In this document: one piece after another, positions 1-64,000 of the stretch
Position numbering within the stretch: position 1 is the stretch's first letter
How the letters are laid out: every line of letters starts with the position of its first letter
From: an uncultured Gelidibacter sp.
Lineage (GTDB): Bacteria > Bacteroidota > Bacteroidia > Flavobacteriales > Flavobacteriaceae
Direction: 5' to 3'
Assembly (NCBI RefSeq): GCF_947500795.1
Contig: NZ_CANMTE010000002.1
Location: 186,001-250,000, forward strand
DNA length: 64,000 bases
Position numbers and translations under genes: made by a program
Notes under the pieces: generated by a model
Database searches by the model: none
Told to the model about the DNA's origin: nothing
The model's input: the letters and a program-made list of their open reading frames with translations, nothing else

Positions 1-78
1 AATTTTTTTAGCGTCAGAACAATTTGTCGGACCGACTACCATCATAAAGATGACTGAAAAAAGTGATATAAGTTTCAT
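1..78 (-). CDS. N-terminus of a secreted protein or lipoprotein (cut by window edge)
   Basis: An open frame runs from an ATG at 78 off the left edge of the window and is too short for the ORF track. Its 26 visible residues start MKLISLFSVIFMMVVG, a positively charged start followed by a hydrophobic core, and then TNCSDAKK. This looks like a Sec signal peptide; the Cys at residue 20 could be lipidated, but the preceding residues (PTN) are a poor lipobox. It lies downstream of atpG on the same strand but behind a strong terminator, so it is probably a separate transcription unit. It is not atpD or atpC. Function cannot be judged from this fragment. Confidence 0.6.
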   Translation of the reverse strand, partial: MKLISLFSVIFMMVVGPTNCSDAKKI

Positions 79-163
79 AGAATAGCTGTTTGTTTTTTTT
101 AAGATAACAAATAGCATTCCATAAATATTTTAGAATGCTAAAAAGGGAAACACTTGAAAGGAA

Positions 164-192
164 AAAGCCTCACTTATAGGTAGTGAGGCTTT
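164..192 (-). terminator. Rho-independent terminator of the atp operon
   Basis: A perfect 11-bp stem (AAAGCCTCACT / AGTGAGGCTTT) with a 7-nt loop is followed on the minus strand by a T-rich run. It sits about 60 bp past the atpG stop and before the next minus-strand gene, so it closes the atpBEFHAG transcript. Confidence 0.8.
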
Positions 193-203
193 GTTTATTT
201 AAT

Positions 204-225
204 ACCCTTCGACTGCGCTCAGGGT
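204..225. repeat. Dispersed hairpin repeat with TCGACTGCGCTC loop, copy 1
   Basis: A 5-bp stem ACCCT/AGGGT encloses the 12-nt loop TCGACTGCGCTC. The same loop recurs at 2857-2868 with different but compensated arms, and the core TCGACTGCGCT recurs as an inverted pair at 56635-56684. From memory this resembles a repeat scattered through many flavobacterial intergenic regions. Function unknown. Confidence 0.65.
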
Positions 226-254
226 GACATTGTAACGATAGTTCGTAGCTACTT

Positions 255-1115
255 CTAATTATTTAGTGCCTCTGCACCACCAACAATTTCTAAAATTTCG
301 TTGGTAATAGACGCTTGACGTGCTTTGTTATAAGTCAATTTCAATTGATCTCTCAATTCTGTTGCGTTATCTGTTGCTTTATGCATCGCAGTCATACGTG
401 CACCATGCTCAGACGCGAACGAGTCTCTAAGCGCTTTAAAAAGCTGTGTTTTTAGAGATTTTGGAATCAATTGGTTAACGATATCAGCTTTTGAAGGCTC
501 AAAAATATAATCTAAATCGGCATCAGCATCTTTTTCCATAGGAACAATTGGTAAAAATTGCTCGGTCATGATTTCTTGAGTTGCTGCGTTTTTAAACTTG
601 TTATAAACTAAAACAATCTTGTCTGTTTCTTCTTTAATGAACGTATCCATCAATACTTCAGCAATTTCAGCAACATTGTCAAAAGATAAATCGTCGTAGA
701 TATCACTTCTATTAGCAATTACGCGATTTCCCTTTTTAAAGGCATCATTGGTTTTTTTACCAATTGCAAAAACAGAAACCTCTTTACCTGCGTACTCTTC
801 ATTTATCAAACGATTGGTTTCTTTGATAATATTCGAGTTAAACGCACCTGCCAATCCTCTGTTAGATGTAATTGACACTAACAATACTTTATTGATATCA
901 CGTTGCTCGGCAAATTTACTTCCAGAATCAGCATCTAAAGTTGCGCTTAAGCTTTGTAATAATTCTGTTAATTTATCAGAATACGGACGCATTGCAGTAA
1001 TAGCATCTTGTGCTTTCTTCAGTTTTGCAGCCGATACCATTTTCATGGCACTGGTAATCTGCATCGTGGAAGATACTGATGATATTCTGTTACGTATTTC
1101 TTTTAAGTTTGCCAT
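255..1115 (-). CDS. atpG: F1Fo ATP synthase gamma subunit
   Basis: The 286-residue product is the central rotor shaft of F1, which turns inside the alpha3beta3 head and transmits torque from the c-ring. The N-terminus MANLKEIRNRISSV and the C-terminal helix ending in ITNEILEIVGGAEALNN are the coiled-coil pair typical of the family, and the length is normal. It is the last gene of atpBEFHAG, 120 bp after atpA, and is followed by a terminator. The spacer to atpA is filled with 7-bp repeats. In the classical operon atpD and atpC would follow; here they do not. Confidence 0.97.
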   Translation of the reverse strand: MANLKEIRNRISSVSSTMQITSAMKMVSAAKLKKAQDAITAMRPYSDKLTELLQSLSATLDADSGSKFAEQRDINKVLLVSITSNRGLAGAFNSNIIKETNRLINEEYAGKEVSVFAIGKKTNDAFKKGNRVIANRSDIYDDLSFDNVAEIAEVLMDTFIKEETDKIVLVYNKFKNAATQEIMTEQFLPIVPMEKDADADLDYIFEPSKADIVNQLIPKSLKTQLFKALRDSFASEHGARMTAMHKATDNATELRDQLKLTYNKARQASITNEILEIVGGAEALNN

Positions 1116-1122
1116 TTTTGTA

Positions 1123-1157
1123 ATTAGAATTAAGTATTAAGATCTTAGTATTAAGAC
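1123..1157. repeat. Heptamer array, block 1 (atpA-atpG spacer)
   Basis: Five consecutive 7-bp units share a TTAGNN/TTAAGNN pattern, for example TTAAGTA, TTAAGAT, CTTAGTA and TTAAGAC in register. The block ends eight bases before the atpG start codon. It is AT-rich, so part of the periodicity could be chance, but a second heptad block lies 45 bp away in the same spacer. Confidence 0.55.
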
Positions 1158-1202
1158 TGAACGAAAACACTTATCAACATTTTGAAAGCTTCCTCTCAAT
1201 CT

Positions 1203-1237
1203 TAGTACTTTGTACTTACTACTCTATACTTGATACT
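1203..1237. repeat. Heptamer array, block 2 (next to atpA stop)
   Basis: Five adjacent 7-bp units all end in TACT (the first two are TAGTACT and TTGTACT; three more follow in the same register). The array touches the atpA stop codon. Read on the coding strand the units are AGTANNN. Purpose unknown. Confidence 0.65.
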
Positions 1238-2816
1238 ATTTTCTATATTTTGCTGATAATTCTTTAGCAACTGCTGCTAAAATATCAGTAACGTCATCAG
1301 TTAATTTACCTGCTTTTAAAGAAGCAAGCGCATCACTATGCTTAGCTCTTAAGTACTCTAAGTAATCACGTTCAAATTCTTTTACTTTCTCTACAGGAAC
1401 GTCTCTCAATAAGTTTTTAGAACCCGCGTAGATAATCGCGATTTGGTCTTCAACTCTAAACGGATCGTTTTGAGCTTGTTTTAAGATCTCAACGTTACGT
1501 TTACCTTTGTTGATTACGTTTAAAGTAACGGCATCTAAATCAGATCCAAACTTAGCGAACGCTTCCAACTCACGGTATTGAGCTTGATCAAGTTTTAAAG
1601 TACCAGATACTTTCTTCATCGATTTAATCTGAGCGTTACCACCAACACGAGATACAGAAATACCTACGTTAATTGCTGGACGAACACCAGAGTTAAACAA
1701 GTCACCATCCAAGAAAATCTGACCATCAGTAATAGAAATTACGTTGGTTGGGATATAAGCGGATACGTCACCTGCTTGAGTTTCGATAATTGGCAATGCC
1801 GTTAATGATCCACCACCTTTTACGATTGGTTTCAACACTTCTGGTAAATCGTTCATTTCTTTAGCAATCGCATCGTTGTCGATGATTTTTGCAGAACGCT
1901 CCAATAATCTAGAGTGAAGGTAGAAAACGTCACCTGGATACGCCTCACGTCCTGGTGGACGACGTAACAATAACGAAATCTCACGGTATGCTACTGCTTG
2001 TTTTGATAAATCATCAAAAACGATTAATGCAGGACGGCCAGTATCTCTAAAGTACTCACCAATTGCAGCACCAGCGAAAGGCGCATACACTTGCATTGCA
2101 GCAGGATCAGATGCGTTAGCAGCTACGATAGTTGTATATGCTAAAGCTCCTTTTTCTTCTAATGTTTTTGCAATTAAAGCAACTGTAGACGCTTTTTGTC
2201 CGACAGCTACATATATACAATATACAGGCTCACCTGCATCATAAAATTCCTTTTGGTTGATAATGGTATCAATACAAACTGCTGTTTTACCAGTTTGACG
2301 GTCACCAATTACTAACTCACGTTGACCACGACCTACAGGAATCATCGCATCAATTGCTTTGATACCTGTTTGTAACGGTTCAGTTACCGGTTGACGATAG
2401 ATAACACCCGGAGCTTTACGTTCTAATGGCATTTCATAAAGCGTTCCTTCAATTGGTCCTTTACCATCAATTGGAGTTCCTAAAGTGTCAACAACACGTC
2501 CAACAATTCCTTCACCTACTTTTAGGGAAGCAATACGTTCTGTACGTTTAACTGTTGAGCCTTCAACAACACCTACTGAAGGTCCTAATAATACAACACC
2601 TACGTTATCTTCTTCAAGATTCAGTACGATGCCTTCAAGACCATCTGCAAATTCAACTAACTCACCGTATTGAACGTTGGATAGGCCGTACACACGTGCA
2701 ATTCCATCTCCAACTGTCAAAACCGTTCCTACTTCGTCTAATGAAGCGCTAGCTTCAAATCCTGACAATTGTTGCTTTAAGATTGCTGAAATTTCAGCTG
2801 GTTTTACTTCTGCCAT
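1236..2816 (-). CDS. atpA: F1Fo ATP synthase alpha subunit
   Basis: The 526-residue product is the non-catalytic nucleotide-binding subunit of the F1 head. It has the N-terminal beta-barrel, a P-loop GDRQTGKT near residue 170, the [16 protein letters not shown] segment and the [10 protein letters not shown] segment that carries the arginine finger reaching the catalytic site on beta. Length is normal for Bacteroidota. The [10 protein letters not shown] start is well placed, with a hairpin repeat in the 75-bp spacer to atpH upstream. Confidence 0.98.
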
Positions 2817-2850
2817 TTTTATTAGATATTATTTTTATCGACTTTAATTT

Positions 2851-2874
2851 CACACTTCGACTGCGCTCAGTGTG
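2851..2874. repeat. Dispersed hairpin repeat with TCGACTGCGCTC loop, copy 2
   Basis: A 6-bp stem CACACT/AGTGTG encloses the same 12-nt loop TCGACTGCGCTC as the copy at 204-225. The arms differ between the two copies yet stay complementary, which argues that the folded form matters. It lies in the atpH-atpA spacer. Confidence 0.7.
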
Positions 2875-2891
2875 ACCAATCAATAAAACTT

Positions 2892-3428
2892 TTAGTTTAA
2901 TGTAAATTCTCTTTTTAACTTATTCAATTTGTTTGCAATACTTGCATCGTATTGCATATCTCCTACGCGTAAGATGAAACCACCTAAAATAGATTCGTCA
3001 ACAACGCTTAATATCTCAGCCTCTTTACCAGTCAATTCTTTAACTTTGGCCAATACTTTTGCTTCGAGCTCTTCTGTTAATGAAACCGCAGTAGTTACAG
3101 TTGCAACTTGCTTGCCTTCACCTTCATTAAATAACTCGTTATATTGTTCTGCAACAGTTCCTAATATATCAATACGTTTGTTTGAAATTAACGTATCTAT
3201 TAAGTTGATGCTTAGCTTATCCAAACCAGTAAAAACTGCCAATAAAGCCGATTTTTTTGTTGCAGAAGGCACTACAGCACTTAAAAGCATATCTTTAAGA
3301 TCTGTACTTGCTTCCACAGCATTTGCAATTGACTTCATATCAGCGTGTACAACTTCTGCAGCGTTTTGATCCTTAGCAAGATCTAAAACCGCTTTTGCGT
3401 AACGTAATGCTGTTCTTGTTTGTGCCAT
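2892..3428 (-). CDS. atpH: F1Fo ATP synthase delta subunit
   Basis: The product is the peripheral stalk subunit (OSCP type) joining F1 to the b subunits. I start it at the ATG at 3428 (MAQTRTALRYAKAVLDLA, 178 residues) because the ORF-track start at 3440 is a GTG adding only four residues, and RYAKAVLDLA is the usual N-terminal signature. The C-terminal part contains EAEILSVVDESILGGFILRVG, the conserved delta motif. A small hairpin (3436-3449) ends seven bases upstream of the start and may influence initiation. Confidence 0.95.
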   Translation of the reverse strand: MAQTRTALRYAKAVLDLAKDQNAAEVVHADMKSIANAVEASTDLKDMLLSAVVPSATKKSALLAVFTGLDKLSINLIDTLISNKRIDILGTVAEQYNELFNEGEGKQVATVTTAVSLTEELEAKVLAKVKELTGKEAEILSVVDESILGGFILRVGDMQYDASIANKLNKLKREFTLN

Positions 3429-3435
3429 AGTAATG

Positions 3436-3449
3436 CCCACATAGGTGGG
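3436..3449 (-). other. Hairpin immediately upstream of atpH start
   Basis: CCCAC-ATAG-GTGGG forms a 5-bp GC-rich stem, extendable by one G-T and one A-T pair. On the transcript it ends just upstream of the atpH ATG, where it could affect ribosome access. Inference only. Confidence 0.45.
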
Positions 3450-3479
3450 TATCTCTTTTAATTATTCTAATCTACTCTT

Positions 3480-3502
3480 GTTATCACTGCGTACAGTGTA
3501 AC
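3480..3502. other. Intercistronic hairpin between atpF and atpH
   Basis: GTTA-T-CACTG, a CGTA loop, then CAGTG-TAAC gives a nine-pair stem with one bulged T. It begins right behind the atpF stop on the coding strand. The central ACTGCGTACAGTGT resembles a decayed copy of the ACTGCGCTCAGTGT repeat at 2860-2873. Confidence 0.5.
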
Positions 3503-3505
3503 TGT

Positions 3506-4000
3506 CTAATTTAATTTCGCGTCACTCAACATAGACTCAACCAATTCTAGTTGCTTGTCTTTGTTTCCTAATTCTTGACGTACTACCTTTTCAGCGATTT
3601 CAATAGATAAAGACGCTACATGGTTTTTAAGTTCAGCCATAGCTGATCTCTTTTCGTTCTCAATAGCTTCTTGAGCTTGAGTAATCATTTTAGTAGCTTG
3701 TTGTTGTGCTTCCTCTTTAGCATCACTCACCATTTTGTTTTTGATGTCACGTGCATCTTTCAACATCGCTTCACGCTCAGCACGTGCTTCATTAAGGATA
3801 CGCTCATTATCCGCTTTAAGGTTTTCCATTTCCTTACGCGCTTTATCTGCTGCTTCCAATGCATTTTTGATACCAGTTTCACGCTCATCAACAGCGCCTA
3901 AAATTGGTTTCCATGCAAATTTCTTCAATACTAAAAGAAGAATTAAAAAAGTAATAACAGACCAAAAAACAAGTCCTAACCCTGGTGTAATTAAATCCAT
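3506..4000 (-). CDS. atpF: F1Fo ATP synthase b subunit
   Basis: The 164-residue product dimerises as the peripheral stalk. One N-terminal membrane helix (LGLVFWSVITFLILLLVL) is followed by a long charged helix rich in Lys, Glu and Ala and a C-terminal delta-binding region. It follows atpE after an 82-bp spacer containing a hairpin. The start MDLITPGLG is the usual one for the phylum. Confidence 0.96.
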   Translation of the reverse strand: MDLITPGLGLVFWSVITFLILLLVLKKFAWKPILGAVDERETGIKNALEAADKARKEMENLKADNERILNEARAEREAMLKDARDIKNKMVSDAKEEAQQQATKMITQAQEAIENEKRSAMAELKNHVASLSIEIAEKVVRQELGNKDKQLELVESMLSDAKLN

Positions 4001-4041
4001 TTATAATAGGTTTTAGTTTTAATAATTTAAATTTTAAAATA

Positions 4042-4066
4042 CAGAGGCAACCAACCGTTACCTCTG
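4042..4066 (-). other. Intercistronic hairpin downstream of atpE
   Basis: CAGAGG-C-AAC, a 5-nt loop, then GTT-A-CCTCTG gives nine pairs around a single mismatch. It follows atpE on the transcript. In other bacteria structures after atpE help the c subunit reach its high copy number by stabilising that part of the message; that role here is inferred. Confidence 0.55.
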
Positions 4067-4082
4067 CATTTTTTAATCCTAA

Positions 4083-4289
4083 TTAAACGATTAATGACGC
4101 AACAACACCAAAAAGTGCTACTGCCTCTACGAAAGCTGCTAAAATTAGCGCTGAAGTCTGAAGTTTTCCTTGGATTTCCGGTTGACGAGCCATAGCGTTC
4201 ATAGCTGACTCACCGATTTTTCCAATTCCCATTCCAGCTCCAATAACTGCGATACCAGCTCCGATTGCTGCAATTCCTGTAATAGTCAT
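4083..4289 (-). CDS. atpE: F1Fo ATP synthase c subunit
   Basis: This 68-residue two-helix proteolipid forms the rotor ring. Helix 1 has the glycine-rich GAGIAVIGAGMGIG, the polar loop is ARQPE, and helix 2 carries the ion-binding glutamate in AAFVEAVALFG. The Na+-coupling signature (a Gln in helix 1 and Ser-Thr after the Glu) is absent: the equivalent positions are Ile and Ala-Val, so proton coupling is expected. It is only 19 bp from atpB and probably translated from the same message. Confidence 0.96.
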   Translation of the reverse strand: MTITGIAAIGAGIAVIGAGMGIGKIGESAMNAMARQPEIQGKLQTSALILAAFVEAVALFGVVASLIV

Positions 4290-4308
4290 AATATAAAATT
4301 TAAATTAA

Positions 4309-5391
4309 TTAATGATGCTCTTCTTCCGTAGCCGTACCAATATAAAGTGCGGACAATACGGTAAATATATATGCTTGAATTGCAGTAACTACAATTTCTA
4401 TGATTAAAATGAACAATGAGAACCCAACAGATACTGGTGCGATTGCAACGCTCTCAAAGATAAAGATTAGGGACATTAATGATAAGATAATAATATGTCC
4501 TGCCGTAATGTTTGCGAACAAACGAATTGTTAACGAGATTGGTTTTACAAACATCCCAACAATTTCAATAGGCATTAAAAATATTTTCATTGGCACAGGA
4601 ACGCCTGGCATCCAGAAAATATGTTTCCAGTAGTTTTTGTTACCACTAAAACTTGTAATGATGAATGTGAAAAATGCTAAAGACACTGTAAAGGCAATGT
4701 TACCACTAACGTTAGCACCATTCAAAATTGGAATCAATCCGAAGATATTGTTAACCCAGATAAAGAAAAACACACTTAATAAGAATGGCATGTATCTTCT
4801 ATATTTCTTTTCACCAATCATTGGGATAGCAACCTCATCTCTAATAAAAACCACTAATGGTTCTACAAATGAAGCAATACCTCTTGGCATAAAATTGTTT
4901 GACTTTTTATACTTGCTTGCAGCAGAGATAAAGATCAATAAGATTACCAAAACTGACACCCACATCATAAAGACGTTTTTGGTGATCGAAAAGTCTAAAG
5001 GTAATTTAGCGTTTGTTGGGTGAAGTTCTTCATCAAAAGTTAAGGTATCAACACCTGACTCTAATTGGTAGATTTTTTCGTGATATTTCACAAAACGCTC
5101 TCCATTTTTCTCAACAATATGCGTTCCGGAGTCGTCATGGTGAAATTCGCTAGACATAAATGTAGTAAGGCCATTATCCGTAAAAAGGATGATAGGCAAA
5201 GGAATGCTAATTGGTTTATTATCCCAATCTACAATGTGAAATTCGTGCGCATCCTTAACGTGATGCATAATCATCTCCTTGGCATTGAACCCTTTGTCTT
5301 GGTCTTCGTTATCTTGTGAAGCAAAACCGAAATTGGTTACTGCTACAGAAAAAACTAAAAATAATACGGCTCTTAAAGTGTTTAATGTCAT
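4309..5391 (-). CDS. atpB: F1Fo ATP synthase a subunit
   Basis: The product is the stator membrane subunit forming the proton half-channels. The essential arginine lies in SLTIRLFANITAGH, followed by the C-terminal helix that ends in EIVVTAIQAYIFTVLSALY. I start at the ATG at 5391 (360 residues) because the ORF-track start at 5442 falls inside a strong promoter. The chosen N-terminus, MTLNTLRAVLFLVFSVAV ending near FASQDN, looks like a cleavable signal peptide, then comes a soluble region of about 100 residues before the first core helix. Such an extended N-terminus is usual for Bacteroidota a subunits. Confidence 0.95.
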   Translation of the reverse strand: MTLNTLRAVLFLVFSVAVTNFGFASQDNEDQDKGFNAKEMIMHHVKDAHEFHIVDWDNKPISIPLPIILFTDNGLTTFMSSEFHHDDSGTHIVEKNGERFVKYHEKIYQLESGVDTLTFDEELHPTNAKLPLDFSITKNVFMMWVSVLVILLIFISAASKYKKSNNFMPRGIASFVEPLVVFIRDEVAIPMIGEKKYRRYMPFLLSVFFFIWVNNIFGLIPILNGANVSGNIAFTVSLAFFTFIITSFSGNKNYWKHIFWMPGVPVPMKIFLMPIEIVGMFVKPISLTIRLFANITAGHIIILSLMSLIFIFESVAIAPVSVGFSLFILIIEIVVTAIQAYIFTVLSALYIGTATEEEHH

Positions 5392-5429
5392 TATGAATAG
5401 CTTAAAAATACCTTGCTCTAAATTCCGTG

Positions 5430-5460
5430 CAAATGTACACACATTAGTTTAATTGTCAAA
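5430..5460 (-). promoter_or_regulatory. Bacteroidota-type promoter of the atp operon
   Basis: On the minus strand TTTG (5460-5457) is separated by exactly 19 nt from TACATTTG (5437-5430), matching the flavobacterial TTTG-N19-TAnnTTTG consensus completely. Transcription should start near 5424, leaving a leader of about 33 nt before the atpB ATG at 5391. It allows atpBEFHAG to be expressed independently of sprE and bactofilin upstream. Confidence 0.8.
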
Positions 5461-5491
5461 CACTTTTTTATCAATATTAAACACACGCCCA

Positions 5492-5893
5492 TTATGGGGT
5501 TTTTTGAAGGAACCTTGTAATGGTATACACCTCAAATGCCAAGTATAAAAAATAAGGAATGAAAAAGTTAAAAATATCGGGTTGTTTTTTCTCAAAATCC
5601 GATAAAATAATAGGTAATAAAAACAAAATGGCGAGAAACATTTTTACAAATGTACTCCCCATAAACAATATAAAAACGTCGGTTTTACCTGTTGAAAATT
5701 TATAATTGACTACAGTATATAATAATGTAGTAACTGCAAAATGAAACACATAAATTTGCCATACTGGGAAAAATAATTTCAGCTCAGTACCAAAGTAGGA
5801 TAGCAAATAACTGTGGATGCCATACAGTACCAAACTTAGAACTGTAATAAGAAGTAAAAAATTAAGTTGTCTTTTCTGAAAATCTGCAGTCAT
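5492..5893 (-). CDS. Small membrane protein, DUF6168-like
   Basis: The 133-residue product has four predicted membrane helices (FLLLITVLSLVLYGI; IYVFHFAVTTLLYTVV; FILFMGSTFVKMFLAILFLLP; FFIPYFLYLAFEVYTI). The ORF-track start is a TTG; the ATG one codon later at 5893 is preferred. It resembles the DUF6168 family found before atpB in flavobacteria and fills the position of AtpI, a helper for c-ring assembly or Mg2+ supply in other phyla. That role is inferred from position and topology only. Confidence 0.7.
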   Translation of the reverse strand: MTADFQKRQLNFLLLITVLSLVLYGIHSYLLSYFGTELKLFFPVWQIYVFHFAVTTLLYTVVNYKFSTGKTDVFILFMGSTFVKMFLAILFLLPIILSDFEKKQPDIFNFFIPYFLYLAFEVYTITRFLQKTP

Positions 5894-5972
5894 CAAAAAT
5901 GGTAATTTCTATTATAAATACTATAAATTCTTTGGAAACCTTTTTCCTAAAAAGAACACGGTCTGAAACCTA

Positions 5973-6209
5973 TTACTCTGTTTTATTGTCTTCTTTTGAG
6001 TTTGCAATAATACGTCTTATTACAAAAACTACGGCTATAATTGTAGATGTTAGGGACAAAATAATGGTCCATAGATTGCTATCATCACCATTATTTTCAT
6101 CAATCTTTACACCTATATAACTTCCTATTCCAATAATAGCGAACATTTGTATCCCTATCCCAGAATATTTGGCATACGTATTAAGCGAATTGTTCTTTTT
6201 TGGTTTCAT
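5973..6209 (-). CDS. atpZ: AtpZ/AtpI-type ATP synthase accessory protein
   Basis: The 78-residue product has two membrane helices. The first is in YAKYSGIGIQMFAIIGIGSYIG, the typical AtpZ opening, followed by a short acidic loop KIDENNGDDS and helix two, WTIILSLTSTIIAVVFVI. AtpZ and AtpI together are thought to form a Mg2+ or Ca2+ channel or to assist ATP synthase assembly. The ORF-track start at 6260 is a GTG deep inside the bactofilin gene; the ATG at 6209 gives the normal length with a 29-bp overlap of the bactofilin 3' end. Confidence 0.85.
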   Translation of the reverse strand: MKPKKNNSLNTYAKYSGIGIQMFAIIGIGSYIGVKIDENNGDDSNLWTIILSLTSTIIAVVFVIRRIIANSKEDNKTE

Positions 6210-6615
6210 TACTTCGTACTGCTTTTGTGCTATTGTTAGTGTCAAGCTGTTTAACAGCACCTTTCATGCTACATGTAGCGTTAAATGTGGCTCCTGGTTC
6301 TACTGAAAATTTACCCACTTCTACTTCTCCTTCAACAAATGCTGACGATCTTAAAGATAAGGTATCTGTAAGCATCAATTTTCCTGAGAATTTACCTTCT
6401 ATATCAGCATTGGCCGCTGTAAGCGTACCATTAATGAGTCCTGTTTTACCAAGTACAACTTTACCAGGGGTTTTAATATTCCCTTGTATGGTACCTTCAA
6501 TTCTGAAATCGCCATCACTGATAATGTCTCCTGTAATAGTAGTCCCTTTGGCAATTGTGTTTTGTTGGTTAAATGTGTCTGAAATAATCTTCTTCTTTTT
6601 GTTTTCTGCAAACAT
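6181..6615 (-). CDS. Bactofilin family cytoskeletal protein
   Basis: The 144-residue product has a central bactofilin domain of repeated short strands (GDIISDGDFRIEGTIQGNIKTPGKVVLGKTGLI and on) with hydrophobic residues every second position, as in the right-handed beta-helix of polymerising bactofilins. The N- and C-terminal tails are charged and probably disordered. Bactofilins form filaments without nucleotide and scaffold envelope or cell-shape proteins. It lies 12 bp after sprE and overlaps atpZ, so these genes are co-transcribed. Confidence 0.92.
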   Translation of the reverse strand: MFAENKKKKIISDTFNQQNTIAKGTTITGDIISDGDFRIEGTIQGNIKTPGKVVLGKTGLINGTLTAANADIEGKFSGKLMLTDTLSLRSSAFVEGEVEVGKFSVEPGATFNATCSMKGAVKQLDTNNSTKAVRSNETKKEQFA

Positions 6616-6627
6616 GGTTCTGGTGGT

Positions 6628-9177
6628 TTATTGTGATTTGAGGTATTCGTTTAAATTTTTATGGCGTTGCACAATTTCATAGTTAAGAGATGAAATGGCA
6701 ATATATGGTCGTGTGATATTTGCTTTACGTTCTTGTAATAAATCGGCAAATCCGCGAGCTCCATGAATACTACTTAAGCCATGGACAACTACAAATATGG
6801 TGTTTTTATCGTAAACGTCTTTTGAAACACTTAACTCATAATATCTGATTTGACTAACCTCATCATTAAGTTTCTTAATGAATGCTTCAATATCTTCGTC
6901 TTTGGTAATTTCAAACTGATAGATAACTTTAAACTTGGTGGCTAAAGCATCATCTTGAAATTCATTCACCTCCAACACAGGAATAACTTCTTCCATAATT
7001 TGTTGAGCACGCTTGCCTTCTTCAGAGTTTCCATAATTTAAAGCGATAAAATTGATGCTTTCCTTATAGGCTTCAAAACCATACAATCGGCCTCTTGCAG
7101 ATGCTTTTAAGATCTCAAACTTAGGCACGATAGGCTCGCCTTCAAATTCCAATATGTATTTATCGCTCTCATCAATGACGTCCTGAAACTGTTGCGCTTC
7201 ATAATTGGCATATGTACGCTCATAAATCCGATCTGGACTATTTTCATCCTTAGATATTTCCGTTTTTGGATTCAATAAAATAGCAGCATATCTCGAATCT
7301 GGCGAATTGGTGATAATGTCCAATTTTATTTGAGCCGCCGGAATGGTTTCGCCCATTAACACATAGGTATTGTACAAATTGTATTTCGCAGGTAAAATCA
7401 ATCGCTCTTCAGGCTGATTGTCCAATAAGTTTTCAAGCTTTTCTTTAGCAAGTCCATATTCATTGAACTTTTCCTTATAGATCACGCCTAACTGATAATA
7501 CGCATAGTTTCGGTCTCTCATAAGACTATCAATCTCCTTTTGATCGGTAGGAATTTTTGAAATATAGAATTCAGGATCATAAAGCTCTTCTTCAGTAGCA
7601 TCGGCAATCAATTCATTACTCTGAACGGTAAGCGAATTATTGCGAGTGCTCGATAAACGCCAATTATCTTTTAGTGATCGTTCTCCCCAATTTTTTAAAA
7701 ACTCGTTTTTTCCATAAGCGACCGTGGTAGGATTGTAAAAATAAAACTCCTGAGCTGCTGGCGGATTCATACCCGGACCTCTGTTTCCTGAAATATTTCC
7801 CGGTGTATTTATATTGACAATTCCTGAATTGGCCTTGCGCTGCGCCGCTTCCTCTTTGGCTTTTAAGAGTTCTGCTTCCGCTTTTAATTGATCGACAAAT
7901 TTTGAGAAGAACGCTAATCTGTCCTCATCTGACAAATTCACCAAGTTTAAAATACTATCATTTACTTGCGCAACATTTTCGTAATAAATAACATCCTTTA
8001 AATTTTCTCTTTTCTTTTTAACGACTCTGTATGGTTTTGAATTGACCGCCATAGTATTCATGGTACTGTCGTAATAGGCACCGGCCTTTTTATATTCAGA
8101 GTTATCAAAACTCATATCGCCAAGCGTGCTATAATCCAATGCTCGCAATTGACTGTCCGTGGATGATGCTCTTAAGGATTTGTTGTAGTAGGCCATTGCT
8201 AAGGAATCGCGGTTGGCTTCTTTGTGGAATTCCGCAATGCGGTAATAGATTTTATCTAAAAACGGGCGATTTTCACGATCTTCTTCAAGCTCTGTCAGAT
8301 AGTTTTCAAACATCAACACATCACCAGTTGTGGTATCAAAATTAGCCGCTTTCGCTAAATGCGCATTAATAAAGTAAGCTCTTGGTACTTTACGGTGTAA
8401 ATCCATGACCTTCTCAAAAGCCATATTCGCACTGTCTTTATACCCAAACTCATTATAGAGTTGCCCTCTTATATAATTGTAACGTGCTTTTTCATTATTC
8501 TTTCTCGTCAATTTAGCTGCAGTTGCCAATTGAGTTAGGGCACTATCTTTTGCTTTTATATTGATGTAGGCTTGCGCCAAAGTGGCACTGGCATCAGCCA
8601 AATCCTGATCTTTCAGCTGTTCCTGCCTCATCAAACGTTTTAAATTCTGAATAGCGAGCTCGTTGTTTTCAAGACGCATATTGGTTTTTTCACGCCAAAT
8701 TTTCGCCTCGTTAATCTTGTCACTTGCAGGATATTTATAAAGAATATAGTTAAAAGCTTCTACAGCAGGAATGAAGCGTTGATCGAAATAGCGGGCTTTC
8801 CCAAGTAACAGATAAGCCTCATCAATTTGCGGATTGTGCTCCTTCCCTTTGATGTTCATGCCGTGCTTTTGAACCGCTTTAATCGCTTTCTCTTCAGCAC
8901 GCGCAAAATCGGAGTTTTTAGACTGACCCGGCAGCATAAAATCGTCCGTAGTTTCCATGCGTTCTACGGGTAGCAATTCCCAATAATTGTCAGTAAACGC
9001 ATCATCAACACTTTCCCTACCGTTTTCCAAAGCAATATTACCATTGTACAGAATATTGTACTTGGTCCCCATGGCATGGAAATTCCGGTTTATAAACGTG
9101 TCATTTTTCCGCGAGCAGCTAGTCACTACAAACACTGTAAGAAACAGCAAAAAAACGGATTTTATATGAGTGTGCAC
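6628..9177 (-). CDS. sprE: SprE/PorW gliding and type IX secretion lipoprotein
   Basis: The 849-residue TPR-rich lipoprotein has the N-terminus SVFLLFLTVFVVTSCSRK, a signal peptide with lipidated Cys, and the next stretch NRNFHAMGTKYNILYNGN is the SprE/PorW signature as I know it from Flavobacterium. Numerous TPR-like helices fill residues 120-400 and 550-700. SprE/PorW is needed for T9SS function and gliding, bridging the PorLM motor and the outer-membrane complex. The start codon is GTG (9175-9177); no better start is visible. Its position before bactofilin and ATP synthase genes matches other flavobacteria in my recollection. Confidence 0.93.
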   Translation of the reverse strand: MHTHIKSVFLLFLTVFVVTSCSRKNDTFINRNFHAMGTKYNILYNGNIALENGRESVDDAFTDNYWELLPVERMETTDDFMLPGQSKNSDFARAEEKAIKAVQKHGMNIKGKEHNPQIDEAYLLLGKARYFDQRFIPAVEAFNYILYKYPASDKINEAKIWREKTNMRLENNELAIQNLKRLMRQEQLKDQDLADASATLAQAYINIKAKDSALTQLATAAKLTRKNNEKARYNYIRGQLYNEFGYKDSANMAFEKVMDLHRKVPRAYFINAHLAKAANFDTTTGDVLMFENYLTELEEDRENRPFLDKIYYRIAEFHKEANRDSLAMAYYNKSLRASSTDSQLRALDYSTLGDMSFDNSEYKKAGAYYDSTMNTMAVNSKPYRVVKKKRENLKDVIYYENVAQVNDSILNLVNLSDEDRLAFFSKFVDQLKAEAELLKAKEEAAQRKANSGIVNINTPGNISGNRGPGMNPPAAQEFYFYNPTTVAYGKNEFLKNWGERSLKDNWRLSSTRNNSLTVQSNELIADATEEELYDPEFYISKIPTDQKEIDSLMRDRNYAYYQLGVIYKEKFNEYGLAKEKLENLLDNQPEERLILPAKYNLYNTYVLMGETIPAAQIKLDIITNSPDSRYAAILLNPKTEISKDENSPDRIYERTYANYEAQQFQDVIDESDKYILEFEGEPIVPKFEILKASARGRLYGFEAYKESINFIALNYGNSEEGKRAQQIMEEVIPVLEVNEFQDDALATKFKVIYQFEITKDEDIEAFIKKLNDEVSQIRYYELSVSKDVYDKNTIFVVVHGLSSIHGARGFADLLQERKANITRPYIAISSLNYEIVQRHKNLNEYLKSQ

Positions 9178-9291
9178 GTGGGTTGGATTTGATTCATTAG
9201 ATAACTTAAAAACAGCTACATATATTATGCAATGCCGTAAAAATAAGCATCTTTTTGAATTTTAAGCGTAAAAAAGCCGGTCTTTTATCTT

Positions 9292-9321
9292 AGGTGATGA
9301 CGCTCAAACAAGCGTTCACCT
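9292..9321 (-). other. Intergenic hairpin between the ABC gene and sprE
   Basis: AGGTGA-TG-ACGCT, loop, AGCGT-TCACCT forms an 11-pair stem with a two-base bulge. On the minus strand a T6 run follows about 20 nt later, too far for a classical terminator. It could end the ABC transcript or mark the start region of the sprE transcript. Confidence 0.35.
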
Positions 9322-9393
9322 GCGACTATAAAAGCCCCAGAAATATTCCAATCGTAAAATACCATCCTATTTTACTCCGTGAAGCACAAGAAA

Positions 9394-10089
9394 TTATCCC
9401 GCGAAATGTGCTTCCAATTCTTGTAATGTTGCAGCGCTGGTTGCCAAATCTTTTATAACTGTTCCTTTTTCTAAAACGACAATACGTTCACAGACTTCTG
9501 TAACATGCATCAAATCATGACTCGACACCAAAACCGTTACCCCTTGTTGTCCTGCAAGGTTTTTAATGATTTGCTTCAATCGGATTTGCGTGGTTGGATC
9601 TAAATTTGCAAAAGGCTCATCAAGAATGATAACTTCTGGGTTTCCAATCAAAGCCGCCACAATACCTACTTTCTTTTGGTTTCCTTTGCTTAAATCTCGT
9701 AAATATTTTTTCTGATTTAGGATTTCACCATGGAAAAAATCGGAAAACCCTTTTAAAAGCGCATCTACATCAGCCTTATTTTGGCCACGCAGCTCGCCAA
9801 TAAAATAGAAGTATTCCTCAGGTGTTAAATAACCGATTAAAAATGTTTCATCAATATAAGCGGCCGTAAATGGTTTCCAGTCTTCACTTTCATTAACTTG
9901 AATGTCTTTACTTTTGATAAATCCTGTCGTAGGTTGGATCAAATCCAACAACAAGCTGAAGAATGTAGTTTTCCCAGCGCCATTATTACCCACCAATCCG
10001 AAACTTTGACCTTTCGGAATGTCTAAGTGCTCAATATTTAAAACGGGATCGGAATTATATTTTTTTGATAGATTGGATACTGTTATCAT
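9394..10089 (-). CDS. ABC transporter ATP-binding protein
   Basis: The 231-residue cytoplasmic ATPase has Walker A GNNGAGKTT (about residues 35-43), a signature motif LSKGNQKKV, Walker B VIILDEPFANLDP and the switch histidine in SSHDLMHV. The signature starts LSKGN rather than LSGGQ, as is common in ABC-2 type exporters. It starts two bases after the DUF5687 membrane gene, its obvious permease partner. Substrate unknown. Confidence 0.93.
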   Translation of the reverse strand: MITVSNLSKKYNSDPVLNIEHLDIPKGQSFGLVGNNGAGKTTFFSLLLDLIQPTTGFIKSKDIQVNESEDWKPFTAAYIDETFLIGYLTPEEYFYFIGELRGQNKADVDALLKGFSDFFHGEILNQKKYLRDLSKGNQKKVGIVAALIGNPEVIILDEPFANLDPTTQIRLKQIIKNLAGQQGVTVLVSSHDLMHVTEVCERIVVLEKGTVIKDLATSAATLQELEAHFAG

Positions 10090-10091
10090 GA

Positions 10092-11564
10092 CTAATTGTT
10101 TTGTTTGTAAGCGGCTAATGTTTTATACTTTTCTGATTTATAGATTTTTTCTATAATATCGAATACTTTATTCTTGAATAATAATCCTGCCAATCCGAAA
10201 ATGGCGACCAAGGCAAAACCAAACACCTCACCGAGTGTAAAATGTCCTGCTGCGTAAATGGCCATCGGCAGTAATAATTTCGGAATGGTCAATAACATCG
10301 TTTTTGCGTTGAAAGCTTGCTTGTCTCCAAACGCTTTTTTACTTGTGGTTAAATCTATTGGCGTTTTAATATATGCGCCGCCCAATAACACGAGGTGACT
10401 ATTAACACCAATATTATAGAACGCACCTACAACAACCGCAGCATAAGCTTGCCAGCCCCAATACAAGTAAAAAGCCGATAGAATCGTAGAAATGATTGTA
10501 GCAAACACCATTAAATACCATTTTGACGACAAATATTCCTTGTAGCGAATGTTTTGACTCATCATTAAGGGATAATAGGCGCTATCCCAACTCGGCACAA
10601 ATTGTCCGAAAGTGAATAAAAATCCGCCAGAGACAAAAATTCCTGCAAAGATTTTCCAAAACGGCCCGTCATAAGCTTCAACTGAACCCGTAAAAAACAA
10701 CAGTCCATAAAAAAGGAAGACCACGCTCATAATTAGCGTCATCCTTGAACGTTTGTTGCGTTTCAATAATTTAATGTCATTTTTAAGAAACGTAGAAAGA
10801 CTTCCAAAACGGTCTAACCACGAATAATCTTCGGTTTTGGCCACATCATGTTTAATAGAAAGTCCGGCATCCAAATACAAGTTCTTTCTAAAATAGGTAA
10901 ATGCCATTTTATAGAATACAAACGCCAAAACAAGAGGAATAATAGCCAGATACGGAATGGCATAAAACGACTTAAATATTGGTGCGGTATAATTAGTTAA
11001 ATCAAAAATCCCAAAGTATTGAAGTCCCATCATCACGATCACAACACCTACTACTGCAAAAAATACGCTGTCTTTATTATTGATGAAAATATTGATGAAA
11101 TTATTACAAAGCACCAATCCTAGAATAGCGATATACCAAGCAATGACCTGCAATACAGGAAAACCTTCAACGATCAATACTATAGAAAATGGAATAAAGA
11201 AAAAGGCGTGCAACACATTGAAAAACGACACCAAAGTTTTACCAATAGCGAAATTGACGATAGCGTTTCTTTTTATAGGCAAGTACATTAGCGGTTTAAT
11301 GTTCATTACCGGCATTTTTTGAAGGAAATACCTAAATGAGAGATCAAAAACCATGAAATAAATCAACGCTTGGTTGACAACTTCAAAAGGTTCCCTTTTT
11401 AAACCATCTTCAATCATAAAATAGGCGCCGAAACCTAAAAGTAGAAAGGTACCAATCATCCATAATGCTCCAAAAACCATCATGATCTTTAGAAAAAGAT
11501 TGGTTTTAAAAGATGCCGATCTTATAAAGGATTTCCACTCTAGACTAATAAAAAATTTGAGCAT
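10092..11564 (-). CDS. DUF5687-type ABC transporter permease
   Basis: The 490-residue polytopic membrane protein has roughly ten to twelve hydrophobic helices, for example MMVFGALWMIGTFLLLGFGAY and LAIIPLVLAFVFYKMAFTYF. It resembles DUF5687 proteins, which in Bacteroidota pair with an ATPase like the one 2 bp downstream. The pair probably forms an ABC-2-like exporter; what it moves cannot be read from the sequence. It is divergent from the reductase gene at 11746. Confidence 0.82.
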   Translation of the reverse strand: MLKFFISLEWKSFIRSASFKTNLFLKIMMVFGALWMIGTFLLLGFGAYFMIEDGLKREPFEVVNQALIYFMVFDLSFRYFLQKMPVMNIKPLMYLPIKRNAIVNFAIGKTLVSFFNVLHAFFFIPFSIVLIVEGFPVLQVIAWYIAILGLVLCNNFINIFINNKDSVFFAVVGVVIVMMGLQYFGIFDLTNYTAPIFKSFYAIPYLAIIPLVLAFVFYKMAFTYFRKNLYLDAGLSIKHDVAKTEDYSWLDRFGSLSTFLKNDIKLLKRNKRSRMTLIMSVVFLFYGLLFFTGSVEAYDGPFWKIFAGIFVSGGFLFTFGQFVPSWDSAYYPLMMSQNIRYKEYLSSKWYLMVFATIISTILSAFYLYWGWQAYAAVVVGAFYNIGVNSHLVLLGGAYIKTPIDLTTSKKAFGDKQAFNAKTMLLTIPKLLLPMAIYAAGHFTLGEVFGFALVAIFGLAGLLFKNKVFDIIEKIYKSEKYKTLAAYKQNN

Positions 11565-11722
11565 AAAAATTCAGTTGTGATTTAAATATTGGTAATAGTA
11601 ATACACTTTTTGTTACAAACAAATTTCAAATTCCGGTAATTTGAAAAGATTCTCCCCATCCGAAGTTGTGTTCCTTTTCTTATTATTTTGTTACAGATGT
11701 CGCATTTATTCTAAGCATTCGT

Positions 11723-11730
11723 TACTTTTG
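11723..11730 (+). promoter_or_regulatory. Putative -7 element for the PaaE-like gene
   Basis: TACTTTTG fits TAnnTTTG and ends 15 bp before the ATG at 11746. No TTTG is seen at the proper -33 distance. Confidence 0.45.
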
Positions 11731-11745
11731 AAAAAAAATTAAATC

Positions 11746-12801
11746 ATGTCACATTTTCATAACCTAACTATAAAAAACATTGAGAGAATTACTTCCAAAG
11801 CGGTTACTATCAGCTTTGAGGTGCCTCAAGATTTAAAAGATACTTTTTCATTTCAAGCGGGCCAATACATCACCTTAAGATCACATCTTGACGGTAAAGA
11901 AATAAGACGCGATTACTCCTTATGTTCTTCTCCTAAAAGTGGCGAATTGAAGGTTGCTGTAAAGGAAGTACAGGGCGGTACATTTTCAATTTATGCAAAT
12001 AATGAGTTGAAGCCTGGAGATACTATGGAAGTAGGACCACCAAAAGGTCATTTCGTTTTTAAACCAAATGATAAAATGGTCAAACATATTGCTGCTTTTG
12101 CCGCAGGAAGTGGTATCACGCCAATTTTGAGCATCGTTAAATGTGCCTTGGAAGAGGAAGAGTTGAGCAACGTGGTTTTGGTTTATGGGAATAAAACTAC
12201 GGACGATACAATGTTTTTACAGGAACTATTAGATCTTCAAAGTCAGTACAGCAAACGCTTGTCCATTCAATTTGTATTTAGTCAAGCGCAAGAAGGAGAT
12301 TCAATTTTTGGACGTATCGAAAAAAGCACTGTCAACCTCATTTTAAAGAATAAACATAAAGATTTAAGCATTGATGCTTTCTATTTATGTGGACCAGAAG
12401 CCATGATCCACACGGTTAAAGATGTTCTTGCAGAGCATCATACACCAATAGATCGCATACATTTCGAATTATTTAAAGCTGCAAAACCTACCGAAAGGGA
12501 TACGACAGTTATTCCTGACGGACAGACTAAAATTTCGATTGTTTTAGATGATGAAACAACCACTTTTGAAATGTCACAAAAACAATCCATTCTTGACGCT
12601 GCTTTAGATAAGGATTTAGATGCGCCGTATTCTTGTCAAGGGGGAATTTGCAGCAGCTGTTTGGCTCGTGTAACTGAAGGTGAAGTGAAAATGCGTCAGA
12701 ACAATATCTTGACGGATGGCGAAGTTGCCGATGGCTTAATCCTAACTTGCCAGGCGCACCCTATTACGCCAACGGTAAGTATTGATTATGACGATATTTA
12801 A
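11746..12801 (+). CDS. PaaE-like NAD(P)H:2Fe-2S oxidoreductase
   Basis: The 351-residue product has three domains in order: an FAD-binding barrel (RRDYSLCSS), an NAD(P) domain (AAGSGITPILSI and LCGPEAM), and a C-terminal plant-type 2Fe-2S ferredoxin with the ligand pattern C-x4-C-x2-C-x29-C (YSCQGGICSSC). Such proteins pass electrons from NAD(P)H to an oxygenase, as PaaE does for the phenylacetyl-CoA epoxygenase. None of the paaABCD genes are nearby, so it probably serves another di-iron or desaturase partner. It is monocistronic, with a promoter at 11723 and a terminator at 12977. Confidence 0.88.
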   Translation: MSHFHNLTIKNIERITSKAVTISFEVPQDLKDTFSFQAGQYITLRSHLDGKEIRRDYSLCSSPKSGELKVAVKEVQGGTFSIYANNELKPGDTMEVGPPKGHFVFKPNDKMVKHIAAFAAGSGITPILSIVKCALEEEELSNVVLVYGNKTTDDTMFLQELLDLQSQYSKRLSIQFVFSQAQEGDSIFGRIEKSTVNLILKNKHKDLSIDAFYLCGPEAMIHTVKDVLAEHHTPIDRIHFELFKAAKPTERDTTVIPDGQTKISIVLDDETTTFEMSQKQSILDAALDKDLDAPYSCQGGICSSCLARVTEGEVKMRQNNILTDGEVADGLILTCQAHPITPTVSIDYDDI

Positions 12802-12976
12802 TAGTAGCGTACAGAAATTATAAAAATCGAAGGCTTTTCGTCCTTAAAAATTTTATTTCGTCGAATATTTTGAACTATTGCGAACAGAATATGGGATATA
12901 AAAATCAAACCAATATTTTTATAACCGATTTAATTGTTAGGTTAAAGTTTATCTATTTTATAAGACATTAAATCAG

Positions 12977-13002
12977 CCCTACTCTACGGAGTAGGGTTTT
13001 TT
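12977..13002 (+). terminator. Terminator with UACG tetraloop after the PaaE-like gene
   Basis: CCCTACTC-TACG-GAGTAGGG is a perfect 8-bp stem closed by C-G around a UNCG-type tetraloop and followed by T6. It ends plus-strand transcription and overlaps the last codons of the convergent GT9 gene. Confidence 0.85.
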
Positions 13003-14009
13003 ATAATGTATTTTACCTTCTCGATAACAGCTTCTGGACGAATGGTAATCATGCAATCTTCATAACCTTCAGGGAATTTATTGCCGTAGATAGAGGTCGG
13101 AATTTTAGGAAATTTGGCCCGATCCGCTAAAAGGGAAAAGTCAGCGTCTTGATTAAACGGGTAAAACCCTGCAAACGGATGCGTTACGCCCCAAAGCGTT
13201 AACACCTTTATGCCCATCATGGCCGCCATATGTGCATTGCCAGAATCCATAGAAACCATAACATCCAAATTGGAAATGACGTCTAATTCTTCATCCAAAC
13301 TCAATTTGCCTGCAATGTTACGTACATGTTCATTTTCTATCTCACTTAAGTATTCCGCATCATCCTTTCCTCCAAACAATAACACCGTGTACTCTTTTGA
13401 AAGTTCTTCAATAACCTCTTCCATTGATGGCAAGGGATACATTTTACTTTTATGAGCTGCAAAAGGCGCAATACCTATCCATTTTCTGGTGTTTGTTCCG
13501 ACAATTTCAAGCGTTTTTGTGTTCAATTCAGAACGCTCAGGAAAGCTTGGTTTCGTCTCTTTAATGGGTACGCCTAACTTATGAAAAACATCTCTATAGC
13601 GTTGGTGCGTGGTTTTAAGCTGCTCAAAAATCTTCCCGCTGACCAATGCCTTTTTTTCTGCACGACCTTTATCAATTTGAATGGGCTTAAGATCGAGTAA
13701 GAATAGTTTTAAGATCTTGCTTCGTAGCACATTATGCAAATCCGCCACAGCATCAATTCCCAACATTCGCAATTCTTTAGAAAGCTCAAAAAGCCCAAAG
13801 AAACCTTTATGTTTTCCTTTTAAATCGGCAGCAAACACGGACACATTCTCCAAATCGCGAAAAAACGGTTTAAAAAACTCTCGGGTTAGAACCGTTATTT
13901 TAATATCTGGATATTGCTCTGTGAAGGCTCTCAATACAGGAACCGTCATGGCCACGTCCCCCATTGCTGAGAGCCGGATGACGAGGATGTGATTTGGTAG
14001 TTTTGACAT
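12984..14009 (-). CDS. Glycosyltransferase family 9 (heptosyltransferase-like)
   Basis: The 341-residue product begins with the family motif HILVIRLSAMGDVAMTVPVL and has a C-terminal nucleotide-sugar site VSMDSGNAHMAAMMGIK with LWGVTHP. This is the ADP-heptose:LPS heptosyltransferase (RfaF) fold, which adds a core sugar to lipid A-linked oligosaccharide at the inner membrane. In Bacteroidota the donor is often uncertain. It follows a DUF4254 gene after 96 bp, an association I recall as common in the phylum. Confidence 0.9.
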   Translation of the reverse strand: MSKLPNHILVIRLSAMGDVAMTVPVLRAFTEQYPDIKITVLTREFFKPFFRDLENVSVFAADLKGKHKGFFGLFELSKELRMLGIDAVADLHNVLRSKILKLFLLDLKPIQIDKGRAEKKALVSGKIFEQLKTTHQRYRDVFHKLGVPIKETKPSFPERSELNTKTLEIVGTNTRKWIGIAPFAAHKSKMYPLPSMEEVIEELSKEYTVLLFGGKDDAEYLSEIENEHVRNIAGKLSLDEELDVISNLDVMVSMDSGNAHMAAMMGIKVLTLWGVTHPFAGFYPFNQDADFSLLADRAKFPKIPTSIYGNKFPEGYEDCMITIRPEAVIEKVKYIIKNPTP

Positions 14010-14028
14010 AATTTGACCCTTCTAACCT

Positions 14029-14097
14029 CCGATTAGCATCGGAATCCATCTTCCCTAAAAAAGGAAGTTTGTTGTTTGAGACTCCTGCCTAAGCAGG
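14029..14097. repeat. Cluster of three small palindromes
   Basis: Within 70 bp between DUF4254 and GT9 are CCGAT-TAGC-ATCGG, CTTCC-N8-GGAAG and CCTGC-CTAA-GCAGG. The last resembles a CCTGC..GCAGG element widely scattered in flavobacterial intergenic DNA as I remember it. No T-run follows, so they are not standard terminators. Confidence 0.55.
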
Positions 14098-14105
14098 GCT
14101 GAAAT

Positions 14106-14714
14106 TTATTTTTGACCTCTCAATACAGGGTTGAGCTCATCATCATTGTACATCTTCATTTGCTTGTATACTTTCATGTACTTCTTTCCTTGTTGAATAT
14201 CTGCCAATAAATCATCAATGGCTTTACTCAAATCTTTACGTTGTTCAAGAAGGATATCGAGTTTTGTTTGACAATTCAATTTATGGGATGGAGACGCATC
14301 AGGACGCTCAACTTCCTCATTCATATGATAAATTTTCAACGCCAAAATAGATAATCTATCAATCGCCCAAGCTGGACTTTCCGTATTAATAGTCGCATCA
14401 GAATTTGGTTGCACGTCTTTATAGGCATTCAAAAAATAACTGTCAATGTACTCCACCATATCAGTTCTATCCTGATTTGAAGCATCAATTTGTCGTTTTA
14501 ACGTAAGTGCGGCAACAGGATCGATATTCGGGTCTCTAATGATGTCTTCATAATGCCATTGCACTGTATCAATCCAACATTTTCGGTATAAAAGATGCTC
14601 TATAAGGTTTTTGTCTTTATCATAAATATTCTCAAAAGGCTGGTCTACCGTGTTTTTTACGTGATACGTATCGATAACCTTTTGGAAAATTTCATTCGCT
14701 TTTGCTGTAAACAT
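14106..14714 (-). CDS. DUF4254 family protein
   Basis: The 202-residue soluble, mainly helical protein has no signal peptide. Conserved-looking segments are NLIEHLLYRKCWIDTVQWHYED near the start and SPAWAIDRLSILALKIYHM in the middle. The family is uncharacterised and in Bacteroidota usually neighbours an LPS heptosyltransferase-type GT9, as here, so a role in core lipooligosaccharide assembly is plausible but unproven. The start at 14714 is the only good ATG, and upp diverges upstream. Confidence 0.85.
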   Translation of the reverse strand: MFTAKANEIFQKVIDTYHVKNTVDQPFENIYDKDKNLIEHLLYRKCWIDTVQWHYEDIIRDPNIDPVAALTLKRQIDASNQDRTDMVEYIDSYFLNAYKDVQPNSDATINTESPAWAIDRLSILALKIYHMNEEVERPDASPSHKLNCQTKLDILLEQRKDLSKAIDDLLADIQQGKKYMKVYKQMKMYNDDELNPVLRGQK

Positions 14715-14788
14715 AGTCTAATAATTATAAGACGTAAATATACTTCAATTTTAGTTAACTTTACGATTCAATATAGAGTTCAAGCCTT

Positions 14789-15448
14789 ATGCACATTCAC
14801 AACTTAACAGAACAGAATTCAATTTTAAATACGTTTATTTCAGAATTACGTGACGTTACTATTCAAAAAGACAGCATGCGATTCCGAAGAAATATAGAAC
14901 GTATCGCGGAAATTTTAGGCTACGAAATCAGTAAAGTTTTAAACTATAAAACGTCACAAATAAAAACGCCTTTAGGGGTTTGTGAGATGAATGTTTTGGA
15001 TAACGATATTGTGCTCTGTTCCATTTTAAGAGCAGGTGTGCCCTTACATAATGGGTTATTGAACTATTTTGATACGGCGCAAAATGCCTTTATTTCGGCA
15101 TATAGACACCATCAAGAGCAATCGGACGACTTTGAAATAAGGGTGGAATATTTGGCGTGCCCTGATTTGGAAAATAAGACGCTTATTTTGGCTGATCCTA
15201 TGTTGGCAACGGGACAATCAATAGTGGCTACTTTTGAAGCCTTAAAACCCTTTGGAAAACCTAAAGACATCCATCTGGCGTGTGTGATAGGCGCTCAGGA
15301 GGGCATTGAATATGTTAGCAAGTATTTTGACAAGGACGCACATTTGTGGATTGCCACAATTGACCCTGACTTAAATGAAAAGGGTTACATTGTTCCTGGT
15401 CTTGGCGATGCTGGCGATTTGGCTTTTGGAGAAAAACTACAGCACTAA
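14789..15448 (+). CDS. upp: Uracil phosphoribosyltransferase
   Basis: The 219-residue salvage enzyme converts uracil plus PRPP to UMP. Visible motifs are LCSILRAGVPLHNG, the PRPP-binding LILADPMLATGQS and the C-terminal uracil-binding region ending YIVPGLGDAGDLAFG. It is transcribed away from DUF4254 and its 3' end overlaps the convergent DUF6427 gene by 12 bp. Confidence 0.95.
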   Translation: MHIHNLTEQNSILNTFISELRDVTIQKDSMRFRRNIERIAEILGYEISKVLNYKTSQIKTPLGVCEMNVLDNDIVLCSILRAGVPLHNGLLNYFDTAQNAFISAYRHHQEQSDDFEIRVEYLACPDLENKTLILADPMLATGQSIVATFEALKPFGKPKDIHLACVIGAQEGIEYVSKYFDKDAHLWIATIDPDLNEKGYIVPGLGDAGDLAFGEKLQH

Positions 15449-16360
15449 ATTTACGATAGACGTCATTATCAAAACCAATATCAAACTTTCCTTAAACCAT
15501 TTTTCTGGGATAATTTGGAGATAGTTGGACATTATAATGGCCAATGGCGACAAGAGGAAGATAAATTCGCTTCCATCTTTATAGGGCGAAACCAAAATGA
15601 TCAATAAGGCGATTAATGAGGAGATGATTACAATGATGAATGAAGGTCTATGACTTTTTAATTGGTGTTTTATATTTTTTAAATAATAGAACGACGCCCA
15701 AGTACCATAAGACAGTAATAAGGTTGCTGCAATAATAATGCGCTTAGAATTGAGTGGCGTAAAATCAAAACTCACATCGAAAAAACCGTGTAAATAGGGT
15801 TGAAATTCAATGTTCATCACAATCATATAAGAGGCGGTTATCACCGCAACACATAGAATTCCCAGGATGGGAATTACCCAATTTTTAATATCCACAATAG
15901 AATATAGCAGCAAGGCGATAAAAATCAAGATATAAAATAAGGAGGCCCAAAAGAACAAGAGGGTGGCCAAACTGACCCAAAAAGCCGCATCAAAAAGCTT
16001 TTTCTTAATTTCCTTATGGGATCTTAAACTTATCAATCGGCGCAATGCCAATAATATAAACAGGTTGGCAATCAGCAATTTGGAGTTGAGCAGGGTTTCT
16101 GGAAGCACTGCTACAAAAAGACCAAACATCAAAATCTTATAACTGTTCTTCTTCGTAAGATTGTTTTTACTGACAAAAAAATCGAGCACAAACAGCGATG
16201 CTAAACACACGCCAAAAAGAAACATTTGTTTAAAAAGAAGTTCAAGTGAAAAAGGCGCCGTAATTGCAGATAGTTTAGCGATTGTAAACACGACAAGGAG
16301 CAGCGCACTTACAACAAGCAGATGAATGGGCTTTGCTTTGCTGAAAAAACTTGAAATCAT
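15437..16360 (-). CDS. DUF6427-like polytopic membrane protein
   Basis: The 307-residue product is almost wholly hydrophobic, with about eight to ten membrane helices (for example FWVSLATLLFFWASLFYILIFIALLLYSIV). It matches DUF6427 proteins as I know them from flavobacteria, where they lie next to upp and the small DUF6341 gene. Function unknown; no catalytic motif stands out. Confidence 0.78.
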   Translation of the reverse strand: MISSFFSKAKPIHLLVVSALLLVVFTIAKLSAITAPFSLELLFKQMFLFGVCLASLFVLDFFVSKNNLTKKNSYKILMFGLFVAVLPETLLNSKLLIANLFILLALRRLISLRSHKEIKKKLFDAAFWVSLATLLFFWASLFYILIFIALLLYSIVDIKNWVIPILGILCVAVITASYMIVMNIEFQPYLHGFFDVSFDFTPLNSKRIIIAATLLLSYGTWASFYYLKNIKHQLKSHRPSFIIVIISSLIALLIILVSPYKDGSEFIFLLSPLAIIMSNYLQIIPEKWFKESLILVLIMTSIVNLVL

Positions 16361-16454
16361 TGAGCGCTATGTTGTGGGTTCATTGCTGGATCTTAAAGTT
16401 CCGTGGAAATAAAATTCGTCTTGATTTTATTAATCTTTTCAAATAAAAAAAGTG

Positions 16455-16462
16455 TAATTTTG
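16455..16462 (+). promoter_or_regulatory. Putative -7 element for the DUF6341 gene
   Basis: TAATTTTG matches TAnnTTTG and ends 25 bp before the ATG at 16488. No clear -33 element was found. Confidence 0.45.
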
Positions 16463-16487
16463 TGGGGTAAATATAATATTTATTATC

Positions 16488-16715
16488 ATGAAAGATTTAT
16501 TTAATGGCATATCAGATTTGTTTGTGAACATTCTTATGATGCCTTTTGATGCGTTAAAAGAATTAGAACTAAGCAATTGGTGGTTAGCTAATATCTTTTC
16601 TTGGGTATTTATCATTATAGGTATGGTAGCATTTGTTTATTGGATGTTACAATTGAAAACTTATAACGATAACGACGAAGAGGATAAGAGTATCTCATCC
16701 CATTCGTTTTTATAG
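16488..16715 (+). CDS. Small DUF6341-like membrane protein
   Basis: The 75-residue protein has one strong hydrophobic helix (WWLANIFSWVFIIIGMVAFVYWML) after an amphipathic N-terminus and an acidic, probably cytoplasmic tail DNDEEDKS. It is a small lineage-restricted protein of unknown function, retained beside DUF6427 and purD. Its stop overlaps the end of convergent purD by six bases. Confidence 0.8.
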   Translation: MKDLFNGISDLFVNILMMPFDALKELELSNWWLANIFSWVFIIIGMVAFVYWMLQLKTYNDNDEEDKSISSHSFL

Positions 16716-17981
16716 ATCGAAACCAATATCCTTACGGTAATACATCTTATCAAAATGTAGTTTTTCTATGTTTTGATAAGATTTTTTTATGGCTTCTTGG
16801 TACGTGTTTCCAAAAGCAGTAATTGCCATGACACGCCCACCGGAAGTTACCACGTTTCCATCTTTCAAAATAGCACCCGCATGAAAAGGAAGGACATCAG
16901 TAAGGTTATGTAAACCTGTTATTTCCTTGCCTTTTTCATAATCTTCAGGATAACCGCCAGATACCAACATAACTGTTGTGGCTGCGCGTTCATCAATTTC
17001 TATTTTGATTTTATCTAATTTTTGATTGGAAATAGCTTGAAAAATTTCAACCAAGTCGTTTTTAAGTCGAGGTAATACGACCTCTGTTTCAGGATCGCCC
17101 ATACGTACGTTATACTCAATAACCTTAGGGTCATCGCCTACTTTAATAAGGCCGATGAAAATAAACCCTTTATAATCCAATCCATCTTTTTGAAGTCCCG
17201 CAACCGTTGGTTTTACTACGCGCTCTTCAATTTTATTTAAAAAGGAATCGGTTGCAAACGGCACCGGTGAAACTGCACCCATACCTCCTGTATTTAATCC
17301 GGTATCCCCTTCGCCAATGCGCTTGTAATCTTTCGCTGTTGGTAAAATTTGATAGTTTTTCCCATCAGTCAACACAAAACAGCTCAATTCAATGCCATCT
17401 AAAAACTCTTCAACAACAACTTTAGTACTTGCGGCACCAAACTTTGCGTCTACCAACATGCTTTTGAGTTCGGCCTTGGCCTCATCTAAATCATTTAAGA
17501 TGAGTACGCCTTTTCCTGCTGCTAATCCATCAGCTTTCAATACATACGGCGGATTTAAAGTCTCCAAGAACTCATATCCAGCTTCTAATGAACTGGCATC
17601 AAAACTTTGGTAGGCTGCGGTTGGGATGTTATGACGGAACAAGAATTCTTTTGCAAACTCCTTACTGCCTTCTAATTGAGCAGCCGCTTTTTGTGGCCCG
17701 ATAACGGCAACATGTTTAATTTCAGGATCGTTCAGAAAGAAATCATGGATCCCTTGAACCAAAGGATCTTCAGGTCCCACGACCACCATATCGATTTGTT
17801 TTTCCAAAACCAATGTTTTTATCGCTTCAAAATCAGTGACTTTAAGATCGATATTTTCAGCTATGTCTGCCGTTCCAGAGTTTCCTGGAGCAACAAATAG
17901 TTTTTGACATAATGGACTTTGGACAAGTTTCCAAGCAAATGTATGTTCCCTTCCACCGGAACCTAGGATTAAAATGGTCAT
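16710..17981 (-). CDS. purD: Phosphoribosylamine-glycine ligase
   Basis: The enzyme carries out step two of purine synthesis: ATP-dependent joining of phosphoribosylamine and glycine to GAR. The ATP-grasp core is visible as PYVLKADGLAAGKGVLI, VEEFLDGIELS and EYNVRMGDPETEVVLPRL. I start at 17981 (MTILILGSGGREHTFAWKL, 423 residues) because GSGGREH is the standard N-terminus and the ORF-track start adds 19 unrelated residues across the likely promoter at 17999-18006. Confidence 0.96.
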   Translation of the reverse strand: MTILILGSGGREHTFAWKLVQSPLCQKLFVAPGNSGTADIAENIDLKVTDFEAIKTLVLEKQIDMVVVGPEDPLVQGIHDFFLNDPEIKHVAVIGPQKAAAQLEGSKEFAKEFLFRHNIPTAAYQSFDASSLEAGYEFLETLNPPYVLKADGLAAGKGVLILNDLDEAKAELKSMLVDAKFGAASTKVVVEEFLDGIELSCFVLTDGKNYQILPTAKDYKRIGEGDTGLNTGGMGAVSPVPFATDSFLNKIEERVVKPTVAGLQKDGLDYKGFIFIGLIKVGDDPKVIEYNVRMGDPETEVVLPRLKNDLVEIFQAISNQKLDKIKIEIDERAATTVMLVSGGYPEDYEKGKEITGLHNLTDVLPFHAGAILKDGNVVTSGGRVMAITAFGNTYQEAIKKSYQNIEKLHFDKMYYRKDIGFDL

Positions 17982-17998
17982 GTTCGTGTTGTTTGTTG

Positions 17999-18006
17999 CA
18001 AAAATA
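17999..18006 (-). promoter_or_regulatory. Putative -7 element for purD
   Basis: On the minus strand the sequence reads TATTTTTG, a TAnnTTTG match, ending 17 bp before the purD ATG at 17981. No -33 TTTG at the proper spacing. Confidence 0.45.
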
Positions 18007-18218
18007 AAGTTTATGCTATGAAAACTATAATAATTCAAGTATAAAATGTTGGATAAACACGAAAAGAATTAAGACGATGAACTTATAACTTGACGTATGA
18101 AAAATGTCTTGGCTAATAATTAAAACCTCAAAAGATTAGCTGAGGAATGTTGTAGTTGAATTCTAATGGGGAGTTTAATAAATTTCTTTACTTTACATGC
18201 TCATAAACAGTACAACAT

Positions 18219-19535
18219 TTGAATTTATTTGATCTTTCTTTAAAATTGAATGGGTTTCCTATTAAGGAAGCTAAGTCTGTTTTGACCACTATTCAACAGC
18301 TTGAAGCGTCCGCGTTTCATGATTATGTTGAACAAAAAAAGGAGAACATTGTACAGTACCATCTGGAGCATAATCCTTTTTATAAATCCCTTTTTAAAAG
18401 CAAAACATACACCACTTGGGAAGTAGTGCCAATCATGACCAAACGAGATTTGCAACAACCATTGACCAACCGATTATCAAATGGTTTTTCTGAAAACAAC
18501 GTGTATGTCAATAAAACGTCTGGTTCCTCGGGAGATCCATTTGTGTTTGCAAAAGATAAGTTTTGCCATGCACTTACATGGAGCATCATTAAAGACCGAT
18601 TTGGCTGGCACAATCTCGATACCAATACTTCTGTTCAGGCACGGTTTTACGGCATTCCACTAGACAAAAAAGGCTATTATAAGGAACGTTTTAAAGATGC
18701 CTTAGGAAAAAGATACCGATTTTCAGTATTCGATTTAAGCGATAGCGCATTGGAGAAGTGTTTTGAAAAGTTTAAATCAACCGACTTTGATTATATCAAT
18801 GGATATACAAGTGCGATTGTACAATTTGCAAAATATTTAAAGCAACGGGACGTCATTTTAAAGACGTACTGCCCTACGTTAAAGGCCTGTGTAGTAACTT
18901 CAGAAATGTTGTTTGACGATGACAAACTTTTGATGGAACAGCAGTTTGGAGTACCAGTGATCAATGAATACGGTGCTTCGGAATTGGATTTAATCGCATT
19001 TCAAAATCAGAAGAACGAATGGATCGTTAACAGTGAAACGCTGTATGTTGAAATTGTGGATGATAAGGATCAGGTTTTGCCTTACGGCGAAGAAGGTCGT
19101 GTGGTGATCACTTCATTGTATAATAAAGCACATCCGTTTATCCGTTATGAAATTGGAGATATCGGAATCCTATCGAAAGACAGTACACTTCAAAAGCCAC
19201 TACTACAAAAGTTAATTGGCCGTACCAACGATATTGCAAAATTACCAAGTGGAAAGAAGGCCGCTGGACTTACATTTTACTATATTACCAAAAGTATTAT
19301 TGAAGATGACGGTAATGTGAAGGAGTTTATTATTGAGCAATTAGACCTTCAAACTTTTAAAATTATCTATGTAAGCGCTGTTACGTTATCCGAAAAACAA
19401 ACTGACATTATTTCAAGGGAAATGGAACATTATCTTGAAAAAGGATTACAGATTCTTTTTGAACGTCAACCACAATTGAAGCGCTCAAAATCTGGAAAAT
19501 TGAAGCAATTTTCATCTTTATTAAACAACATATGA
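18219..19535 (+). CDS. CapK/PaaK-like adenylate-forming enzyme
   Basis: The 438-residue product is related to phenylacetate-CoA ligase and the capsule protein CapK. The ATP-binding loop is NKTSGSSGDPFVF near residue 95, a second motif is INEYGASELDL near residue 250, and a third is RVVITSLYNKAHPFIRYEIGDIG. It should activate a carboxylic acid as an adenylate. It opens a tight three-gene plus-strand operon with wecB and a glycosyltransferase, so it may activate an acyl or amino-acid decoration of the surface polysaccharide. The acid is not predictable. Confidence 0.88.
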   Translation: MNLFDLSLKLNGFPIKEAKSVLTTIQQLEASAFHDYVEQKKENIVQYHLEHNPFYKSLFKSKTYTTWEVVPIMTKRDLQQPLTNRLSNGFSENNVYVNKTSGSSGDPFVFAKDKFCHALTWSIIKDRFGWHNLDTNTSVQARFYGIPLDKKGYYKERFKDALGKRYRFSVFDLSDSALEKCFEKFKSTDFDYINGYTSAIVQFAKYLKQRDVILKTYCPTLKACVVTSEMLFDDDKLLMEQQFGVPVINEYGASELDLIAFQNQKNEWIVNSETLYVEIVDDKDQVLPYGEEGRVVITSLYNKAHPFIRYEIGDIGILSKDSTLQKPLLQKLIGRTNDIAKLPSGKKAAGLTFYYITKSIIEDDGNVKEFIIEQLDLQTFKIIYVSAVTLSEKQTDIISREMEHYLEKGLQILFERQPQLKRSKSGKLKQFSSLLNNI

Positions 19536-20629
19536 CCATAACCATCATAGCAGGTGCACGTCCTAATTTCATGAAAATAGCCCCGATTATTGAGGCTATA
19601 AAAAAGAAACAATCGGAAGGAATTGACATTCAGTTTCAGTTGGTCCATACTGGTCAGCATTATGATAAAAACTTAAGTGACACCTTCTTTGAAGAATTAA
19701 ACATTCCATTACCTGATATCAATTTAAACGTGAAAAGTGGCACTCAAGCAGAACAAACTGCTGCCATTATGATTGGTTTCGAAAAGGTTTTAACTGAAAA
19801 TCCAACAGATTTGGTTATGGTAGTTGGTGATGTGACCTCAACCATGGCATGCACTATAGTCGCTAAAAAAGCAGGTATAAAAGTAGCACATGTAGAAGCA
19901 GGCATTCGCTCAGGAGATCTTTCAATGCCCGAAGAAATAAATCGTATTGTCACCGATAGTCTAACGGATTATTTTTTCACCACTACCACATCAGCATCTA
20001 AAACACTAGAAAATCTTGGTGTTTCAACAGGTCAGATTTTCTTTGTGGGAAATGTTATGATTGATACCTTACTGAAAAACGAAGGCAGACTTAAACAACC
20101 AGAACTGTGGCAAGAATTGAAATTGCAACCACAGAAATATATGGTGATGACCTTGCACCGACCAAGTAACGTTGACGAAGAAACACAACTCAAGGCACTT
20201 ATTACACAAATTGCAGAATTAGGAGAAAATTTTCCTATCATATTCCCGATGCACCCGAGAACCCAAAAACTATTAGAAGGTCTTAAATTAAATTTCAAAA
20301 ACCTCCATTACGTGTCGCCTTTGGGTTATTTAGAATTTAATTATCTCGTTAAAAATGCATTTGTAATACTTACCGATTCGGGAGGAATTACTGAAGAAAC
20401 AACAGTGTTACACGTGCCTTGCATCACCTTAAGAAACAGTACGGAACGGCCTGAAACCTGCACTTTAGGCACGAATGTTTTAGTAGGAAATGATCCAGAT
20501 AAAATTGCCAAGGCTTTTGAAAATCTAATGTCAGGCAATTGGCAAAAAGGAACGATTCCTGAGTTATGGGACGGTCATGCTGCAGAACGCATCATTAATC
20601 ACCTTGTGGAAATTTATAGCTTGAAATGA
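19532..20629 (+). CDS. wecB: UDP-N-acetylglucosamine 2-epimerase (non-hydrolysing)
   Basis: The 365-residue enzyme interconverts UDP-GlcNAc and UDP-ManNAc. Family motifs seen are GARPNFMKIAPII, HTGQHYDKNLSD, HVEAGIRSGD, TLHRPSNVDE, PMHPRT and LTDSGGITEE. Its ATG overlaps the previous stop (ATGA), implying coupled translation. No wecC (UDP-ManNAc dehydrogenase) lies in the window, so the product is either used as ManNAc or oxidised by an enzyme encoded elsewhere. Confidence 0.95.
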   Translation: MTITIIAGARPNFMKIAPIIEAIKKKQSEGIDIQFQLVHTGQHYDKNLSDTFFEELNIPLPDINLNVKSGTQAEQTAAIMIGFEKVLTENPTDLVMVVGDVTSTMACTIVAKKAGIKVAHVEAGIRSGDLSMPEEINRIVTDSLTDYFFTTTTSASKTLENLGVSTGQIFFVGNVMIDTLLKNEGRLKQPELWQELKLQPQKYMVMTLHRPSNVDEETQLKALITQIAELGENFPIIFPMHPRTQKLLEGLKLNFKNLHYVSPLGYLEFNYLVKNAFVILTDSGGITEETTVLHVPCITLRNSTERPETCTLGTNVLVGNDPDKIAKAFENLMSGNWQKGTIPELWDGHAAERIINHLVEIYSLK

Positions 20630-21789
20630 AAGAGATTATAATCATTACAAGTTATTTTCCTCCAGAAACTGGTGCAGCTTCCAATAGGATTTTCCATTTG
20701 GCAGAAGGTTTGCACCAACGCAATTTTAAAGTGTCCGTAGTTACGCCACTTCCCAATTATCCGACAGGAAAAATATTTAAATCCTATCACGGGAAATTTA
20801 AGGAAACCAGTGTAGAAAGCGGAATTACAATCCACCGACTTTGGATTTATGCCTCCATCTCAAAAAACAAACTCGTTCGTTTGTTTGCAATGCTTTCTTA
20901 TAGTTTGAGCCTGATTTGGTTTTTCTTATTCCATAAAATTCCACAAGCGGTTATTGTACAGTCGCCACCACTATTAGTGGCGTTTACATGCTGTACATTT
21001 TTGCGATCTAAAAAACGCAAACTCATCTTAAATGTAAGCGATTTATGGCCTATTGCAGGTCTGGAGTTGGGAGCCTTAAAAAAGAATTTCAGTTATTCCA
21101 TTTTAGAGCGCATTGAACGTTCCAATTACAAAAAAGCCGATTTAATTTTAGGACAAAGTGAAGAGATTTTGACCCATGTGAACTCTTTATTCCCAAACAA
21201 ACGAACCCTTTTATATCGAAATTATCCCAATTTTAGTCTTCCAAAACATGAGAAAAATACGATGGCTGCACCCAAAATTAAACTGGTTTATGCCGGATTG
21301 TTAGGCGTCGCGCAAGGAGTTTTAAAACTTTGTCAAGAATTGGATTATAGCACGATAGCATTTCATATTTACGGTGCTGGTGCAGAACAACATCAAATTG
21401 AACAATTCATACAGGCGCATCCTGAACTCCCTATTGTGTATCATGGTGAACTGTCTCGAGAAGCGCTGCACAAGGAACTTATGAGCTACGATTTAGGCGT
21501 TATACCGCTACTTAATCGTATTTACGGCTCAGTACCCTCAAAAATATTTGAATATGCAAAATTAGGGCTCCCAATGCTTTATTTTGGAGGTGGAGAAGGC
21601 GAATCGATTATTAAACAACATGAACTTGGGTGGGTGGCACGTGCGGGAGACTATAATCACCTCAATAGTATACTTTCTAATTTAGAGCCAACACAATTCA
21701 ACGATGCCTTTAAAGAAAAAATGATAGCCACCGCAACGGCCAATTTTGACTTTAACAAACAATTGGACGCTTTAGCACCTCAGCTTTAA
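20626..21789 (+). CDS. Glycosyltransferase family 4 (WbuB-like)
   Basis: The 387-residue GT-B enzyme has the N-terminal domain start TSYFPPETGAASNRI and the C-terminal donor site GSVPSKIFEYAKLGLPMLYF with GGGEGESII. Two hydrophobic stretches near residues 85-130 suggest membrane association, as in WbuB-type transferases that add a second sugar to a lipid-linked acceptor. Its start overlaps the wecB stop by four bases (ATGA). Its end overlaps the end of the convergent sugar transferase gene by four bases. Confidence 0.9.
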   Translation: MKEIIIITSYFPPETGAASNRIFHLAEGLHQRNFKVSVVTPLPNYPTGKIFKSYHGKFKETSVESGITIHRLWIYASISKNKLVRLFAMLSYSLSLIWFFLFHKIPQAVIVQSPPLLVAFTCCTFLRSKKRKLILNVSDLWPIAGLELGALKKNFSYSILERIERSNYKKADLILGQSEEILTHVNSLFPNKRTLLYRNYPNFSLPKHEKNTMAAPKIKLVYAGLLGVAQGVLKLCQELDYSTIAFHIYGAGAEQHQIEQFIQAHPELPIVYHGELSREALHKELMSYDLGVIPLLNRIYGSVPSKIFEYAKLGLPMLYFGGGEGESIIKQHELGWVARAGDYNHLNSILSNLEPTQFNDAFKEKMIATATANFDFNKQLDALAPQL

Positions 21790-23144
21790 TAGGCCTTTTC
21801 ATCACCTTTTATGGCGTTGTAAACCGTTCGGAATATAATTTTCAAATCTAACAACAACGACCAGTTTTCAATGTAGTAAATATCGTATTTGACACGACCA
21901 ATAATGTCTTTATCAGTTTCTACTTCGCCTCTAAATCCGCTAATTTGGGCAAGACCTGTAATTCCTGGTTTTACAAAATGACGCACCATAAACTTATCAA
22001 TTCGGTTTGCGTAGATATTTGTATGACTCACCATATGCGGCCTCGGACCTACTACGGACATATCGCCAAAAAGCACATTAACAAATTGTGGTAATTCGTC
22101 AAGGCTCGTTTTTCTTAGAAAACTACCAAATTTCGTGACACGCTCATCTCCCCTCGTTGCTTGACTGATATGCGCTTCGGAATTTAAGATCATCGATCGG
22201 AACTTATAACAATCAAACACCCTATAATTGAATCCATTTCTGGGCTGTTTAAAAAACACGGGGCCTTTTGAATCCAGTTTTATCAAAATAGCAATAATTG
22301 GCGCGAGCCAAGAGAGGATAAAGACGATGATAAAAATTGAAAGAACAATATCAAAAGTTCTTTTGACAATTGTATTTATTGAATCTTCCAACGGAATGGT
22401 CCTAAGTGAAAGCACGGGGATATAATCATAATACTCATACTTCAACTTCTTGGAATTTATCTCTTTGTTATCAGGTAAAAATTTTAAGATTTTAAGATTA
22501 TTATCCGCAAATTGTGTCACCTCAATAATTTGGATATTTGAAAGCTCAGAAATGGAACAATAGATCTCATCAATAGCATTTGCTTTGATATATTCAAAGC
22601 AGGAACGAAGCTCTGCTTCTGTAGTATTGGTGAAACTAAAAGTCTTTTTATGGATATAACCATATTCAGGATTCTCATTAAAGAATTTTTCAAGTGCCAG
22701 AGCTTTCTTATTGGCTCCCAAAATGACAGTTTTCCTATAATTTCCACCAAACGCGACCCTATACTTTTGAAGGAGGTAATACATTGCAAACTTGAATATC
22801 GCAATCAAAAGGAAGACAAGTAAGACATAATTTATAACCGTTTTCGGATATATCTCAAACTTCGGAAAAACCCCTGAAAAAGCGAAAATGATAATGGTAA
22901 ACAAAATCATTTGTCGTATGATCAATGCCAAGATGGTCACTTCCCTTGTAAAACGATACACTTGATAAAATCGGGAGGCGATGGAAAGTACGATCCATGC
23001 ACTAGAAATGACCAATACAAAAGTGAGCGAATCAATAGTCGGGAAAAAATGAAGCAACGCCAATATATTGATGATACTTAAATCAATTAAATATGAAATT
23101 GGCCTTAAGTATTTCGAATAGCGACCTTGCTTGAAACTTCTCAC
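21786..23144 (-). CDS. Polyprenyl-phosphate sugar phosphotransferase (WcaJ-like)
   Basis: The 452-residue initiating transferase of the polysaccharide locus loads a sugar phosphate onto undecaprenyl phosphate. It has about four N-terminal membrane helices, a nucleotide-binding-like middle region, then a helix and the catalytic domain with FKQPRNGFNYRVFDCYKFRSM, TSLDELPQFVNVLFGDMSVVGPRP and a C-terminal KPGITGLAQISGFRG. These match the WcaJ/WbaP family; glucose-1-phosphate is the commonest substrate but galactose types exist. It is the last gene of the long minus-strand series. Confidence 0.93.
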   Translation of the reverse strand: MRSFKQGRYSKYLRPISYLIDLSIINILALLHFFPTIDSLTFVLVISSAWIVLSIASRFYQVYRFTREVTILALIIRQMILFTIIIFAFSGVFPKFEIYPKTVINYVLLVFLLIAIFKFAMYYLLQKYRVAFGGNYRKTVILGANKKALALEKFFNENPEYGYIHKKTFSFTNTTEAELRSCFEYIKANAIDEIYCSISELSNIQIIEVTQFADNNLKILKFLPDNKEINSKKLKYEYYDYIPVLSLRTIPLEDSINTIVKRTFDIVLSIFIIVFILSWLAPIIAILIKLDSKGPVFFKQPRNGFNYRVFDCYKFRSMILNSEAHISQATRGDERVTKFGSFLRKTSLDELPQFVNVLFGDMSVVGPRPHMVSHTNIYANRIDKFMVRHFVKPGITGLAQISGFRGEVETDKDIIGRVKYDIYYIENWSLLLDLKIIFRTVYNAIKGDEKAY

Positions 23145-23145
23145 A

Positions 23146-24135
23146 CTATTTTCTTATATGCTTCGTAAAATCTTTATGTTCGCTTTTAAATAACTCTTCT
23201 TCGGATAGATTTTTAAAATATTCATAAGTAATTGCCATCCCTTCTTTGCGGTCCACTTTAGGTTCCCAACCCAACAATTTTTTCGCCAAACTAATGTCTG
23301 GTTGACGTTGCATAGGATCGTCTACCGGAAGATCTTTATAAATTACTTTCTGAGTGGTATTGGTAAGTTTTATAATCTCTTCGGCAAAATCGCTTATCGA
23401 GATTTCATGTGGATTTCCAATGTTTACAGGGTATGCATAATCACTAAATAACAATCTGAAAATCCCCTCTACTTGGTCGTCTACATAACAGAATGAACGC
23501 GTTTGAGAGCCATCACCAAAAATAGTTAAATCTTCACCTCTCAAAGCTTGACCCATAAATGCTGGAATAACGCGTCCGTCATTGAGACGCATTCTCGGGC
23601 CATACGTATTAAAAATCCTTACAATGCGCGTTTCAAGTCCGTGAAATCTGTGGTACGCCATAGTGATGGACTCTTGAAAGCGCTTGGCTTCATCATACAC
23701 CCCTCTTGGCCCAATGGTATTGACATTCCCATAATAATCTTCCGTTTGCGGATGCACTAAAGGATCTCCATACACTTCAGATGTTGACGCGATAAGCAAT
23801 CTTGCCTTTTTAGCTTTTGCCAATCCCAATAGATTGTGCGTGCCCAAAGAGCCAACTTTTAAAGTTTGGATGGGGATTTTTAAATAATCTATCGGACTTG
23901 CCGGAGAGGCAAAATGGAGAATATAATGTAAATCACCCTCAATTGTGATGTGTTTCGTAACATCATGTTCAATGAACTTAAATTGTGGGTGATTTTTTAA
24001 ATGTTCAATATTTTTTTGGTCGCCCGTTATGAAATTATCCATTCCAATAACCATGAAACCTTCTTTTATAAAGCGATCACAAAGGTGTGAACCTAGAAAT
24101 CCTGCTGCGCCAGTAATGAGTATATTTTTAACCAT
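23146..24135 (-). CDS. UDP-glucuronate decarboxylase (UDP-xylose synthase)
   Basis: The 329-residue extended short-chain dehydrogenase has NAD motif [16 protein letters not shown], Ser-Glu STSEVYGDP and the catalytic Tyr-Lys pair in [11 protein letters not shown]. The whole pattern, including [11 protein letters not shown], is that of UXS enzymes converting UDP-glucuronate to UDP-xylose. The UDP-glucose dehydrogenase that makes its substrate is not in the window. One base separates it from the sugar transferase gene. Confidence 0.9.
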
Positions 24136-24291
24136 GGGTTGCGTTTTTTCTATGACTTTAGAAAGCCATAATTCTGTTTAATGTGATGTAAAGATATCTT
24201 ATTATGAGGTAAATTTCCGCTTATGAACAATCAATTTATCGTAATGTGCTGATGATTATAAGTTTGAAACTTCAGATTGATCGTATCCAAT

Positions 24292-25416
24292 TTAGGACAA
24301 TCCTTTTTCTTTAAAACGTTTATAGTTGCTTAAAACAAAGTCTTTTATTTCAGTTTCAAACCGTTCTTTTGAAAATCTTAAAGCGTTTTCGCGGATCTCT
24401 GCGTAATTAAAAGTCATTTTCTCAAAGTCATCAATTGCCGTAAGTAGCGATTCTACTTCCTGTTTGTAAAAAAATACACCAGTTTTATTCTTGATTACCG
24501 TTTCCAATACGCCTCCTTGCCCAAAAGCAATTACAGGAGTACCACAAGCTTGTGCTTCGACCGGAATAATACCAAAATCTTCTTCTGCGGCAAATACGAA
24601 GGCTTTCGCCTTTTCCATATAGTGCCTCAATTGATCATTTTCAATAAAACCCAACAATTCTATATTCTGATTAGCAATCTTTTTGATGTTGTTAAACTCA
24701 GGCCCATCACCAGAAACAATCAATTTTCTATGAGGCATTTTATTAAAAGCTCTCACGATCAATTCGATATTTTTATAAGGCACCATCCGTGAGGCTGTAA
24801 AATAATAATCCTCTTTTTCATCTACCAACTTAAAATAGTCCACGTCTACGGGCGGATAGATAACTGTACTTTCACGATTATAAATTTTCTTGATCCTTTT
24901 GGCAACAAACTTCGAATTGGCAATAAAATGATCGACTCTATTTGAAGATACCACATCCCAAATTCTCATTTTATGCAAAATCTGCTTCGCATAAAACCCT
25001 TTAAGCCCTGTTAAATTAGATGCTTTTAGATACGGATGATACAAATCCCACGCATAACGCATAGGTGAGTGACAATAGCAAATATGGAGCTGATTTGGGT
25101 GCGTTAAAACACCTTTTGCAACCGATGCTGAAGAGCTTAATACTAAATCATATGCTCGTAAATCGAATTGCTCAATGGCATACGGAAAGAGTTGTAAAAA
25201 CTTCCGGTGATTGGATTTTGCAGTTGGTAGTTTTTGAATGAATGAGGTGTTTACAGTCTTGTTATCTCCTGTAAATATCTGCTTTCTGTCTTTTTCATCT
25301 AAAAAATCGATTAAAGCATAATGCTCTAAATCTGCCCAAATCGCATTAAATGATTGAATGACTTTTTCAGCTCCTCCATTTACGTAATACCAATCATGAA
25401 TTAGTGCCTTCTTCAT
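24292..25416 (-). CDS. Glycosyltransferase family 4
   Basis: The 374-residue GT-B transferase has N-terminal HDWYYVNGGAEKVI, the middle CYCHSPMRYAWDLYHPY (typical of the WbaZ-like mannosyl or rhamnosyl transferase group) and the C-terminal donor region AAEEDFGIIPVEAQACGTPVIAFGQGG containing the E-x7-E motif. It acts at the cytoplasmic membrane face on the lipid-linked repeat unit. Its start overlaps the stop of the upstream polymerase-like gene (ATGA). Acceptor and sugar not predictable. Confidence 0.92.
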   Translation of the reverse strand: MKKALIHDWYYVNGGAEKVIQSFNAIWADLEHYALIDFLDEKDRKQIFTGDNKTVNTSFIQKLPTAKSNHRKFLQLFPYAIEQFDLRAYDLVLSSSASVAKGVLTHPNQLHICYCHSPMRYAWDLYHPYLKASNLTGLKGFYAKQILHKMRIWDVVSSNRVDHFIANSKFVAKRIKKIYNRESTVIYPPVDVDYFKLVDEKEDYYFTASRMVPYKNIELIVRAFNKMPHRKLIVSGDGPEFNNIKKIANQNIELLGFIENDQLRHYMEKAKAFVFAAEEDFGIIPVEAQACGTPVIAFGQGGVLETVIKNKTGVFFYKQEVESLLTAIDDFEKMTFNYAEIRENALRFSKERFETEIKDFVLSNYKRFKEKGLS

Positions 25417-26690
25417 TCCAGAGCTTTTTTATCGTTACCAAAATTATAGAATGTACTAAACAATAAAGCGTAAAAAATGAAAAATGTTAACCCTATTTGC
25501 CTCATGAGATACGATTCTGTAATCGAAGCTATCATGAAGATAAATATAAATGCGCAAAAAGTGCTATCTCTTGATTTTTTAGCCCTTAAAATGAGACTAT
25601 AAAAAATCATCAGCAATACAATAAATCCAAGAATCCCGTGCCTTAGTTGAGTTTCTAAGTATTGATTATGGGCGTTGTGTTTATTGATATAAGACTCGCT
25701 CGTTTTACTTCTATAAACTTGCAAATACGTAAGTCCGCCGTCAGTACCCACCCCTATTAGCGGATGATCTTTTATCACGGATATCACACTTTTCCAGTTT
25801 TCTGGTCGGGACGTATCCCCTTTTCCCTTTATAAAACTCCATTCAATTCTTCCGAGTAGACTTTCCCCAGGGAATTTAGAAATTGACTTTGCATTAATGA
25901 TACTTCCAGCGATAATCACTACAAGTAAAACAGGTAAGAGAATGGACAGCAACAGTTTGAATTTTTTCTCCTTTATCAAATAAATAAGATAGATGACCAA
26001 CAATAACAACACTAAAATAATGGGTATAAAAGCTGAGATTCCATATAAGGACAACAGTAGATATCCCATAAGAAAGAATTTAATTATCCCGTTAAAAACG
26101 GTGTTTCTTGAGAACGTCGTTTTTAAAACTACGACTAACGAGAACACGACCATAAGTCCGAAATATGGTGGATGGATTTGGACGAAACCTTCTTGGACGA
26201 AATTCACCCTTACAAAATGGAATAACAGCGAATTATAGTCTAAATGTTGGCTAAGTATTTTATTGAAAATGTTTACGTGTATACTCAGTAAAATGATCAG
26301 AACAGCTATAACAAAGCCATAAAGTCCATATTTAAGTTTTTTATAATCCATCACATCTGATAGATTAATGAAGGTAATTGGCAATATTAAGAACACACTG
26401 TTTTGGATGATATATTTAAATCCCAGGTTTAAATCATCCGAATAAAAGACGCCAATGAACTGAATTAAAAAATAAATTATGAATAACACGTGAATCCCAA
26501 ATTCGTTTTTGAGATTTGAAAACGTGTACTTGTTTTTTTTAAACCCTATAAAAGAATATAGAAATAATACACCAATAGCAATACTATTAAATGCAAACGA
26601 AAATGGGATGCTAAAGCCCACTACCGCCAGTAATAGATTTAAAAACCCTATTTTTTGGTTTTTATTTTTTAGACTAATTCTTGAAACCAT
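25413..26690 (-). CDS. O-antigen ligase/polymerase family membrane protein (first of two)
   Basis: The product has about ten to twelve membrane helices and a large loop with GRIEWSFIKGKGDTSRPENW, DHPLIGVGTDGG and HNAHNQYLETQLRHGILG; the last is the Wzy_C/WaaL signature. I start at the ATG at 26690 (MVSRISLKN, 425 residues) rather than at 26744, which would overlap the upstream transferase gene; the result is a 19-bp spacer. It either polymerises repeat units (Wzy) or ligates finished chains (WaaL). The second family member lies at 29019. Confidence 0.88.
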   Translation of the reverse strand: MVSRISLKNKNQKIGFLNLLLAVVGFSIPFSFAFNSIAIGVLFLYSFIGFKKNKYTFSNLKNEFGIHVLFIIYFLIQFIGVFYSDDLNLGFKYIIQNSVFLILPITFINLSDVMDYKKLKYGLYGFVIAVLIILLSIHVNIFNKILSQHLDYNSLLFHFVRVNFVQEGFVQIHPPYFGLMVVFSLVVVLKTTFSRNTVFNGIIKFFLMGYLLLSLYGISAFIPIILVLLLLVIYLIYLIKEKKFKLLLSILLPVLLVVIIAGSIINAKSISKFPGESLLGRIEWSFIKGKGDTSRPENWKSVISVIKDHPLIGVGTDGGLTYLQVYRSKTSESYINKHNAHNQYLETQLRHGILGFIVLLMIFYSLILRAKKSRDSTFCAFIFIFMIASITESYLMRQIGLTFFIFYALLFSTFYNFGNDKKALE

Positions 26691-26709
26691 TTCCTGATTT
26701 ATCTGATGG

Positions 26710-27774
26710 TTATAAGCTTGCCAACTCCAAATAAGCTTTGGCACTATTTTGTATTGACATTTCTTTACCGTACTGATAGGCCAACTCAGACATCGAAGTC
26801 AATGTTTCAAAATCCAAACTGTTTATTGTTTCGTATACGGTTACGAATTCTGCTACAGAATAATTTTTCATTCTTAAACCAAAATCATCCTTAAAATAAC
26901 GAGTATCAAAAACACTAACGGGCAAACATTCATGCCTACAACACACCGCAAGGCTTCCGTTGTTTGTGGAGATGTTCGGTTTTAAAGGCAAGATCATGCA
27001 GTGCATATCATGTAGCAACGTAGAAACCTCATCATCGTCCAGATCAAAATGATATTTTAATGATTTATTTTCTTTAATGTCCGGATGCAATGAACTGGTG
27101 ATAAAATGGAAAACGATCCTGTTGTCTCCATTCTTCTCAAGATACTGCTCCCATGCCTGAATCATAGGTGTTATTTCCTTGGTTTGAAAATTAATGATTC
27201 CGAAAAAACATATGTGTACTGACGTTGATGGAGTTATCGTTTTTCTGTGTGACGGTTCAATGTTTGCGGGAATTATTCGCTTTTTAAAGATGGTTTTACT
27301 GTTTAAAAAAGGCTTTACATCTTCTTCTTTTGTATATAAAACGATGTCACTAATCGGAATAAGAAGCTTAATGAACAATTTTCGGAACAGCTTGGTTCTG
27401 CTATATTCATGAAGCGAAATAACAATAATGGGTTTTCGTTTTTTTTTAGATTTTATTGAATACAGGACGACTAAAAATAGAGGATTGTATTCCACAAACG
27501 GATACTCTAAAATGATATAATTTTCATCGGAATTGTTTTGAAGTGCTCTTTTCAATCGCAACAATTCTGAAGTCATTCGCATAGAAAAGAATAACTGTAA
27601 TTTAGAAAGATGATGTGTTTCAGCCGAGTACCTTGTTATTTTCAAAGCACTAGTTTTTCTCAATGCCTTTACAATTTTTGAGGTAAAATGACCGATGCCA
27701 TCTTTAGAGCTTCCATAATTGGTACAAACAAAATGGAAGTGTGTATTATTTGATAAACTTAAATCCATAATCAA
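26710..27774 (-). CDS. Putative GT-B glycosyltransferase
   Basis: The 354-residue protein has weak GT4-like features: an N-terminal CTNYGSSKDGIGHFTSKIVKAL, a central VHICFFGIINFQTKEI at the start of the second Rossmann domain, and PLKPNISTNNGSLAVC where donor-binding residues are expected. The usual E-x7-E motif is not clear, so the family is uncertain. It overlaps the upstream GT2-acyltransferase gene by 29 bp at its start, or 23 bp if the ATG at 27768 is used. Confidence 0.7.
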   Translation of the reverse strand: MIMDLSLSNNTHFHFVCTNYGSSKDGIGHFTSKIVKALRKTSALKITRYSAETHHLSKLQLFFSMRMTSELLRLKRALQNNSDENYIILEYPFVEYNPLFLVVLYSIKSKKKRKPIIVISLHEYSRTKLFRKLFIKLLIPISDIVLYTKEEDVKPFLNSKTIFKKRIIPANIEPSHRKTITPSTSVHICFFGIINFQTKEITPMIQAWEQYLEKNGDNRIVFHFITSSLHPDIKENKSLKYHFDLDDDEVSTLLHDMHCMILPLKPNISTNNGSLAVCCRHECLPVSVFDTRYFKDDFGLRMKNYSVAEFVTVYETINSLDFETLTSMSELAYQYGKEMSIQNSAKAYLELASL

Positions 27775-29044
27775 TTTTGTAATTTAAGTTTGAATTTCTT
27801 TCACCAATTACCTTTGCAGGATTCCCGCCAACTAAAGCATACGCAGGCACATCTTCAACAACCACAGCACCAGGAAACACCACGGCACCTTCACCAATTG
27901 TGACGCCTGGTTGGATAATGCAACTAGAAAATAAAACCACATGATCCTTTATGGTCACTGGCTTCTTCGTTCCTGTAAAATAAGAACAATTAATGTCGTG
28001 TCCCGTGGTATAAATCTTGCAATAATGAGCGATAGACACCTTATCACCAATGGTAATCGTCCCTCTATTGTCGATAACGCATTTCGGATTAATCACAGAA
28101 TGATCACCTATAGAAAATTTACCCAGGCTTAAAAATGTGGAATTGTGAATATGAGTATGTTTTCCTATTTTAAATCCAAACAATCTGAAAAAGCCCTTTT
28201 TCAAGCGATTAAACAGTAAGATTTTATAAATGAAATTAAAAAGTGCAATGACGATGATCCAAAGCTGCAGCTTGATGTTCGCCACACTTTTTCTAGTAAA
28301 AAACTTTTTTAAAGTGCCTTTAAAAGTCAATTTGAACGATTCAGTTTGAAATTCCTTATCATTTATAAGGTTATGGTTTTTTAATGCGGTCAAATATTGA
28401 CGATGGGCCTTATAAAAAGACACTTCACTTAAGCCTCCCGTTCTCATAAACACCTTAACATCGGACTTTACGAAAGAAATGCCTTGTGTGTAACATTTCA
28501 ATAAAAAGTAAGCGTCACTCGCTATGGACAATTCTTTTGAGACTGCATACAATCCAACTTTATCATACACTGATTTAGCAACAAACGTAGCCGGATGCAT
28601 AAATCCGAGACCAGATTTCAACTGAGTAGGATCGAACTTTCCAATGTTTGAAGAGAACACCACATCGTTATCATCAATAAAATAAGTATCGCCATAAATA
28701 AGCGCGTTCGGGTGGTTTTTAGCCGTTTCTAAGACTAATTGAAGCGTGTTTGGGTTGTAGGTGTCATCTGCGTTCAAAATGCTTATAAAGCGTCCTTTTG
28801 CGAGGTTTATCCCTTTATTAAATGCATCATAGATGCCGTTATCAGGTTCAGAAACGATAATATCTATAAAATCTCTATATTTTTCTATTACCTCAACCGT
28901 TCCATCATTCGAATTGCCGTCAATAATGATGTATTCATAATTTTTATAGGTTTGAGAGATCACACTTTTTATAGTTCTTTCAATCGTACGTATTGAATTA
29001 TAACATACCGTTACTATACTAAAATCTATCTCCTCTTCTTTCAT
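27746..29044 (-). CDS. Fusion of GT2 glycosyltransferase and beta-helix acyltransferase
   Basis: One uninterrupted frame encodes two enzymes. Residues 1-220 are a GT-A family 2 transferase (FSIVTVCYNSIRTIERTIKS; ILNADDTYNPN as the DXD region; YGDTYFIDDN). A hydrophobic helix follows (WIIVIALFNFIYKILLF). The last 130 residues are a left-handed beta-helix acetyltransferase of the WcaF type (HIHNSTFLSLGKFSIGDHSV; TGHDINCSYF; GVTIGEGAVVFPGAVV; VGGNPAKVIGER). It probably adds and acetylates a sugar, or positions both activities at the membrane. Start at 29044 (MKEEEIDFS, 432 residues) is preferred over 29068. Confidence 0.88.
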   Translation of the reverse strand: MKEEEIDFSIVTVCYNSIRTIERTIKSVISQTYKNYEYIIIDGNSNDGTVEVIEKYRDFIDIIVSEPDNGIYDAFNKGINLAKGRFISILNADDTYNPNTLQLVLETAKNHPNALIYGDTYFIDDNDVVFSSNIGKFDPTQLKSGLGFMHPATFVAKSVYDKVGLYAVSKELSIASDAYFLLKCYTQGISFVKSDVKVFMRTGGLSEVSFYKAHRQYLTALKNHNLINDKEFQTESFKLTFKGTLKKFFTRKSVANIKLQLWIIVIALFNFIYKILLFNRLKKGFFRLFGFKIGKHTHIHNSTFLSLGKFSIGDHSVINPKCVIDNRGTITIGDKVSIAHYCKIYTTGHDINCSYFTGTKKPVTIKDHVVLFSSCIIQPGVTIGEGAVVFPGAVVVEDVPAYALVGGNPAKVIGERNSNLNYKIDYGFKFIK

Positions 29045-30287
29045 TTGACATTTTAATAAAATATGCACTCGCTGAAATCAATAGCGCTACTTCCACCCAA
29101 AAATAATACTGCCACAACATGCCCGTAAAAAACCAATGGGCCATTCTTACATATACTCCAAATTTAATTGCGATAAAGAAACCTTTATACTCTGCAGGTG
29201 CCGTTTTAGGTATTTTAATGTTACTGATAATATTAAACAAGATAATGATTAATAAAAGACCAATTAACCCTCTATCGGTTAATGTGGAGAGGTACAAATT
29301 GTGAGCTTCTTCAGCGTCATCTAAAAAAAACTCTGTAAAAGATTTGCTCATCTTGTTGTAATAGCCCGTACCATTTCCAAAAATCATTCTAAGCCAGGAG
29401 GATTCCAAGAATAAGTTTGCTCCCAACTTCATATGTCCTAACCGTTGTGCAGCCGACCATTCGTACACATCGCCGATTCCAAAATAAGCCTGAAATTTCT
29501 CCCAATTATAAGCAATCATAATGCTTACTTTCTTAAAAAAAATAAGTCCTACAACTGCCATTGTGGTTGCCGCATAGAAGAGTCCATTTTTTACTTTCCG
29601 TTTTAATGCTTTATCTGCTGAGCCATTTAAGAAATACAGAACAGAAAAAACAAGCACCAAATATCCGAAAGATGAAAATGTCAATAGGATAAAAACCATG
29701 GACCAGAGCGAATATTTCAATTTTCGCTTAATAAAGCCATACATCAACGGAATTGCCAACAACGGAACAACATAAGCAGGTTCTGAGGATGGGCCGGCAA
29801 ACCTGATCATAATATCATTAAAGATGTGCTTTTCCTGTCTGCTCACAAAAATTGAATCGCTCCAATTAAAACTGACGATGTAATAATCTATAAATTCGAT
29901 TACATAAAAAATCGAAACCACGTAAAGAATATACCTGATAAAGGATTCGAACTTTATTTGTTCGTAGTTAATTGGCTTTATGACAAAGCTCATAAACGCG
30001 AAAATATACAGCGTGTTTCTTACCACATATTTGTAGTAAAACCCCTCATCTATAGTGCTAAAAAAAGCAACCGATACGGTGAGGATCAAATTGAGCAGCA
30101 ATACAAAAAGAATCAAAAACCCTGATTTGTTTATTTTAGTGATTTTTGAAATCGCATTGATATCCAACAATCTTAAAAAGAAGAGCAAAAAGGCCAATTC
30201 ACCCAAACGAAATGGAATTCCGAAAATCATAAAACCCACATCCATAAATGGAAATGCGAGAAGTAATAATTTATCGATATAATTCAT
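29019..30287 (-). CDS. O-antigen polymerase/ligase family membrane protein (second of two)
   Basis: The 422-residue protein has about ten to eleven membrane helices. The loop before the C-terminal helices has FGNGTGYYNKMSK and DDAEEAHNLYLSTLTDRGLIGLLL, which matches the HNxYL..GxxG signature of Wzy/WaaL proteins. An earlier segment IRFAGPSSEPAYVVPLL resembles Wzy proteins of other Bacteroidota loci. It follows wzx closely, the usual place for the polymerase. Its 3' end overlaps the GT2 fusion start by about 26 bp. Confidence 0.86.
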   Translation of the reverse strand: MNYIDKLLLLAFPFMDVGFMIFGIPFRLGELAFLLFFLRLLDINAISKITKINKSGFLILFVLLLNLILTVSVAFFSTIDEGFYYKYVVRNTLYIFAFMSFVIKPINYEQIKFESFIRYILYVVSIFYVIEFIDYYIVSFNWSDSIFVSRQEKHIFNDIMIRFAGPSSEPAYVVPLLAIPLMYGFIKRKLKYSLWSMVFILLTFSSFGYLVLVFSVLYFLNGSADKALKRKVKNGLFYAATTMAVVGLIFFKKVSIMIAYNWEKFQAYFGIGDVYEWSAAQRLGHMKLGANLFLESSWLRMIFGNGTGYYNKMSKSFTEFFLDDAEEAHNLYLSTLTDRGLIGLLLIIILFNIISNIKIPKTAPAEYKGFFIAIKFGVYVRMAHWFFTGMLWQYYFWVEVALLISASAYFIKMSNERRGDRF

Positions 30288-30365
30288 TGGAATGCGCCGT
30301 TTTAAATTAACGTGATCTGTACAAAAATATGTGAGCCTGATTACTTTTACTCATAACTACCCACT

Positions 30366-31691
30366 TTAATTGCTTTTAATTTCCTCACGGACAAATGAAT
30401 TTTTCTTTAAAACGCTATAGGTTTGAATAGGCATTGCAATTGATAAACCAAATAAACTGATACATGTGGCAAGGATAACTCCAGAGCTACCAAGGTTAAA
30501 ATAGCTTACAAACACTACTGAAAGCGGAATATTTATTACGGCACCGACTATAAAAAGCCACATCTGTAATTTGATTTTCCCTACACCATTCAAAAAATAC
30601 ATGTAGATATCGCCATAAATTCTAATCAGGACAAACACTCCCGTTAAAACAATCAACAAATCGCTGTAATAAAGATCCTCTCCAATCCATAAATATAGAA
30701 TTTCCTTGGCATAAATTACGGTGAGAATCACAATTGCTATGGCAAAAACAAACACGTAATTAAGTCTTCTCAGCACACTTTTGATCCATTCAAAATCTTT
30801 ATTTAGAAAAGCTTCCGTGTATAAGGCCCACAATGGCGTTAATATTAGCGCACTAAACACTAGAAAAATCTGAAATAATTTAAGCACGTTACTGTAGGTA
30901 GTCACCTCTGCCGGCCCCAATAAATAGGAAATGATTAAATTATCTGTGGTCAAAATAATGACAAGGCACACTTGAATTATAAAAAACTCAAATCCGATGC
31001 CCATAATATCTTTAGTCTTTGTTCTATTAAAATATTTTGGTGAGAGCACTAATTCCTTCTGCCTCTTAAAGAACACATAATTGAAAATCAAACTGATGGA
31101 TACGTTGGATATGCCATAGATTAAAGCCACATTAATTAAACTCAAATTGGAATATTTCAGTAAGGCGATAAAAACCAAAAAGATTATCAAATTGGTTAAA
31201 AACAACGAGAGCTCTACGATTGCCGACTTTTGAATGGCGTAAAACAACTGTTTGTAGAGACTTAAAATGAAGTTAAGAAAGAAGGAAACTAAGGTTATTA
31301 AGAAGATTATCTTAACCGTGGATTCATCCAGCTCAGCATTTAAGATACTGCTTAGGTTTAACGTCCAAATTAAAATTCCAGACACCACTAGAAACAGAAG
31401 CGCAATTAAAAAAATAGAAATATAGGCTGTATTGATGTATTGGTTGGCGCTTAAAAAGTCTTTCTTAACCAAGGCGGTGGTTATGTTGTTCTTAACGCCA
31501 TTTCCGATGCCTAAATCGAGATAATATATCCACCCAAATATGGAAAAAATAGTCACCCACACGCCATAATCCATAACACCCAATCCTTTAATCAATAGAG
31601 GAATGGTAAGATAAGTAACCAAGATTGCGCCTGCTTTAAAAACCAAACCATAGGACAGATTCTTTTTTAATATTTGGTTTCTAATATTCAT
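30366..31691 (-). CDS. wzx: Polysaccharide flippase (Wzx/RfbX family)
   Basis: The 441-residue protein has the 12 to 14 membrane helices of the MOP superfamily. The opening ILKKNLSYGLVFKAGAILVTYLTIPLLIKGLG and GIGNGVKNNITTAL are the usual polysaccharide flippase motifs. It moves the undecaprenyl-linked repeat unit across the inner membrane for the Wzy polymerase. It lies between rfbD and the second polymerase-like gene. Confidence 0.93.
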   Translation of the reverse strand: MNIRNQILKKNLSYGLVFKAGAILVTYLTIPLLIKGLGVMDYGVWVTIFSIFGWIYYLDLGIGNGVKNNITTALVKKDFLSANQYINTAYISIFLIALLFLVVSGILIWTLNLSSILNAELDESTVKIIFLITLVSFFLNFILSLYKQLFYAIQKSAIVELSLFLTNLIIFLVFIALLKYSNLSLINVALIYGISNVSISLIFNYVFFKRQKELVLSPKYFNRTKTKDIMGIGFEFFIIQVCLVIILTTDNLIISYLLGPAEVTTYSNVLKLFQIFLVFSALILTPLWALYTEAFLNKDFEWIKSVLRRLNYVFVFAIAIVILTVIYAKEILYLWIGEDLYYSDLLIVLTGVFVLIRIYGDIYMYFLNGVGKIKLQMWLFIVGAVINIPLSVVFVSYFNLGSSGVILATCISLFGLSIAMPIQTYSVLKKNSFVREEIKSN

Positions 31692-31854
31692 TCAGACTGA
31701 AAATACGTTAACTGCTTTAGTGAGATGGCAAATCAAAATTTAAATCTTACGCTACAACCTTAAAAATTGATTTTGATAGTAATTTAGCAAAAAGAATGCT
31801 TTGTAATGAAGCAAGTAAAACACGAATGCAATTGGAAATCAATACACAACATGT

Positions 31855-32748
31855 TTAAACCTGGTTTTTAGGGTTCAAGTTGTAATGGTCGTCTTTTAAA
31901 TTCTGAAGACATACCTCCAAACTCTCTCTCCAATACTTTGGCTCGGAATTAAACGTCTGTTTGATTTTGGCATTATCCAACACACTAAACGTTGGCCTGT
32001 TTGCTGCTGTCGGAAAATTATCTGACGCAATTGGATTGACCTTGATGTCTATTTTACTCATATCAAATATGGCCTTTGCGAAATCATACCAACTGGCAAC
32101 CCCTTCATTACTGTAGTTATAAAGCCCAAATTCACGACTGCTTGTAGCAATTAACTGCACAATAAAAGTCGCCAAATCTCCAGCATATGTTGGTGTCCCA
32201 ATCTGATCATTTACGATTTGGAGTTGTTCCTTTTCCTTAGAAAGCTTTAGCATGGTACGCATAAAATTGTGGCCAAACTCACTATACAACCAAGAAGTTC
32301 TAATGATAAAATGCTGATCTAAAACTGAAATAACCTCTTGCTCGCCCTGCAATTTGGTTTTCCCATAAGTATTTAAAGGCCCAGTAGCATCATTCTCAGT
32401 ATAAGCTCTATTTTTCTCACCATTAAAAACAAAATCGGTAGAGATATGAACCAATTTGACGTCATGCTCTTTACAGGATTTTGCTAAGTTTTTTGGACCA
32501 AGGACGTTAACCTCATTTGCGATATCATCTTCGGATTCAGCCTTATCTACAGTGGTATAAGCGGCACAATTGATACACCAATCAATTTTATTTTTTCCAA
32601 AAAACTCTGAAACATGTTGATCATTGGAAATATCCATGATAGTTCTATCAACAAAAATGAAATTCAGATTTGGGTATTGATCAGCAATGGCATGTATACA
32701 ACTTGCCAATTGCCCTTTTCCGCCGGTAACAAGAATCCTTTGTCTCAC
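31855..32748 (-). CDS. rfbD: dTDP-4-dehydrorhamnose reductase
   Basis: The 297-residue SDR enzyme does the last step of dTDP-L-rhamnose synthesis. Motifs are ILVTGGKGQLASCI, INCAAYTTVDKAESE, HISTDFVFNG and the catalytic TYGKTKLQGE. The start codon is GTG and it shares GTGA with the stop of rfbC, so translation is probably coupled. The rfbA and rfbB genes for the first two steps are missing from the window. Confidence 0.95.
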   Translation of the reverse strand: MRQRILVTGGKGQLASCIHAIADQYPNLNFIFVDRTIMDISNDQHVSEFFGKNKIDWCINCAAYTTVDKAESEDDIANEVNVLGPKNLAKSCKEHDVKLVHISTDFVFNGEKNRAYTENDATGPLNTYGKTKLQGEQEVISVLDQHFIIRTSWLYSEFGHNFMRTMLKLSKEKEQLQIVNDQIGTPTYAGDLATFIVQLIATSSREFGLYNYSNEGVASWYDFAKAIFDMSKIDIKVNPIASDNFPTAANRPTFSVLDNAKIKQTFNSEPKYWRESLEVCLQNLKDDHYNLNPKNQV

Positions 32749-33290
32749 TTGAATAGCGTTTCAAAAGTTGGAAGTTCTTTATCTTTTTCTGAAATAATCA
32801 ATTCCGATTCTGGAAATTGCCAATTAATATTTAGTGTTTTATCATTAAATATAATGCCACTTTCAGAGGCTTTATCGTAATAATTATCGCATTTATAAGA
32901 GAAAATAGTATTCTCCTCCAGCACTAAAAATCCATGTGCAAATCCACGAGGAATAAACAATTGTGTATTATTCTCCTCACTCAAAACCATGGTTATATGT
33001 TGACCAAAAGTTTCAGACTGAGGTCTAATGTCTACAGCAACATCTAGGACACTTCCTTTTATAACTCTCAATAATTTGGCTTGTGCAAGGTCTCCTTTTT
33101 GAAAATGAAGCCCTCTCAGAACGCCTTTTTGAGATAAAGACTGATTATCTTGAATAAAATCGATGGTTAGCCCTGTATGATGTTGAAAATCTTTCTTATT
33201 AAAACTCTCAAAAAAATAACCTCTTGTATCTACAAAAACCTTAGGTTGTATGATGTAGCAGTCTTTGAGGTGTGTTTCTTTTATTTCCAA
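32745..33290 (-). CDS. rfbC: dTDP-4-dehydrorhamnose 3,5-epimerase
   Basis: The 181-residue cupin epimerase carries VFVDTRGYFFESF, QDNQSLSQKGVLRGLHFQ with the catalytic His, DVAVDIRPQS and PRGFAHGFLVLEE. It supplies the substrate for RfbD. The start codon appears to be TTG (33288-33290): the sequence upstream offers no in-frame ATG, and the residues after it (MEIKETHLKDCYII) line up with the family N-terminus. Weak start codons on both rfbC and rfbD suggest low expression. Confidence 0.94.
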   Translation of the reverse strand: MEIKETHLKDCYIIQPKVFVDTRGYFFESFNKKDFQHHTGLTIDFIQDNQSLSQKGVLRGLHFQKGDLAQAKLLRVIKGSVLDVAVDIRPQSETFGQHITMVLSEENNTQLFIPRGFAHGFLVLEENTIFSYKCDNYYDKASESGIIFNDKTLNINWQFPESELIISEKDKELPTFETLFK

Positions 33291-33401
33291 AATTCTTATT
33301 TTAATCCTTTAAATGAGCTGCAGCAATAACGCGTCTTACAAATCTACCTTTCTACTGATATAACAAAAAAAGGCAACATAAAATGACTTGAAGTGAAGGC
33401 T

Positions 33402-34460
33402 CTAAAAGGTTCTTTTAGTATGATTTTTAAGATATCGGTTTAATGATAATACAATTAACAGTAGAATTGCTAAAATTAAAAACGAACTCGGCACCAAGAA
33501 TTTATAACTTTTTAGAAGCCCTTTATCGCGCACGCCTTTTCTCGGAAAATCAGATATCACGTTTAAAATGCTGGACTTATTTCCGCGTTCTTCGTTAAGT
33601 TCTACGAGCCCTAATTTCAATTCTTCCATTTTATCAATCAATGCAAGCTCCTTGTTTTTTTGAGTCCCATTTTCACCAAGACTAATATTTGTGCCTTGTA
33701 GCGGACGTTCAGCCTCTTTAAGCATGACTTTTTTGTACAGTAACTGCAACGAATCTATTTCTGCAATTTGCTTTTTATACAGACTATCCTGAAGTTTGAT
33801 ATTACTATCGCTAATGTCTTTTTGCAGATTGAAATAGCTGTTATTTGATATAGAAGAAATAATGGCCGGCTGAATCTTTTTCGCAATACTATTGTCTATT
33901 GCTGTTACCGAAATGGTATGAAAACGTGCCTCCAGGGAGTTAAAATTCGCCAAATAAGCCTTCATATCTATCGCCTTTTGGGTGGTACTATCCAAACTAC
34001 GGATAAACTGATCAAATAATATGATTTTCTGATTTTCGTCGGAGTAAGATTCTACGCTAAATTCCCTAATAGATGAAGCATCTTCATCGGTTATATCTAA
34101 GGCTTCAGCAAGCGATACAAAATCTTTGGCTTCCGCAAGTTCATTATAAAAAGCGATGTTATTGTAAAGCTGTTGAACACTATTAAAGTTAGGTTCAATA
34201 ACCATGGTTGAAATATACTCAGGTTCCTTTTTTATATCAATAATGGCTCCTACAATTACCCCAACGACAATTACAATAATGAATTTCCAAAAATGCCTTT
34301 GGATGAAAAACAAAAACAACAGAATAACCTCAAATATACCTTTAAAAATCCGCCCTAGGAATCTAAAAAAGCGTTCAAAAAGCCGACCAATGGCATTAAA
34401 TATTTGGCCCAGATCAACCTCTTCATTTGAGGGCTGTTGTTTTCTTAAATCTTCATCCAT
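33402..34460 (-). CDS. Wzz-like chain-length determinant protein
   Basis: The 352-residue protein has a transmembrane helix near residues 55-75 (FWKFIIVIVVGVIVGAII), a periplasmic domain with coiled-coil character, and a second helix near the C-terminus (VPSSFLILAILLLIVLSL). This two-helix layout is that of Wzz/PCP proteins that set polysaccharide length. It lacks the PxxP richness of enterobacterial Wzz and has no kinase domain. The unusual N-terminal 45 residues are basic and aromatic (RLFERFFRFLGRIFKGIF). It follows DUF6909 by nine bases. Confidence 0.8.
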   Translation of the reverse strand: MDEDLRKQQPSNEEVDLGQIFNAIGRLFERFFRFLGRIFKGIFEVILLFLFFIQRHFWKFIIVIVVGVIVGAIIDIKKEPEYISTMVIEPNFNSVQQLYNNIAFYNELAEAKDFVSLAEALDITDEDASSIREFSVESYSDENQKIILFDQFIRSLDSTTQKAIDMKAYLANFNSLEARFHTISVTAIDNSIAKKIQPAIISSISNNSYFNLQKDISDSNIKLQDSLYKKQIAEIDSLQLLYKKVMLKEAERPLQGTNISLGENGTQKNKELALIDKMEELKLGLVELNEERGNKSSILNVISDFPRKGVRDKGLLKSYKFLVPSSFLILAILLLIVLSLNRYLKNHTKRTF

Positions 34461-34469
34461 AACTGCGAT

Positions 34470-36158
34470 TTAACTAAATATTTGTTGCAATATTTTTCTT
34501 GTTATGAGATAGGTTGGTTTGACGCCCGAAGTTCCCAATCCACCAGAAGCTAACGTACTCCCCGTTTCTAAAGGATTATCACTCGCGTAATACGCATATC
34601 TTACCTTAACATTAGGATTGATACTTCCTCTCACTTTTGAAGCCGCCTGAATGGCCTTTTGATAATGCGCGCCTTCCATTTCCAATCCGATGACATTCCA
34701 CGTGGAATTGAAAAAGAATTTCAAGATTTCTTTGTTTTGAAGCGATGTTCCTAAAACAGTAATCATGGAACCTTCATAAACATTGATGCCATGACCTTCT
34801 AAATCAGACTTTGAAAGCTCATTGTCAAACGGATAATTATCTGCTGTACCTTCAAATATATGCGCGGACGGAATCATTATATCTCCTTTTCCACCTTCTA
34901 AAATTCCTGCTTTTCCCATGATGGAAATAGAATCTATATTCAGGTGAATTTGCTTGTCCTTGAGTTTAATCGGTTTTAGCAATTCATCAATGGTTTCATA
35001 AGCTTGCTCACCAAACGCATAATCCATAACGAAAAGTACGGGTTTTTCTGAATCATCCAGCATTTTAACGCCCTCTAAATCTGTTTTAAGAAAATCAATC
35101 TTAGCGGTATCAAAAATTTGAACGTCTATGTTGGTTCCTGAGGTATCAGGAATGTAAATCATCCCTCTTTGCAGTGCTTCTTTAGTAACCTTATTGCGCA
35201 ATTCTTGATTTTCCTTTTGGCTTAAAGCTTCATAAACTTCAAAAATATCCTTTTTAGACGCTAAAGGTTTTAGTGCTTGCGGCGCAAAAAGCGAATTCAT
35301 AACACTATGCATGTTCGCACTAATCACGTGAATAGGACGCTCAATAAGGCCGTTTTTCATTAACGCATCCTTTATGGTGTCTGCCCAAACTTCACCGTGA
35401 ATATGGTGCCCTAATCGCTCTCTTAGCACCGGACTGAAGGTTACCGTACGTTTATTGTTATTTACAACCTCTTCAATAGCCAATTTCCCAAGCCAATACA
35501 CTAAATGTAATAAACGTTCAGGCTGGTTTGGCAATGCGAAGGCATTATAAACTTCAGTTAATTCATTGAATGTTCTACCTAAAATATTTGCGGTATGGGT
35601 AATGGCAACCTCTCTTGCCTCTTGGGTTAGTTCCTCATTGGAAAGTACCGCCTTTTCTAATTTTATCCAATCCCTGGTGGTTGTTCCCTGCTCATCCACA
35701 AGGACGCGCTTGCTAATTTTATGGGACTCCACAAACATAAACGTCAAGTGGGTGAGAATATCATAAATTTCTGAACGACCACGCGTAATTTCAATGTTCA
35801 TTTGCTCGTCGTCAATTCGGAAACAGTTACGTCTTCTTTTTGGTGGAATGATTACCTTAAAATGCGAATTGGTATAGCCTTCATCACTGGTAAGGTTAAT
35901 GAATGTACACTCTTCAATGCCGTGTGGCAATCGATCAACTACATAAAGTAACCCTTCCAATTCCGCTTTCTCCTCACCGATAGAACCATAAATTTCTGGT
36001 CTTAAAAGCAATAAGGATTCGCGAAGTGTTTCACCAGAAATGCCCATAGGTTTGTAAAATCCGCGATTAAACAAATGGCGCATTGTTATATACATTCTTT
36101 CAATTGCATTTGAGCTCTCCTGAGCTCGCGTTCTCGCATGGTGTTTTTTATTACTCAT
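34470..36158 (-). CDS. DUF6909 family protein
   Basis: The 562-residue soluble protein of unknown function resembles DUF6909 of Bacteroidota. The N-terminal half is helical (RMYITMRHLFNRGFYKPMG; SEIYDILTHLTFMFVESHKI). In the C-terminal half, IMGKAGILEGGKGDIMIPSA and VIGLEMEGAHYQKAIQAA resemble the phosphate or ribose loop and the MEGA motif of nucleoside phosphorylases; this is my own reading and needs a structure search. It sits between GH3 (28 bp upstream) and the Wzz-like gene (9 bp downstream), suggesting a link to polysaccharide assembly. Confidence 0.75.
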   Translation of the reverse strand: MSNKKHHARTRAQESSNAIERMYITMRHLFNRGFYKPMGISGETLRESLLLLRPEIYGSIGEEKAELEGLLYVVDRLPHGIEECTFINLTSDEGYTNSHFKVIIPPKRRRNCFRIDDEQMNIEITRGRSEIYDILTHLTFMFVESHKISKRVLVDEQGTTTRDWIKLEKAVLSNEELTQEAREVAITHTANILGRTFNELTEVYNAFALPNQPERLLHLVYWLGKLAIEEVVNNNKRTVTFSPVLRERLGHHIHGEVWADTIKDALMKNGLIERPIHVISANMHSVMNSLFAPQALKPLASKKDIFEVYEALSQKENQELRNKVTKEALQRGMIYIPDTSGTNIDVQIFDTAKIDFLKTDLEGVKMLDDSEKPVLFVMDYAFGEQAYETIDELLKPIKLKDKQIHLNIDSISIMGKAGILEGGKGDIMIPSAHIFEGTADNYPFDNELSKSDLEGHGINVYEGSMITVLGTSLQNKEILKFFFNSTWNVIGLEMEGAHYQKAIQAASKVRGSINPNVKVRYAYYASDNPLETGSTLASGGLGTSGVKPTYLITRKILQQIFS

Positions 36159-36186
36159 AGTTGGTATTTAATCTATAAAGATAGGA

Positions 36187-37689
36187 TTAATTCGTTAAAT
36201 TTTTTGCGATCAAAGCGTCTGCAATCTTACGGTCATTGGAAAGTCGAGGGATCTTATTTTGTCCTCCCAATTTTCCTATTGATTTCATATAATCTTGAAA
36301 ACCATTCTTTTTTACCACGGTGATTTTTAATGGTTGAAGTACTTTACCTACAATCAAATCAACATAATAACTGTTTTGTGCTTGTAATGAACTTTCAATT
36401 TTTTCTGCCAATTGATCAAGGTTTTCAGGTTGGTTCTCAAATTCGATAAACCATTCATGATACGGCAATCCGCTTTTAGGGTTGATTTCCGGCGCCACCG
36501 TAAATTCAGAAACCTGTACAGTTGTGCCTGCAACCGCTTCTTTTAAGGCCTGCTCCACTTCTTTACCAATAACATGTTCACCAAACGCTGAAATAAAATG
36601 TTTAATGCGTCCTGAAACTATAACACGGTAAGGCTTTAGTGAGGTAAACTGAACGGTATCTCCAATATTATACGCCCAAAGACCAGCAGTTGATGAAATA
36701 ATCATCACATAATTGGTGTGTAGTTGTACGTCTTTGATGGTAATTCGCTTAGGATTTTCATCAAAAAATTCGTCAGCCTTTATAAACTCATAGAAAATTC
36801 CTGAGTTCAACTGAAGCAGCATTCCTTTTTCCTTTTGTTGATCTTGATAAGCAAAGAAGCCCTCACTGGCTGGATAAAGTTCGATGCTATCTACCTTTCG
36901 GCCAATAAGACTTTCAAATTTGGCGCGATACGGTTCATAATTAACACCTCCAAAAATGAAGAGGTTGAAGTTCTTAAACACATCCCCAACCTTTTTGCCG
37001 GTTCTCTGATTTATCTTTTCAAAATACATCTGTACCCATGAAGGAATCCCTGAAATAACAGTCATATTTTCTGGCAATGTTTCAGTGACAATGGCTTCCA
37101 CTTTGGTTTCCCAATCTTCAATACAATTGGTTTCCCACGACGGCATTCTATTTTTCTGAAGGTATTTAGGCACAAAATGCGCTACAATTCCTGATAAACG
37201 CCCTAATTGAACTCCATTTTTTTCATTCAAAACTGGACTTCCCTGAAGGAAAATCATCTTGCCATCCACAAAATCGGCATTGCCAGTTTCAGCAATATAC
37301 ATGAGGATGGCATTTCTTGCCGCCTCAATATGCGTTGGCATACTCTCCTTTGTGATGGGAATATATTTAGCTCCCGACGTTGTCCCGGAGGTTTTTGCAA
37401 AATAAATAGGCTTGCCTTTCCAGAGAATATCATGTTCACCGGCAACAACGCGCTCTACATAAGGTTTCAGATCTTCATAATCGCGAACAGGCACACGTGA
37501 AACGAAATCAGCATGTGTTTTAATGCTTGAAAAATCATGATCCTTACCAAATTGCGTCTGTTTAGCGACAGCAATTAGGTTTTCAAATACCTTATGCTGT
37601 GTTTCTATAGGGTTATTAGCCCATTTTAAAACGGATTTTTTAATAATAAACGCAAAAGGTTTAGCAAGAGCTGATTTTATTGAAAACAT
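36187..37689 (-). CDS. GH3 family acyl-adenylate/amido synthetase-like protein
   Basis: The 500-residue member of the GH3 auxin-responsive family is from the ANL adenylating superfamily. The ATP-binding loop is FAKTSGTTSGAKYIPIT near residue 100, with ELYPASEGFFAYQ and AYNIGDTVQF as later motifs. Plant GH3 enzymes join acyl acids to amino acids; bacterial members are mostly uncharacterised. Its start overlaps the M23 peptidase stop by one base, so the two are coupled. A role in modifying envelope material is inference from context. Confidence 0.9.
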   Translation of the reverse strand: MFSIKSALAKPFAFIIKKSVLKWANNPIETQHKVFENLIAVAKQTQFGKDHDFSSIKTHADFVSRVPVRDYEDLKPYVERVVAGEHDILWKGKPIYFAKTSGTTSGAKYIPITKESMPTHIEAARNAILMYIAETGNADFVDGKMIFLQGSPVLNEKNGVQLGRLSGIVAHFVPKYLQKNRMPSWETNCIEDWETKVEAIVTETLPENMTVISGIPSWVQMYFEKINQRTGKKVGDVFKNFNLFIFGGVNYEPYRAKFESLIGRKVDSIELYPASEGFFAYQDQQKEKGMLLQLNSGIFYEFIKADEFFDENPKRITIKDVQLHTNYVMIISSTAGLWAYNIGDTVQFTSLKPYRVIVSGRIKHFISAFGEHVIGKEVEQALKEAVAGTTVQVSEFTVAPEINPKSGLPYHEWFIEFENQPENLDQLAEKIESSLQAQNSYYVDLIVGKVLQPLKITVVKKNGFQDYMKSIGKLGGQNKIPRLSNDRKIADALIAKNLTN

Positions 37690-38555
37690 TACTTAAAATC
37701 GATAAAATTGGTTGGATTGATAGGGTAACCTTTACTCCATAATTCAAAATGCAAATGCGGCCCAGTGGTATACTCTCCGCTATTTCCCGCCAAGGCAATA
37801 ACCTCGCCTGCTTTTACAATATCGCCTTGCTCCTTGGTTAAAGACGCATTATGTTTATATACGGATATCATTTCATAGCTGTGCTCAATAATTACCACAT
37901 AACCTGTTTCAGTAGTCCATTCTGCGAAAATCACCGTACCATCCGCCGTCGCTTTAACAGGGGTGTTTTTGGCAACAATAATGTCTACCGCATAATGCTT
38001 CTCCTTCACATTATAGCCTTCTGAAATCGTTCCGTTTACAGGCGGAAATAAGACAAAATTTGAAGCGTAAATAGCCGATTCAAAAAGGTTGTATTTATCT
38101 TCTTTATCTACTTTTTCACGCAATATGGAATCTTGCTTGGTAGGTCTCACAGTAAGTTGTCCGGATTCTTCGTTAGCAGCATTCAATATAGAATCCTTGT
38201 TGAATTCAACAGTCTTAACATCGCCGCTCAATACACGTTTTATGGAATTAAAATACTTGTCATTAACATCAATAATCTTTTGCAAGGAGTCCGTTTTAAA
38301 ACTAAGCTCTGTGGCCTGCTTTTTTAATTTAGCAGAAGAATATCCTGGAATAAACTCTCTGAGTGGCGTAAACGCAATTAAAAACGTAGTAGCGGCTACT
38401 AGTAAAATAGTAGATAATGATACGATTACGAACACGTTTAAACGTGTTAGTTTTATAGCGAATCGCTCTTCAAAGGTATCTTCATTAAGCACGACCAAGC
38501 GGTACTTATGAAGCAATTTTTTAGCGAATTTCTTCTCTTTTTTTCTTGTTGTCAT
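37689..38555 (-). CDS. M23 family peptidoglycan metallopeptidase
   Basis: The 288-residue product has an N-terminal membrane anchor (LNVFVIVSLSTILLVAATTFLIAF), a coiled region and a LytM domain at about residues 180-285. Zinc ligands are visible in KEHYAVDI (H-x3-D) and GPHLHFELW (H-x-H). It should cleave peptide cross-links in the periplasm, or regulate if inactive, but the ligands are complete. The ORF-track start is a TTG; the ATG at 38555 (MTTRKKEKKF) is preferred. It is the first gene of a long minus-strand series into the polysaccharide locus. Confidence 0.9.
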   Translation of the reverse strand: MTTRKKEKKFAKKLLHKYRLVVLNEDTFEERFAIKLTRLNVFVIVSLSTILLVAATTFLIAFTPLREFIPGYSSAKLKKQATELSFKTDSLQKIIDVNDKYFNSIKRVLSGDVKTVEFNKDSILNAANEESGQLTVRPTKQDSILREKVDKEDKYNLFESAIYASNFVLFPPVNGTISEGYNVKEKHYAVDIIVAKNTPVKATADGTVIFAEWTTETGYVVIIEHSYEMISVYKHNASLTKEQGDIVKAGEVIALAGNSGEYTTGPHLHFELWSKGYPINPTNFIDFK

Positions 38556-38561
38556 GCTGAA

Positions 38562-38569
38562 CAAAATTA
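38562..38569 (-). promoter_or_regulatory. Putative -7 element directly before the M23 gene
   Basis: On the minus strand TAATTTTG lies only six bases upstream of the ATG at 38555, so the message would be leaderless or nearly so. No -33 element at the usual spacing. Confidence 0.4.
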
Positions 38570-38642
38570 AATAAAATTAAGGCAATCTTTTGCGTCTTTC
38601 ATCTAAAGTTTGTTTTTAACGTTTAATTTGAAGTTTAATTAT

Positions 38643-38650
38643 TAAATTTG
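38643..38650 (+). promoter_or_regulatory. Putative -7 element for tatA
   Basis: TAAATTTG matches TAnnTTTG and ends 18 bp before the ATG at 38669. It covers the ORF-track start (38648), which is therefore unlikely to be the true start. Confidence 0.5.
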
Positions 38651-38668
38651 CAGTTCAAATTAAATGTT

Positions 38669-38863
38669 ATGATAGCATCAAGTATTTTTTTAGCAATTGG
38701 AGTATGGCAAATAGTAGTTGTAGTTGTACTGGTATTATTGCTTTTTGGAGGAAAGAAAATTCCAGAACTGATGAGAGGTTTGGGAAGCGGTATCAAAGAG
38801 TTTAAAGATGCCAGTAAAGAAGATGGTGATGAGCCAACTAAAACTGCAGACAAAAAAAGCTAA
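38669..38863 (+). CDS. tatA: Sec-independent translocase subunit TatA
   Basis: The 64-residue product has one membrane helix ([26 protein letters not shown]), the conserved [21 protein letters not shown] amphipathic helix and an acidic tail. TatA oligomers open the path for folded proteins recruited by TatC. Start at 38669 is chosen because the longer ORF begins with a TTG inside the promoter. It is monocistronic, ended by a strong bidirectional terminator; tatC is not in the window. Confidence 0.94.
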
Positions 38864-38889
38864 TTTCAAATTTAGACTATAGAAAAAAC

Positions 38890-38920
38890 AAAAGAGCCAA
38901 CTGATTAAGTTGGCTCTTTT
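38890..38920. terminator. Bidirectional terminator between tatA and the DUF4837 gene
   Basis: A perfect 13-bp stem AAAAGAGCCAACT / AGTTGGCTCTTTT with a GATTA loop has T-runs on both strands. It ends four bases before the stop codon of the convergent DUF4837 gene. Confidence 0.9.
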
Positions 38921-38923
38921 TGT

Positions 38924-39895
38924 TTAAAGAATTTTAATGGATTTTATAATGGCTTCCATCTCAAAGATATTGTTTCGCTTTTCAACAGACGGTGCAAAAA
39001 CATAACCTTCAATAACCAAGAATCGGTTATTCACTTTGTCTTCAATAGCATAATTGATAAATGGTCCAGACATAAAGGCGTTTTTAACGTCCCAAATACC
39101 TTTAGTTTCATAGGCTAATTTCCCATCAATCTTTGTTTCGTATAAATATGGCGTGTAAGCTTCTTCTGTGATCATATAGGAGCCTTCTACAGGGCCAGGA
39201 ATATGAACTTGACCAATGGAGTCTCTCATTCTTACAATATCCACAATAGCACTATCCCCTTTTTTGATAGTATTCAATGGCACTTCATAAATAACGATGT
39301 CCATTGTTCCCGTTGGGATATCCTTACGGATCCAAAAGAAGTCCTTCTCTTGTTTGGCTATTCTATAAGCTGTTTGGAAGTTTAATTTTACACCCAATTT
39401 CTCTTGAAGTGGCGTATCATCCATTAAAGAAATTCTAATTCGGCGTTGGTTTTCCTTTAACTCTTCCTTTTTGAAGGCAGCAATAATTTCATCCCCATGA
39501 GTTTCAAGCTGCTCATTAATTTCTTGGTCTGTTTTACCTGAAACCACCACGACAGTTTGAGGTCTTGCGTACACGTCATGCTTAATTACCATGCCTGCAG
39601 GTCCTCCTTTTTCAATTTTAAGAATGGTTCTGCTCTTAGTGGCAAATCCATCAAAAACAACCGGTGGCATTTGACTTAACGAAAACAAAGGCTCCTCCTG
39701 ATTCAAAGCTGGCACTGGTGCAGCTACAACATCTCTAATAGTTTCACCTACGCTATCATCCCATAATAAGTTATCTACCACCACTAAAAGGGTGTTAATG
39801 TTTCCTGAGGATGATGATATTATTCGCTGATTTTTACCGTCGTTACACGAGGTGAATAATAGCAAAGAAAAGGCAAGAGCGTAAATGATTTTCAT
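38924..39895 (-). CDS. DUF4837 family lipoprotein
   Basis: The 323-residue product starts MKIIYALAFSLLLFTSCNDGKNQR, a clear lipoprotein signal with Cys at residue 17. The rest, with segments such as VVVDNLLWDDSVGETIRDVVAAP and WIRKDIPTGTMDIVIYEVPL, fits DUF4837, a Bacteroidota-only family of unknown function. It lies 26 bp after the LysM transglycosylase gene and shares its transcript, so an envelope role is likely. Confidence 0.88.
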   Translation of the reverse strand: MKIIYALAFSLLLFTSCNDGKNQRIISSSSGNINTLLVVVDNLLWDDSVGETIRDVVAAPVPALNQEEPLFSLSQMPPVVFDGFATKSRTILKIEKGGPAGMVIKHDVYARPQTVVVVSGKTDQEINEQLETHGDEIIAAFKKEELKENQRRIRISLMDDTPLQEKLGVKLNFQTAYRIAKQEKDFFWIRKDIPTGTMDIVIYEVPLNTIKKGDSAIVDIVRMRDSIGQVHIPGPVEGSYMITEEAYTPYLYETKIDGKLAYETKGIWDVKNAFMSGPFINYAIEDKVNNRFLVIEGYVFAPSVEKRNNIFEMEAIIKSIKIL

Positions 39896-39921
39896 GGTTT
39901 AAATTTTAAAATTAAAAACAC

Positions 39922-41508
39922 TTAACGAGAAACTTTAAGTGTTGTACCTACTTTTAAATTAGTACCACTAATATCGTTCCAATCTTTGATATTTTGAATA
40001 GAAACGCCCGGAAACTTTCTAGAAATGCTCCATAAGGAATCTCCTGACTTCACTTTGTATGTTTTTGCTGAACCTGACGAACTGGATTTAGCACTTGAAT
40101 TGCTCGCTACAGCGCTTACAGGCTTTGCTGATATTGAGGCCTTTGAATTATAAACACTTAAGCGTTGCCCAATTTTAAGATTGTTACTTCGCAGTCCATT
40201 CCAAGCCTTTAAATCTGAAACCCGCACTCCGTATTGTCGCGCAATTTTACCCAAATTATCCCCAGACCGGACGGTGTAAGTGGATTTGGACTTCGATTCC
40301 AATATCTGAACAACTGGTTTTTCGCGTTTATTCAGTTCGTTGGTCACGTACTCATAAATACTTGCTTCGTTATTTACAAACTTACCGACGGCGTGTTTTG
40401 GAAGCCTCAAGGTGTAATTTTCGCCTTCAACAAATGGAATAACATCCAATTTGTAAGATGGATTTAAAAACTGAAGTTCCTCCATTGGAAGTTCCAACAA
40501 TTCCGAAACCTGATCCAAACTAATGGTTTGTTTCACGTGGATAGTATCGGTTTCCATATATCTAAAGTTCGGCTTATGCTTTTTAAAACCGTGCTCTTCA
40601 GCATATTCAAAAATGTACATGGTAGCTAAAAACGCTGGCAAATAACCGGCAGTTTCACGTGGTAAATGTGGTCTGATATTCCAATAATTTTCATATCCAC
40701 CAGAACGACGGATGGCTTTACTAACATTTCCAGGACCTGAATTATAAGCGGCTAACGCTAAATCCCAATCGCCAAAAATCTCATACAGTTTCGCTAAATA
40801 TTTACTTGCAGCTTCGGTAGATTTTATAGGATCACTACGATCATCAACATAACTGGTCACATTTAAGCCGTACATTTTACCTGTTCCGTACATAAATTGC
40901 CATAATCCTGTTGCTCCAACGCGCGATTTTGCACGAGGTTTTAATGCTGATTCTACAATAGCCAGATATTTTATCTCTAAAGGCACATTATAGTTATCCA
41001 ATTCCTTTTCAAATAAAGGAAAGTAGTATTCACTTAAAGCCATTAAACGCTCCATGGAGTGACGTCTATGTTTTAAATACGACTTGATAACGCTTTCTAA
41101 AGATGCATTATACTCAATATTAAAAGGCGTTCTGGCGCTTAGCTTTTTCAAACGTACTTTTAAGGTATCAGTTGGTAACTCAGGATAATCAATGGCATCA
41201 TATTTCAAATCGGTAACAGATTGATAAATACTATCAAACAATTCGTTACCATAAAGCTCATCAAGCCACTTTTGGTCAATTTCAGAGGCAATCTTTAAAT
41301 CCTCAATTTTTTTTGATTTTAAGGAATCAGCAACGGGTTTTATTTCCTTTACGGCCCCATGTTCCCCATCGCTAATGGAATCAATCTGAACTGAAACAGT
41401 TTTATTTGGTGCTTTGGCAGCGTCTTTTTTTGGTGTTTTTCCTTGCGAAAAACTAAGACCACATACACATAAAGCGCCAAAGGTTAGAGATACTATTTTT
41501 TGGTTCAT
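39922..41508 (-). CDS. Membrane-bound lytic transglycosylase with LysM domains (MltD-like)
   Basis: The 528-residue exported protein has a signal peptide (IVSLTFGALCVCGLSFSQG), an SLT domain around residues 125-300 with catalytic Glu in YLAIVESALKPRAKSRVGATG and LWQFMYGTG, AALAYNSGPGNV, and two clear C-terminal LysM repeats (YTVRSGDNLGKIARQYGV; YKVKSGDSLWSISRKFPG) joined by a Ser-rich linker. It cuts the glycan strand of peptidoglycan to anhydro-muropeptides. It is the first gene of a pair with DUF4837. Confidence 0.94.
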   Translation of the reverse strand: MNQKIVSLTFGALCVCGLSFSQGKTPKKDAAKAPNKTVSVQIDSISDGEHGAVKEIKPVADSLKSKKIEDLKIASEIDQKWLDELYGNELFDSIYQSVTDLKYDAIDYPELPTDTLKVRLKKLSARTPFNIEYNASLESVIKSYLKHRRHSMERLMALSEYYFPLFEKELDNYNVPLEIKYLAIVESALKPRAKSRVGATGLWQFMYGTGKMYGLNVTSYVDDRSDPIKSTEAASKYLAKLYEIFGDWDLALAAYNSGPGNVSKAIRRSGGYENYWNIRPHLPRETAGYLPAFLATMYIFEYAEEHGFKKHKPNFRYMETDTIHVKQTISLDQVSELLELPMEELQFLNPSYKLDVIPFVEGENYTLRLPKHAVGKFVNNEASIYEYVTNELNKREKPVVQILESKSKSTYTVRSGDNLGKIARQYGVRVSDLKAWNGLRSNNLKIGQRLSVYNSKASISAKPVSAVASNSSAKSSSSGSAKTYKVKSGDSLWSISRKFPGVSIQNIKDWNDISGTNLKVGTTLKVSR

Positions 41509-41683
41509 TAGTATGGTGTTTTATAAATCAACGATTTGTAGATTAAAATCGTACAATAATATTTAAAATGATGGTATAAAACAACAATTTAACACAGTTA
41601 ACTGCGTTTCATCGGATAAATCCTACTTGTCGTCTATACCATCACTCTTCTAAAATTTTCAGAAGTTTAAGGTTGAAAAGCTG

Positions 41684-42871
41684 TTATTCCAAAATTGCAG
41701 CAATTCCCGGTAGCGTTTTACCTTCCAAGCTTTCTAACATGGCACCACCTCCGGTACTCACATAACTTACTTTATCTTCAAAGCCAAATTGTTTCACAGC
41801 AGAAACAGAGTCACCGCCACCTACAAGAGAAAAAGCACCGTTTTTAGTGGCTTCTGCGATTGAATTACCAAGTTCAATAGTACCGTTGGCAAAATTCTCC
41901 ATTTCAAAAACGCCTAATGGGCCGTTCCATAAAATGGTTTTGCTTTGTAGTACGACGTCATGGAAGTTTTTAATAGATTCTGGACCTGCGTCCAAACCTT
42001 GCCATCCATCAGGAATATCAGTTACTTTTACAATTTGCGTGTTGGCGTCATTACTGAACGCGTCAGCAGCCACAACATCTACAGGCAGGTGAACTTTAAC
42101 GTTTTTAGCTTCAGCCATTTTTAAAATTTCCAATGCCAATTCCATTTTGTCATCTTCACAAATAGAATCACCAACGCTGCCACCTTGCGCTTTAATGAAA
42201 GTAAAGGTCATTCCACCGCCAATTATTAAGTGGTCTACTTTATCTAATATATTCTCGATAATAGTGATTTTTGAAGACACTTTTGCACCACCAAGTACAG
42301 CTAAAACTGGTTTTTCACCAGATTCCATTACCTTATTGATACTTTCTATTTCTTGCGCTAATAAGTAGCCAAAACATTTCTTTTCTGGGAAAAATTGAGC
42401 AATAACCGCAGTTGAAGCGTGCGCTCTATGCGCTGTACCAAAGGCGTCATTGACATAAATGTCTCCAAGTTTAGATAACTTTTCTGCAAAATCCTTATCT
42501 CCTGCCTCTTCTTCCTTGAAAAATCTTAAATTTTCAAGCAATAGAATTTGGCCCGGTTGCAAATTATCTGCAGCAGCTTGCGCTTCTTCACCGATACAAT
42601 CTGAAACAAAAATGGTTTCTACACCAATAATTTGTTCCACGTTTTTTAAGATATGCTTTAATGAAAACTCTTCCTGAACACCTTTAGGTCGTCCTAAGTG
42701 TGACATTAAAATACAACTACCGCCATCTTCCAATATTTTGATAATCGTTGGTTTTGCTGCAGCAATTCTTGTATCATCCGTTACATTAAATTGCTCGTCC
42801 AAAGGCACATTAAAATCTACTCTAATAAGTGCTCTTTTATCTTTAAAATTGAAGTCGTTTAAGGTTTTCAT
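41684..42871 (-). CDS. pgk: Phosphoglycerate kinase
   Basis: The 395-residue glycolytic enzyme transfers the acyl phosphate of 1,3-bisphosphoglycerate to ADP. Motifs are [47 protein letters not shown] and [15 protein letters not shown] start at the ATG at 42871 ([12 protein letters not shown]), the family N-terminus; the ORF-track start at 42901 lies in the promoter. Divergent from holB. Confidence 0.97.
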
Positions 42872-42898
42872 TGGTATTTCTTTTTTATAAAATGGAAA

Positions 42899-42906
42899 CA
42901 AATGTA
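42899..42906 (-). promoter_or_regulatory. Putative -7 element for pgk
   Basis: Minus-strand TACATTTG, identical to the -7 box of the atp promoter, ends 27 bp before the pgk ATG. No TTTG at 19 nt upstream. Confidence 0.5.
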
Positions 42907-42980
42907 ACTATTTCTAAAACGATAAAAAACGCAATCGTTTAGGAATTGGAATTCCAGCATCGTTAATGAAAAAAAATACA

Positions 42981-42988
42981 TAGTTTTG
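42981..42988 (+). promoter_or_regulatory. Putative -7 element abutting the holB start
   Basis: TAGTTTTG ends four bases before the holB ATG at 42993, so transcription starting the usual five to seven bases further on would give a leaderless message. Confidence 0.4.
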
Positions 42989-42992
42989 TGCC

Positions 42993-44147
42993 ATGCAATT
43001 CAGTACTGTACTAGGACAAGAACACCTCAAAAATCATTTGACACAAAGTGTCGACAACGGACGCATTCCGCATGCACAATTGTTTGTAGGCCCGGAAGGT
43101 TCAGGGACATTATCAATGGCTATTGCCTATGCCCAATATATACTTTGCGGTAATAAAAATTCAGAAAATACAGGTGGCAATGAAAGTTGCAACTTAAAAT
43201 TTCAAAATTTTGGGCACCCAGATTTGCATTTTGCATTTCCGGTAGCGACTACAGAAAAGATTAAAAAACACCCTGTTTCAAGCCATTTTATGGAGGAATG
43301 GCGCCAATTACTCAAAGAGCAACCTTATGGGAATCTTTTTGATTGGTACCGCATTTTGGGCATTGAAAATAAACAAGGGCAAATTGGTGTTGATGAAGCT
43401 CTAAATATAGTTAAAGCTTTGTCGCTTAAATCTTATGAGGGTGGTTATAAAATCATGCTTATTTGGATGGCAGAAAAGATGAATACTTCTGCTGCCAACA
43501 AGCTTCTGAAGTTAATTGAAGAACCGCCTGCAAAAACTGTCTTTATTTTAATTGCGGAAGACGAAGCACAAATTATCAACACGATAAGATCCCGTTGCCA
43601 AGTGTTACATTTTCCACCTTTAGCGGAAGCCGTAATTATTGAAGCATTGCAAAAAAATTATCAACTGGATGAAGCAACAGCTACTAAAATAGCACATCAA
43701 TCTAATGGGAATTACAATAAAGCCTGCGATTTAGTCTACCAAGATTCTGAAGATCTTCAATTTGAAGAATGGTTTGTCTTTTGGATTAGAAGTGCATTTA
43801 AAGCGAAAGGCAATAAAACAGCCATTCATGATTTAATTAGCTGGAGTGAACAAATTGCTAAAACAGGTCGTGAAACACAAAAACAATTTTTACAATTCTG
43901 CCTCGATTTTTTCCGACAAGCGCTATTGATGAATTACAATGCCGATGCATTGGTGTTTATGGAGCCAAAAACGAAGAATTTCAAATTGGAAAATTTTGCG
44001 CCTTTCATCCACGAAGGCAATATCATGGACATCAGCAATGAACTTGAAGATGCCATTTATCATATAGAACGTAATGGAAATTCTAAAATCATTTTAACCG
44101 ATTTATCCATAAAACTCACAAGATTATTACATAAAAAAGCCAGTTAA
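42993..44147 (+). CDS. holB: DNA polymerase III delta-prime subunit
   Basis: The 384-residue clamp-loader subunit opens with FSTVLGQEHLKNHLTQSV and a degenerate P-loop GPEGSGTL in which the Lys is lost, as expected for the non-ATP-binding delta-prime. A short Cys/His segment (CGNKNSEN..ESCNLKF, HPD) replaces the usual four-Cys zinc module. The AAA lid KLLKLIEEPPAKTVFIL and the arginine-finger SRC in NTIRSRCQVLHF are intact. Its stop lies inside its own terminator stem. Confidence 0.93.
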   Translation: MQFSTVLGQEHLKNHLTQSVDNGRIPHAQLFVGPEGSGTLSMAIAYAQYILCGNKNSENTGGNESCNLKFQNFGHPDLHFAFPVATTEKIKKHPVSSHFMEEWRQLLKEQPYGNLFDWYRILGIENKQGQIGVDEALNIVKALSLKSYEGGYKIMLIWMAEKMNTSAANKLLKLIEEPPAKTVFILIAEDEAQIINTIRSRCQVLHFPPLAEAVIIEALQKNYQLDEATATKIAHQSNGNYNKACDLVYQDSEDLQFEEWFVFWIRSAFKAKGNKTAIHDLISWSEQIAKTGRETQKQFLQFCLDFFRQALLMNYNADALVFMEPKTKNFKLENFAPFIHEGNIMDISNELEDAIYHIERNGNSKIILTDLSIKLTRLLHKKAS

Positions 44148-44162
44148 ATAACTGGCTTTTTT
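44133..44162. terminator. Terminator built over the holB stop codon
   Basis: A 13-bp stem AAAAAAGCCAGTT / AACTGGCTTTTTT with an AAAT loop is followed by Ts on both strands. The left arm encodes the last holB codons, and the TAA spans the arm and loop. Confidence 0.88.
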
Positions 44163-44225
44163 TATTCTTATAGAACGCTAAATGTAACTTGCATTCAGAA
44201 TTTCATCACTTCATTAACGTTGTCC

Positions 44226-44741
44226 TTAGTTCTTTTTAACTTCAGCATTAAGAGCTTCAAGAATCTCTTTAGTTAAGTCATTACTTTCTTTACCATACAT
44301 CACACTACCAGCTTCATTGCTACCTAAAATATAAGAGTAACCGTTCTTTTCGCCGTAATTCTTAACAAAGCTTCTTACATCTTTAATAAGGGTGTCAATT
44401 TGAGCTTGACTTTTAGATTGGATTTGTTGCTCTTCCATTTGAAATTGCTGTTGGAAACGTTGGTATTGTTGTGCCAAAGCTTGGTATTTCTCCTGAGAAC
44501 TTTTTTGAACCATTTTAGGATCGGCTGCTTGCATCTCTGCTGCTTGCGCTTGAAAAGATTGACCTATACTATCAACTTTTTTATTGAATGCATCTATTTC
44601 AACTTGAAACTTAGCTTCAATATCTTTCTTCTTTTGATAATCGTTAATCAATTTGCTGTTATCAACAAACCCAATTTTTGTTTGCTCTTGACATGATGAC
44701 AACATCACTAAAGTTAATAGAGCGATAAAACCTTTTTTCAT
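44226..44741 (-). CDS. OmpH/Skp-like chaperone lipoprotein
   Basis: The 171-residue product has a lipoprotein signal MKKGFIALLTLVMLSSCQEQ and a long coiled coil rich in Gln, Lys and Ala (residues 40-120), ending with a compact ITL-like segment YILGSNEAGSVMYGKESNDLT that matches the OmpH tail. Skp holds unfolded outer membrane proteins in the periplasm; a lipidated form would stay membrane-bound. Start at 44741 is chosen over 44783, which overlaps a promoter-like TACATTTG. Confidence 0.88.
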   Translation of the reverse strand: MKKGFIALLTLVMLSSCQEQTKIGFVDNSKLINDYQKKKDIEAKFQVEIDAFNKKVDSIGQSFQAQAAEMQAADPKMVQKSSQEKYQALAQQYQRFQQQFQMEEQQIQSKSQAQIDTLIKDVRSFVKNYGEKNGYSYILGSNEAGSVMYGKESNDLTKEILEALNAEVKKN

Positions 44742-44765
44742 TTTTATGTTTATTAGAATTTTGTG

Positions 44766-44773
44766 CAAATGTA
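44766..44773 (-). promoter_or_regulatory. Putative -7 element for the OmpH-like gene
   Basis: Minus-strand TACATTTG lies 24 bp upstream of the ATG at 44741. The -33 element is not obvious. Confidence 0.45.
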
Positions 44774-44957
44774 GCAAAGTCAATGAGAAAATAATAAAAA
44801 TATGTGATATAGGTTTATTTAATGAGAACCGGATTACCTATTAATTATATCAATCAAAAACGGATTTATAGGAAAGAATTTAAGGCTGTTTTAAAAATTC
44901 TCAATATAAATTCCTTTATAAGCGATTGAAACGCTCTAAAAACGCCTTAAATTACGT

Positions 44958-45935
44958 TTAAGCCTTCTTTATGACGTAAATTAACGAGGAATACTCTCCA
45001 GAAGCACTTGCCTTCATATTTGAGCGCCATCCATTCCAAAAACCTTTAAAATAATTCATACGGCCCGATTTATATTTTTCAGAAAGCAAGCTGACGTAAA
45101 ACGCATCAAACTTCATTGGTAGAATTTCAACAACTTTCAAATCTACGGTTGTTGCCAATTTTGAAATCGCCTCCTGACTAAAATGCCAAAGATGTCTTGG
45201 CACATCATAAGCTGCCCAATACGCTTTATACATTTGCGCATCGTAACTTTTATAATTAGGAACAGCAATGATTAATGTGCCGTCAGCTTTAAGAAGATTT
45301 TTAAACGTCGACAAATGCTCATCAAGATTTGGCAAATGTTCCAATACATGCCAGAGTGTAATCACATCAAAACTGTCGGGTTCAAAATTGAAAAGTTTTT
45401 CCGTATTATAAACCGAGTTTTGCGTTTTTGAATTTGCTATGGCGCGCGCTTGATCATTTGGTTCAATCCCTGAAATTTTCCAACCGGCTTTGGCAGCTAC
45501 TTGTAAAAAATCGCCGGTACCACATCCTACATCGAGTAGCGATTTTGAATCTGTAACGACACTTTCAATGAGCTTTAATTTTCTTTTTAAAGCGATTCCT
45601 TTCACAAAGTGATAGGCCTTTTCAAATACATTTCGTTTGGCGTCCGTATGGGAAATATAATCTTCGCTTTTATAATATTCAGGTAATCGGTCTTCAGACG
45701 GTCTTGGAAAAGTTTCGAGCATTCCCAATTCTTCATTCAACAGCAATTCAAAATCCTCTCCAGAAACTGAATGATCTTTTACTTTTATATAGACTTTTTT
45801 CTGATTTGAATTGGACACGTTTATGTATTTAGGAGCTGAATGAGGAAGCGAATTTAAGAAATAGAATAGATTTTTAATAGCAGTTGATGAATACTTATTC
45901 AGAGAATACATTAAACACCTTCTCCCCTCTATCAT
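44958..45935 (-). CDS. Class I SAM-dependent methyltransferase
   Basis: The 325-residue protein has a methyltransferase domain around residues 100-250: SAM-binding LLDVGCGTGDFLQVA, acidic ISGIEPNDQAR and DVITLWHVLEHLPN. The region WAAYDVPRHLWHFSQEA is typical of the group acting on polysaccharide or lipid-linked substrates. Relatives usually start close to VKDHSVSGEDFELL; here about 50 extra residues precede it, so the true start may be internal. Substrate unknown. Confidence 0.85.
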   Translation of the reverse strand: MIEGRRCLMYSLNKYSSTAIKNLFYFLNSLPHSAPKYINVSNSNQKKVYIKVKDHSVSGEDFELLLNEELGMLETFPRPSEDRLPEYYKSEDYISHTDAKRNVFEKAYHFVKGIALKRKLKLIESVVTDSKSLLDVGCGTGDFLQVAAKAGWKISGIEPNDQARAIANSKTQNSVYNTEKLFNFEPDSFDVITLWHVLEHLPNLDEHLSTFKNLLKADGTLIIAVPNYKSYDAQMYKAYWAAYDVPRHLWHFSQEAISKLATTVDLKVVEILPMKFDAFYVSLLSEKYKSGRMNYFKGFWNGWRSNMKASASGEYSSLIYVIKKA

Positions 45936-46155
45936 CTCAAACTGTTTTTCAATTGGATATTTTAATATGAAGGATCACTAATATAAAATCAGAATGCATT
46001 AAAAACCACTTAAAATTTTCAAAGTGATTCAACACAATATACAATTCAAGCCGTTATTTTGACGAACTGCACTCTTCAATGTAATTCTAAATCGTATTAA
46101 AAAAAGTGAGATTTGCACATTCAATTTTATCAAAATCATCGCGCCTAAAAAACAA

Positions 46156-46195
46156 ATCACCTTACGTATTAGGATTCCCTAAACCGTAAGGTGAT
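46156..46195 (-). terminator. Terminator downstream of mnmG
   Basis: An 11-bp stem ATCACCTTACG / CGTAAGGTGAT with an inner TTAGG/CCTAA pair is followed on the minus strand by TTTGTTTTTT. It lies about 150 bp beyond the mnmG stop. Apart from this and the parS site, the 411-bp gap (45936-46346) shows nothing recognisable. Confidence 0.65.
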
Positions 46196-46311
46196 GTTAT
46201 TTTTATATTGAAATCATACGATAAGAACTTCGAATTTTAACTTCCGTCCTTACGCATTTCAGAACAACAAAATGTATTACAGAACAGAATAATTCCGCAT
46301 TAAAAATCGTA

Positions 46312-46327
46312 CGTTCCACGTGGAACA
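46312..46327. promoter_or_regulatory. parS: parS-like ParB-binding site 1 (15 of 16 bases)
   Basis: CGTTCCACGTGGAACA contains the perfect palindrome GTTCCACGTGGAAC, which equals the chromosomal parS of pseudomonads (TGTTCCACGTGGAAC) apart from the first base. It lies 20 bp beyond the mnmG stop. Confidence 0.8.
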
Positions 46328-46346
46328 TCTGAATTCTATTTCTAAT

Positions 46347-48218
46347 TTATCTGCCCATATAAACTAAAAGCACCGAAACATCACTTGGCGAGACACCGCT
46401 AATACGAGATGCCTGCGAGATAGATCGCGGCTGTATTTTTTCTAATTTCTGACGTGCTTCAATACTCATAGATTTCAATTGAGAATAATCAAAATCGGCT
46501 GGAATTTTAAGATCTTCTAAACGATTTAATTTATCTGCATTATTCTTTTCCTTGTCAATATATCCAGAATATTTCACCTGAATTTCCGTCTGTTCTATAA
46601 TTTCCTTATCGAGATCATGTTCTTGAATGTACGATTCAACACTATCGATTTTACGAATATCATCCATTGAGATGTTCGGTCTTGCAAACACTTTAAACAA
46701 CTTCCCCGATTGATTTACCAAAGCCGAATCATTTGCTTCCAGAATCGGATTTATAGATACAGCAGATACGCTAGTGTTCTTAAAAAACTCAACAAAAGAT
46801 TCCGCTTTAGAATGCTTTTCTTCCATTCGTTTTAGTCGCTTTTCACCAACTAATCCAAGTTCATAACCTTTTGGCGTCAATCTTAAATCTGCATTATCTT
46901 GACGCAATAAGGTTCTATATTCAGCTCGTGATGTAAACATTCGGTACGGCTCTTCTGTACCTTTCGTAATCAAATCGTCAACCAATACACCAATATACGC
47001 TTCATTACGCTTTAAGATAAATTCATCTCTCTCCTGCACTTGAAGCGCTGCATTTATACCAGCCATCAAACCTTGAGAAGCCGCTTCTTCGTACCCCGTA
47101 GTTCCGTTAATCTGACCTGCAAAAAACAGACCTTTTACCAACTTCGTTTCTAAAGTATGCTTCAATTGTGTTGGCGGGAAATAATCATATTCTATAGCAT
47201 AACCAGGTCTGAAAAACTTCACTTTTTCAAAACCAACTACTGAGCGCAATGCTTTAAATTGAACATCTTCTGGAAGTGATGTAGAGAATCCATTCACATA
47301 TACTTCCACAGTATTCCAACCTTCAGGTTCTACAAATAATTGATGACGATCCTTTGTAGCAAAACGATTAATCTTATCCTCAATAGATGGGCAATATCTT
47401 GGTCCGGTACTTTGAATACGTCCATTAAACATAGGCGAACGATCAAAACCTTCGCGCAATAAATCATGCACTAACGGACTTGTATAACTCATATGACAAT
47501 CGCGTTGGTGTGTCAATGGTTTGGTTACATCAGAAAAGGAGAATTTCTCCGGCACAGCATCTCCAGGTTGCACCTCCATTCTAGAATAATCTAAAGAACG
47601 TCCATCAACTCTTGGAGGCGTTCCGGTTTTCATTCTACCAGATTCAAAACCTAATTGCACCAATTGTTCGGTTATTCCCGTAGCCGCTCTTTCACCTGCT
47701 CTACCACCACCAAAACTCTTATCACCAATATGGATTAATCCGTTCAAAAACGTACCATTTGTAAGTACAACAGATTTCGCTTTGATCTCTAATCCTAAAG
47801 AGGTTTTTACACCAACAACCTGATCGTTTTTAACAATCAAACCCGAAACCATATCCTGATAAAAATCAAGATTAGGCGTTCGCTCCAACATCAATCTCCA
47901 GTCTTCAGCAAAACGCATACGGTCACTTTGCACCCGCGGACTCCACATAGCAGGGCCTTTGGATTTATTAAGCATTTTAAACTGAATAGCCGACGTATCA
48001 CTCACAATTCCACTATAACCACCAAGCGCATCAATTTCGCGCACAATTTGCCCTTTCGCAATTCCACCCATAGCAGGATTACAGGACATTTGTGCAATAT
48101 TCTGAAGATTCATAGTGATTAAAAGCGTAGCACTTCCCATGTTGGCAGCAGCAGCAGCAGCTTCACTACCCGCATGACCTCCACCAACAACAATCACATC
48201 ATATTCGTTTTCAAACAT
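46347..48218 (-). CDS. mnmG: tRNA uridine-34 5-carboxymethylaminomethyl modification enzyme
   Basis: The 623-residue FAD enzyme, formerly GidA, acts with MnmE to build the cmnm5 group on wobble uridine of several tRNAs. Motifs are DVIVVGGGHAGSEAAAAAA (FAD), CNPAMGGIAKGQIVREIDALGG, GTFLNGLIHIG and GLFFAGQINGTTGYEEAA. Full normal length. Both flanks carry a parS-like palindrome. In many bacteria gidA lies next to the origin and parAB; parAB themselves are not visible here. Confidence 0.97.
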   Translation of the reverse strand: MFENEYDVIVVGGGHAGSEAAAAAANMGSATLLITMNLQNIAQMSCNPAMGGIAKGQIVREIDALGGYSGIVSDTSAIQFKMLNKSKGPAMWSPRVQSDRMRFAEDWRLMLERTPNLDFYQDMVSGLIVKNDQVVGVKTSLGLEIKAKSVVLTNGTFLNGLIHIGDKSFGGGRAGERAATGITEQLVQLGFESGRMKTGTPPRVDGRSLDYSRMEVQPGDAVPEKFSFSDVTKPLTHQRDCHMSYTSPLVHDLLREGFDRSPMFNGRIQSTGPRYCPSIEDKINRFATKDRHQLFVEPEGWNTVEVYVNGFSTSLPEDVQFKALRSVVGFEKVKFFRPGYAIEYDYFPPTQLKHTLETKLVKGLFFAGQINGTTGYEEAASQGLMAGINAALQVQERDEFILKRNEAYIGVLVDDLITKGTEEPYRMFTSRAEYRTLLRQDNADLRLTPKGYELGLVGEKRLKRMEEKHSKAESFVEFFKNTSVSAVSINPILEANDSALVNQSGKLFKVFARPNISMDDIRKIDSVESYIQEHDLDKEIIEQTEIQVKYSGYIDKEKNNADKLNRLEDLKIPADFDYSQLKSMSIEARQKLEKIQPRSISQASRISGVSPSDVSVLLVYMGR

Positions 48219-48242
48219 AGTTTGTAAATTTTAATTCTTAAA

Positions 48243-48258
48243 TGTTCCACGTGGAACA
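48243..48258. promoter_or_regulatory. parS: parS-like ParB-binding site 2 (perfect palindrome)
   Basis: TGTTCCACGTGGAACA is a perfect 16-bp palindrome identical to the well-known parS type. It lies 24 bp upstream of the mnmG start codon, inside the expected leader. Confidence 0.85.
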
Positions 48259-48341
48259 CTACCCGTTTTAACCTCCAAATCAACTTTAAATTTAGAAACC
48301 CAAATTGCAGCCCTTGTCAAAAAGGTCAAAATAAAAGTTTG

Positions 48342-48349
48342 CAAATATA
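48342..48349 (-). promoter_or_regulatory. Putative -7 element for mnmG
   Basis: Minus-strand TATATTTG matches TAnnTTTG and would give a leader of about 115 nt containing the parS site. No -33 element at the standard spacing. Confidence 0.35.
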
Positions 48350-48366
48350 CGTTGATTCACTGAAAC

Positions 48367-48777
48367 TTAGCCCAATTGGGAGATGTAGAAATTTTCTTTC
48401 GAGCGCATCTGAGCCTCGTCTTCTTCCGTTTTATCCTTATATCCACAGTAATGAAGTACGCCATGAATCATCACTCGGCTTAATTCATTATCAAAACTTA
48501 CACCAAATTCCTCAGCATTCTCCTTAACACGCTCGATAGAAATATACACATCGCCGTTAATTTGTTTGCCCATAGTGTAGTCAAAACTGATGATATCAGT
48601 TAACGTATCATGCTCCAAAAACTGAATGTTCAATTCCAAAAGATAGGCGTCATCGCAAAAAATATAATTGATTTCCCCCTCATTAAATCCTTCATTCTTG
48701 ATAGCACCTGCAATCCAATCAGACAATGCAAGTTCGTTTTCTAATTGAAATTCTGTTTCGTAGTTAAAGCTGATCAT
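48367..48777 (-). CDS. ybeY: Endoribonuclease YbeY
   Basis: The 136-residue RNase for 16S rRNA 3'-end maturation and ribosome quality control. The metal site reads HGVLHYCGYKD: the first two His are kept, but the third ligand of the usual HGxLHLxGYDH is Asp. I recall this as common in Bacteroidota YbeY, and Asp can serve as a zinc ligand. It overlaps the end of the DUF4175 gene by 14 bp, so it is translated from the same message. Confidence 0.93.
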   Translation of the reverse strand: MISFNYETEFQLENELALSDWIAGAIKNEGFNEGEINYIFCDDAYLLELNIQFLEHDTLTDIISFDYTMGKQINGDVYISIERVKENAEEFGVSFDNELSRVMIHGVLHYCGYKDKTEEDEAQMRSKENFYISQLG

Positions 48778-51700
48778 TCTCTTTTTTAAAATAGTCTTGA
48801 ACCTTTTTCTTGTAAAGTTGCTGCAAAGGTAATGCTTGCCTATTTAATATTTCAGTAGTATTAAAATATTCTTTAGCCGTCGGAATCTGATTATTGGTCG
48901 TATTATCAAACTGCCTCCTATTGGTATTGGACTCTCGCTTTTGCTCTTCACCCTGTAAAAACGTCGCGTTTTCAAGTTTAAGCAATTGGTGTTGCAAATT
49001 CATCATCCGTTGTAAGGTTTGATTCGTAAACCCCTTATTTATGAGATCAGATTCTATGCTTTCCATTTGCTTAAGGAGTTGCGTGCCTTGGGCATTGTTC
49101 CCTAATTCACGCAGTTTTTCTTCTAAGGCTTGACGCAATTTTTGCTGCTCTTGATAGATACGATAAAGCTCACCATTCAGACTTTCAGAAGAGCCCTCAC
49201 CAGTACCATCACCCTCTCCAATAGAGCCTTCTTTACCACCTTGACCTGATTTACCTTCGCCCTCTTTTCCATCCTTACCCTCACCTTCCTTACCACCTTC
49301 GCCATCTTTAGATTTGCCCGTATTAGCCTTTTTAAGACCTTCTTCCATCTGTTTGTTGAGTTCCTCCTGACTCATGATGATATCGGGCAATTGCATACCG
49401 CCACCGCCGCCTCCCTGACCTTGTCCTTTTCCCGACCCTTCTCCTTGTCCTGGATTCATTTCCGATTCCATATTATCAAGAATATCACTCAAAAAACTAG
49501 CAAGATCATCCGTTGCAGTAATCGTGTATTGTTGCGTTGCCACACCTTGGTATAACATGTTTTCTGACAGTTGGCCCATGGACTTATCAATATTGAAGAA
49601 CACCTCCGTGATTTTCGTATTCACGTCCTCTGACAGTTTGGGTTGTCGCAATGATAATGCAAAAAGACTGTCGTCTATATGCTCAAAATGTTCTCTTAAA
49701 CTGCTTTGCTTACGCAGGAATTTGCCATATTGATTATGGTTGATGTGAATACTTTTAAATTGTTTCATCAAGGCTTCCTGATCAAAAGAAAATAACACCA
49801 AATTATCCAAAATCTGACGTAACATAGCGGCATCTTCCTGTAACTGCTCCTTTCCTCCACCCATCATAGATTGCGCCATTTTAGCACTCATCTGTTTCAT
49901 TTTCTTTGAAGCATCTTGTTGCTTTTTTTGCGCATCTTTTTGTTTCTGTTCAGCACCCTTCTGATCATTTTTCTTCTCAGAAGCTTCTTTCTTTTCAAGT
50001 TGGTCAGAGGCTTCCTGCTGATCATTTTTGATTTCATTTTCTGTAGCAGGATCTTGCGGCACATCCATCGGTTTACGTAAAGCTTCGTTTTCTTTTTGAA
50101 GTTCCTTCAATTCTTTTTGAAAATCCTCAAATTGTTTATTGAGCTCATCCTGCTTTTCCTTGGTATTGGAATCCTTATCTTCCTTTGACAACTGCTCCTG
50201 ATCTTCCGCTAATTTTTCAAGCTCCTGTTGTAATTTTTCTGTCTTCTTTGCCACATAATAACGCTTGGTCAACTCTAACAGTTGCTGTAACCTTTTTTGT
50301 TTATTTTTATTCTGTTTTGCCAACTGATCCAACCTTTCAGTCAGCTCCTCTTTTTGGATTTTATCTTGAATTTTCTCAAGCTCCTTTAAAAGTTTTTCAT
50401 CCTTTTTAAGTTGCTCTTCATTATCTTTTAATCGTTCTTTCAAATCTTCCTTAAAAGGATCTTTTTCAGTAGTGTCCTTTTGAAAATTCTCAAGGTTTTC
50501 TTTAAGGCGCTTATTGAAATTCTGCATCATTTCCTCCTGCTGTTTCTGACGCTTCATAAAATTCTCAAGCTTCTTTTTATCGCTAAAATTGAGTTGCTCC
50601 TTTTCCTTTTGTGTTTTTGACAACTCCTCCAATTGCTTATCCTGAAGCTTTAACTTATCTAATGATTTGTCTAAATCTTTTATGGTTTCACTTTGTTCCT
50701 GCAATTGCTTGCGCTCTTCCTCGCCTTTCGTCAACTTTCGATAGGTAAACACACTACTTTTAACGGATTTGTGGTTGTGAATAGCATCATTATCAAACAC
50801 TTGGAAGTACAATTCGTAATTAACACCTTCCTCCAATTCTAAATTATTTGGAAAAGCAGTGATAAATTCAGTAAAATTTGATGTGCTGATAGGAATAGAT
50901 TCCATCTTCGTATCAGCTTCATTTTCCGAGTTATAATACATCAATTGCAGCTTACTTAAACCATAATCATCACTCGCTTGGCCATAGAAATAAAGCGTTT
51001 GCTGGTCAATAGTATCTCTTTCAACCTTTACATTAAGTTCAGGATAACCATCCTTAATCACCTGAATACTATATGCGAGATTCTCATAATCTTTAAGCGA
51101 TGCATTACTTGTAACGATAGTATAATCCAAACGTGAAAACACCCGTTTAGAGGCTTCAAAATGGCCAGCGCTTTTCTTTTCAAAACCTACAGTATCATTG
51201 GCATACATGACCACTTGATCCGTAGAACGGGTTTTGATTTTCCAAGTGATATTGGTTCCTTCAGGAATCGTAGTATTCCCAGTACTTTTCAAAACTTCAT
51301 CCGCCCTATTGGTATACGCCGGATAATCTAAAACCATTTCAAAATTGACCAAAGTAGGTACCATCACCACGTTTAACTGATACGGTTTTGAGACGACTTC
51401 ATTCGCAGATAGTGTAAATGTAACGGCATCTTTTATCTGCGGAAACACATATTCAAAAGTACCCGGAGTGGATTGTCTTAAAAAATAGGTTTCGCCAGCG
51501 TAATGAATCTGCGCGTTCTCAGGAACAATTTTTCCGGCAGTTTTCACGACCAATTTATAATCTTTATTTTCTACAGCTTGCAAATCGTCATTCACCACAA
51601 AAAATTGAAAAGGAGCCGGTGGCTCGTAAGCCGTTTTATAATTCACTACGCGTTCGTAGCTATCACTAAACCAATTGAAATGTCCAGTTAAAAATGTCAA

Positions 51701-52192
51701 TAATAAGATTGCGACAGGAATGGCAGCATATTTTAAGTAAGCGACGTTTTTTCTAAAATTAACGGCTCTTTTAAAAGGGATGGGTTGCAATTCGGCCGAT
51801 TTCTGTTCGATGCTGGCCAATAATAATTCTGATTGTTCTGTGTTTCTTTGCAGTTGCAGTACATTCAGTAATTTATCGCTCACCTCAGGAAAATGTTTTC
51901 CTATTATTTTTGAAGCTTCATCGTAGTTAATCCCTTTTTGAAGTTTGAACAGTTTTGATAATGGCCACAATATAAATCGCACAAACAGTCCTACTTCTAC
52001 CGCCACAAAAACCCAAAATAAAATGGTTCTGGCCGTTGGATTCAACCACAAAACATATTCAATAAACAAGGTTATCAAAAAATAGAGCAACCCAATAGCG
52101 AAAAACAGAATACTGCCTTTTAGCAATTCATTGGTATAATACCGCCTGATAAATTGCTCAAGTTTATTCTGTATGTTCTTGAAATTGTTCAT
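48764..52192 (-). CDS. DUF4175 family large membrane protein
   Basis: The 1142-residue protein has two or three N-terminal membrane helices (LKGSILFFAIGLLYFLITLFIEYVL; TILFWVFVAVEVGLFV; a further one near residue 155), a periplasmic region with beta-rich domains (residues 180-480), then a very long Lys/Glu/Gln coiled coil (about 490-760), a Gly-rich low-complexity segment around residues 910-1000, and a helical tail. Domain order fits DUF4175 proteins of Bacteroidota; function unknown. It shares an operon with ybeY. Confidence 0.85.
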   Translation of the reverse strand: MNNFKNIQNKLEQFIRRYYTNELLKGSILFFAIGLLYFLITLFIEYVLWLNPTARTILFWVFVAVEVGLFVRFILWPLSKLFKLQKGINYDEASKIIGKHFPEVSDKLLNVLQLQRNTEQSELLLASIEQKSAELQPIPFKRAVNFRKNVAYLKYAAIPVAILLLTFLTGHFNWFSDSYERVVNYKTAYEPPAPFQFFVVNDDLQAVENKDYKLVVKTAGKIVPENAQIHYAGETYFLRQSTPGTFEYVFPQIKDAVTFTLSANEVVSKPYQLNVVMVPTLVNFEMVLDYPAYTNRADEVLKSTGNTTIPEGTNITWKIKTRSTDQVVMYANDTVGFEKKSAGHFEASKRVFSRLDYTIVTSNASLKDYENLAYSIQVIKDGYPELNVKVERDTIDQQTLYFYGQASDDYGLSKLQLMYYNSENEADTKMESIPISTSNFTEFITAFPNNLELEEGVNYELYFQVFDNDAIHNHKSVKSSVFTYRKLTKGEEERKQLQEQSETIKDLDKSLDKLKLQDKQLEELSKTQKEKEQLNFSDKKKLENFMKRQKQQEEMMQNFNKRLKENLENFQKDTTEKDPFKEDLKERLKDNEEQLKKDEKLLKELEKIQDKIQKEELTERLDQLAKQNKNKQKRLQQLLELTKRYYVAKKTEKLQQELEKLAEDQEQLSKEDKDSNTKEKQDELNKQFEDFQKELKELQKENEALRKPMDVPQDPATENEIKNDQQEASDQLEKKEASEKKNDQKGAEQKQKDAQKKQQDASKKMKQMSAKMAQSMMGGGKEQLQEDAAMLRQILDNLVLFSFDQEALMKQFKSIHINHNQYGKFLRKQSSLREHFEHIDDSLFALSLRQPKLSEDVNTKITEVFFNIDKSMGQLSENMLYQGVATQQYTITATDDLASFLSDILDNMESEMNPGQGEGSGKGQGQGGGGGGMQLPDIIMSQEELNKQMEEGLKKANTGKSKDGEGGKEGEGKDGKEGEGKSGQGGKEGSIGEGDGTGEGSSESLNGELYRIYQEQQKLRQALEEKLRELGNNAQGTQLLKQMESIESDLINKGFTNQTLQRMMNLQHQLLKLENATFLQGEEQKRESNTNRRQFDNTTNNQIPTAKEYFNTTEILNRQALPLQQLYKKKVQDYFKKENDQL

Positions 52193-52450
52193 AAATGGTT
52201 TAGAAGCACTGACTATATAACCTACTAAATTACAATTTTATTTTAAGCTAAAATTCCCCTTGAGAGATAAGCTGCTGTTAATTAAATTCAGGTTTGGAAT
52301 GTTTTGTACTAAAAGAGACGTTTTACAAATCGAAATTTTAAATTTATTCACATGCCTATGTTAGCTTTCATCAATTGAGACCAATTTTAGGATTATACAC
52401 TTTTGGACTCTAAACCTGCCTCGAATCTTCCGGATTGCATTTGAAAAATC

Positions 52451-52458
52451 TATCTTTG
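52451..52458 (+). promoter_or_regulatory. Putative -7 element for gltX
   Basis: TATCTTTG fits TAnnTTTG and ends 19 bp before the gltX ATG. The rest of the 285-bp gap to DUF4175 shows no other structure. Confidence 0.5.
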
Positions 52459-52477
52459 TATTCTTAAATTAAACAAA

Positions 52478-53989
52478 ATGACTGATCAAGTTCGTGTGCG
52501 TTTTGCACCAAGTCCAACAGGGCCACTTCATATTGGTGGTCTCCGTACCGCATTATTCAACTATTTATTTGCCAAAAAACATAATGGTACCTTTGTATTG
52601 AGAATTGAAGATACAGACCAAAACCGTTATGTTGAAGGTGCTGAACAGTATATTATTGACGCTTTAAACTGGTGCAATATTCCTTATGATGAAGGTCCAG
52701 GTAAGAACGAAAAACTTGGTCCTTACAGACAAAGCGAGCGCAAGCATATGTATAAAGAATACGCTGAACAATTAATTGCTTCGGGTAATGCTTACTATGC
52801 GTTTGACACTGCTGAGAGCTTGGAACACCATAGAAAAGATCATGAATCAAAAGGGAAAACCTTTATTTATAACTGGCATAATAGAAATTTACTATTGAAT
52901 TCCATTTCATTATCTGCTGAGGAAACTCAAAAAAAATTAGATAATGGAGAAGATTACGTCATCCGATTTAAATCGCCACAAGACCAAACTTTACAATTAA
53001 CGGATATTGTTAGAGGTGATATTAGCATTGATACGAATATCTTAGATGATAAAGTTTTATTTAAAAGTGATGGGATGCCAACCTACCATTTAGCGAATAT
53101 TGTTGATGACCATTTGATGGAAATTACGCACGTTATTCGTGGTGAAGAATGGTTGCCTTCCCTAGCCTTGCATTTTCAATTGTATGATGCATTTGGATGG
53201 GACAGGCCTCAATTTGCGCATTTACCATTATTGCTTAAACCTACCGGAAAAGGAAAGTTAAGCAAGCGTGATGGCGATAAATTAGGATTCCCAGTATTTC
53301 CTTTAGAATGGCAAGATCCTGAATCTAATGATGTTTCACGTGGATACAGAGAAGACGGCTACTTTAATGATGCCTTGGTTAACTTTTTAGCATTTTTAGG
53401 ATGGAATCCAGGTACGGAACAAGAGTTATTCTCAATGGAAGAGCTTACCCAAGCTTTTGAATTGGAACGCGTCCACAAATCTGGAGCACGTTTTGATCCT
53501 GATAAAATTAAATGGTTCAATCATCAGTACATGCAAATGCAAAATGATGATGAATTAGCGGAAGCTTTTAAAAATAGTACACCACAATTAGCATCCATTG
53601 ATGTAAATTATGTGGCTTTGGTAGTGGGCATGATTAAAGAACGCGCCACGTTTATCTCTGATTTTTGGGATTTATCGTCCTTCCTTTTTGAAGCTCCCAC
53701 AAGTTATGATGAAAAAGCATTTGCTAAAATCATGAATGACGATACCCGAGAACTGATGAATGAATTGGTTCAAATTATCAATCACAGTTCAGATTTTACG
53801 GTTGATAACATTCAGGCTGATGTGAAAGCATGGATTGGTGAAAAAGGTGTCGGCTTCGGTAAAGTGATGCAACCCTTAAGATTAGCGCTAGTTGGTGCGA
53901 TGCAAGGTCCTGATGTGTTTGAAATCATCTTTATGATTGGAAAAGCAGAAACCGCACAACGTATTGAAAAATTGGTTCAGACCATATAA
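52478..53989 (+). CDS. gltX: Glutamyl-tRNA synthetase
   Basis: The 503-residue class I synthetase charges tRNA-Glu. The HIGH-type motif is in RFAPSPTGPLHIGGLRTALFNYLF, the KMSKS-type motif in KLSKRDGDKLGFPVF, and FVLRIEDTDQNR and HVIRGEEWLPS are family hallmarks. Length is normal. It carries in its reading frame a TGTTTCACGTGGATA sequence resembling a half-matched parS. A separate glnS lies 3 kb away. Confidence 0.97.
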   Translation: MTDQVRVRFAPSPTGPLHIGGLRTALFNYLFAKKHNGTFVLRIEDTDQNRYVEGAEQYIIDALNWCNIPYDEGPGKNEKLGPYRQSERKHMYKEYAEQLIASGNAYYAFDTAESLEHHRKDHESKGKTFIYNWHNRNLLLNSISLSAEETQKKLDNGEDYVIRFKSPQDQTLQLTDIVRGDISIDTNILDDKVLFKSDGMPTYHLANIVDDHLMEITHVIRGEEWLPSLALHFQLYDAFGWDRPQFAHLPLLLKPTGKGKLSKRDGDKLGFPVFPLEWQDPESNDVSRGYREDGYFNDALVNFLAFLGWNPGTEQELFSMEELTQAFELERVHKSGARFDPDKIKWFNHQYMQMQNDDELAEAFKNSTPQLASIDVNYVALVVGMIKERATFISDFWDLSSFLFEAPTSYDEKAFAKIMNDDTRELMNELVQIINHSSDFTVDNIQADVKAWIGEKGVGFGKVMQPLRLALVGAMQGPDVFEIIFMIGKAETAQRIEKLVQTI

Positions 53990-54006
53990 TTCAAAAGGTT
54001 TAATAT

Positions 54007-54046
54007 AAAAAGGCTTAGTTTTCAATAGGTGAAACTAAGCCTTTTT
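54007..54046. terminator. Bidirectional terminator after gltX
   Basis: A perfect 15-bp stem AAAAAGGCTTAGTTT / AAACTAAGCCTTTTT with a 10-nt loop, T-rich on both sides, lies between convergent gltX and the barrel protein gene. Confidence 0.9.
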
Positions 54047-54081
54047 ACATTCTAGGAACGGTAAATTTTTACTCTAAATAA

Positions 54082-54759
54082 TTAAAATGTGATGATCGCC
54101 GTTAACGCAAGCATGCTCTGATTCCCTTTAAACTTACTCTTGTTTGTTTCTCCAGCAAAGTTTTCATTATTCAGCTGATTCAAAATATTGGTAAATCCGT
54201 ACATATATTGTCCTCTCAATTTAAACGACGGAAAACCAGCAGAAACACCAATGGCACCGTTCACATTAAAAGGAGAAATCTTATAAATATCCTTTGCCGT
54301 AACGCGGCTATAATTTTCAATAATATAATTCTCCTGATCTTTATTTTTCACCTCTAAATCGCCATTATATTGAATCATAGGGCCCAAATCAATGGTAACA
54401 TACTCTTTTACAACCTTAACATGAACCAAAAATGCCACTTGCGCGGTCAACATCGTAAAATCAACTTCCTCTGGAGCCTCTAAAAGTGTCGGTTTGGCCA
54501 TTATACCAAGTCTGTTTTCAGTCAATTGAATGTTATAACTTACCGTGTACCACTTGTGCGGCAACTCCACACTTGCAGTAAGTCCGCCAATCCAACCTTG
54601 ACCACTCTTAGTAATAAAATTATCTGTTTTTATATCAAACTGTGTAATACCACCATAAAGACCGAGCGTATTTCGTGTTCTTACAGTTTGTTGTGAATAC
54701 GAATGTGTAACAGAAGCTACACTTAAGACGACTAATAAAATAATTAGTTTATTTTTCAT
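54082..54759 (-). CDS. Outer-membrane beta-barrel protein, hypothetical
   Basis: The 225-residue product has a signal peptide (MKNKLIILLVVLSVASVTHSYSQQ) followed by alternating amphipathic strands with frequent Gly, Tyr and aromatic ends (LGLYGGITQFDI; WYTVSYNIQLTENRLG; FKLRGQYMYGFTNIL) and a C-terminal aromatic residue (TAIITF). That is the layout of small porin-like barrels in Bacteroidota. The ORF-track start at 54831 adds 24 unlikely residues; the ATG at 54759 begins the signal peptide. Not assignable to a named family. Confidence 0.75.
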   Translation of the reverse strand: MKNKLIILLVVLSVASVTHSYSQQTVRTRNTLGLYGGITQFDIKTDNFITKSGQGWIGGLTASVELPHKWYTVSYNIQLTENRLGIMAKPTLLEAPEEVDFTMLTAQVAFLVHVKVVKEYVTIDLGPMIQYNGDLEVKNKDQENYIIENYSRVTAKDIYKISPFNVNGAIGVSAGFPSFKLRGQYMYGFTNILNQLNNENFAGETNKSKFKGNQSMLALTAIITF

Positions 54760-54928
54760 AAGAATTGAGATGTTTCGTGAGACAAATTTCGATATTTTTT
54801 TTAATAAATTCCTCAATTCATTGAAAAACAATTAGTCTGACACTTAGCTTTTTGAAGAAAATGCATGTTTCAGGATAATTATAGTTTAATTTAGTATTTT
54901 ACATAGTCTAACCCTTAAAACTCCTTTT

Positions 54929-55864
54929 ATGTTTGCTCTTCCGATTATTGCTGTTATTATTTTTGTCATAGTCATTTCTGCTTTTTTTACCGTGAAGCAA
55001 CAGTCTGCTGCCATTATTGAACGTTTTGGTAAATTTCAAGTCATTCGACATTCGGGATTACAAATGAAAATTCCAATTATTGATCGTGTGGCAGGTAGAA
55101 TGAGCCTGAAAATTCAACAATTGGATGTAATTGTTGAAACAAAAACCTTGGATGATGTTTTCGTGCGATTAAAAATTTCTGTTCAATTTAAAGTGATTTC
55201 AGAAAAAGTATATGATGCCTTTTACAAACTGGATTATGCACACGATCAAATTACCAGTTATGTGTTTGATGTGGTACGTGCAGAAGTTCCTAAAATGAAA
55301 TTGGACGACGTTTTTGTTAAGAAAGATGATATTGCTATCGCCGTTAAAACGGAATTGAATGATGCGATGTCAGATTACGGTTATGACATCATTAAAACGC
55401 TTGTAACAGACATTGATCCGGATGCACAGGTAAAAGCTGCCATGAACAGAATTAATGCGTCTGAGCGCGAGAAAATAGCGGCTCAATTTGAAGGTGATGC
55501 TGCGCGTATTTTAATTGTAGAACGTGCAAAAGCGGAAGCAGAAAGCAAACGTTTACAAGGTCAGGGTATTGCTGATCAGCGTCGTGAAATTGCACGTGGT
55601 TTAGAGGAATCAGTAGAAGTACTTAATAAAGTGGGTATTAATTCTCAGGAAGCGTCTGCACTAATTGTGGTAACACAGCATTATGATACGCTTCAGTCTA
55701 TTGGTGAACATGTAAATAGTAACTTGATTTTATTACCAAATTCGCCTCAAGCTGGTAGTGATATGTTAAACAATATGGTGGCTAGTTTTACGGCAAGTAA
55801 TCAGATTGGTGAAGCCATGAAAGAAGCCAAAAACAAGAAGAAAGAAAACGATTTGAAAAAGTAA
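54929..55864 (+). CDS. SPFH/Band 7 domain membrane protein
   Basis: The 311-residue protein has one N-terminal helix (LPIIAVIIFVIVISAFFTV), then the SPFH domain (AAIIERFGKFQVIRHSGLQMKIPIIDRV) and a coiled coil with ASEREKIAAQFEGDAARILIVERAKAEAES, close to stomatin/QmcA proteins. Such proteins make large ring-like assemblies around membrane proteases or other partners. No NfeD gene accompanies it. Monocistronic with its own terminator. Confidence 0.9.
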   Translation: MFALPIIAVIIFVIVISAFFTVKQQSAAIIERFGKFQVIRHSGLQMKIPIIDRVAGRMSLKIQQLDVIVETKTLDDVFVRLKISVQFKVISEKVYDAFYKLDYAHDQITSYVFDVVRAEVPKMKLDDVFVKKDDIAIAVKTELNDAMSDYGYDIIKTLVTDIDPDAQVKAAMNRINASEREKIAAQFEGDAARILIVERAKAEAESKRLQGQGIADQRREIARGLEESVEVLNKVGINSQEASALIVVTQHYDTLQSIGEHVNSNLILLPNSPQAGSDMLNNMVASFTASNQIGEAMKEAKNKKKENDLKK

Positions 55865-55872
55865 TCATCAAT

Positions 55873-55902
55873 AAAAAGCCCTTCAGATGTGAAGGGCTTT
55901 TT
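55873..55902 (+). terminator. Terminator after the SPFH gene
   Basis: A 12-bp stem AAAAAGCCCTTC / GAAGGGCTTTTT with a 6-nt loop, beginning nine bases after the stop codon. Confidence 0.9.
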
Positions 55903-56006
55903 AGTTTTTAATAGTCTCTATCCAACGCTAGATTTCTTTTAGTTGGTATTAACGCAACCAATTGTATCCTTACGCATCTTCATAGCAATACCTAAACCTA
56001 AAACAT

Positions 56007-56549
56007 ATGAGAGCAAAAATTTTATTGTTAATGATCGTCGGAATCTTATTTTCTTGTTCCAGTGATGATGACCATCAAACAAAAATTATCAACATGCGTG
56101 TGAATCATTATCAAAATACAGGAATGGGCGAAGGTTTGTTTTTAACTTTTCTTGTTCAAGAAGGAAATGCTATTGGAACAGATAATTGGACAAAATTATA
56201 TAATACCATTGAAGGTTTTGATTATAAACCAGGGAAAATTTATGATCTTTCAGTAGTGGTTGAGCAGGTTAAAAATCCGCCTCAAGATGCCAGTTCTTTA
56301 AAATATACGTTGAAAGAAATAATTTCGACTCAAGATGTAGATCCTGAAATTCTATTTGATATTGATTTAAAAACAAATGGTCAGAGTTTTGTGACAACAA
56401 ATTCAGGCTACGAACTTTTAAATCAGATTGAGATTGATTGTAATACGCTTTGCGATGCTCTCAATGCAGCCTTAGAAAATAAAGACTTCGTTGTGGGAAC
56501 TTTTAAAAGACTCCCTAATAATGACCTACAATTGGTGGAACTGAAGTAA
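56007..56549 (+). CDS. DUF4377 family lipoprotein
   Basis: The 180-residue product starts MRAKILLLMIVGILFSCSSDDDHQ, a lipoprotein signal with Cys at residue 17 and an acidic SSDDD after it, which in Bacteroidota often favours surface export. The segment IEGFDYKPGKIYDLSVVVEQVKNPPQDASSLKYTL is the DUF4377 core. Members are often fused to META domains; this one stands alone. Function unknown. Confidence 0.85.
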   Translation: MRAKILLLMIVGILFSCSSDDDHQTKIINMRVNHYQNTGMGEGLFLTFLVQEGNAIGTDNWTKLYNTIEGFDYKPGKIYDLSVVVEQVKNPPQDASSLKYTLKEIISTQDVDPEILFDIDLKTNGQSFVTTNSGYELLNQIEIDCNTLCDALNAALENKDFVVGTFKRLPNNDLQLVELK

Positions 56550-56634
56550 ATTTCTTGCCAACAACGAACTGAATTACTGGCGAAATTAAATTAGGTAACA
56601 TCTCCTCTTTTGATGCTTGTATATTATCTAAAAA

Positions 56635-56684
56635 AGCGCAGTCGAAACCCGTATGATGTTGTATCAACCTGTTTCGACTGCGCT
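56635..56684. repeat. Inverted repeat of the TCGACTGCGCT element
   Basis: AGCGCAGTCGAAAC and GTTTCGACTGCGCT are perfectly complementary 14-bp arms separated by 22 nt, in the 199-bp gap between convergent DUF4377 and glnS. The arms contain the core seen at 204-225 and 2851-2874. It may also stop transcription from both sides, though there is no T-run on the plus strand. Confidence 0.75.
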
Positions 56685-56748
56685 AAATTGGACATTTTTA
56701 TGCGAATGTTGACACCCTTATAAGGATGATCAAAAAATTCAATACACT

Positions 56749-58758
56749 TTATAATGCTTTTGCCTCAGTGACCAAAGCTTCATTTTTATCATCTATTCCT
56801 GAAGCGATAAATGCCTCAATATCTTCATTACGCTCTAACCCTTGTTCCAATAACACACCAAGTGTAATCATTGTAGCAATACGCGTCCCGACTTTTTTAG
56901 CCGCGGTGTTAAACCAAGGTTGCAACTCTTCATAACTCACATTTTTTGCAAGTTCTTGAATCTCTGCTTTAGTTTTTAATTGTTTTTCTTCCGGCAGATT
57001 GGTATATTTTTTACCTAATTGCTGAATGATATCAATCGCTTTTCGTTGCGGTTGATTGTTATTTGGTTTCACTTGCTGTGGCGAATTCTTTTGCTCCGTT
57101 TTTCCAGTATTCGATTCCTTAGTCCAAGAATCACGCAAGCCGACAGTTTTATTAAATACTAAGTTTTCTGCCGTCGAATCTTTATCAACATTAAAGTATC
57201 CAATACGTTGAAATTGGTAACGGTCTCCAACTTTAGCATCTTTTAAACTCGGCTCCACATACGCCGTAATGATTTTTAAAGATTCAGGATTTATAAATTC
57301 CATAAAATCCTTATCAGGATGTGCATCTGGAGAAGGATCCATAAACAAACGATCATATTCTCTAACCTCTGCCTTTACAGCATGTTTAATAGACACCCAA
57401 TGCAAAGTTCCTTTAACTTTTATAGACGTATCTTCAGTATAGGTACAGTGAATTTCGGTGATATTCCCATGTGCATCTTTAACAACGCTTTCACCCTTAA
57501 TGATGTAAGCATTCTTTAAACGCACTTGTTTTCCGATGCTTAATCTGAAATATTTGCTGCTCGCTTCTTCCTTAAAATCATCTCTTTCAATATACAATTC
57601 TCTAGAAAAAGGCACTTTTCTAAAGCCTAAACCTTCATCTTCCTGGCTATTTTCTGCTTCCAACCACTCCTCTTTTCCTTCTGGATAATTTGTGATTACA
57701 AGTTTAACAGGATCTAAAACAGCCATCACTCGTGGCGCTGTTTTGTTCAAATCTTCTCTGATACAGAACTCTAAAAGAGCCACATCAATCACATTATCAC
57801 GTTTGGCAACCCCTACGGTTTCCACAAATTTACGGATCGCGTTTGGAGTATAACCTCTACGACGCAACCCAGAAATAGTTGGCATGCGCGGATCATCCCA
57901 ACCCGAAACAATCTTCTCTTCTACCAATTTTAACAACTTACGTTTGCTCATGATGGTATAACTCAGGTTTAAACGGGCAAATTCGCGTTGTTTTGGGCGT
58001 ATTTTGTCAGATTCAACCACTTGGTCCAAGAACCAGTCGTAAAGCTCTCTGTGAGGCTTAAATTCGAGAGAACATAAACTGTGTGTAATACTTTCCAAAT
58101 AATCACTTTCACCATGCGTCCAATCGTACATAGGGTAAATGCACCAATCGTTGCCCGTTCTGTGATGGTGTTTTTTCAATACACGATACATAATTGGGTC
58201 ACGCATTAGCATATTGGTATGCTTCATGTCAATTTTTGCACGCAATACATGAGACCCTTCTTCACATTCCCCATTCTTCATTTTTTCAAAAAGTGCCAAA
58301 TTTTCCTCTACACTTCTATTGCGATAAGGACCATCTACACCAGGTTGTGTCGGTGTTCCTTTTTGCTCCGCCATAGCTTCAGACGATTGCGAATCAACAT
58401 AAGCTTTTCCGTCCTTAATCATTTGAACAGCCCAATCATACAACTGTTGAAAATAATCAGAAGAGTACAATTCATTCGCCCAAGTATAGCCTAACCAAGA
58501 AATATCTTCTTTAATGGCATCCACATACTCTTGTTCTTCTTTTGCTGGATTGGTATCATCAAAACGTAGATTTACAGGCGCGTTATATTTTTCACCCAAA
58601 CCAAAACTGATACCAATGGCTTTGGTATGTCCGATATGCAAATACCCATTTGGTTCCGGCGGAAACCTGAACCTAAGGTCGTCTTTAGACATTCCATTAG
58701 CTAAATCTTCTTCTATAATGTGCTCTAAAAAGTTGAGCGATTTTGATTCTTCTGACAT
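56749..58758 (-). CDS. glnS: Glutaminyl-tRNA synthetase with C-terminal extension
   Basis: The 669-residue class I synthetase has RFPPEPNGYLHIGHTKAI and MSKRKLLKLVEE as its two signature motifs, LRFDDTNPAKEEQEYVD, and the anticodon-binding beta-barrels up to about residue 555. E. coli GlnRS ends there at 554. Here a Gln/Asn/Lys linker (TEQKNSPQQVKPNNNQPQRK) leads to an extra helical domain of about 90 residues (TKAEIQELAKNVSYEELQPW). It differs from the YqeY-like tail known in Deinococcus as far as I can judge. Charges tRNA-Gln directly. Confidence 0.96.
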   Translation of the reverse strand: MSEESKSLNFLEHIIEEDLANGMSKDDLRFRFPPEPNGYLHIGHTKAIGISFGLGEKYNAPVNLRFDDTNPAKEEQEYVDAIKEDISWLGYTWANELYSSDYFQQLYDWAVQMIKDGKAYVDSQSSEAMAEQKGTPTQPGVDGPYRNRSVEENLALFEKMKNGECEEGSHVLRAKIDMKHTNMLMRDPIMYRVLKKHHHRTGNDWCIYPMYDWTHGESDYLESITHSLCSLEFKPHRELYDWFLDQVVESDKIRPKQREFARLNLSYTIMSKRKLLKLVEEKIVSGWDDPRMPTISGLRRRGYTPNAIRKFVETVGVAKRDNVIDVALLEFCIREDLNKTAPRVMAVLDPVKLVITNYPEGKEEWLEAENSQEDEGLGFRKVPFSRELYIERDDFKEEASSKYFRLSIGKQVRLKNAYIIKGESVVKDAHGNITEIHCTYTEDTSIKVKGTLHWVSIKHAVKAEVREYDRLFMDPSPDAHPDKDFMEFINPESLKIITAYVEPSLKDAKVGDRYQFQRIGYFNVDKDSTAENLVFNKTVGLRDSWTKESNTGKTEQKNSPQQVKPNNNQPQRKAIDIIQQLGKKYTNLPEEKQLKTKAEIQELAKNVSYEELQPWFNTAAKKVGTRIATMITLGVLLEQGLERNEDIEAFIASGIDDKNEALVTEAKAL

Positions 58759-58818
58759 AGGACTCGTGCTTATTTGTTATTCTTTAGTGCATTTTTCGGC
58801 ACAATAAGAATTCTTATG

Positions 58819-58826
58819 CAAAATTA
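58819..58826 (-). promoter_or_regulatory. Putative -7 element for glnS
   Basis: Minus-strand TAATTTTG, 60 bp before the glnS ATG, divergent from the folB element 28 bp away. Confidence 0.4.
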
Positions 58827-58853
58827 GGGATTTTTTTAGTTCTATAAATGGCT

Positions 58854-58861
58854 TATTTTTG
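58854..58861 (+). promoter_or_regulatory. Putative -7 element for folB
   Basis: TATTTTTG fits TAnnTTTG and ends 17 bp before the ATG at 58879. It includes the first base of the GTG used as start in the ORF track, which argues for the downstream ATG. Confidence 0.5.
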
Positions 58862-58878
58862 TGGATATAAATGGAATT

Positions 58879-59241
58879 ATGGGTGTTATTAAAGTTGAAA
58901 ATATCAGGGTGTTTTCACATCATGGATGTTTAAAGGAGGAAACAAAAATAGGTAGCGATTATCGCGTCGATCTTAAAATAAAAGCCGATTTAAAACCTTC
59001 TGCAAAATCAGATAAATTGAGTGATACTGTTGATTATGTATTACTTAACAGAATCATAAAGGAAGAAATGAAGCAACCTTCCTATTTGCTAGAAACGGTT
59101 GCCAAACGTATCTTGAATCGTATTTTTGAGGAAGATCAATTGGTTACCAAAGCAACGGTTTCAGTAAGTAAAATTAATCCTCCAATTGGTGGCGATGTGG
59201 AAAAAGTGACCATTAAAATGACGGAGAAGCGAAAAAAATAG
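58879..59241 (+). CDS. folB: Dihydroneopterin aldolase
   Basis: The 120-residue folate-pathway enzyme cleaves dihydroneopterin to hydroxymethyl-dihydropterin and glycolaldehyde. Family features are VFSHHGCLKEETKIGSDYRVD, DTVDYVLLNRIIKEEM and SYLLETVAKRI with the conserved Glu, plus the C-terminal VSKINPPIGGDVEKV. The GTG start at 58861 would add six residues and sits in the promoter; the ATG at 58879 (MGVIKVENIRVFSHHG) is chosen. Confidence 0.93.
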   Translation: MGVIKVENIRVFSHHGCLKEETKIGSDYRVDLKIKADLKPSAKSDKLSDTVDYVLLNRIIKEEMKQPSYLLETVAKRILNRIFEEDQLVTKATVSVSKINPPIGGDVEKVTIKMTEKRKK

Positions 59242-59271
59242 AACTATATAGCTTACCAAGTTTATTTTTTT

Positions 59272-59279
59272 TACATTTG
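59272..59279 (+). promoter_or_regulatory. Putative -7 element for tRNA-Cys
   Basis: TACATTTG, identical to the atp operon -7 box, ends 13 bp before the tRNA 5' end. Confidence 0.5.
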
Positions 59280-59292
59280 CACTTCCAAATTT

Positions 59293-59363
59293 GGCATCAT
59301 GGCCGAGTGGCTAGGCAGAGGTCTGCAAAACCTTCTACAGCGGTTCGAATCCGCTTGATGCCT
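59293..59363 (+). tRNA. tRNA-Cys (anticodon GCA)
   Basis: The 71-nt cloverleaf has acceptor GGCATCA/TGATGCC, D-arm with GGCCGAGTGGCTAGGC, anticodon stem GAGGT/ACCTT around CTGCAAA (anticodon GCA), a 4-nt variable loop and T-arm AGCGG-TTCGAAT-CCGCT. The discriminator base is U, as expected for tRNA-Cys. CCA is not encoded. Confidence 0.97.
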
Positions 59364-59367
59364 CAAG

Positions 59368-59398
59368 AAAACCTTCAACTAATGTTGAGGGTTTTTTT
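59368..59398 (+). terminator. Terminator of the tRNA-Cys gene
   Basis: AAAACCTTCAAC / GTTGAGGGTTTT with a TAAT loop (one G-T pair) followed by T7. A second copy of it lies at 59557-59588 behind the tRNA remnant. Confidence 0.85.
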
Positions 59399-59501
59399 AT
59401 TTTAAATTTTTATCTGTTGGAACGCTGATGACGCGGATAAGTCGAATCAGAGCAGATTTTTGTATTGATTCTAAATTTTTATAAAAAATTAATTAAAGAC
59501 T

Positions 59502-59552
59502 ACAAACCTTCTACAGCGGTTCTCCCGATAGCTATCGGGACGCTTGATGCCT
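59502..59552 (+). pseudogene. Partial duplicate of the tRNA-Cys 3' half
   Basis: ACAAACCTTCTACAGCGGTTC and CGCTTGATGCCT copy the tRNA from the anticodon loop to the 3' end, but five T-arm bases (GAATC) are replaced by an 18-bp palindrome. The downstream terminator is also copied. The 5' half is missing, so it cannot make a tRNA. Confidence 0.85.
59523..59540. repeat. 18-bp perfect palindrome inside the tRNA remnant
   Basis: TCCCGATAGCTATCGGGA is fully self-complementary. I recall palindromes of this sequence as frequent in flavobacterial intergenic DNA, so it may be a small mobile or REP-like unit. Confidence 0.7.
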
Positions 59553-59894
59553 CAAGAAAACCTTCAACTAATGTTGAGGGTTTTTTTTATTCTAAATTTT
59601 CTGTTGGAACACTGATGACGCGGATTGAGCAGATTAAAGCTGATTTCTTTGATTTGATGGTATAAGAATTCTATAAATAAAAGTATTATTTCCTATCTTA
59701 AATTTTACTCGTTTGAACGCTGATGACACAGATTGAGCAGATTACAGCTGATTTCTTTGAGTTGATGGAATGAGAAATTGATGAATGGAGTACACTTTTC
59801 TTTCTTAGTATACCCTGAATTCACCGCTGATAACGCGGATTGAACAGATTGAACTTGATATTTTTTGATTTGATGCAATGAGAAATCAAGAAAA

Positions 59895-60362
59895 CTAGCC
59901 GTTGTTGTTGATAAGTGCTATTTTTTCATTCACTTTATCCATAAACTCGTGGAGATATTCTGGAACATTTTCTTTTACTTGGTCAATTGTCCACTTATAA
60001 ACAACACCATTTTTTGAAAGTTGAATAAAGAGTCCGCCGCCATCAGCGCAATCTGGACATCCAAAAACTGTAGTGTCATCTTCCAATAATTGCTGTGGCA
60101 TATAGGTTGTCAAATCTTTTACTTGATTGAAAGAAGCTTCATCTAACTCGCGAAATTTTAAATTTTCCAATGATTGTTTATCATCGGTATTTTCATAGAG
60201 TTTAGTGTCGGTCAGCTTAAAAATTGCTACACAATTTTCACCTGCACACATGCCATAATAATGGCCGAAAATAAGATAATCTCCTGTCTTTTTAGAAATA
60301 TCATCAGAATTACAAGCTGTAAATAGAAACGTGGTCAATACTAAAATAAGTACTCTTTTCAT
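59895..60362 (-). CDS. Hypothetical lipoprotein
   Basis: The 155-residue product begins MKRVLILVLTTFLFTACNSDD, a clear lipoprotein signal with Cys at residue 17. The mature part has four more Cys: MCAGENC near residue 40 and GCPDCADGG near residue 100; the latter is a CxxC that could be a disulfide or metal site. I do not recognise the family. It follows the LysE-type gene on the same strand by 56 bp and may share its transcript. Confidence 0.7.
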   Translation of the reverse strand: MKRVLILVLTTFLFTACNSDDISKKTGDYLIFGHYYGMCAGENCVAIFKLTDTKLYENTDDKQSLENLKFRELDEASFNQVKDLTTYMPQQLLEDDTTVFGCPDCADGGGLFIQLSKNGVVYKWTIDQVKENVPEYLHEFMDKVNEKIALINNNG

Positions 60363-60418
60363 GAGATAGGTTTCTATGTAGATGGAACTTATTGTAAATG
60401 GTTGCGTGATAACGCAAA

Positions 60419-61105
60419 CTATTCATTTTCAAAAGGATTGATTTGCTCCAATCGGTCTTTAAGCAATTCCTTTTCTTTAGGGAAAAACGCCTGAGTGAGT
60501 AATAAAACTCCAAAACCTAAAATAACTAAGGCTACAATCTTTTTCGTCTTAAAAATGAGTCGTGGGGTTAACTTATTCTTCAGCTTTTTAGCAATAAGAA
60601 TCTTAAAAAGATCAATTATAAAATACGTTACGAGGATGGTACTTAAGAATACAACTACGCCACCTTTGCTATCCGTAAATGAATTGGCAATGATGATGAA
60701 TCCTACCCATCCCACGAGCACACCAATATTTATAAAATTCAGTAAAAATCCTTTTAAAAAGAGTTTCCCATAGTTCTTTTGGAATTCCACCCTATGGTAT
60801 TCCCTGACAATGGAACGAAAGGATTTTGAAGTTTTTGTAAAGGAGATAAATCCGTAGGCGACCAAAATAACCCCTCCAAAGACCAGGAAATTAGGATCAT
60901 CCTTTATTTTATCCAATAACTTATTAGTACTTAAAAAGGCGACGGCAATGAATAAAATATCAGCAAGCATCACGCCCAAATCAAAAATAAGAGCGCTTTT
61001 AAATCCTTTTGTAGCACTCGTTTCTAAGAGTACAAAAAATACTGGCCCGATTGTAAAAGCCAGTATAATTCCAAAAGGAATAGCCGATAAAATGTCGTCA
61101 AACAT
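60419..61105 (-). CDS. LysE/RhtB family exporter
   Basis: The 228-residue protein has about six membrane helices. The N-terminal IPFGIILAFTIGPVFFVLLETSATKGFKSAL is the LysE signature (usually GPGP/GP.. ..G), and the acidic-to-Asp helix DLGVMLADILFIAVAF also fits. Members export amino acids or similar small molecules; the substrate cannot be told. Confidence 0.88.
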   Translation of the reverse strand: MFDDILSAIPFGIILAFTIGPVFFVLLETSATKGFKSALIFDLGVMLADILFIAVAFLSTNKLLDKIKDDPNFLVFGGVILVAYGFISFTKTSKSFRSIVREYHRVEFQKNYGKLFLKGFLLNFINIGVLVGWVGFIIIANSFTDSKGGVVVFLSTILVTYFIIDLFKILIAKKLKNKLTPRLIFKTKKIVALVILGFGVLLLTQAFFPKEKELLKDRLEQINPFENE

Positions 61106-61121
61106 AAAACTTGTGTTTCAA

Positions 61122-61129
61122 CAAAACTA
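61122..61129 (-). promoter_or_regulatory. Putative -7 element for the LysE-type gene
   Basis: Minus-strand TAGTTTTG, 16 bp before the ATG at 61105; -33 element not evident. Confidence 0.4.
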
Positions 61130-61228
61130 CATAAAAATTTACCTTTTAAGTAGCTTCAAGGTTTTCAAAAGCCTAACCTATACTATGTGTTTATTCATTA
61201 TCAAGCATCTACAAAATAAAGAAATTTC

Positions 61229-61903
61229 TTAATCCATAATCTTAATACGACCACCCAACACTTTACTCTCAATAACACGTTCTGGATTTCCATAAATAAA
61301 CACATCACCACCAGCACGTATTTTTATATCTGCCACTTTTGAAGCGTTGATATGCGCTTCTCCTGCAGCTCTAATAGCCACGTAACTAGATTCAGATTCC
61401 AATGTTTTACCATTAAAAATCCCGCCCGTGTTAATAGAAATATCTTGTCGCATTACTTTTCCAAAAACTTGCACATCACCACCTGTAACGGCTTTAACTT
61501 CGTTTTCGGTAACATCCAGCGTTAATTTGATAATGGCGCCTTCTTGAGCTCGTAATTCGATTTTATGCTGTTTAAAAGTGTCTTCAGAACTTACATAAGC
61601 ACCCTCATTCGCATCAATAATCGCAATATCTTTAAAATACAAGGTGACATTGGTTTTGTTACCGTCAAATTTCTCACCTAAACGCATTTTCACCTTCAGC
61701 ACCCCATTTCTATTGACCAATTCCACATCACTTTGGTTATCTCCAGAAATAATCGCTTTATTTTCATTTGCTTTTATCAAGGTCACGTTAATTAAATCGT
61801 AAACTTTTAGCTCGTCAAAATCGCCAATATTTTTTTCTATGCCTTCTTGGGCTAACGATTGTACCCCTAAAAACAGGGCCATCATCATTACTATTATTTT
61901 CAT
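61229..61903 (-). CDS. Exported GIN-domain (DUF2807) protein
   Basis: The 224-residue product has a signal peptide (MKIIVMMMALFLGVQSLAQ) then a beta-helix-like repeat domain with short strands, for example DFDELKVYDLINVTLIKA, ISGDNQSDVELVNRNGVL and IRAAGEAHINASKVADIKIRAGGDVFIYG. This is the head GIN/DUF2807 fold frequent in Bacteroidota envelopes. Function unknown; no lipobox, so it is periplasmic or secreted. Confidence 0.87.
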   Translation of the reverse strand: MKIIVMMMALFLGVQSLAQEGIEKNIGDFDELKVYDLINVTLIKANENKAIISGDNQSDVELVNRNGVLKVKMRLGEKFDGNKTNVTLYFKDIAIIDANEGAYVSSEDTFKQHKIELRAQEGAIIKLTLDVTENEVKAVTGGDVQVFGKVMRQDISINTGGIFNGKTLESESSYVAIRAAGEAHINASKVADIKIRAGGDVFIYGNPERVIESKVLGGRIKIMD

Positions 61904-62005
61904 AATTATTTTTTTTTAAGTTATAAGCCATACATAAAAACTACCCTTAATTTACTAATTTAAAGGGAGTTGAAACTATAGCAATTGATAAATAAAACTT
62001 AAAAC

Positions 62006-62302
62006 TTAGGCCACTGATACTGCCGTGCCGGTTACAGAAACGGTTATACAGTTATTAACAGTAACCTCCATATCTACCTTAATACCAACAACAGCGTTGG
62101 CATTTAGTTTTCTTGCATGGTTCTGCAATTCTTGAAAAGCTTGTTCTTTTACCTGGCTCATACTTTCAGAAATTCCAGCATAGTATTTTTCCATATTGAA
62201 GGAAATTGACATTTTTTGCATGTTGACTGCAATTCCTGAAACGATGCCTTTATATTCTAAAATTTTAAAGCCTTCTATAGAATTAGTGGTTGTGAGAATC
62301 AT
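62006..62302 (-). CDS. YbjQ/UPF0145 family protein
   Basis: The 98-residue protein has the family opening MILTTTNSIEGFKILEYKGIVSGIAV and the later QELQNHARKLNANAVVGIKVDMEV. The family forms pentameric rings and is annotated as heavy-metal-binding by weak similarity only. It sits 42 bp downstream of RNase R on the same strand. Confidence 0.9.
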   Translation of the reverse strand: MILTTTNSIEGFKILEYKGIVSGIAVNMQKMSISFNMEKYYAGISESMSQVKEQAFQELQNHARKLNANAVVGIKVDMEVTVNNCITVSVTGTAVSVA

Positions 62303-62344
62303 ATGTTTAAGTTTATCCTATCAGTAGAAACTACACCACATTTG

Positions 62345-64000
62345 TTACAATTCTATAATTTGTGGTTTTCCAATCAGCGTAAAATCGAGGTGTTTTTTAA
62401 CTAAATCGGTGTTTTTAACCTTCACTACGACTTCTTCACCAAGTTGATAACTCACGCCAGATTTTTTTCCAACCAAGGCATATTCTGTTGCATCAAATTC
62501 ATAATGATCATCATTCATATCTCTAACAGATACCATGCCTTCACATTTATTTGAAACGATTTCAACATAAATTCCCCAATCTGTTACACCAGAAATAACT
62601 CCTACAAACTCTTCATTTTTATGGTTTTCCATAAATTTGATCTGCATGTATTTAATAGAATCACGTTCTGCCTTGGTAGACAGATTTTCCATATTGCTGG
62701 AATGGTTACATTTCTCTTCGTAAATAGCTTCATTAGCCGATTTTTCACCATCTAGGTAACGTTGCAACAAACGATGCACCATCACATCAGGATAACGACG
62801 GATTGGCGACGTAAAATGCGTGTAATAATCGAATGCTAAACCATAATGGCCGATGTTATGCGTGGTATATTCCGCTTTACTCATCGTTCTAATGGTCAAC
62901 GTATCCACTAAATTTTGTTCGGCTTTACCTTGAACATCTTTTAACATCCCGTTTAAAGAAGATGAAATACTATTGCGATCCTTGAAATTAAGTTTGTATC
63001 CAAATTTAGAAACTACGCCTTGCAATGCCGCTAATTTAGTAGCATCTGGCTCATCATGCACACGATACACAAAAGTCTTTTTAGGCGATTGTTTTCCAAT
63101 ATATTGTGCTACTTTTTTATTGGCAAGCAACATAAATTCTTCAATCAATTTGTTGGCATCTTGACTGGTTTTAAAGAACACCCCTATCGGATTTGCCTGC
63201 TCATCAAGATTGAATTTTACTTCTACTTTATCAAAAGAAATGGCGCCTTCTTTCATACGTTCACGACGCATAATTTTTGCCAATTCGTCCATTTTTAAAA
63301 CAGCATCAGCAATATTTTGATCAACGTCATAAGCCTCTCCTGTAATAGAAACTTCTTCTGGAATGTGGGTCCCGTTGGTTTCAATGATGGCTTGCGCTTC
63401 TTCATAAGCAAAACGAGCATCACTGTAGGTTACCGTTCTTCCAAACCACTGCGATTTTATTTCAGCCTTATCATTCATCTGAAACACTGCAGAAAATGTA
63501 TATTTTTCTTCGTTTGGACGTAAGGAACACGCATTATTTGACAGTACTTCCGGAAGCATAGGAACTACCCTATCCACCAAATACACTGAGGTTGCACGCT
63601 CATAAGCTTCATCATCTAAAATAGTACCTTCTTGCACATAATGCGATACATCAGCAATGTGTATTCCGATTTCAAATAAACCATTATCCAGCACTTCAAA
63701 TGATAACGCATCATCAAAATCTTTTGCATCTTTCGGATCTATGGTAAACGTAAGCACGTTTCTCATGTCGCGACGCTTAGCAATTTCAGCTTCGTTAATG
63801 GACGTATCTAGGTTGTTGGCATATTCTTCTACCTCGGCAGGAAATTCGTATGGAAGCCCATATTCTGCCAGAATAGCGTGAATTTCAGTATTGTGTTCTC
63901 CAGGTTTTCCTAAAACTTTTAAGACGGCACCTTTAGGTGAATCTTCGTTTTTTTCCCAACTTTCAAGAGATACTAAAACAACATCGCCATTTTCAGCTTT
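62345..64000 (-). CDS. rnr: Ribonuclease R (5' end beyond the window)
   Basis: The ORF track starts at the internal Met at 63766, but the frame stays open for 78 more codons to the window edge (KAENGDVVLVSLE..), so at least 551 residues are coded here. The RNB catalytic core TFTIDPKDAKDFDDALSFE holds the acidic metal ligands, with HYGLAFDYYTHFTSPIRRYPD further on, and a C-terminal S1 domain (EEFVGVISGVTDWGIYVEIV). It degrades structured RNA 3' to 5'. Cold-shock domains should lie in the missing part. Confidence 0.95.
   Translation of the reverse strand, partial: KAENGDVVLVSLESWEKNEDSPKGAVLKVLGKPGEHNTEIHAILAEYGLPYEFPAEVEEYANNLDTSINEAEIAKRRDMRNVLTFTIDPKDAKDFDDALSFEVLDNGLFEIGIHIADVSHYVQEGTILDDEAYERATSVYLVDRVVPMLPEVLSNNACSLRPNEEKYTFSAVFQMNDKAEIKSQWFGRTVTYSDARFAYEEAQAIIETNGTHIPEEVSITGEAYDVDQNIADAVLKMDELAKIMRRERMKEGAISFDKVEVKFNLDEQANPIGVFFKTSQDANKLIEEFMLLANKKVAQYIGKQSPKKTFVYRVHDEPDATKLAALQGVVSKFGYKLNFKDRNSISSSLNGMLKDVQGKAEQNLVDTLTIRTMSKAEYTTHNIGHYGLAFDYYTHFTSPIRRYPDVMVHRLLQRYLDGEKSANEAIYEEKCNHSSNMENLSTKAERDSIKYMQIKFMENHKNEEFVGVISGVTDWGIYVEIVSNKCEGMVSVRDMNDDHYEFDATEYALVGKKSGVSYQLGEEVVVKVKNTDLVKKHLDFTLIGKPQIIEL

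Follow-up and report, generated by a model that had tools for sequence, protein, structure and literature searches.

Two palindromes on either side of mnmG are predicted to be the ParB-loading parS sites of a flavobacterial chromosome

The window analysed here is a stretch of 64,000 nucleotides on contig C2 (608 kb) of an uncultured Gelidibacter sp., whose genome comprises 3.46 Mb in 19 contigs and is 99.97% complete. Within this window mnmG (gidA) is the sole gene between two short palindromes:

46312..46327, no strand assigned: putative parS site downstream of mnmG, CGTTCCACGTGGAACA, with its inner 14 bp forming a perfect palindrome, 19 bp past the mnmG stop codon
46347..48218, minus strand: mnmG, encoding a tRNA uridine-5-carboxymethylaminomethyl(34) synthesis enzyme (TIGR00136, 844.7 bits at a cut-off of 524.85 bits)
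48243..48258, no strand assigned: putative parS site upstream of mnmG, TGTTCCACGTGGAACA, a perfect 16-bp palindrome, 24 bp 5' of the mnmG start codon

This arrangement had been described in the original prediction and we could confirm it. The upstream site matches the 16-bp palindrome TGTTYCACGTGRAACA in 16/16 positions and the downstream site in 15/16. The prediction had also called it very unlikely that two such 16-mers occur within 2 kb by chance, which is borne out by the window, where only these two sites match if up to three mismatches are allowed (mean of shuffled sequences 0.24), and by the relatives described below. The genome-wide motif scan that had been named beforehand as a check revealed no scattering either: the exact 14-mer GTTCCACGTGGAAC occurs twice in the whole 3.46-Mb genome, both copies being located at mnmG and 1.9 kb apart, and all remaining matches carry two mismatches. 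The reversed pattern, used as a control, gave no exact match in this genome, from which the T/A form GTTTCACGTGAAAC and mixed forms are absent as well.

To see how far this layout extends we searched 60 relatives for the exact 14-mer and found it in 40 of them, mostly in exactly two copies at a spacing of about 1.9 kb; the reversed-pattern control matched in none of the genomes. Once the C/T and G/A position is allowed to vary, 14 of the 16 genomes checked have sites, which are clustered and number one to three per genome. We then compiled 80 named mnmG loci, their flanks measuring up to 10 kb each (1.58 Mb in total), in which all exact matches to GTTYCACGTGRAAC (185/185) are at most 1.3 kb from mnmG, with no match inside mnmG or elsewhere, these loci being related by descent and the counts therefore non-independent events. 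Exact sites are found upstream in 75 of them, downstream in 69 and on both sides in 66, and scrambled palindromes searched in the same flanks never came below two mismatches in 3180 trials. Where the sites of the relatives vary, they do so at the usual parS position, and the only exchanges are C/T and G/A. In a phylum-wide sample an exact site is present near mnmG in 27/30 loci, and in distant families outside Flavobacteriales the downstream site is often the only one left. The nearest named relatives of this mnmG are from the Flavobacteriaceae Olleya, Algibacter, Bizionia and Winogradskyella (82-90% identity), and the bracketing of mnmG by parS is kept across much of this family.

The original prediction had further placed the replication origin close to the two sites. 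The raw GC skew of the window alone was uninformative because of gene orientation, a problem solved by using the cumulative GC skew at codon position 3, corrected for gene strand. This skew goes from negative to positive beside the parS sites in all five genomes analysed, namely our own and the relatives G021, G027, G030 and G038. In our genome the minimum is located at C2:244.8 kb, from where the curve stays flat up to 250.5 kb (about 58.8-64.5 kb of the window), and the parS sites are at 232-234 kb. The corresponding minima are at 918 kb in G021 (parS at 932 kb), at 3533.3 kb in G030 (parS 17 kb beyond the end of the record) and at 1465.6 kb in G038 (parS at 1436-1438 kb); the weakest case is G027, with a local minimum at 1188.6 kb and parS at 1165-1167 kb, where one region left of parS breaks the trend. 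The skew minimum is thus found about 10-30 kb from the sites in the five genomes, which supports the proposed vicinity of the origin.

A candidate for the origin itself is located just outside of the window:

62345..64000, minus strand: rnr-like ribonuclease R gene, presumably so from recognition of its sequence, running off the window end and being the left neighbour of the candidate oriC
C2:250544-251273 (L175:544-1273), 0.5 kb to the right of the window: candidate oriC, the rnr/rpiB intergenic gap of 730 bp

The densest cluster of DnaA-like boxes lies in this AT-rich gap upstream of rpiB in 5/5 genomes (95-134 kb examined in each), 16-20 kb from the parS sites, although the looser box set used here was chosen after enriched words had been seen in the same intergenic regions, making the box test, but not the skew test, partly circular. 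Words such as TTATTAACA and TGTTAACA are repeated in the rnr/rpiB gap, which is conserved in relatives, and are enriched against a Markov control in 30 genomes. In our genome the gap contains one perfect TTATCCACA and is the AT-richest stretch of 124 kb; perfect TTATCCACA boxes alone fail to mark oriC in every relative, as they are absent in G021 and G030. About 5 kb beyond the gap rnpA is found, which is an old neighbour of the origin, and the distance between rpiB and parS is 3-42 kb in 25 of the 26 genomes having both on one contig. We conclude that oriC is most likely the AT-rich rnr/rpiB gap, about 16 kb from the parS sites, and with the skew minimum and the DnaA-box cluster at most about 30 kb away in five genomes the sites would be positioned near this predicted origin, as is typical for parS.

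In our genome dnaA is located on contig C1, parAB on C3 and the parS pair on C2; these contigs are unjoined and the own distances between parS and parAB or dnaA are lower bounds only. In nine finished or nearly finished relatives the parS pair is 0.17-1.5 Mb away from parB (mostly 0.75-1.5 Mb) and 0.54-1.9 Mb from dnaA (mostly 0.9-1.9 Mb), as worked out by hand on circular chromosomes with some lengths rounded. The earlier remark that neither parAB nor dnaA is seen in the window is therefore correct and can be refined, since finished relatives have them at distances ranging from hundreds of kb to over 1 Mb. A parS site is normally found near parAB, which is usual but not obligatory, and here the two are not close. 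In G027 (finished, 4.04 Mb) dnaA is located at C1:3286636 and parS at 1166 kb, so that dnaA is almost opposite the predicted origin.

The proteins expected to act on such sites are encoded together on contig C3:

L011:620-1384, contig C3: ParA family ATPase, in one operon with ParB
L011:1384-2283, contig C3: ParB (ParB_N E=1.3e-33), the single ParB_N protein of the genome

The structurally solved relatives of this ParB are ParB/Spo0J proteins, which are the best ones, and Noc, and it carries the CTP motif GERRFRA at position 95 (pattern GERRxRA). Caulobacter ParB bound to parS uses Q162, G170, K171, R173, N178, G201 and R204 (PMC7383237), and these seven contact residues are present as Q156, G164, K165, R167, N172, G195 and R198 with a constant offset of 6; one further position deviates, the conserved Ser172 (Caulobacter numbering) being Lys (K166). 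As R173 and G201 are the parS-type residues, which are replaced by Q and R in Noc (PMC7383237), and our ParB has the former and not the latter, its recognition residues would fit the two sites. A ParB with a matching DNA-binding domain, whose absence would have spoken against the original prediction, is thus encoded, as judged from its parS-type recognition residues. The top-scoring NCBIfam model for this protein is the Noc model, with a score of 241.6 that does not reach the cut-off of 315. In G020, G023 and G027 another ParB_N match was seen in open frames of about 600 aa; this second ParB-domain protein is longer and probably belongs to mobile elements.

A further palindrome of the window was considered as a third parS and set aside:

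34695..34708, no strand assigned: degenerate palindrome ATTCCACGTGGAAT inside a coding sequence, two mismatches, 11.6 kb from the parS pair

Its outer G/C is lost symmetrically. Since the base that Arg173 of ParB reads is altered on both sides, it probably does not function as parS.

The sites, their uniqueness as a few clustered copies of a 16-bp palindrome, their position around mnmG, the nearby skew minimum and DnaA-box cluster and the distant operon for ParA and a ParB with matching residues and CTP motif were all computed directly. They argue strongly for the two palindromes being the chromosomal ParB-loading centromere (parS) of a ParABS system, a reading we hold with high confidence and in which the binding of ParB is a prediction. 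It is established for ParABS systems elsewhere that ParB sits on parS, closes upon binding of CTP and slides outward, and that ParA drives the movement of the complexes. By homology we infer ParB binding, loading and segregation for this flavobacterium as well: each 16-mer would be bound by ParB dimers through their helix-turn-helix domain, the bound ParB would close into CTP-dependent clamps, these would slide outward over the neighbouring DNA with mnmG and the origin-side genes, and ParA would pull the ParB complexes so that newly copied origins separate. The textbook model also includes ParB-directed loading of Smc-ScpAB. As neither an Smc over the cut-off nor any match to ScpA was found in 21 Flavobacteriales genomes (our own, G000, and 20 relatives; controls positive), such loading at parS is unlikely here and ParB-parS seems to work without Smc-ScpAB.

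Chromosomal parS sites were reportedly surveyed by Livny et al. in 2007, with TGTTTCACGTGAAACA said to be their consensus. The original prediction had equated the two palindromes with the parS of pseudomonads, of which the parS reading and the sequence are supported, the core of the Pseudomonas parS being near-identical to the sites described here, whereas the organism is a flavobacterium and not a pseudomonad. Pseudomonas has four sites, parS1-4, clustered by oriC (PMC4368675, PMC10419367), and thus differs from our flavobacterium in their number but resembles it in their position by the origin. More generally, our sites share with the chromosomal parS of ParABS systems (TGTTTCACGTGAAACA; structures in PMC7383237) the 16-bp palindrome, the few copies, the location near an origin defined by skew and the parS-type residues of ParB, but there are two sites only, which are fixed around mnmG and lie far from both parAB and dnaA. 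In gut bacteria including Bacteroides caecimuris and Muribaculum, a Hi-C study describes parS clusters as marking the origin, which is not always at dnaA, and reports no known condensin in the two Bacteroidetes studied (PMC10197239). In contrast to our case these are Bacteroidales rather than Flavobacteriales, and the passages considered do not name the position at mnmG (PMC10197239).

As both sites are probably transcribed with mnmG and the downstream one folds into a hairpin followed by a T-rich tail, the palindromes could also be RNA elements of the mnmG transcript, namely a hairpin in the 5' UTR and an intrinsic terminator. We rejected this explanation, which appears very improbable, since hairpin and T tract are not kept in the relatives, where a T-rich tail follows 20/72 downstream sites vs 21/113 upstream ones. 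Furthermore, asymmetric variants result in a C-A mismatch more often than in a G-U wobble (44 vs 22), although an RNA stem would favour the reverse, the central bases that would form the loop are near-invariant across the relatives as for a DNA-binding site, and the fold z-score of the upstream site is just -0.93. Hardly more credible is a dedicated pair of transcription-factor operators, or a Noc-type site, regulating mnmG instead of serving as a centromere. An operator would suit the upstream site only 24 bp in front of the start codon but not the second site behind the gene, and it would account neither for a sequence that is that of a known parS, varying at the usual parS position only, nor for the sites tracking the skew minimum. 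For Noc one could invoke the top NCBIfam match of ParB. Noc binding sites are related 16-bp palindromes read by a ParB paralogue; yet these (TATTTCCCGGGAAATA; PMC7383237) begin with A and have C as their sixth base where our sites have G and A, and our ParB has the equivalents of Arg173 and Gly201 and not the Gln and Arg of Noc.

It could also be that the sites do double duty, combining ParB loading with a ParB- or transcription-dependent effect on mnmG. Throughout the family the sites keep their places on either side of mnmG and the gene itself is free of them, but a fixed 16-mer is simply tolerated in intergenic gaps, the upstream site is often missing outside Flavobacteriales, and no link between the two functions was found, making this idea doubtful. 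Similarly speculative, and in our opinion unlikely, is that parS-mnmG-parS is functionally constrained as a unit, in that transcription of mnmG between the ParB-loading sites shapes how the ParB clamps travel or links segregation with tRNA modification, in a lineage that segregates its origins with ParABS but lacks Smc-ScpAB and has parAB at a distance of about 1 Mb.

A parS near the origin is a known kind of element. For parS flanking mnmG in Bacteroidota we found no published description in the literature covered, which did not include the main parS survey of 2007 (Livny), and it may be partly known already that in Flavobacteriales parS keeps strictly to mnmG and lies far from parAB and dnaA. 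In Flavobacteriales and a large part of the Bacteroidota dnaA misleads as a landmark of the origin, and mnmG with its flanking parS, followed by the rnr/rpiB gap, could serve as a signpost for the origin domain there. The layout also raises the testable question of how ParB-parS works in a lineage in which no Smc or ScpA was found, and the further question of why the sites stayed by mnmG while parAB and dnaA are far off. In some Flavobacterium species the region upstream of mnmG contains arrays of 4-12 parS or parS-like sites (L040:8812-9940; also L042, L044, L039 and L242), some of them lying in repeats that measure about 117 bp and have CACATG as their core.

Follow-up and report, generated by a model that had tools for sequence, protein, structure and literature searches.

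The tag of known REP elements is GT[AG]G or CGTC, and many of these elements have a linked RAYT that is flanked by copies of the repeat (PMC2817692, PMC3733652, PMC6006769). REPINs consist of two short inverted palindromes at a narrow spacing and lie mainly outside genes; in the report on them 93% of doublets are inverted, and the spacer is less conserved than the ends (PMC3116915). In BIMEs, REPs are arrayed with their orientation alternating (PMC2817692), and members of the GTAG- and CGTC-tagged REP super-families, found in several phyla, are short stem-loops whose conserved tag stays unpaired at one foot (PMC3733652). For Bacteroidetes, a further report describes TnpA-Y1 genes of subclass 2.6 with flanking repeats that lack a GT[AG]G tag and have weak secondary structure (PMC6006769).

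Here we describe a pair of inverted arms in the gap between a DUF4377 gene and glnS, within a 64-kb stretch of DNA that was analysed as a whole and is referred to as the window. The arms, AGCGCAGTCGAAAC (56635-56648) and GTTTCGACTGCGCT (56671-56684), are 14 bp long, lie 22 nt apart and are 100% complementary. Perfect 14-bp arms 3-60 nt apart occur at three places in the 64 kb, compared with a mean of 0.05 in dinucleotide shuffles. The TCGACTGCGCT core has 4 matches in the window (0.01 expected) and 34 in the whole 3.46-Mb genome, for which the reversed-pattern control gives 0; with the central base left free, the genome has 39 matches and the reversed control 2. Since the core occurs 34 times and its reversed control never, the arms between DUF4377 and glnS are not a chance pairing. 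The flanking genes, DUF4377 on the plus strand (56007..56549) and glnS on the minus strand (56749..58758), are convergent and both score above the Pfam cut-offs, with the glnS product matching a class I tRNA synthetase of the E/Q type. The preliminary description had reported perfect inverted arms with a core seen elsewhere, in the gap between these convergent genes, and on all three points our data agree with it.

The arms are the cores of a larger repeat unit that reads, on the tag strand, 5'-TGTCA-NNN-TGAGCGNAGTCGAA-N'N'N'. The three bases on each side of the core vary between copies yet complement each other, and the TGTCA tag is unpaired and well conserved. Fully complementary stems, of 13 types, are found in 31 of the 39 copies in this genome. 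Across 28 own copies, 94.6% of stem cells are paired (60.4% when shuffled) and stem covariation is 0.932 (0.270 when shuffled), a signal that sliding the partner destroys; 61 copies from the genus and 289 from other lineages show it as well. When single copies are folded as DNA by energy, a short outer stem forms at most (z 1.1 to -1.8), so the case for single-copy structure is made by covariation and not by energy. The free base N of the core is mostly C in this genome, and all four bases occur there in a relative of the same class, G160. The C-GNA-G of the element would presumably suit the tip of a single-stranded DNA hairpin. In form the element is a short interspersed palindrome with a conserved stem-loop, as REPs and REPINs are, and like them it lies mostly outside genes: a simple ORF scan placed 19 of 22 own-genome sites between ORFs. 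Besides the glnS locus, the window contains a single full copy with a CCC/GGG stem and a TGTCA tag (205..229, minus strand) and a single copy with a CAC/GTG stem (2853..2877, minus strand). Direct-repeat arrays also occur in this genome (C1:391713-391843, C5:40518-40609 and C6:4832-4898), with spacings of about 24, 27 and 28 nt from one copy to the next, in contrast to the facing dimers. Searches of Rfam gave no match to the element near any gathering score, and in the literature text the core appeared only in papers that are, by title, on neuroscience or medicine, where it presumably represents primers; variants of the core appeared in none.

A genome-wide check for paired and single copies, proposed in the preliminary description, yielded three further facing dimers as well as single copies. 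In a full dimer, TGTCA-stem-TGAGCGNAGTCGAA-stem' is followed by a spacer and its own mirror image, with the tags outwards. All four dimers of this genome, the window dimer included, have this orientation, and 3 of the 4 lie between convergent genes. A variant dimer at C5:146517-146556 (L025) has TCGAGCGCAGTCGAGA for both cores; at the edge of each core C-G takes the place of T-A, a change that is compensatory. Among 151 genomes of the family, tag-outward dimers number 34 versus 3 in the opposite orientation (p 1e-7), and close pairs in G160 are tag-outward in 18 of 18 cases, at 52-55 nt. The doublets are thus inverted, narrowly spaced and of a single orientation, as in REPs and REPINs. The G160 genome (contig C1, L239-L288) carries 186 tagged copies, many of them in facing dimers, with few stem types; an apparent replication-strand bias of its copies proved to be an artefact of row order and was dropped.

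A scan of public genomes returned at least 117 stretches with facing dimers. Among the matches listed, the cultured hosts include Dyadobacter, Winogradskyella, Flavivirga, other Flavobacteriaceae, Hymenobacter and Sphingomonas, and there are bins labelled Chloroflexota, Anaerolineales, Phycisphaerae, Peribacteria and Myxococcales, labels that may reflect contamination. Two genomes of the window's family, G147 and G015, share identical pairs with the named records L092 and L100, which points to Flavobacteriaceae as that family. Both halves have a perfect stem of their own in 80 of the 113 public dimers listed, and in 59 of those 80 the two perfect stems differ, which makes the halves look like separate hairpins. 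Of the 226 halves in these listed matches, 126 carry TGTCA as their tag and 33 carry GTTCG, and the dimers lie in 30 convergent and 7 divergent gaps. Measured from core end to core end, 68 of 118 dimers are 51-56 nt long. No gene is common to more than 4 of the neighbourhoods among the matches listed. In several Flavivirga (L127, L142, L153, L177, L188, L199) the dimers sit inside longer repeats of ~140-230 bp, and the 90-99% identity of these repeats from locus to locus suggests that a larger unit has spread recently.

The window dimer is atypical in this collection. Its left half (56635..56648, minus strand), the core of one copy forming one arm, has a broken stem of its own (AAA/ACC) and has lost its TGTCA tag; its right half (56671..56684, plus strand), the core of the facing copy forming the other arm, also has a broken stem (AAT/ACA), and its outer tag (56690..56694, minus strand) is altered to TGTCC, compared with TGTCA in most copies. 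Only 5 of the 113 public dimers listed have both stems broken. The two cores are still intact and perfectly paired with each other, and the end of one half has become TTTTTT at the end of the stem on the glnS strand (56630..56635, minus strand), with one T in the last stem pair and five beyond it. Of the 226 strand ends of the 113 public dimers listed, none has TTTT at a distance of 1 nt or less from the stem, and the T-tract is therefore special to this copy.

The same glnS 3' end in the relative G008, a sister species, carries a fuller dimer, with the left tag and stem intact, the right half partly changed and no T-tract. The relative G007 retains a worn remnant there that is visible by alignment only, and in seven other relatives the core is absent from this site. 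The window and G008 match at 26 of 28 arm positions versus 14 of 23 aligned positions in the 22-nt spacer (56649..56670), giving p 0.014 for hand counts from the alignment of one locus in one species pair. The second site that we checked, 2853..2877, is likewise occupied in four relatives (G009, G007, G008 and G001), by copies in various states of decay, and in G005 and G006 the copy is replaced by other sequence. Since relatives share them, the copies at these two sites are old and inherited. In the place of DUF4377, G008 and G007 (L073, L074) have a small ORF in the opposite direction, which in G008 encodes 69 residues without a Pfam match, and so a gene replacement adjoining the window dimer is apparent from the sequences. 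Between glnS and the dimer, L073 holds a further palindrome, TCCCGATAACTATCGGGA, which may represent a second family of short repeats.

We consider it probable, at roughly 0.6, that the window holds a decayed REP-like facing dimer whose present role is the one-way intrinsic termination of glnS. A facing dimer would already have stood at the 3' end of glnS when the host species diverged from its closest relatives, presumably after moving as a unit in the past. In the host lineage the 3-bp stem and the intact tag of each half would then have been lost, with the two cores staying complementary to each other and a T-tract arising at the minus-strand end. The transcript would form the 14-bp stem followed by U5-6, a one-way intrinsic stop for glnS. 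The minus-strand fold has -29.0 kcal/mol (z -8.0), and a terminator score that combines stem energy and T-tail in the d'Aubenton-Carafa form is +23.5 on the glnS strand. Like Rho-independent (intrinsic) terminators, the window dimer has on this strand a perfect, stable stem with T6 directly after it. The stop codon of glnS lies 65 nt ahead of the stem, and the glnS strand of 55800-56900 has no second site that resembles a terminator. As judged from these features, the window dimer most likely ends glnS transcription, and it would be expected to act as a terminator in the cell. It differs from intrinsic terminators in its dispersed-repeat origin, in the other strand lacking a T-tract and in its loop, which at 22 nt, weakly folded inside, is long compared with the 3-8 nt of a short terminator loop and speaks against the terminator reading. 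The conservation of the arms is seen in one species pair. An ordinary hairpin, of 14 bp with a 4-nt loop and T-runs, is found 3' of the Band_7 (SPFH) gene at 55872-55903, and relatives are similar there.

A neutral reading, in which the dimer is an old, decaying relic without a present role and with an accidental T-tract, we regard as unlikely. It is consistent with the broken stems and the lost or altered tags of the window dimer, with the decay of the same site in G007 past recognition of the core, and with the single copy at 2857, which is also decaying in relatives. Against the terminator reading, the T-tract, at one locus, could be a product of drift, and glnS does not need it in general, as G008 and G007 manage without it. 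Neutral decay fits poorly with cores that are intact and perfectly paired despite the changed stems and spacer, and with T6 standing exactly at the stem end and on the glnS strand.

The preliminary description had further proposed that the arms could double as a bidirectional transcription stop, which would make them a working terminator for both convergent genes. The 14-bp stem does form in both transcripts (-30.4 kcal/mol on the plus strand), the gap is convergent, and the search of the surroundings gave DUF4377 no alternative candidate terminator. However, past the stem the plus strand reads AAATTGGACA, with AAATTGGACATTTTT as the tail and no T-tract, and the score on the DUF4377 strand is -31.5 versus +23.5 on that of glnS. 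With a T-tract on one strand only, the sequence does not support termination in both directions, and we hold this reading to be quite improbable. Equally doubtful is a MITE moved by a DDE transposase, in which the halves would be terminal inverted repeats (TGTCA...TGACA) and not two REP-like hairpins: full dimers do have inverted TGTCA/TGACA outer ends and a narrow length range, but the stem of each half covaries on its own, 59 of the 113 dimers listed combine two perfect stems that differ from one another, and single halves and direct repeats of halves are common.

The decayed REP-like dimer that we favour at glnS belongs to a family whose likeness to REP/BIME elements, drawn in the preliminary description, stands for the form and fails for the membership. 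Like REPINs (PMC3116915), the element pairs two inverted short palindromes with narrow spacing, mostly in intergenic positions, with inverted doublets dominant and a spacer less conserved than the ends. It differs from them in its tag, TGTCA or GTTCG and not GT[AG]G or CGTC, in stems that vary freely within one genome, in a core that recurs across phyla, and in its 39 copies here, below the >100 per genome of REPs, a figure that the 186 copies of G160 exceed. Alternating copies in the relative G002 (L061, L062) resemble BIMEs (PMC2817692), whereas the present genome holds no more than four dimers, along with some direct-repeat arrays. With the GTAG- and CGTC-tagged super-families the element shares the short stem-loop, the unpaired conserved tag at one foot and the occurrence in several phyla; its tag is different, and its core is absent from the main text of that paper (PMC3733652).

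It also differs in the flanking RAYT. PF01797 (RAYT, Y1) has no match in this genome, with the E. coli control positive, or in G009, despite the many element copies there. No convincing copy lies within ~1.5 kb of a Y1 transposase at 42 loci in relatives, some of which overlap; a RAYT adjoining the element is ruled out at these loci. The fifty stretches around G160 copies likewise contain no Y1 relative. The element works like a REPIN, and we do not grant it membership. A link to a mobiliser through TnpA-Y1 subclass 2.6 is possible: compared by description only, the subclass 2.6 flanking structures come from the same phylum and likewise lack a GT[AG]G tag, and they differ in that the element is absent near the 42 Y1 loci examined (PMC6006769). 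A wider reading, which we hold to be less likely than not, is that the element forms a REPIN-like family in which the core, TGAGCGNAGTCGAA, is fixed, the stems covary freely and the tags (TGTCA, GTTCG) differ by lineage; such a family would spread across phyla by an enzyme other than a flanking RAYT, and its decayed dimers could then become host terminators.

Cultured Bacteroidota, Sphingomonas and bins with the labels Chloroflexota and Peribacteria all share the same 24 core bases, paired in one and the same orientation. The families of known REPs follow a cognate flanking RAYT, and none was found for this element; if this is true, something else copies it, and G160 is a good place to seek the copying enzyme. 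The dimer at glnS represents one way in which such an element may enter the control of host genes.
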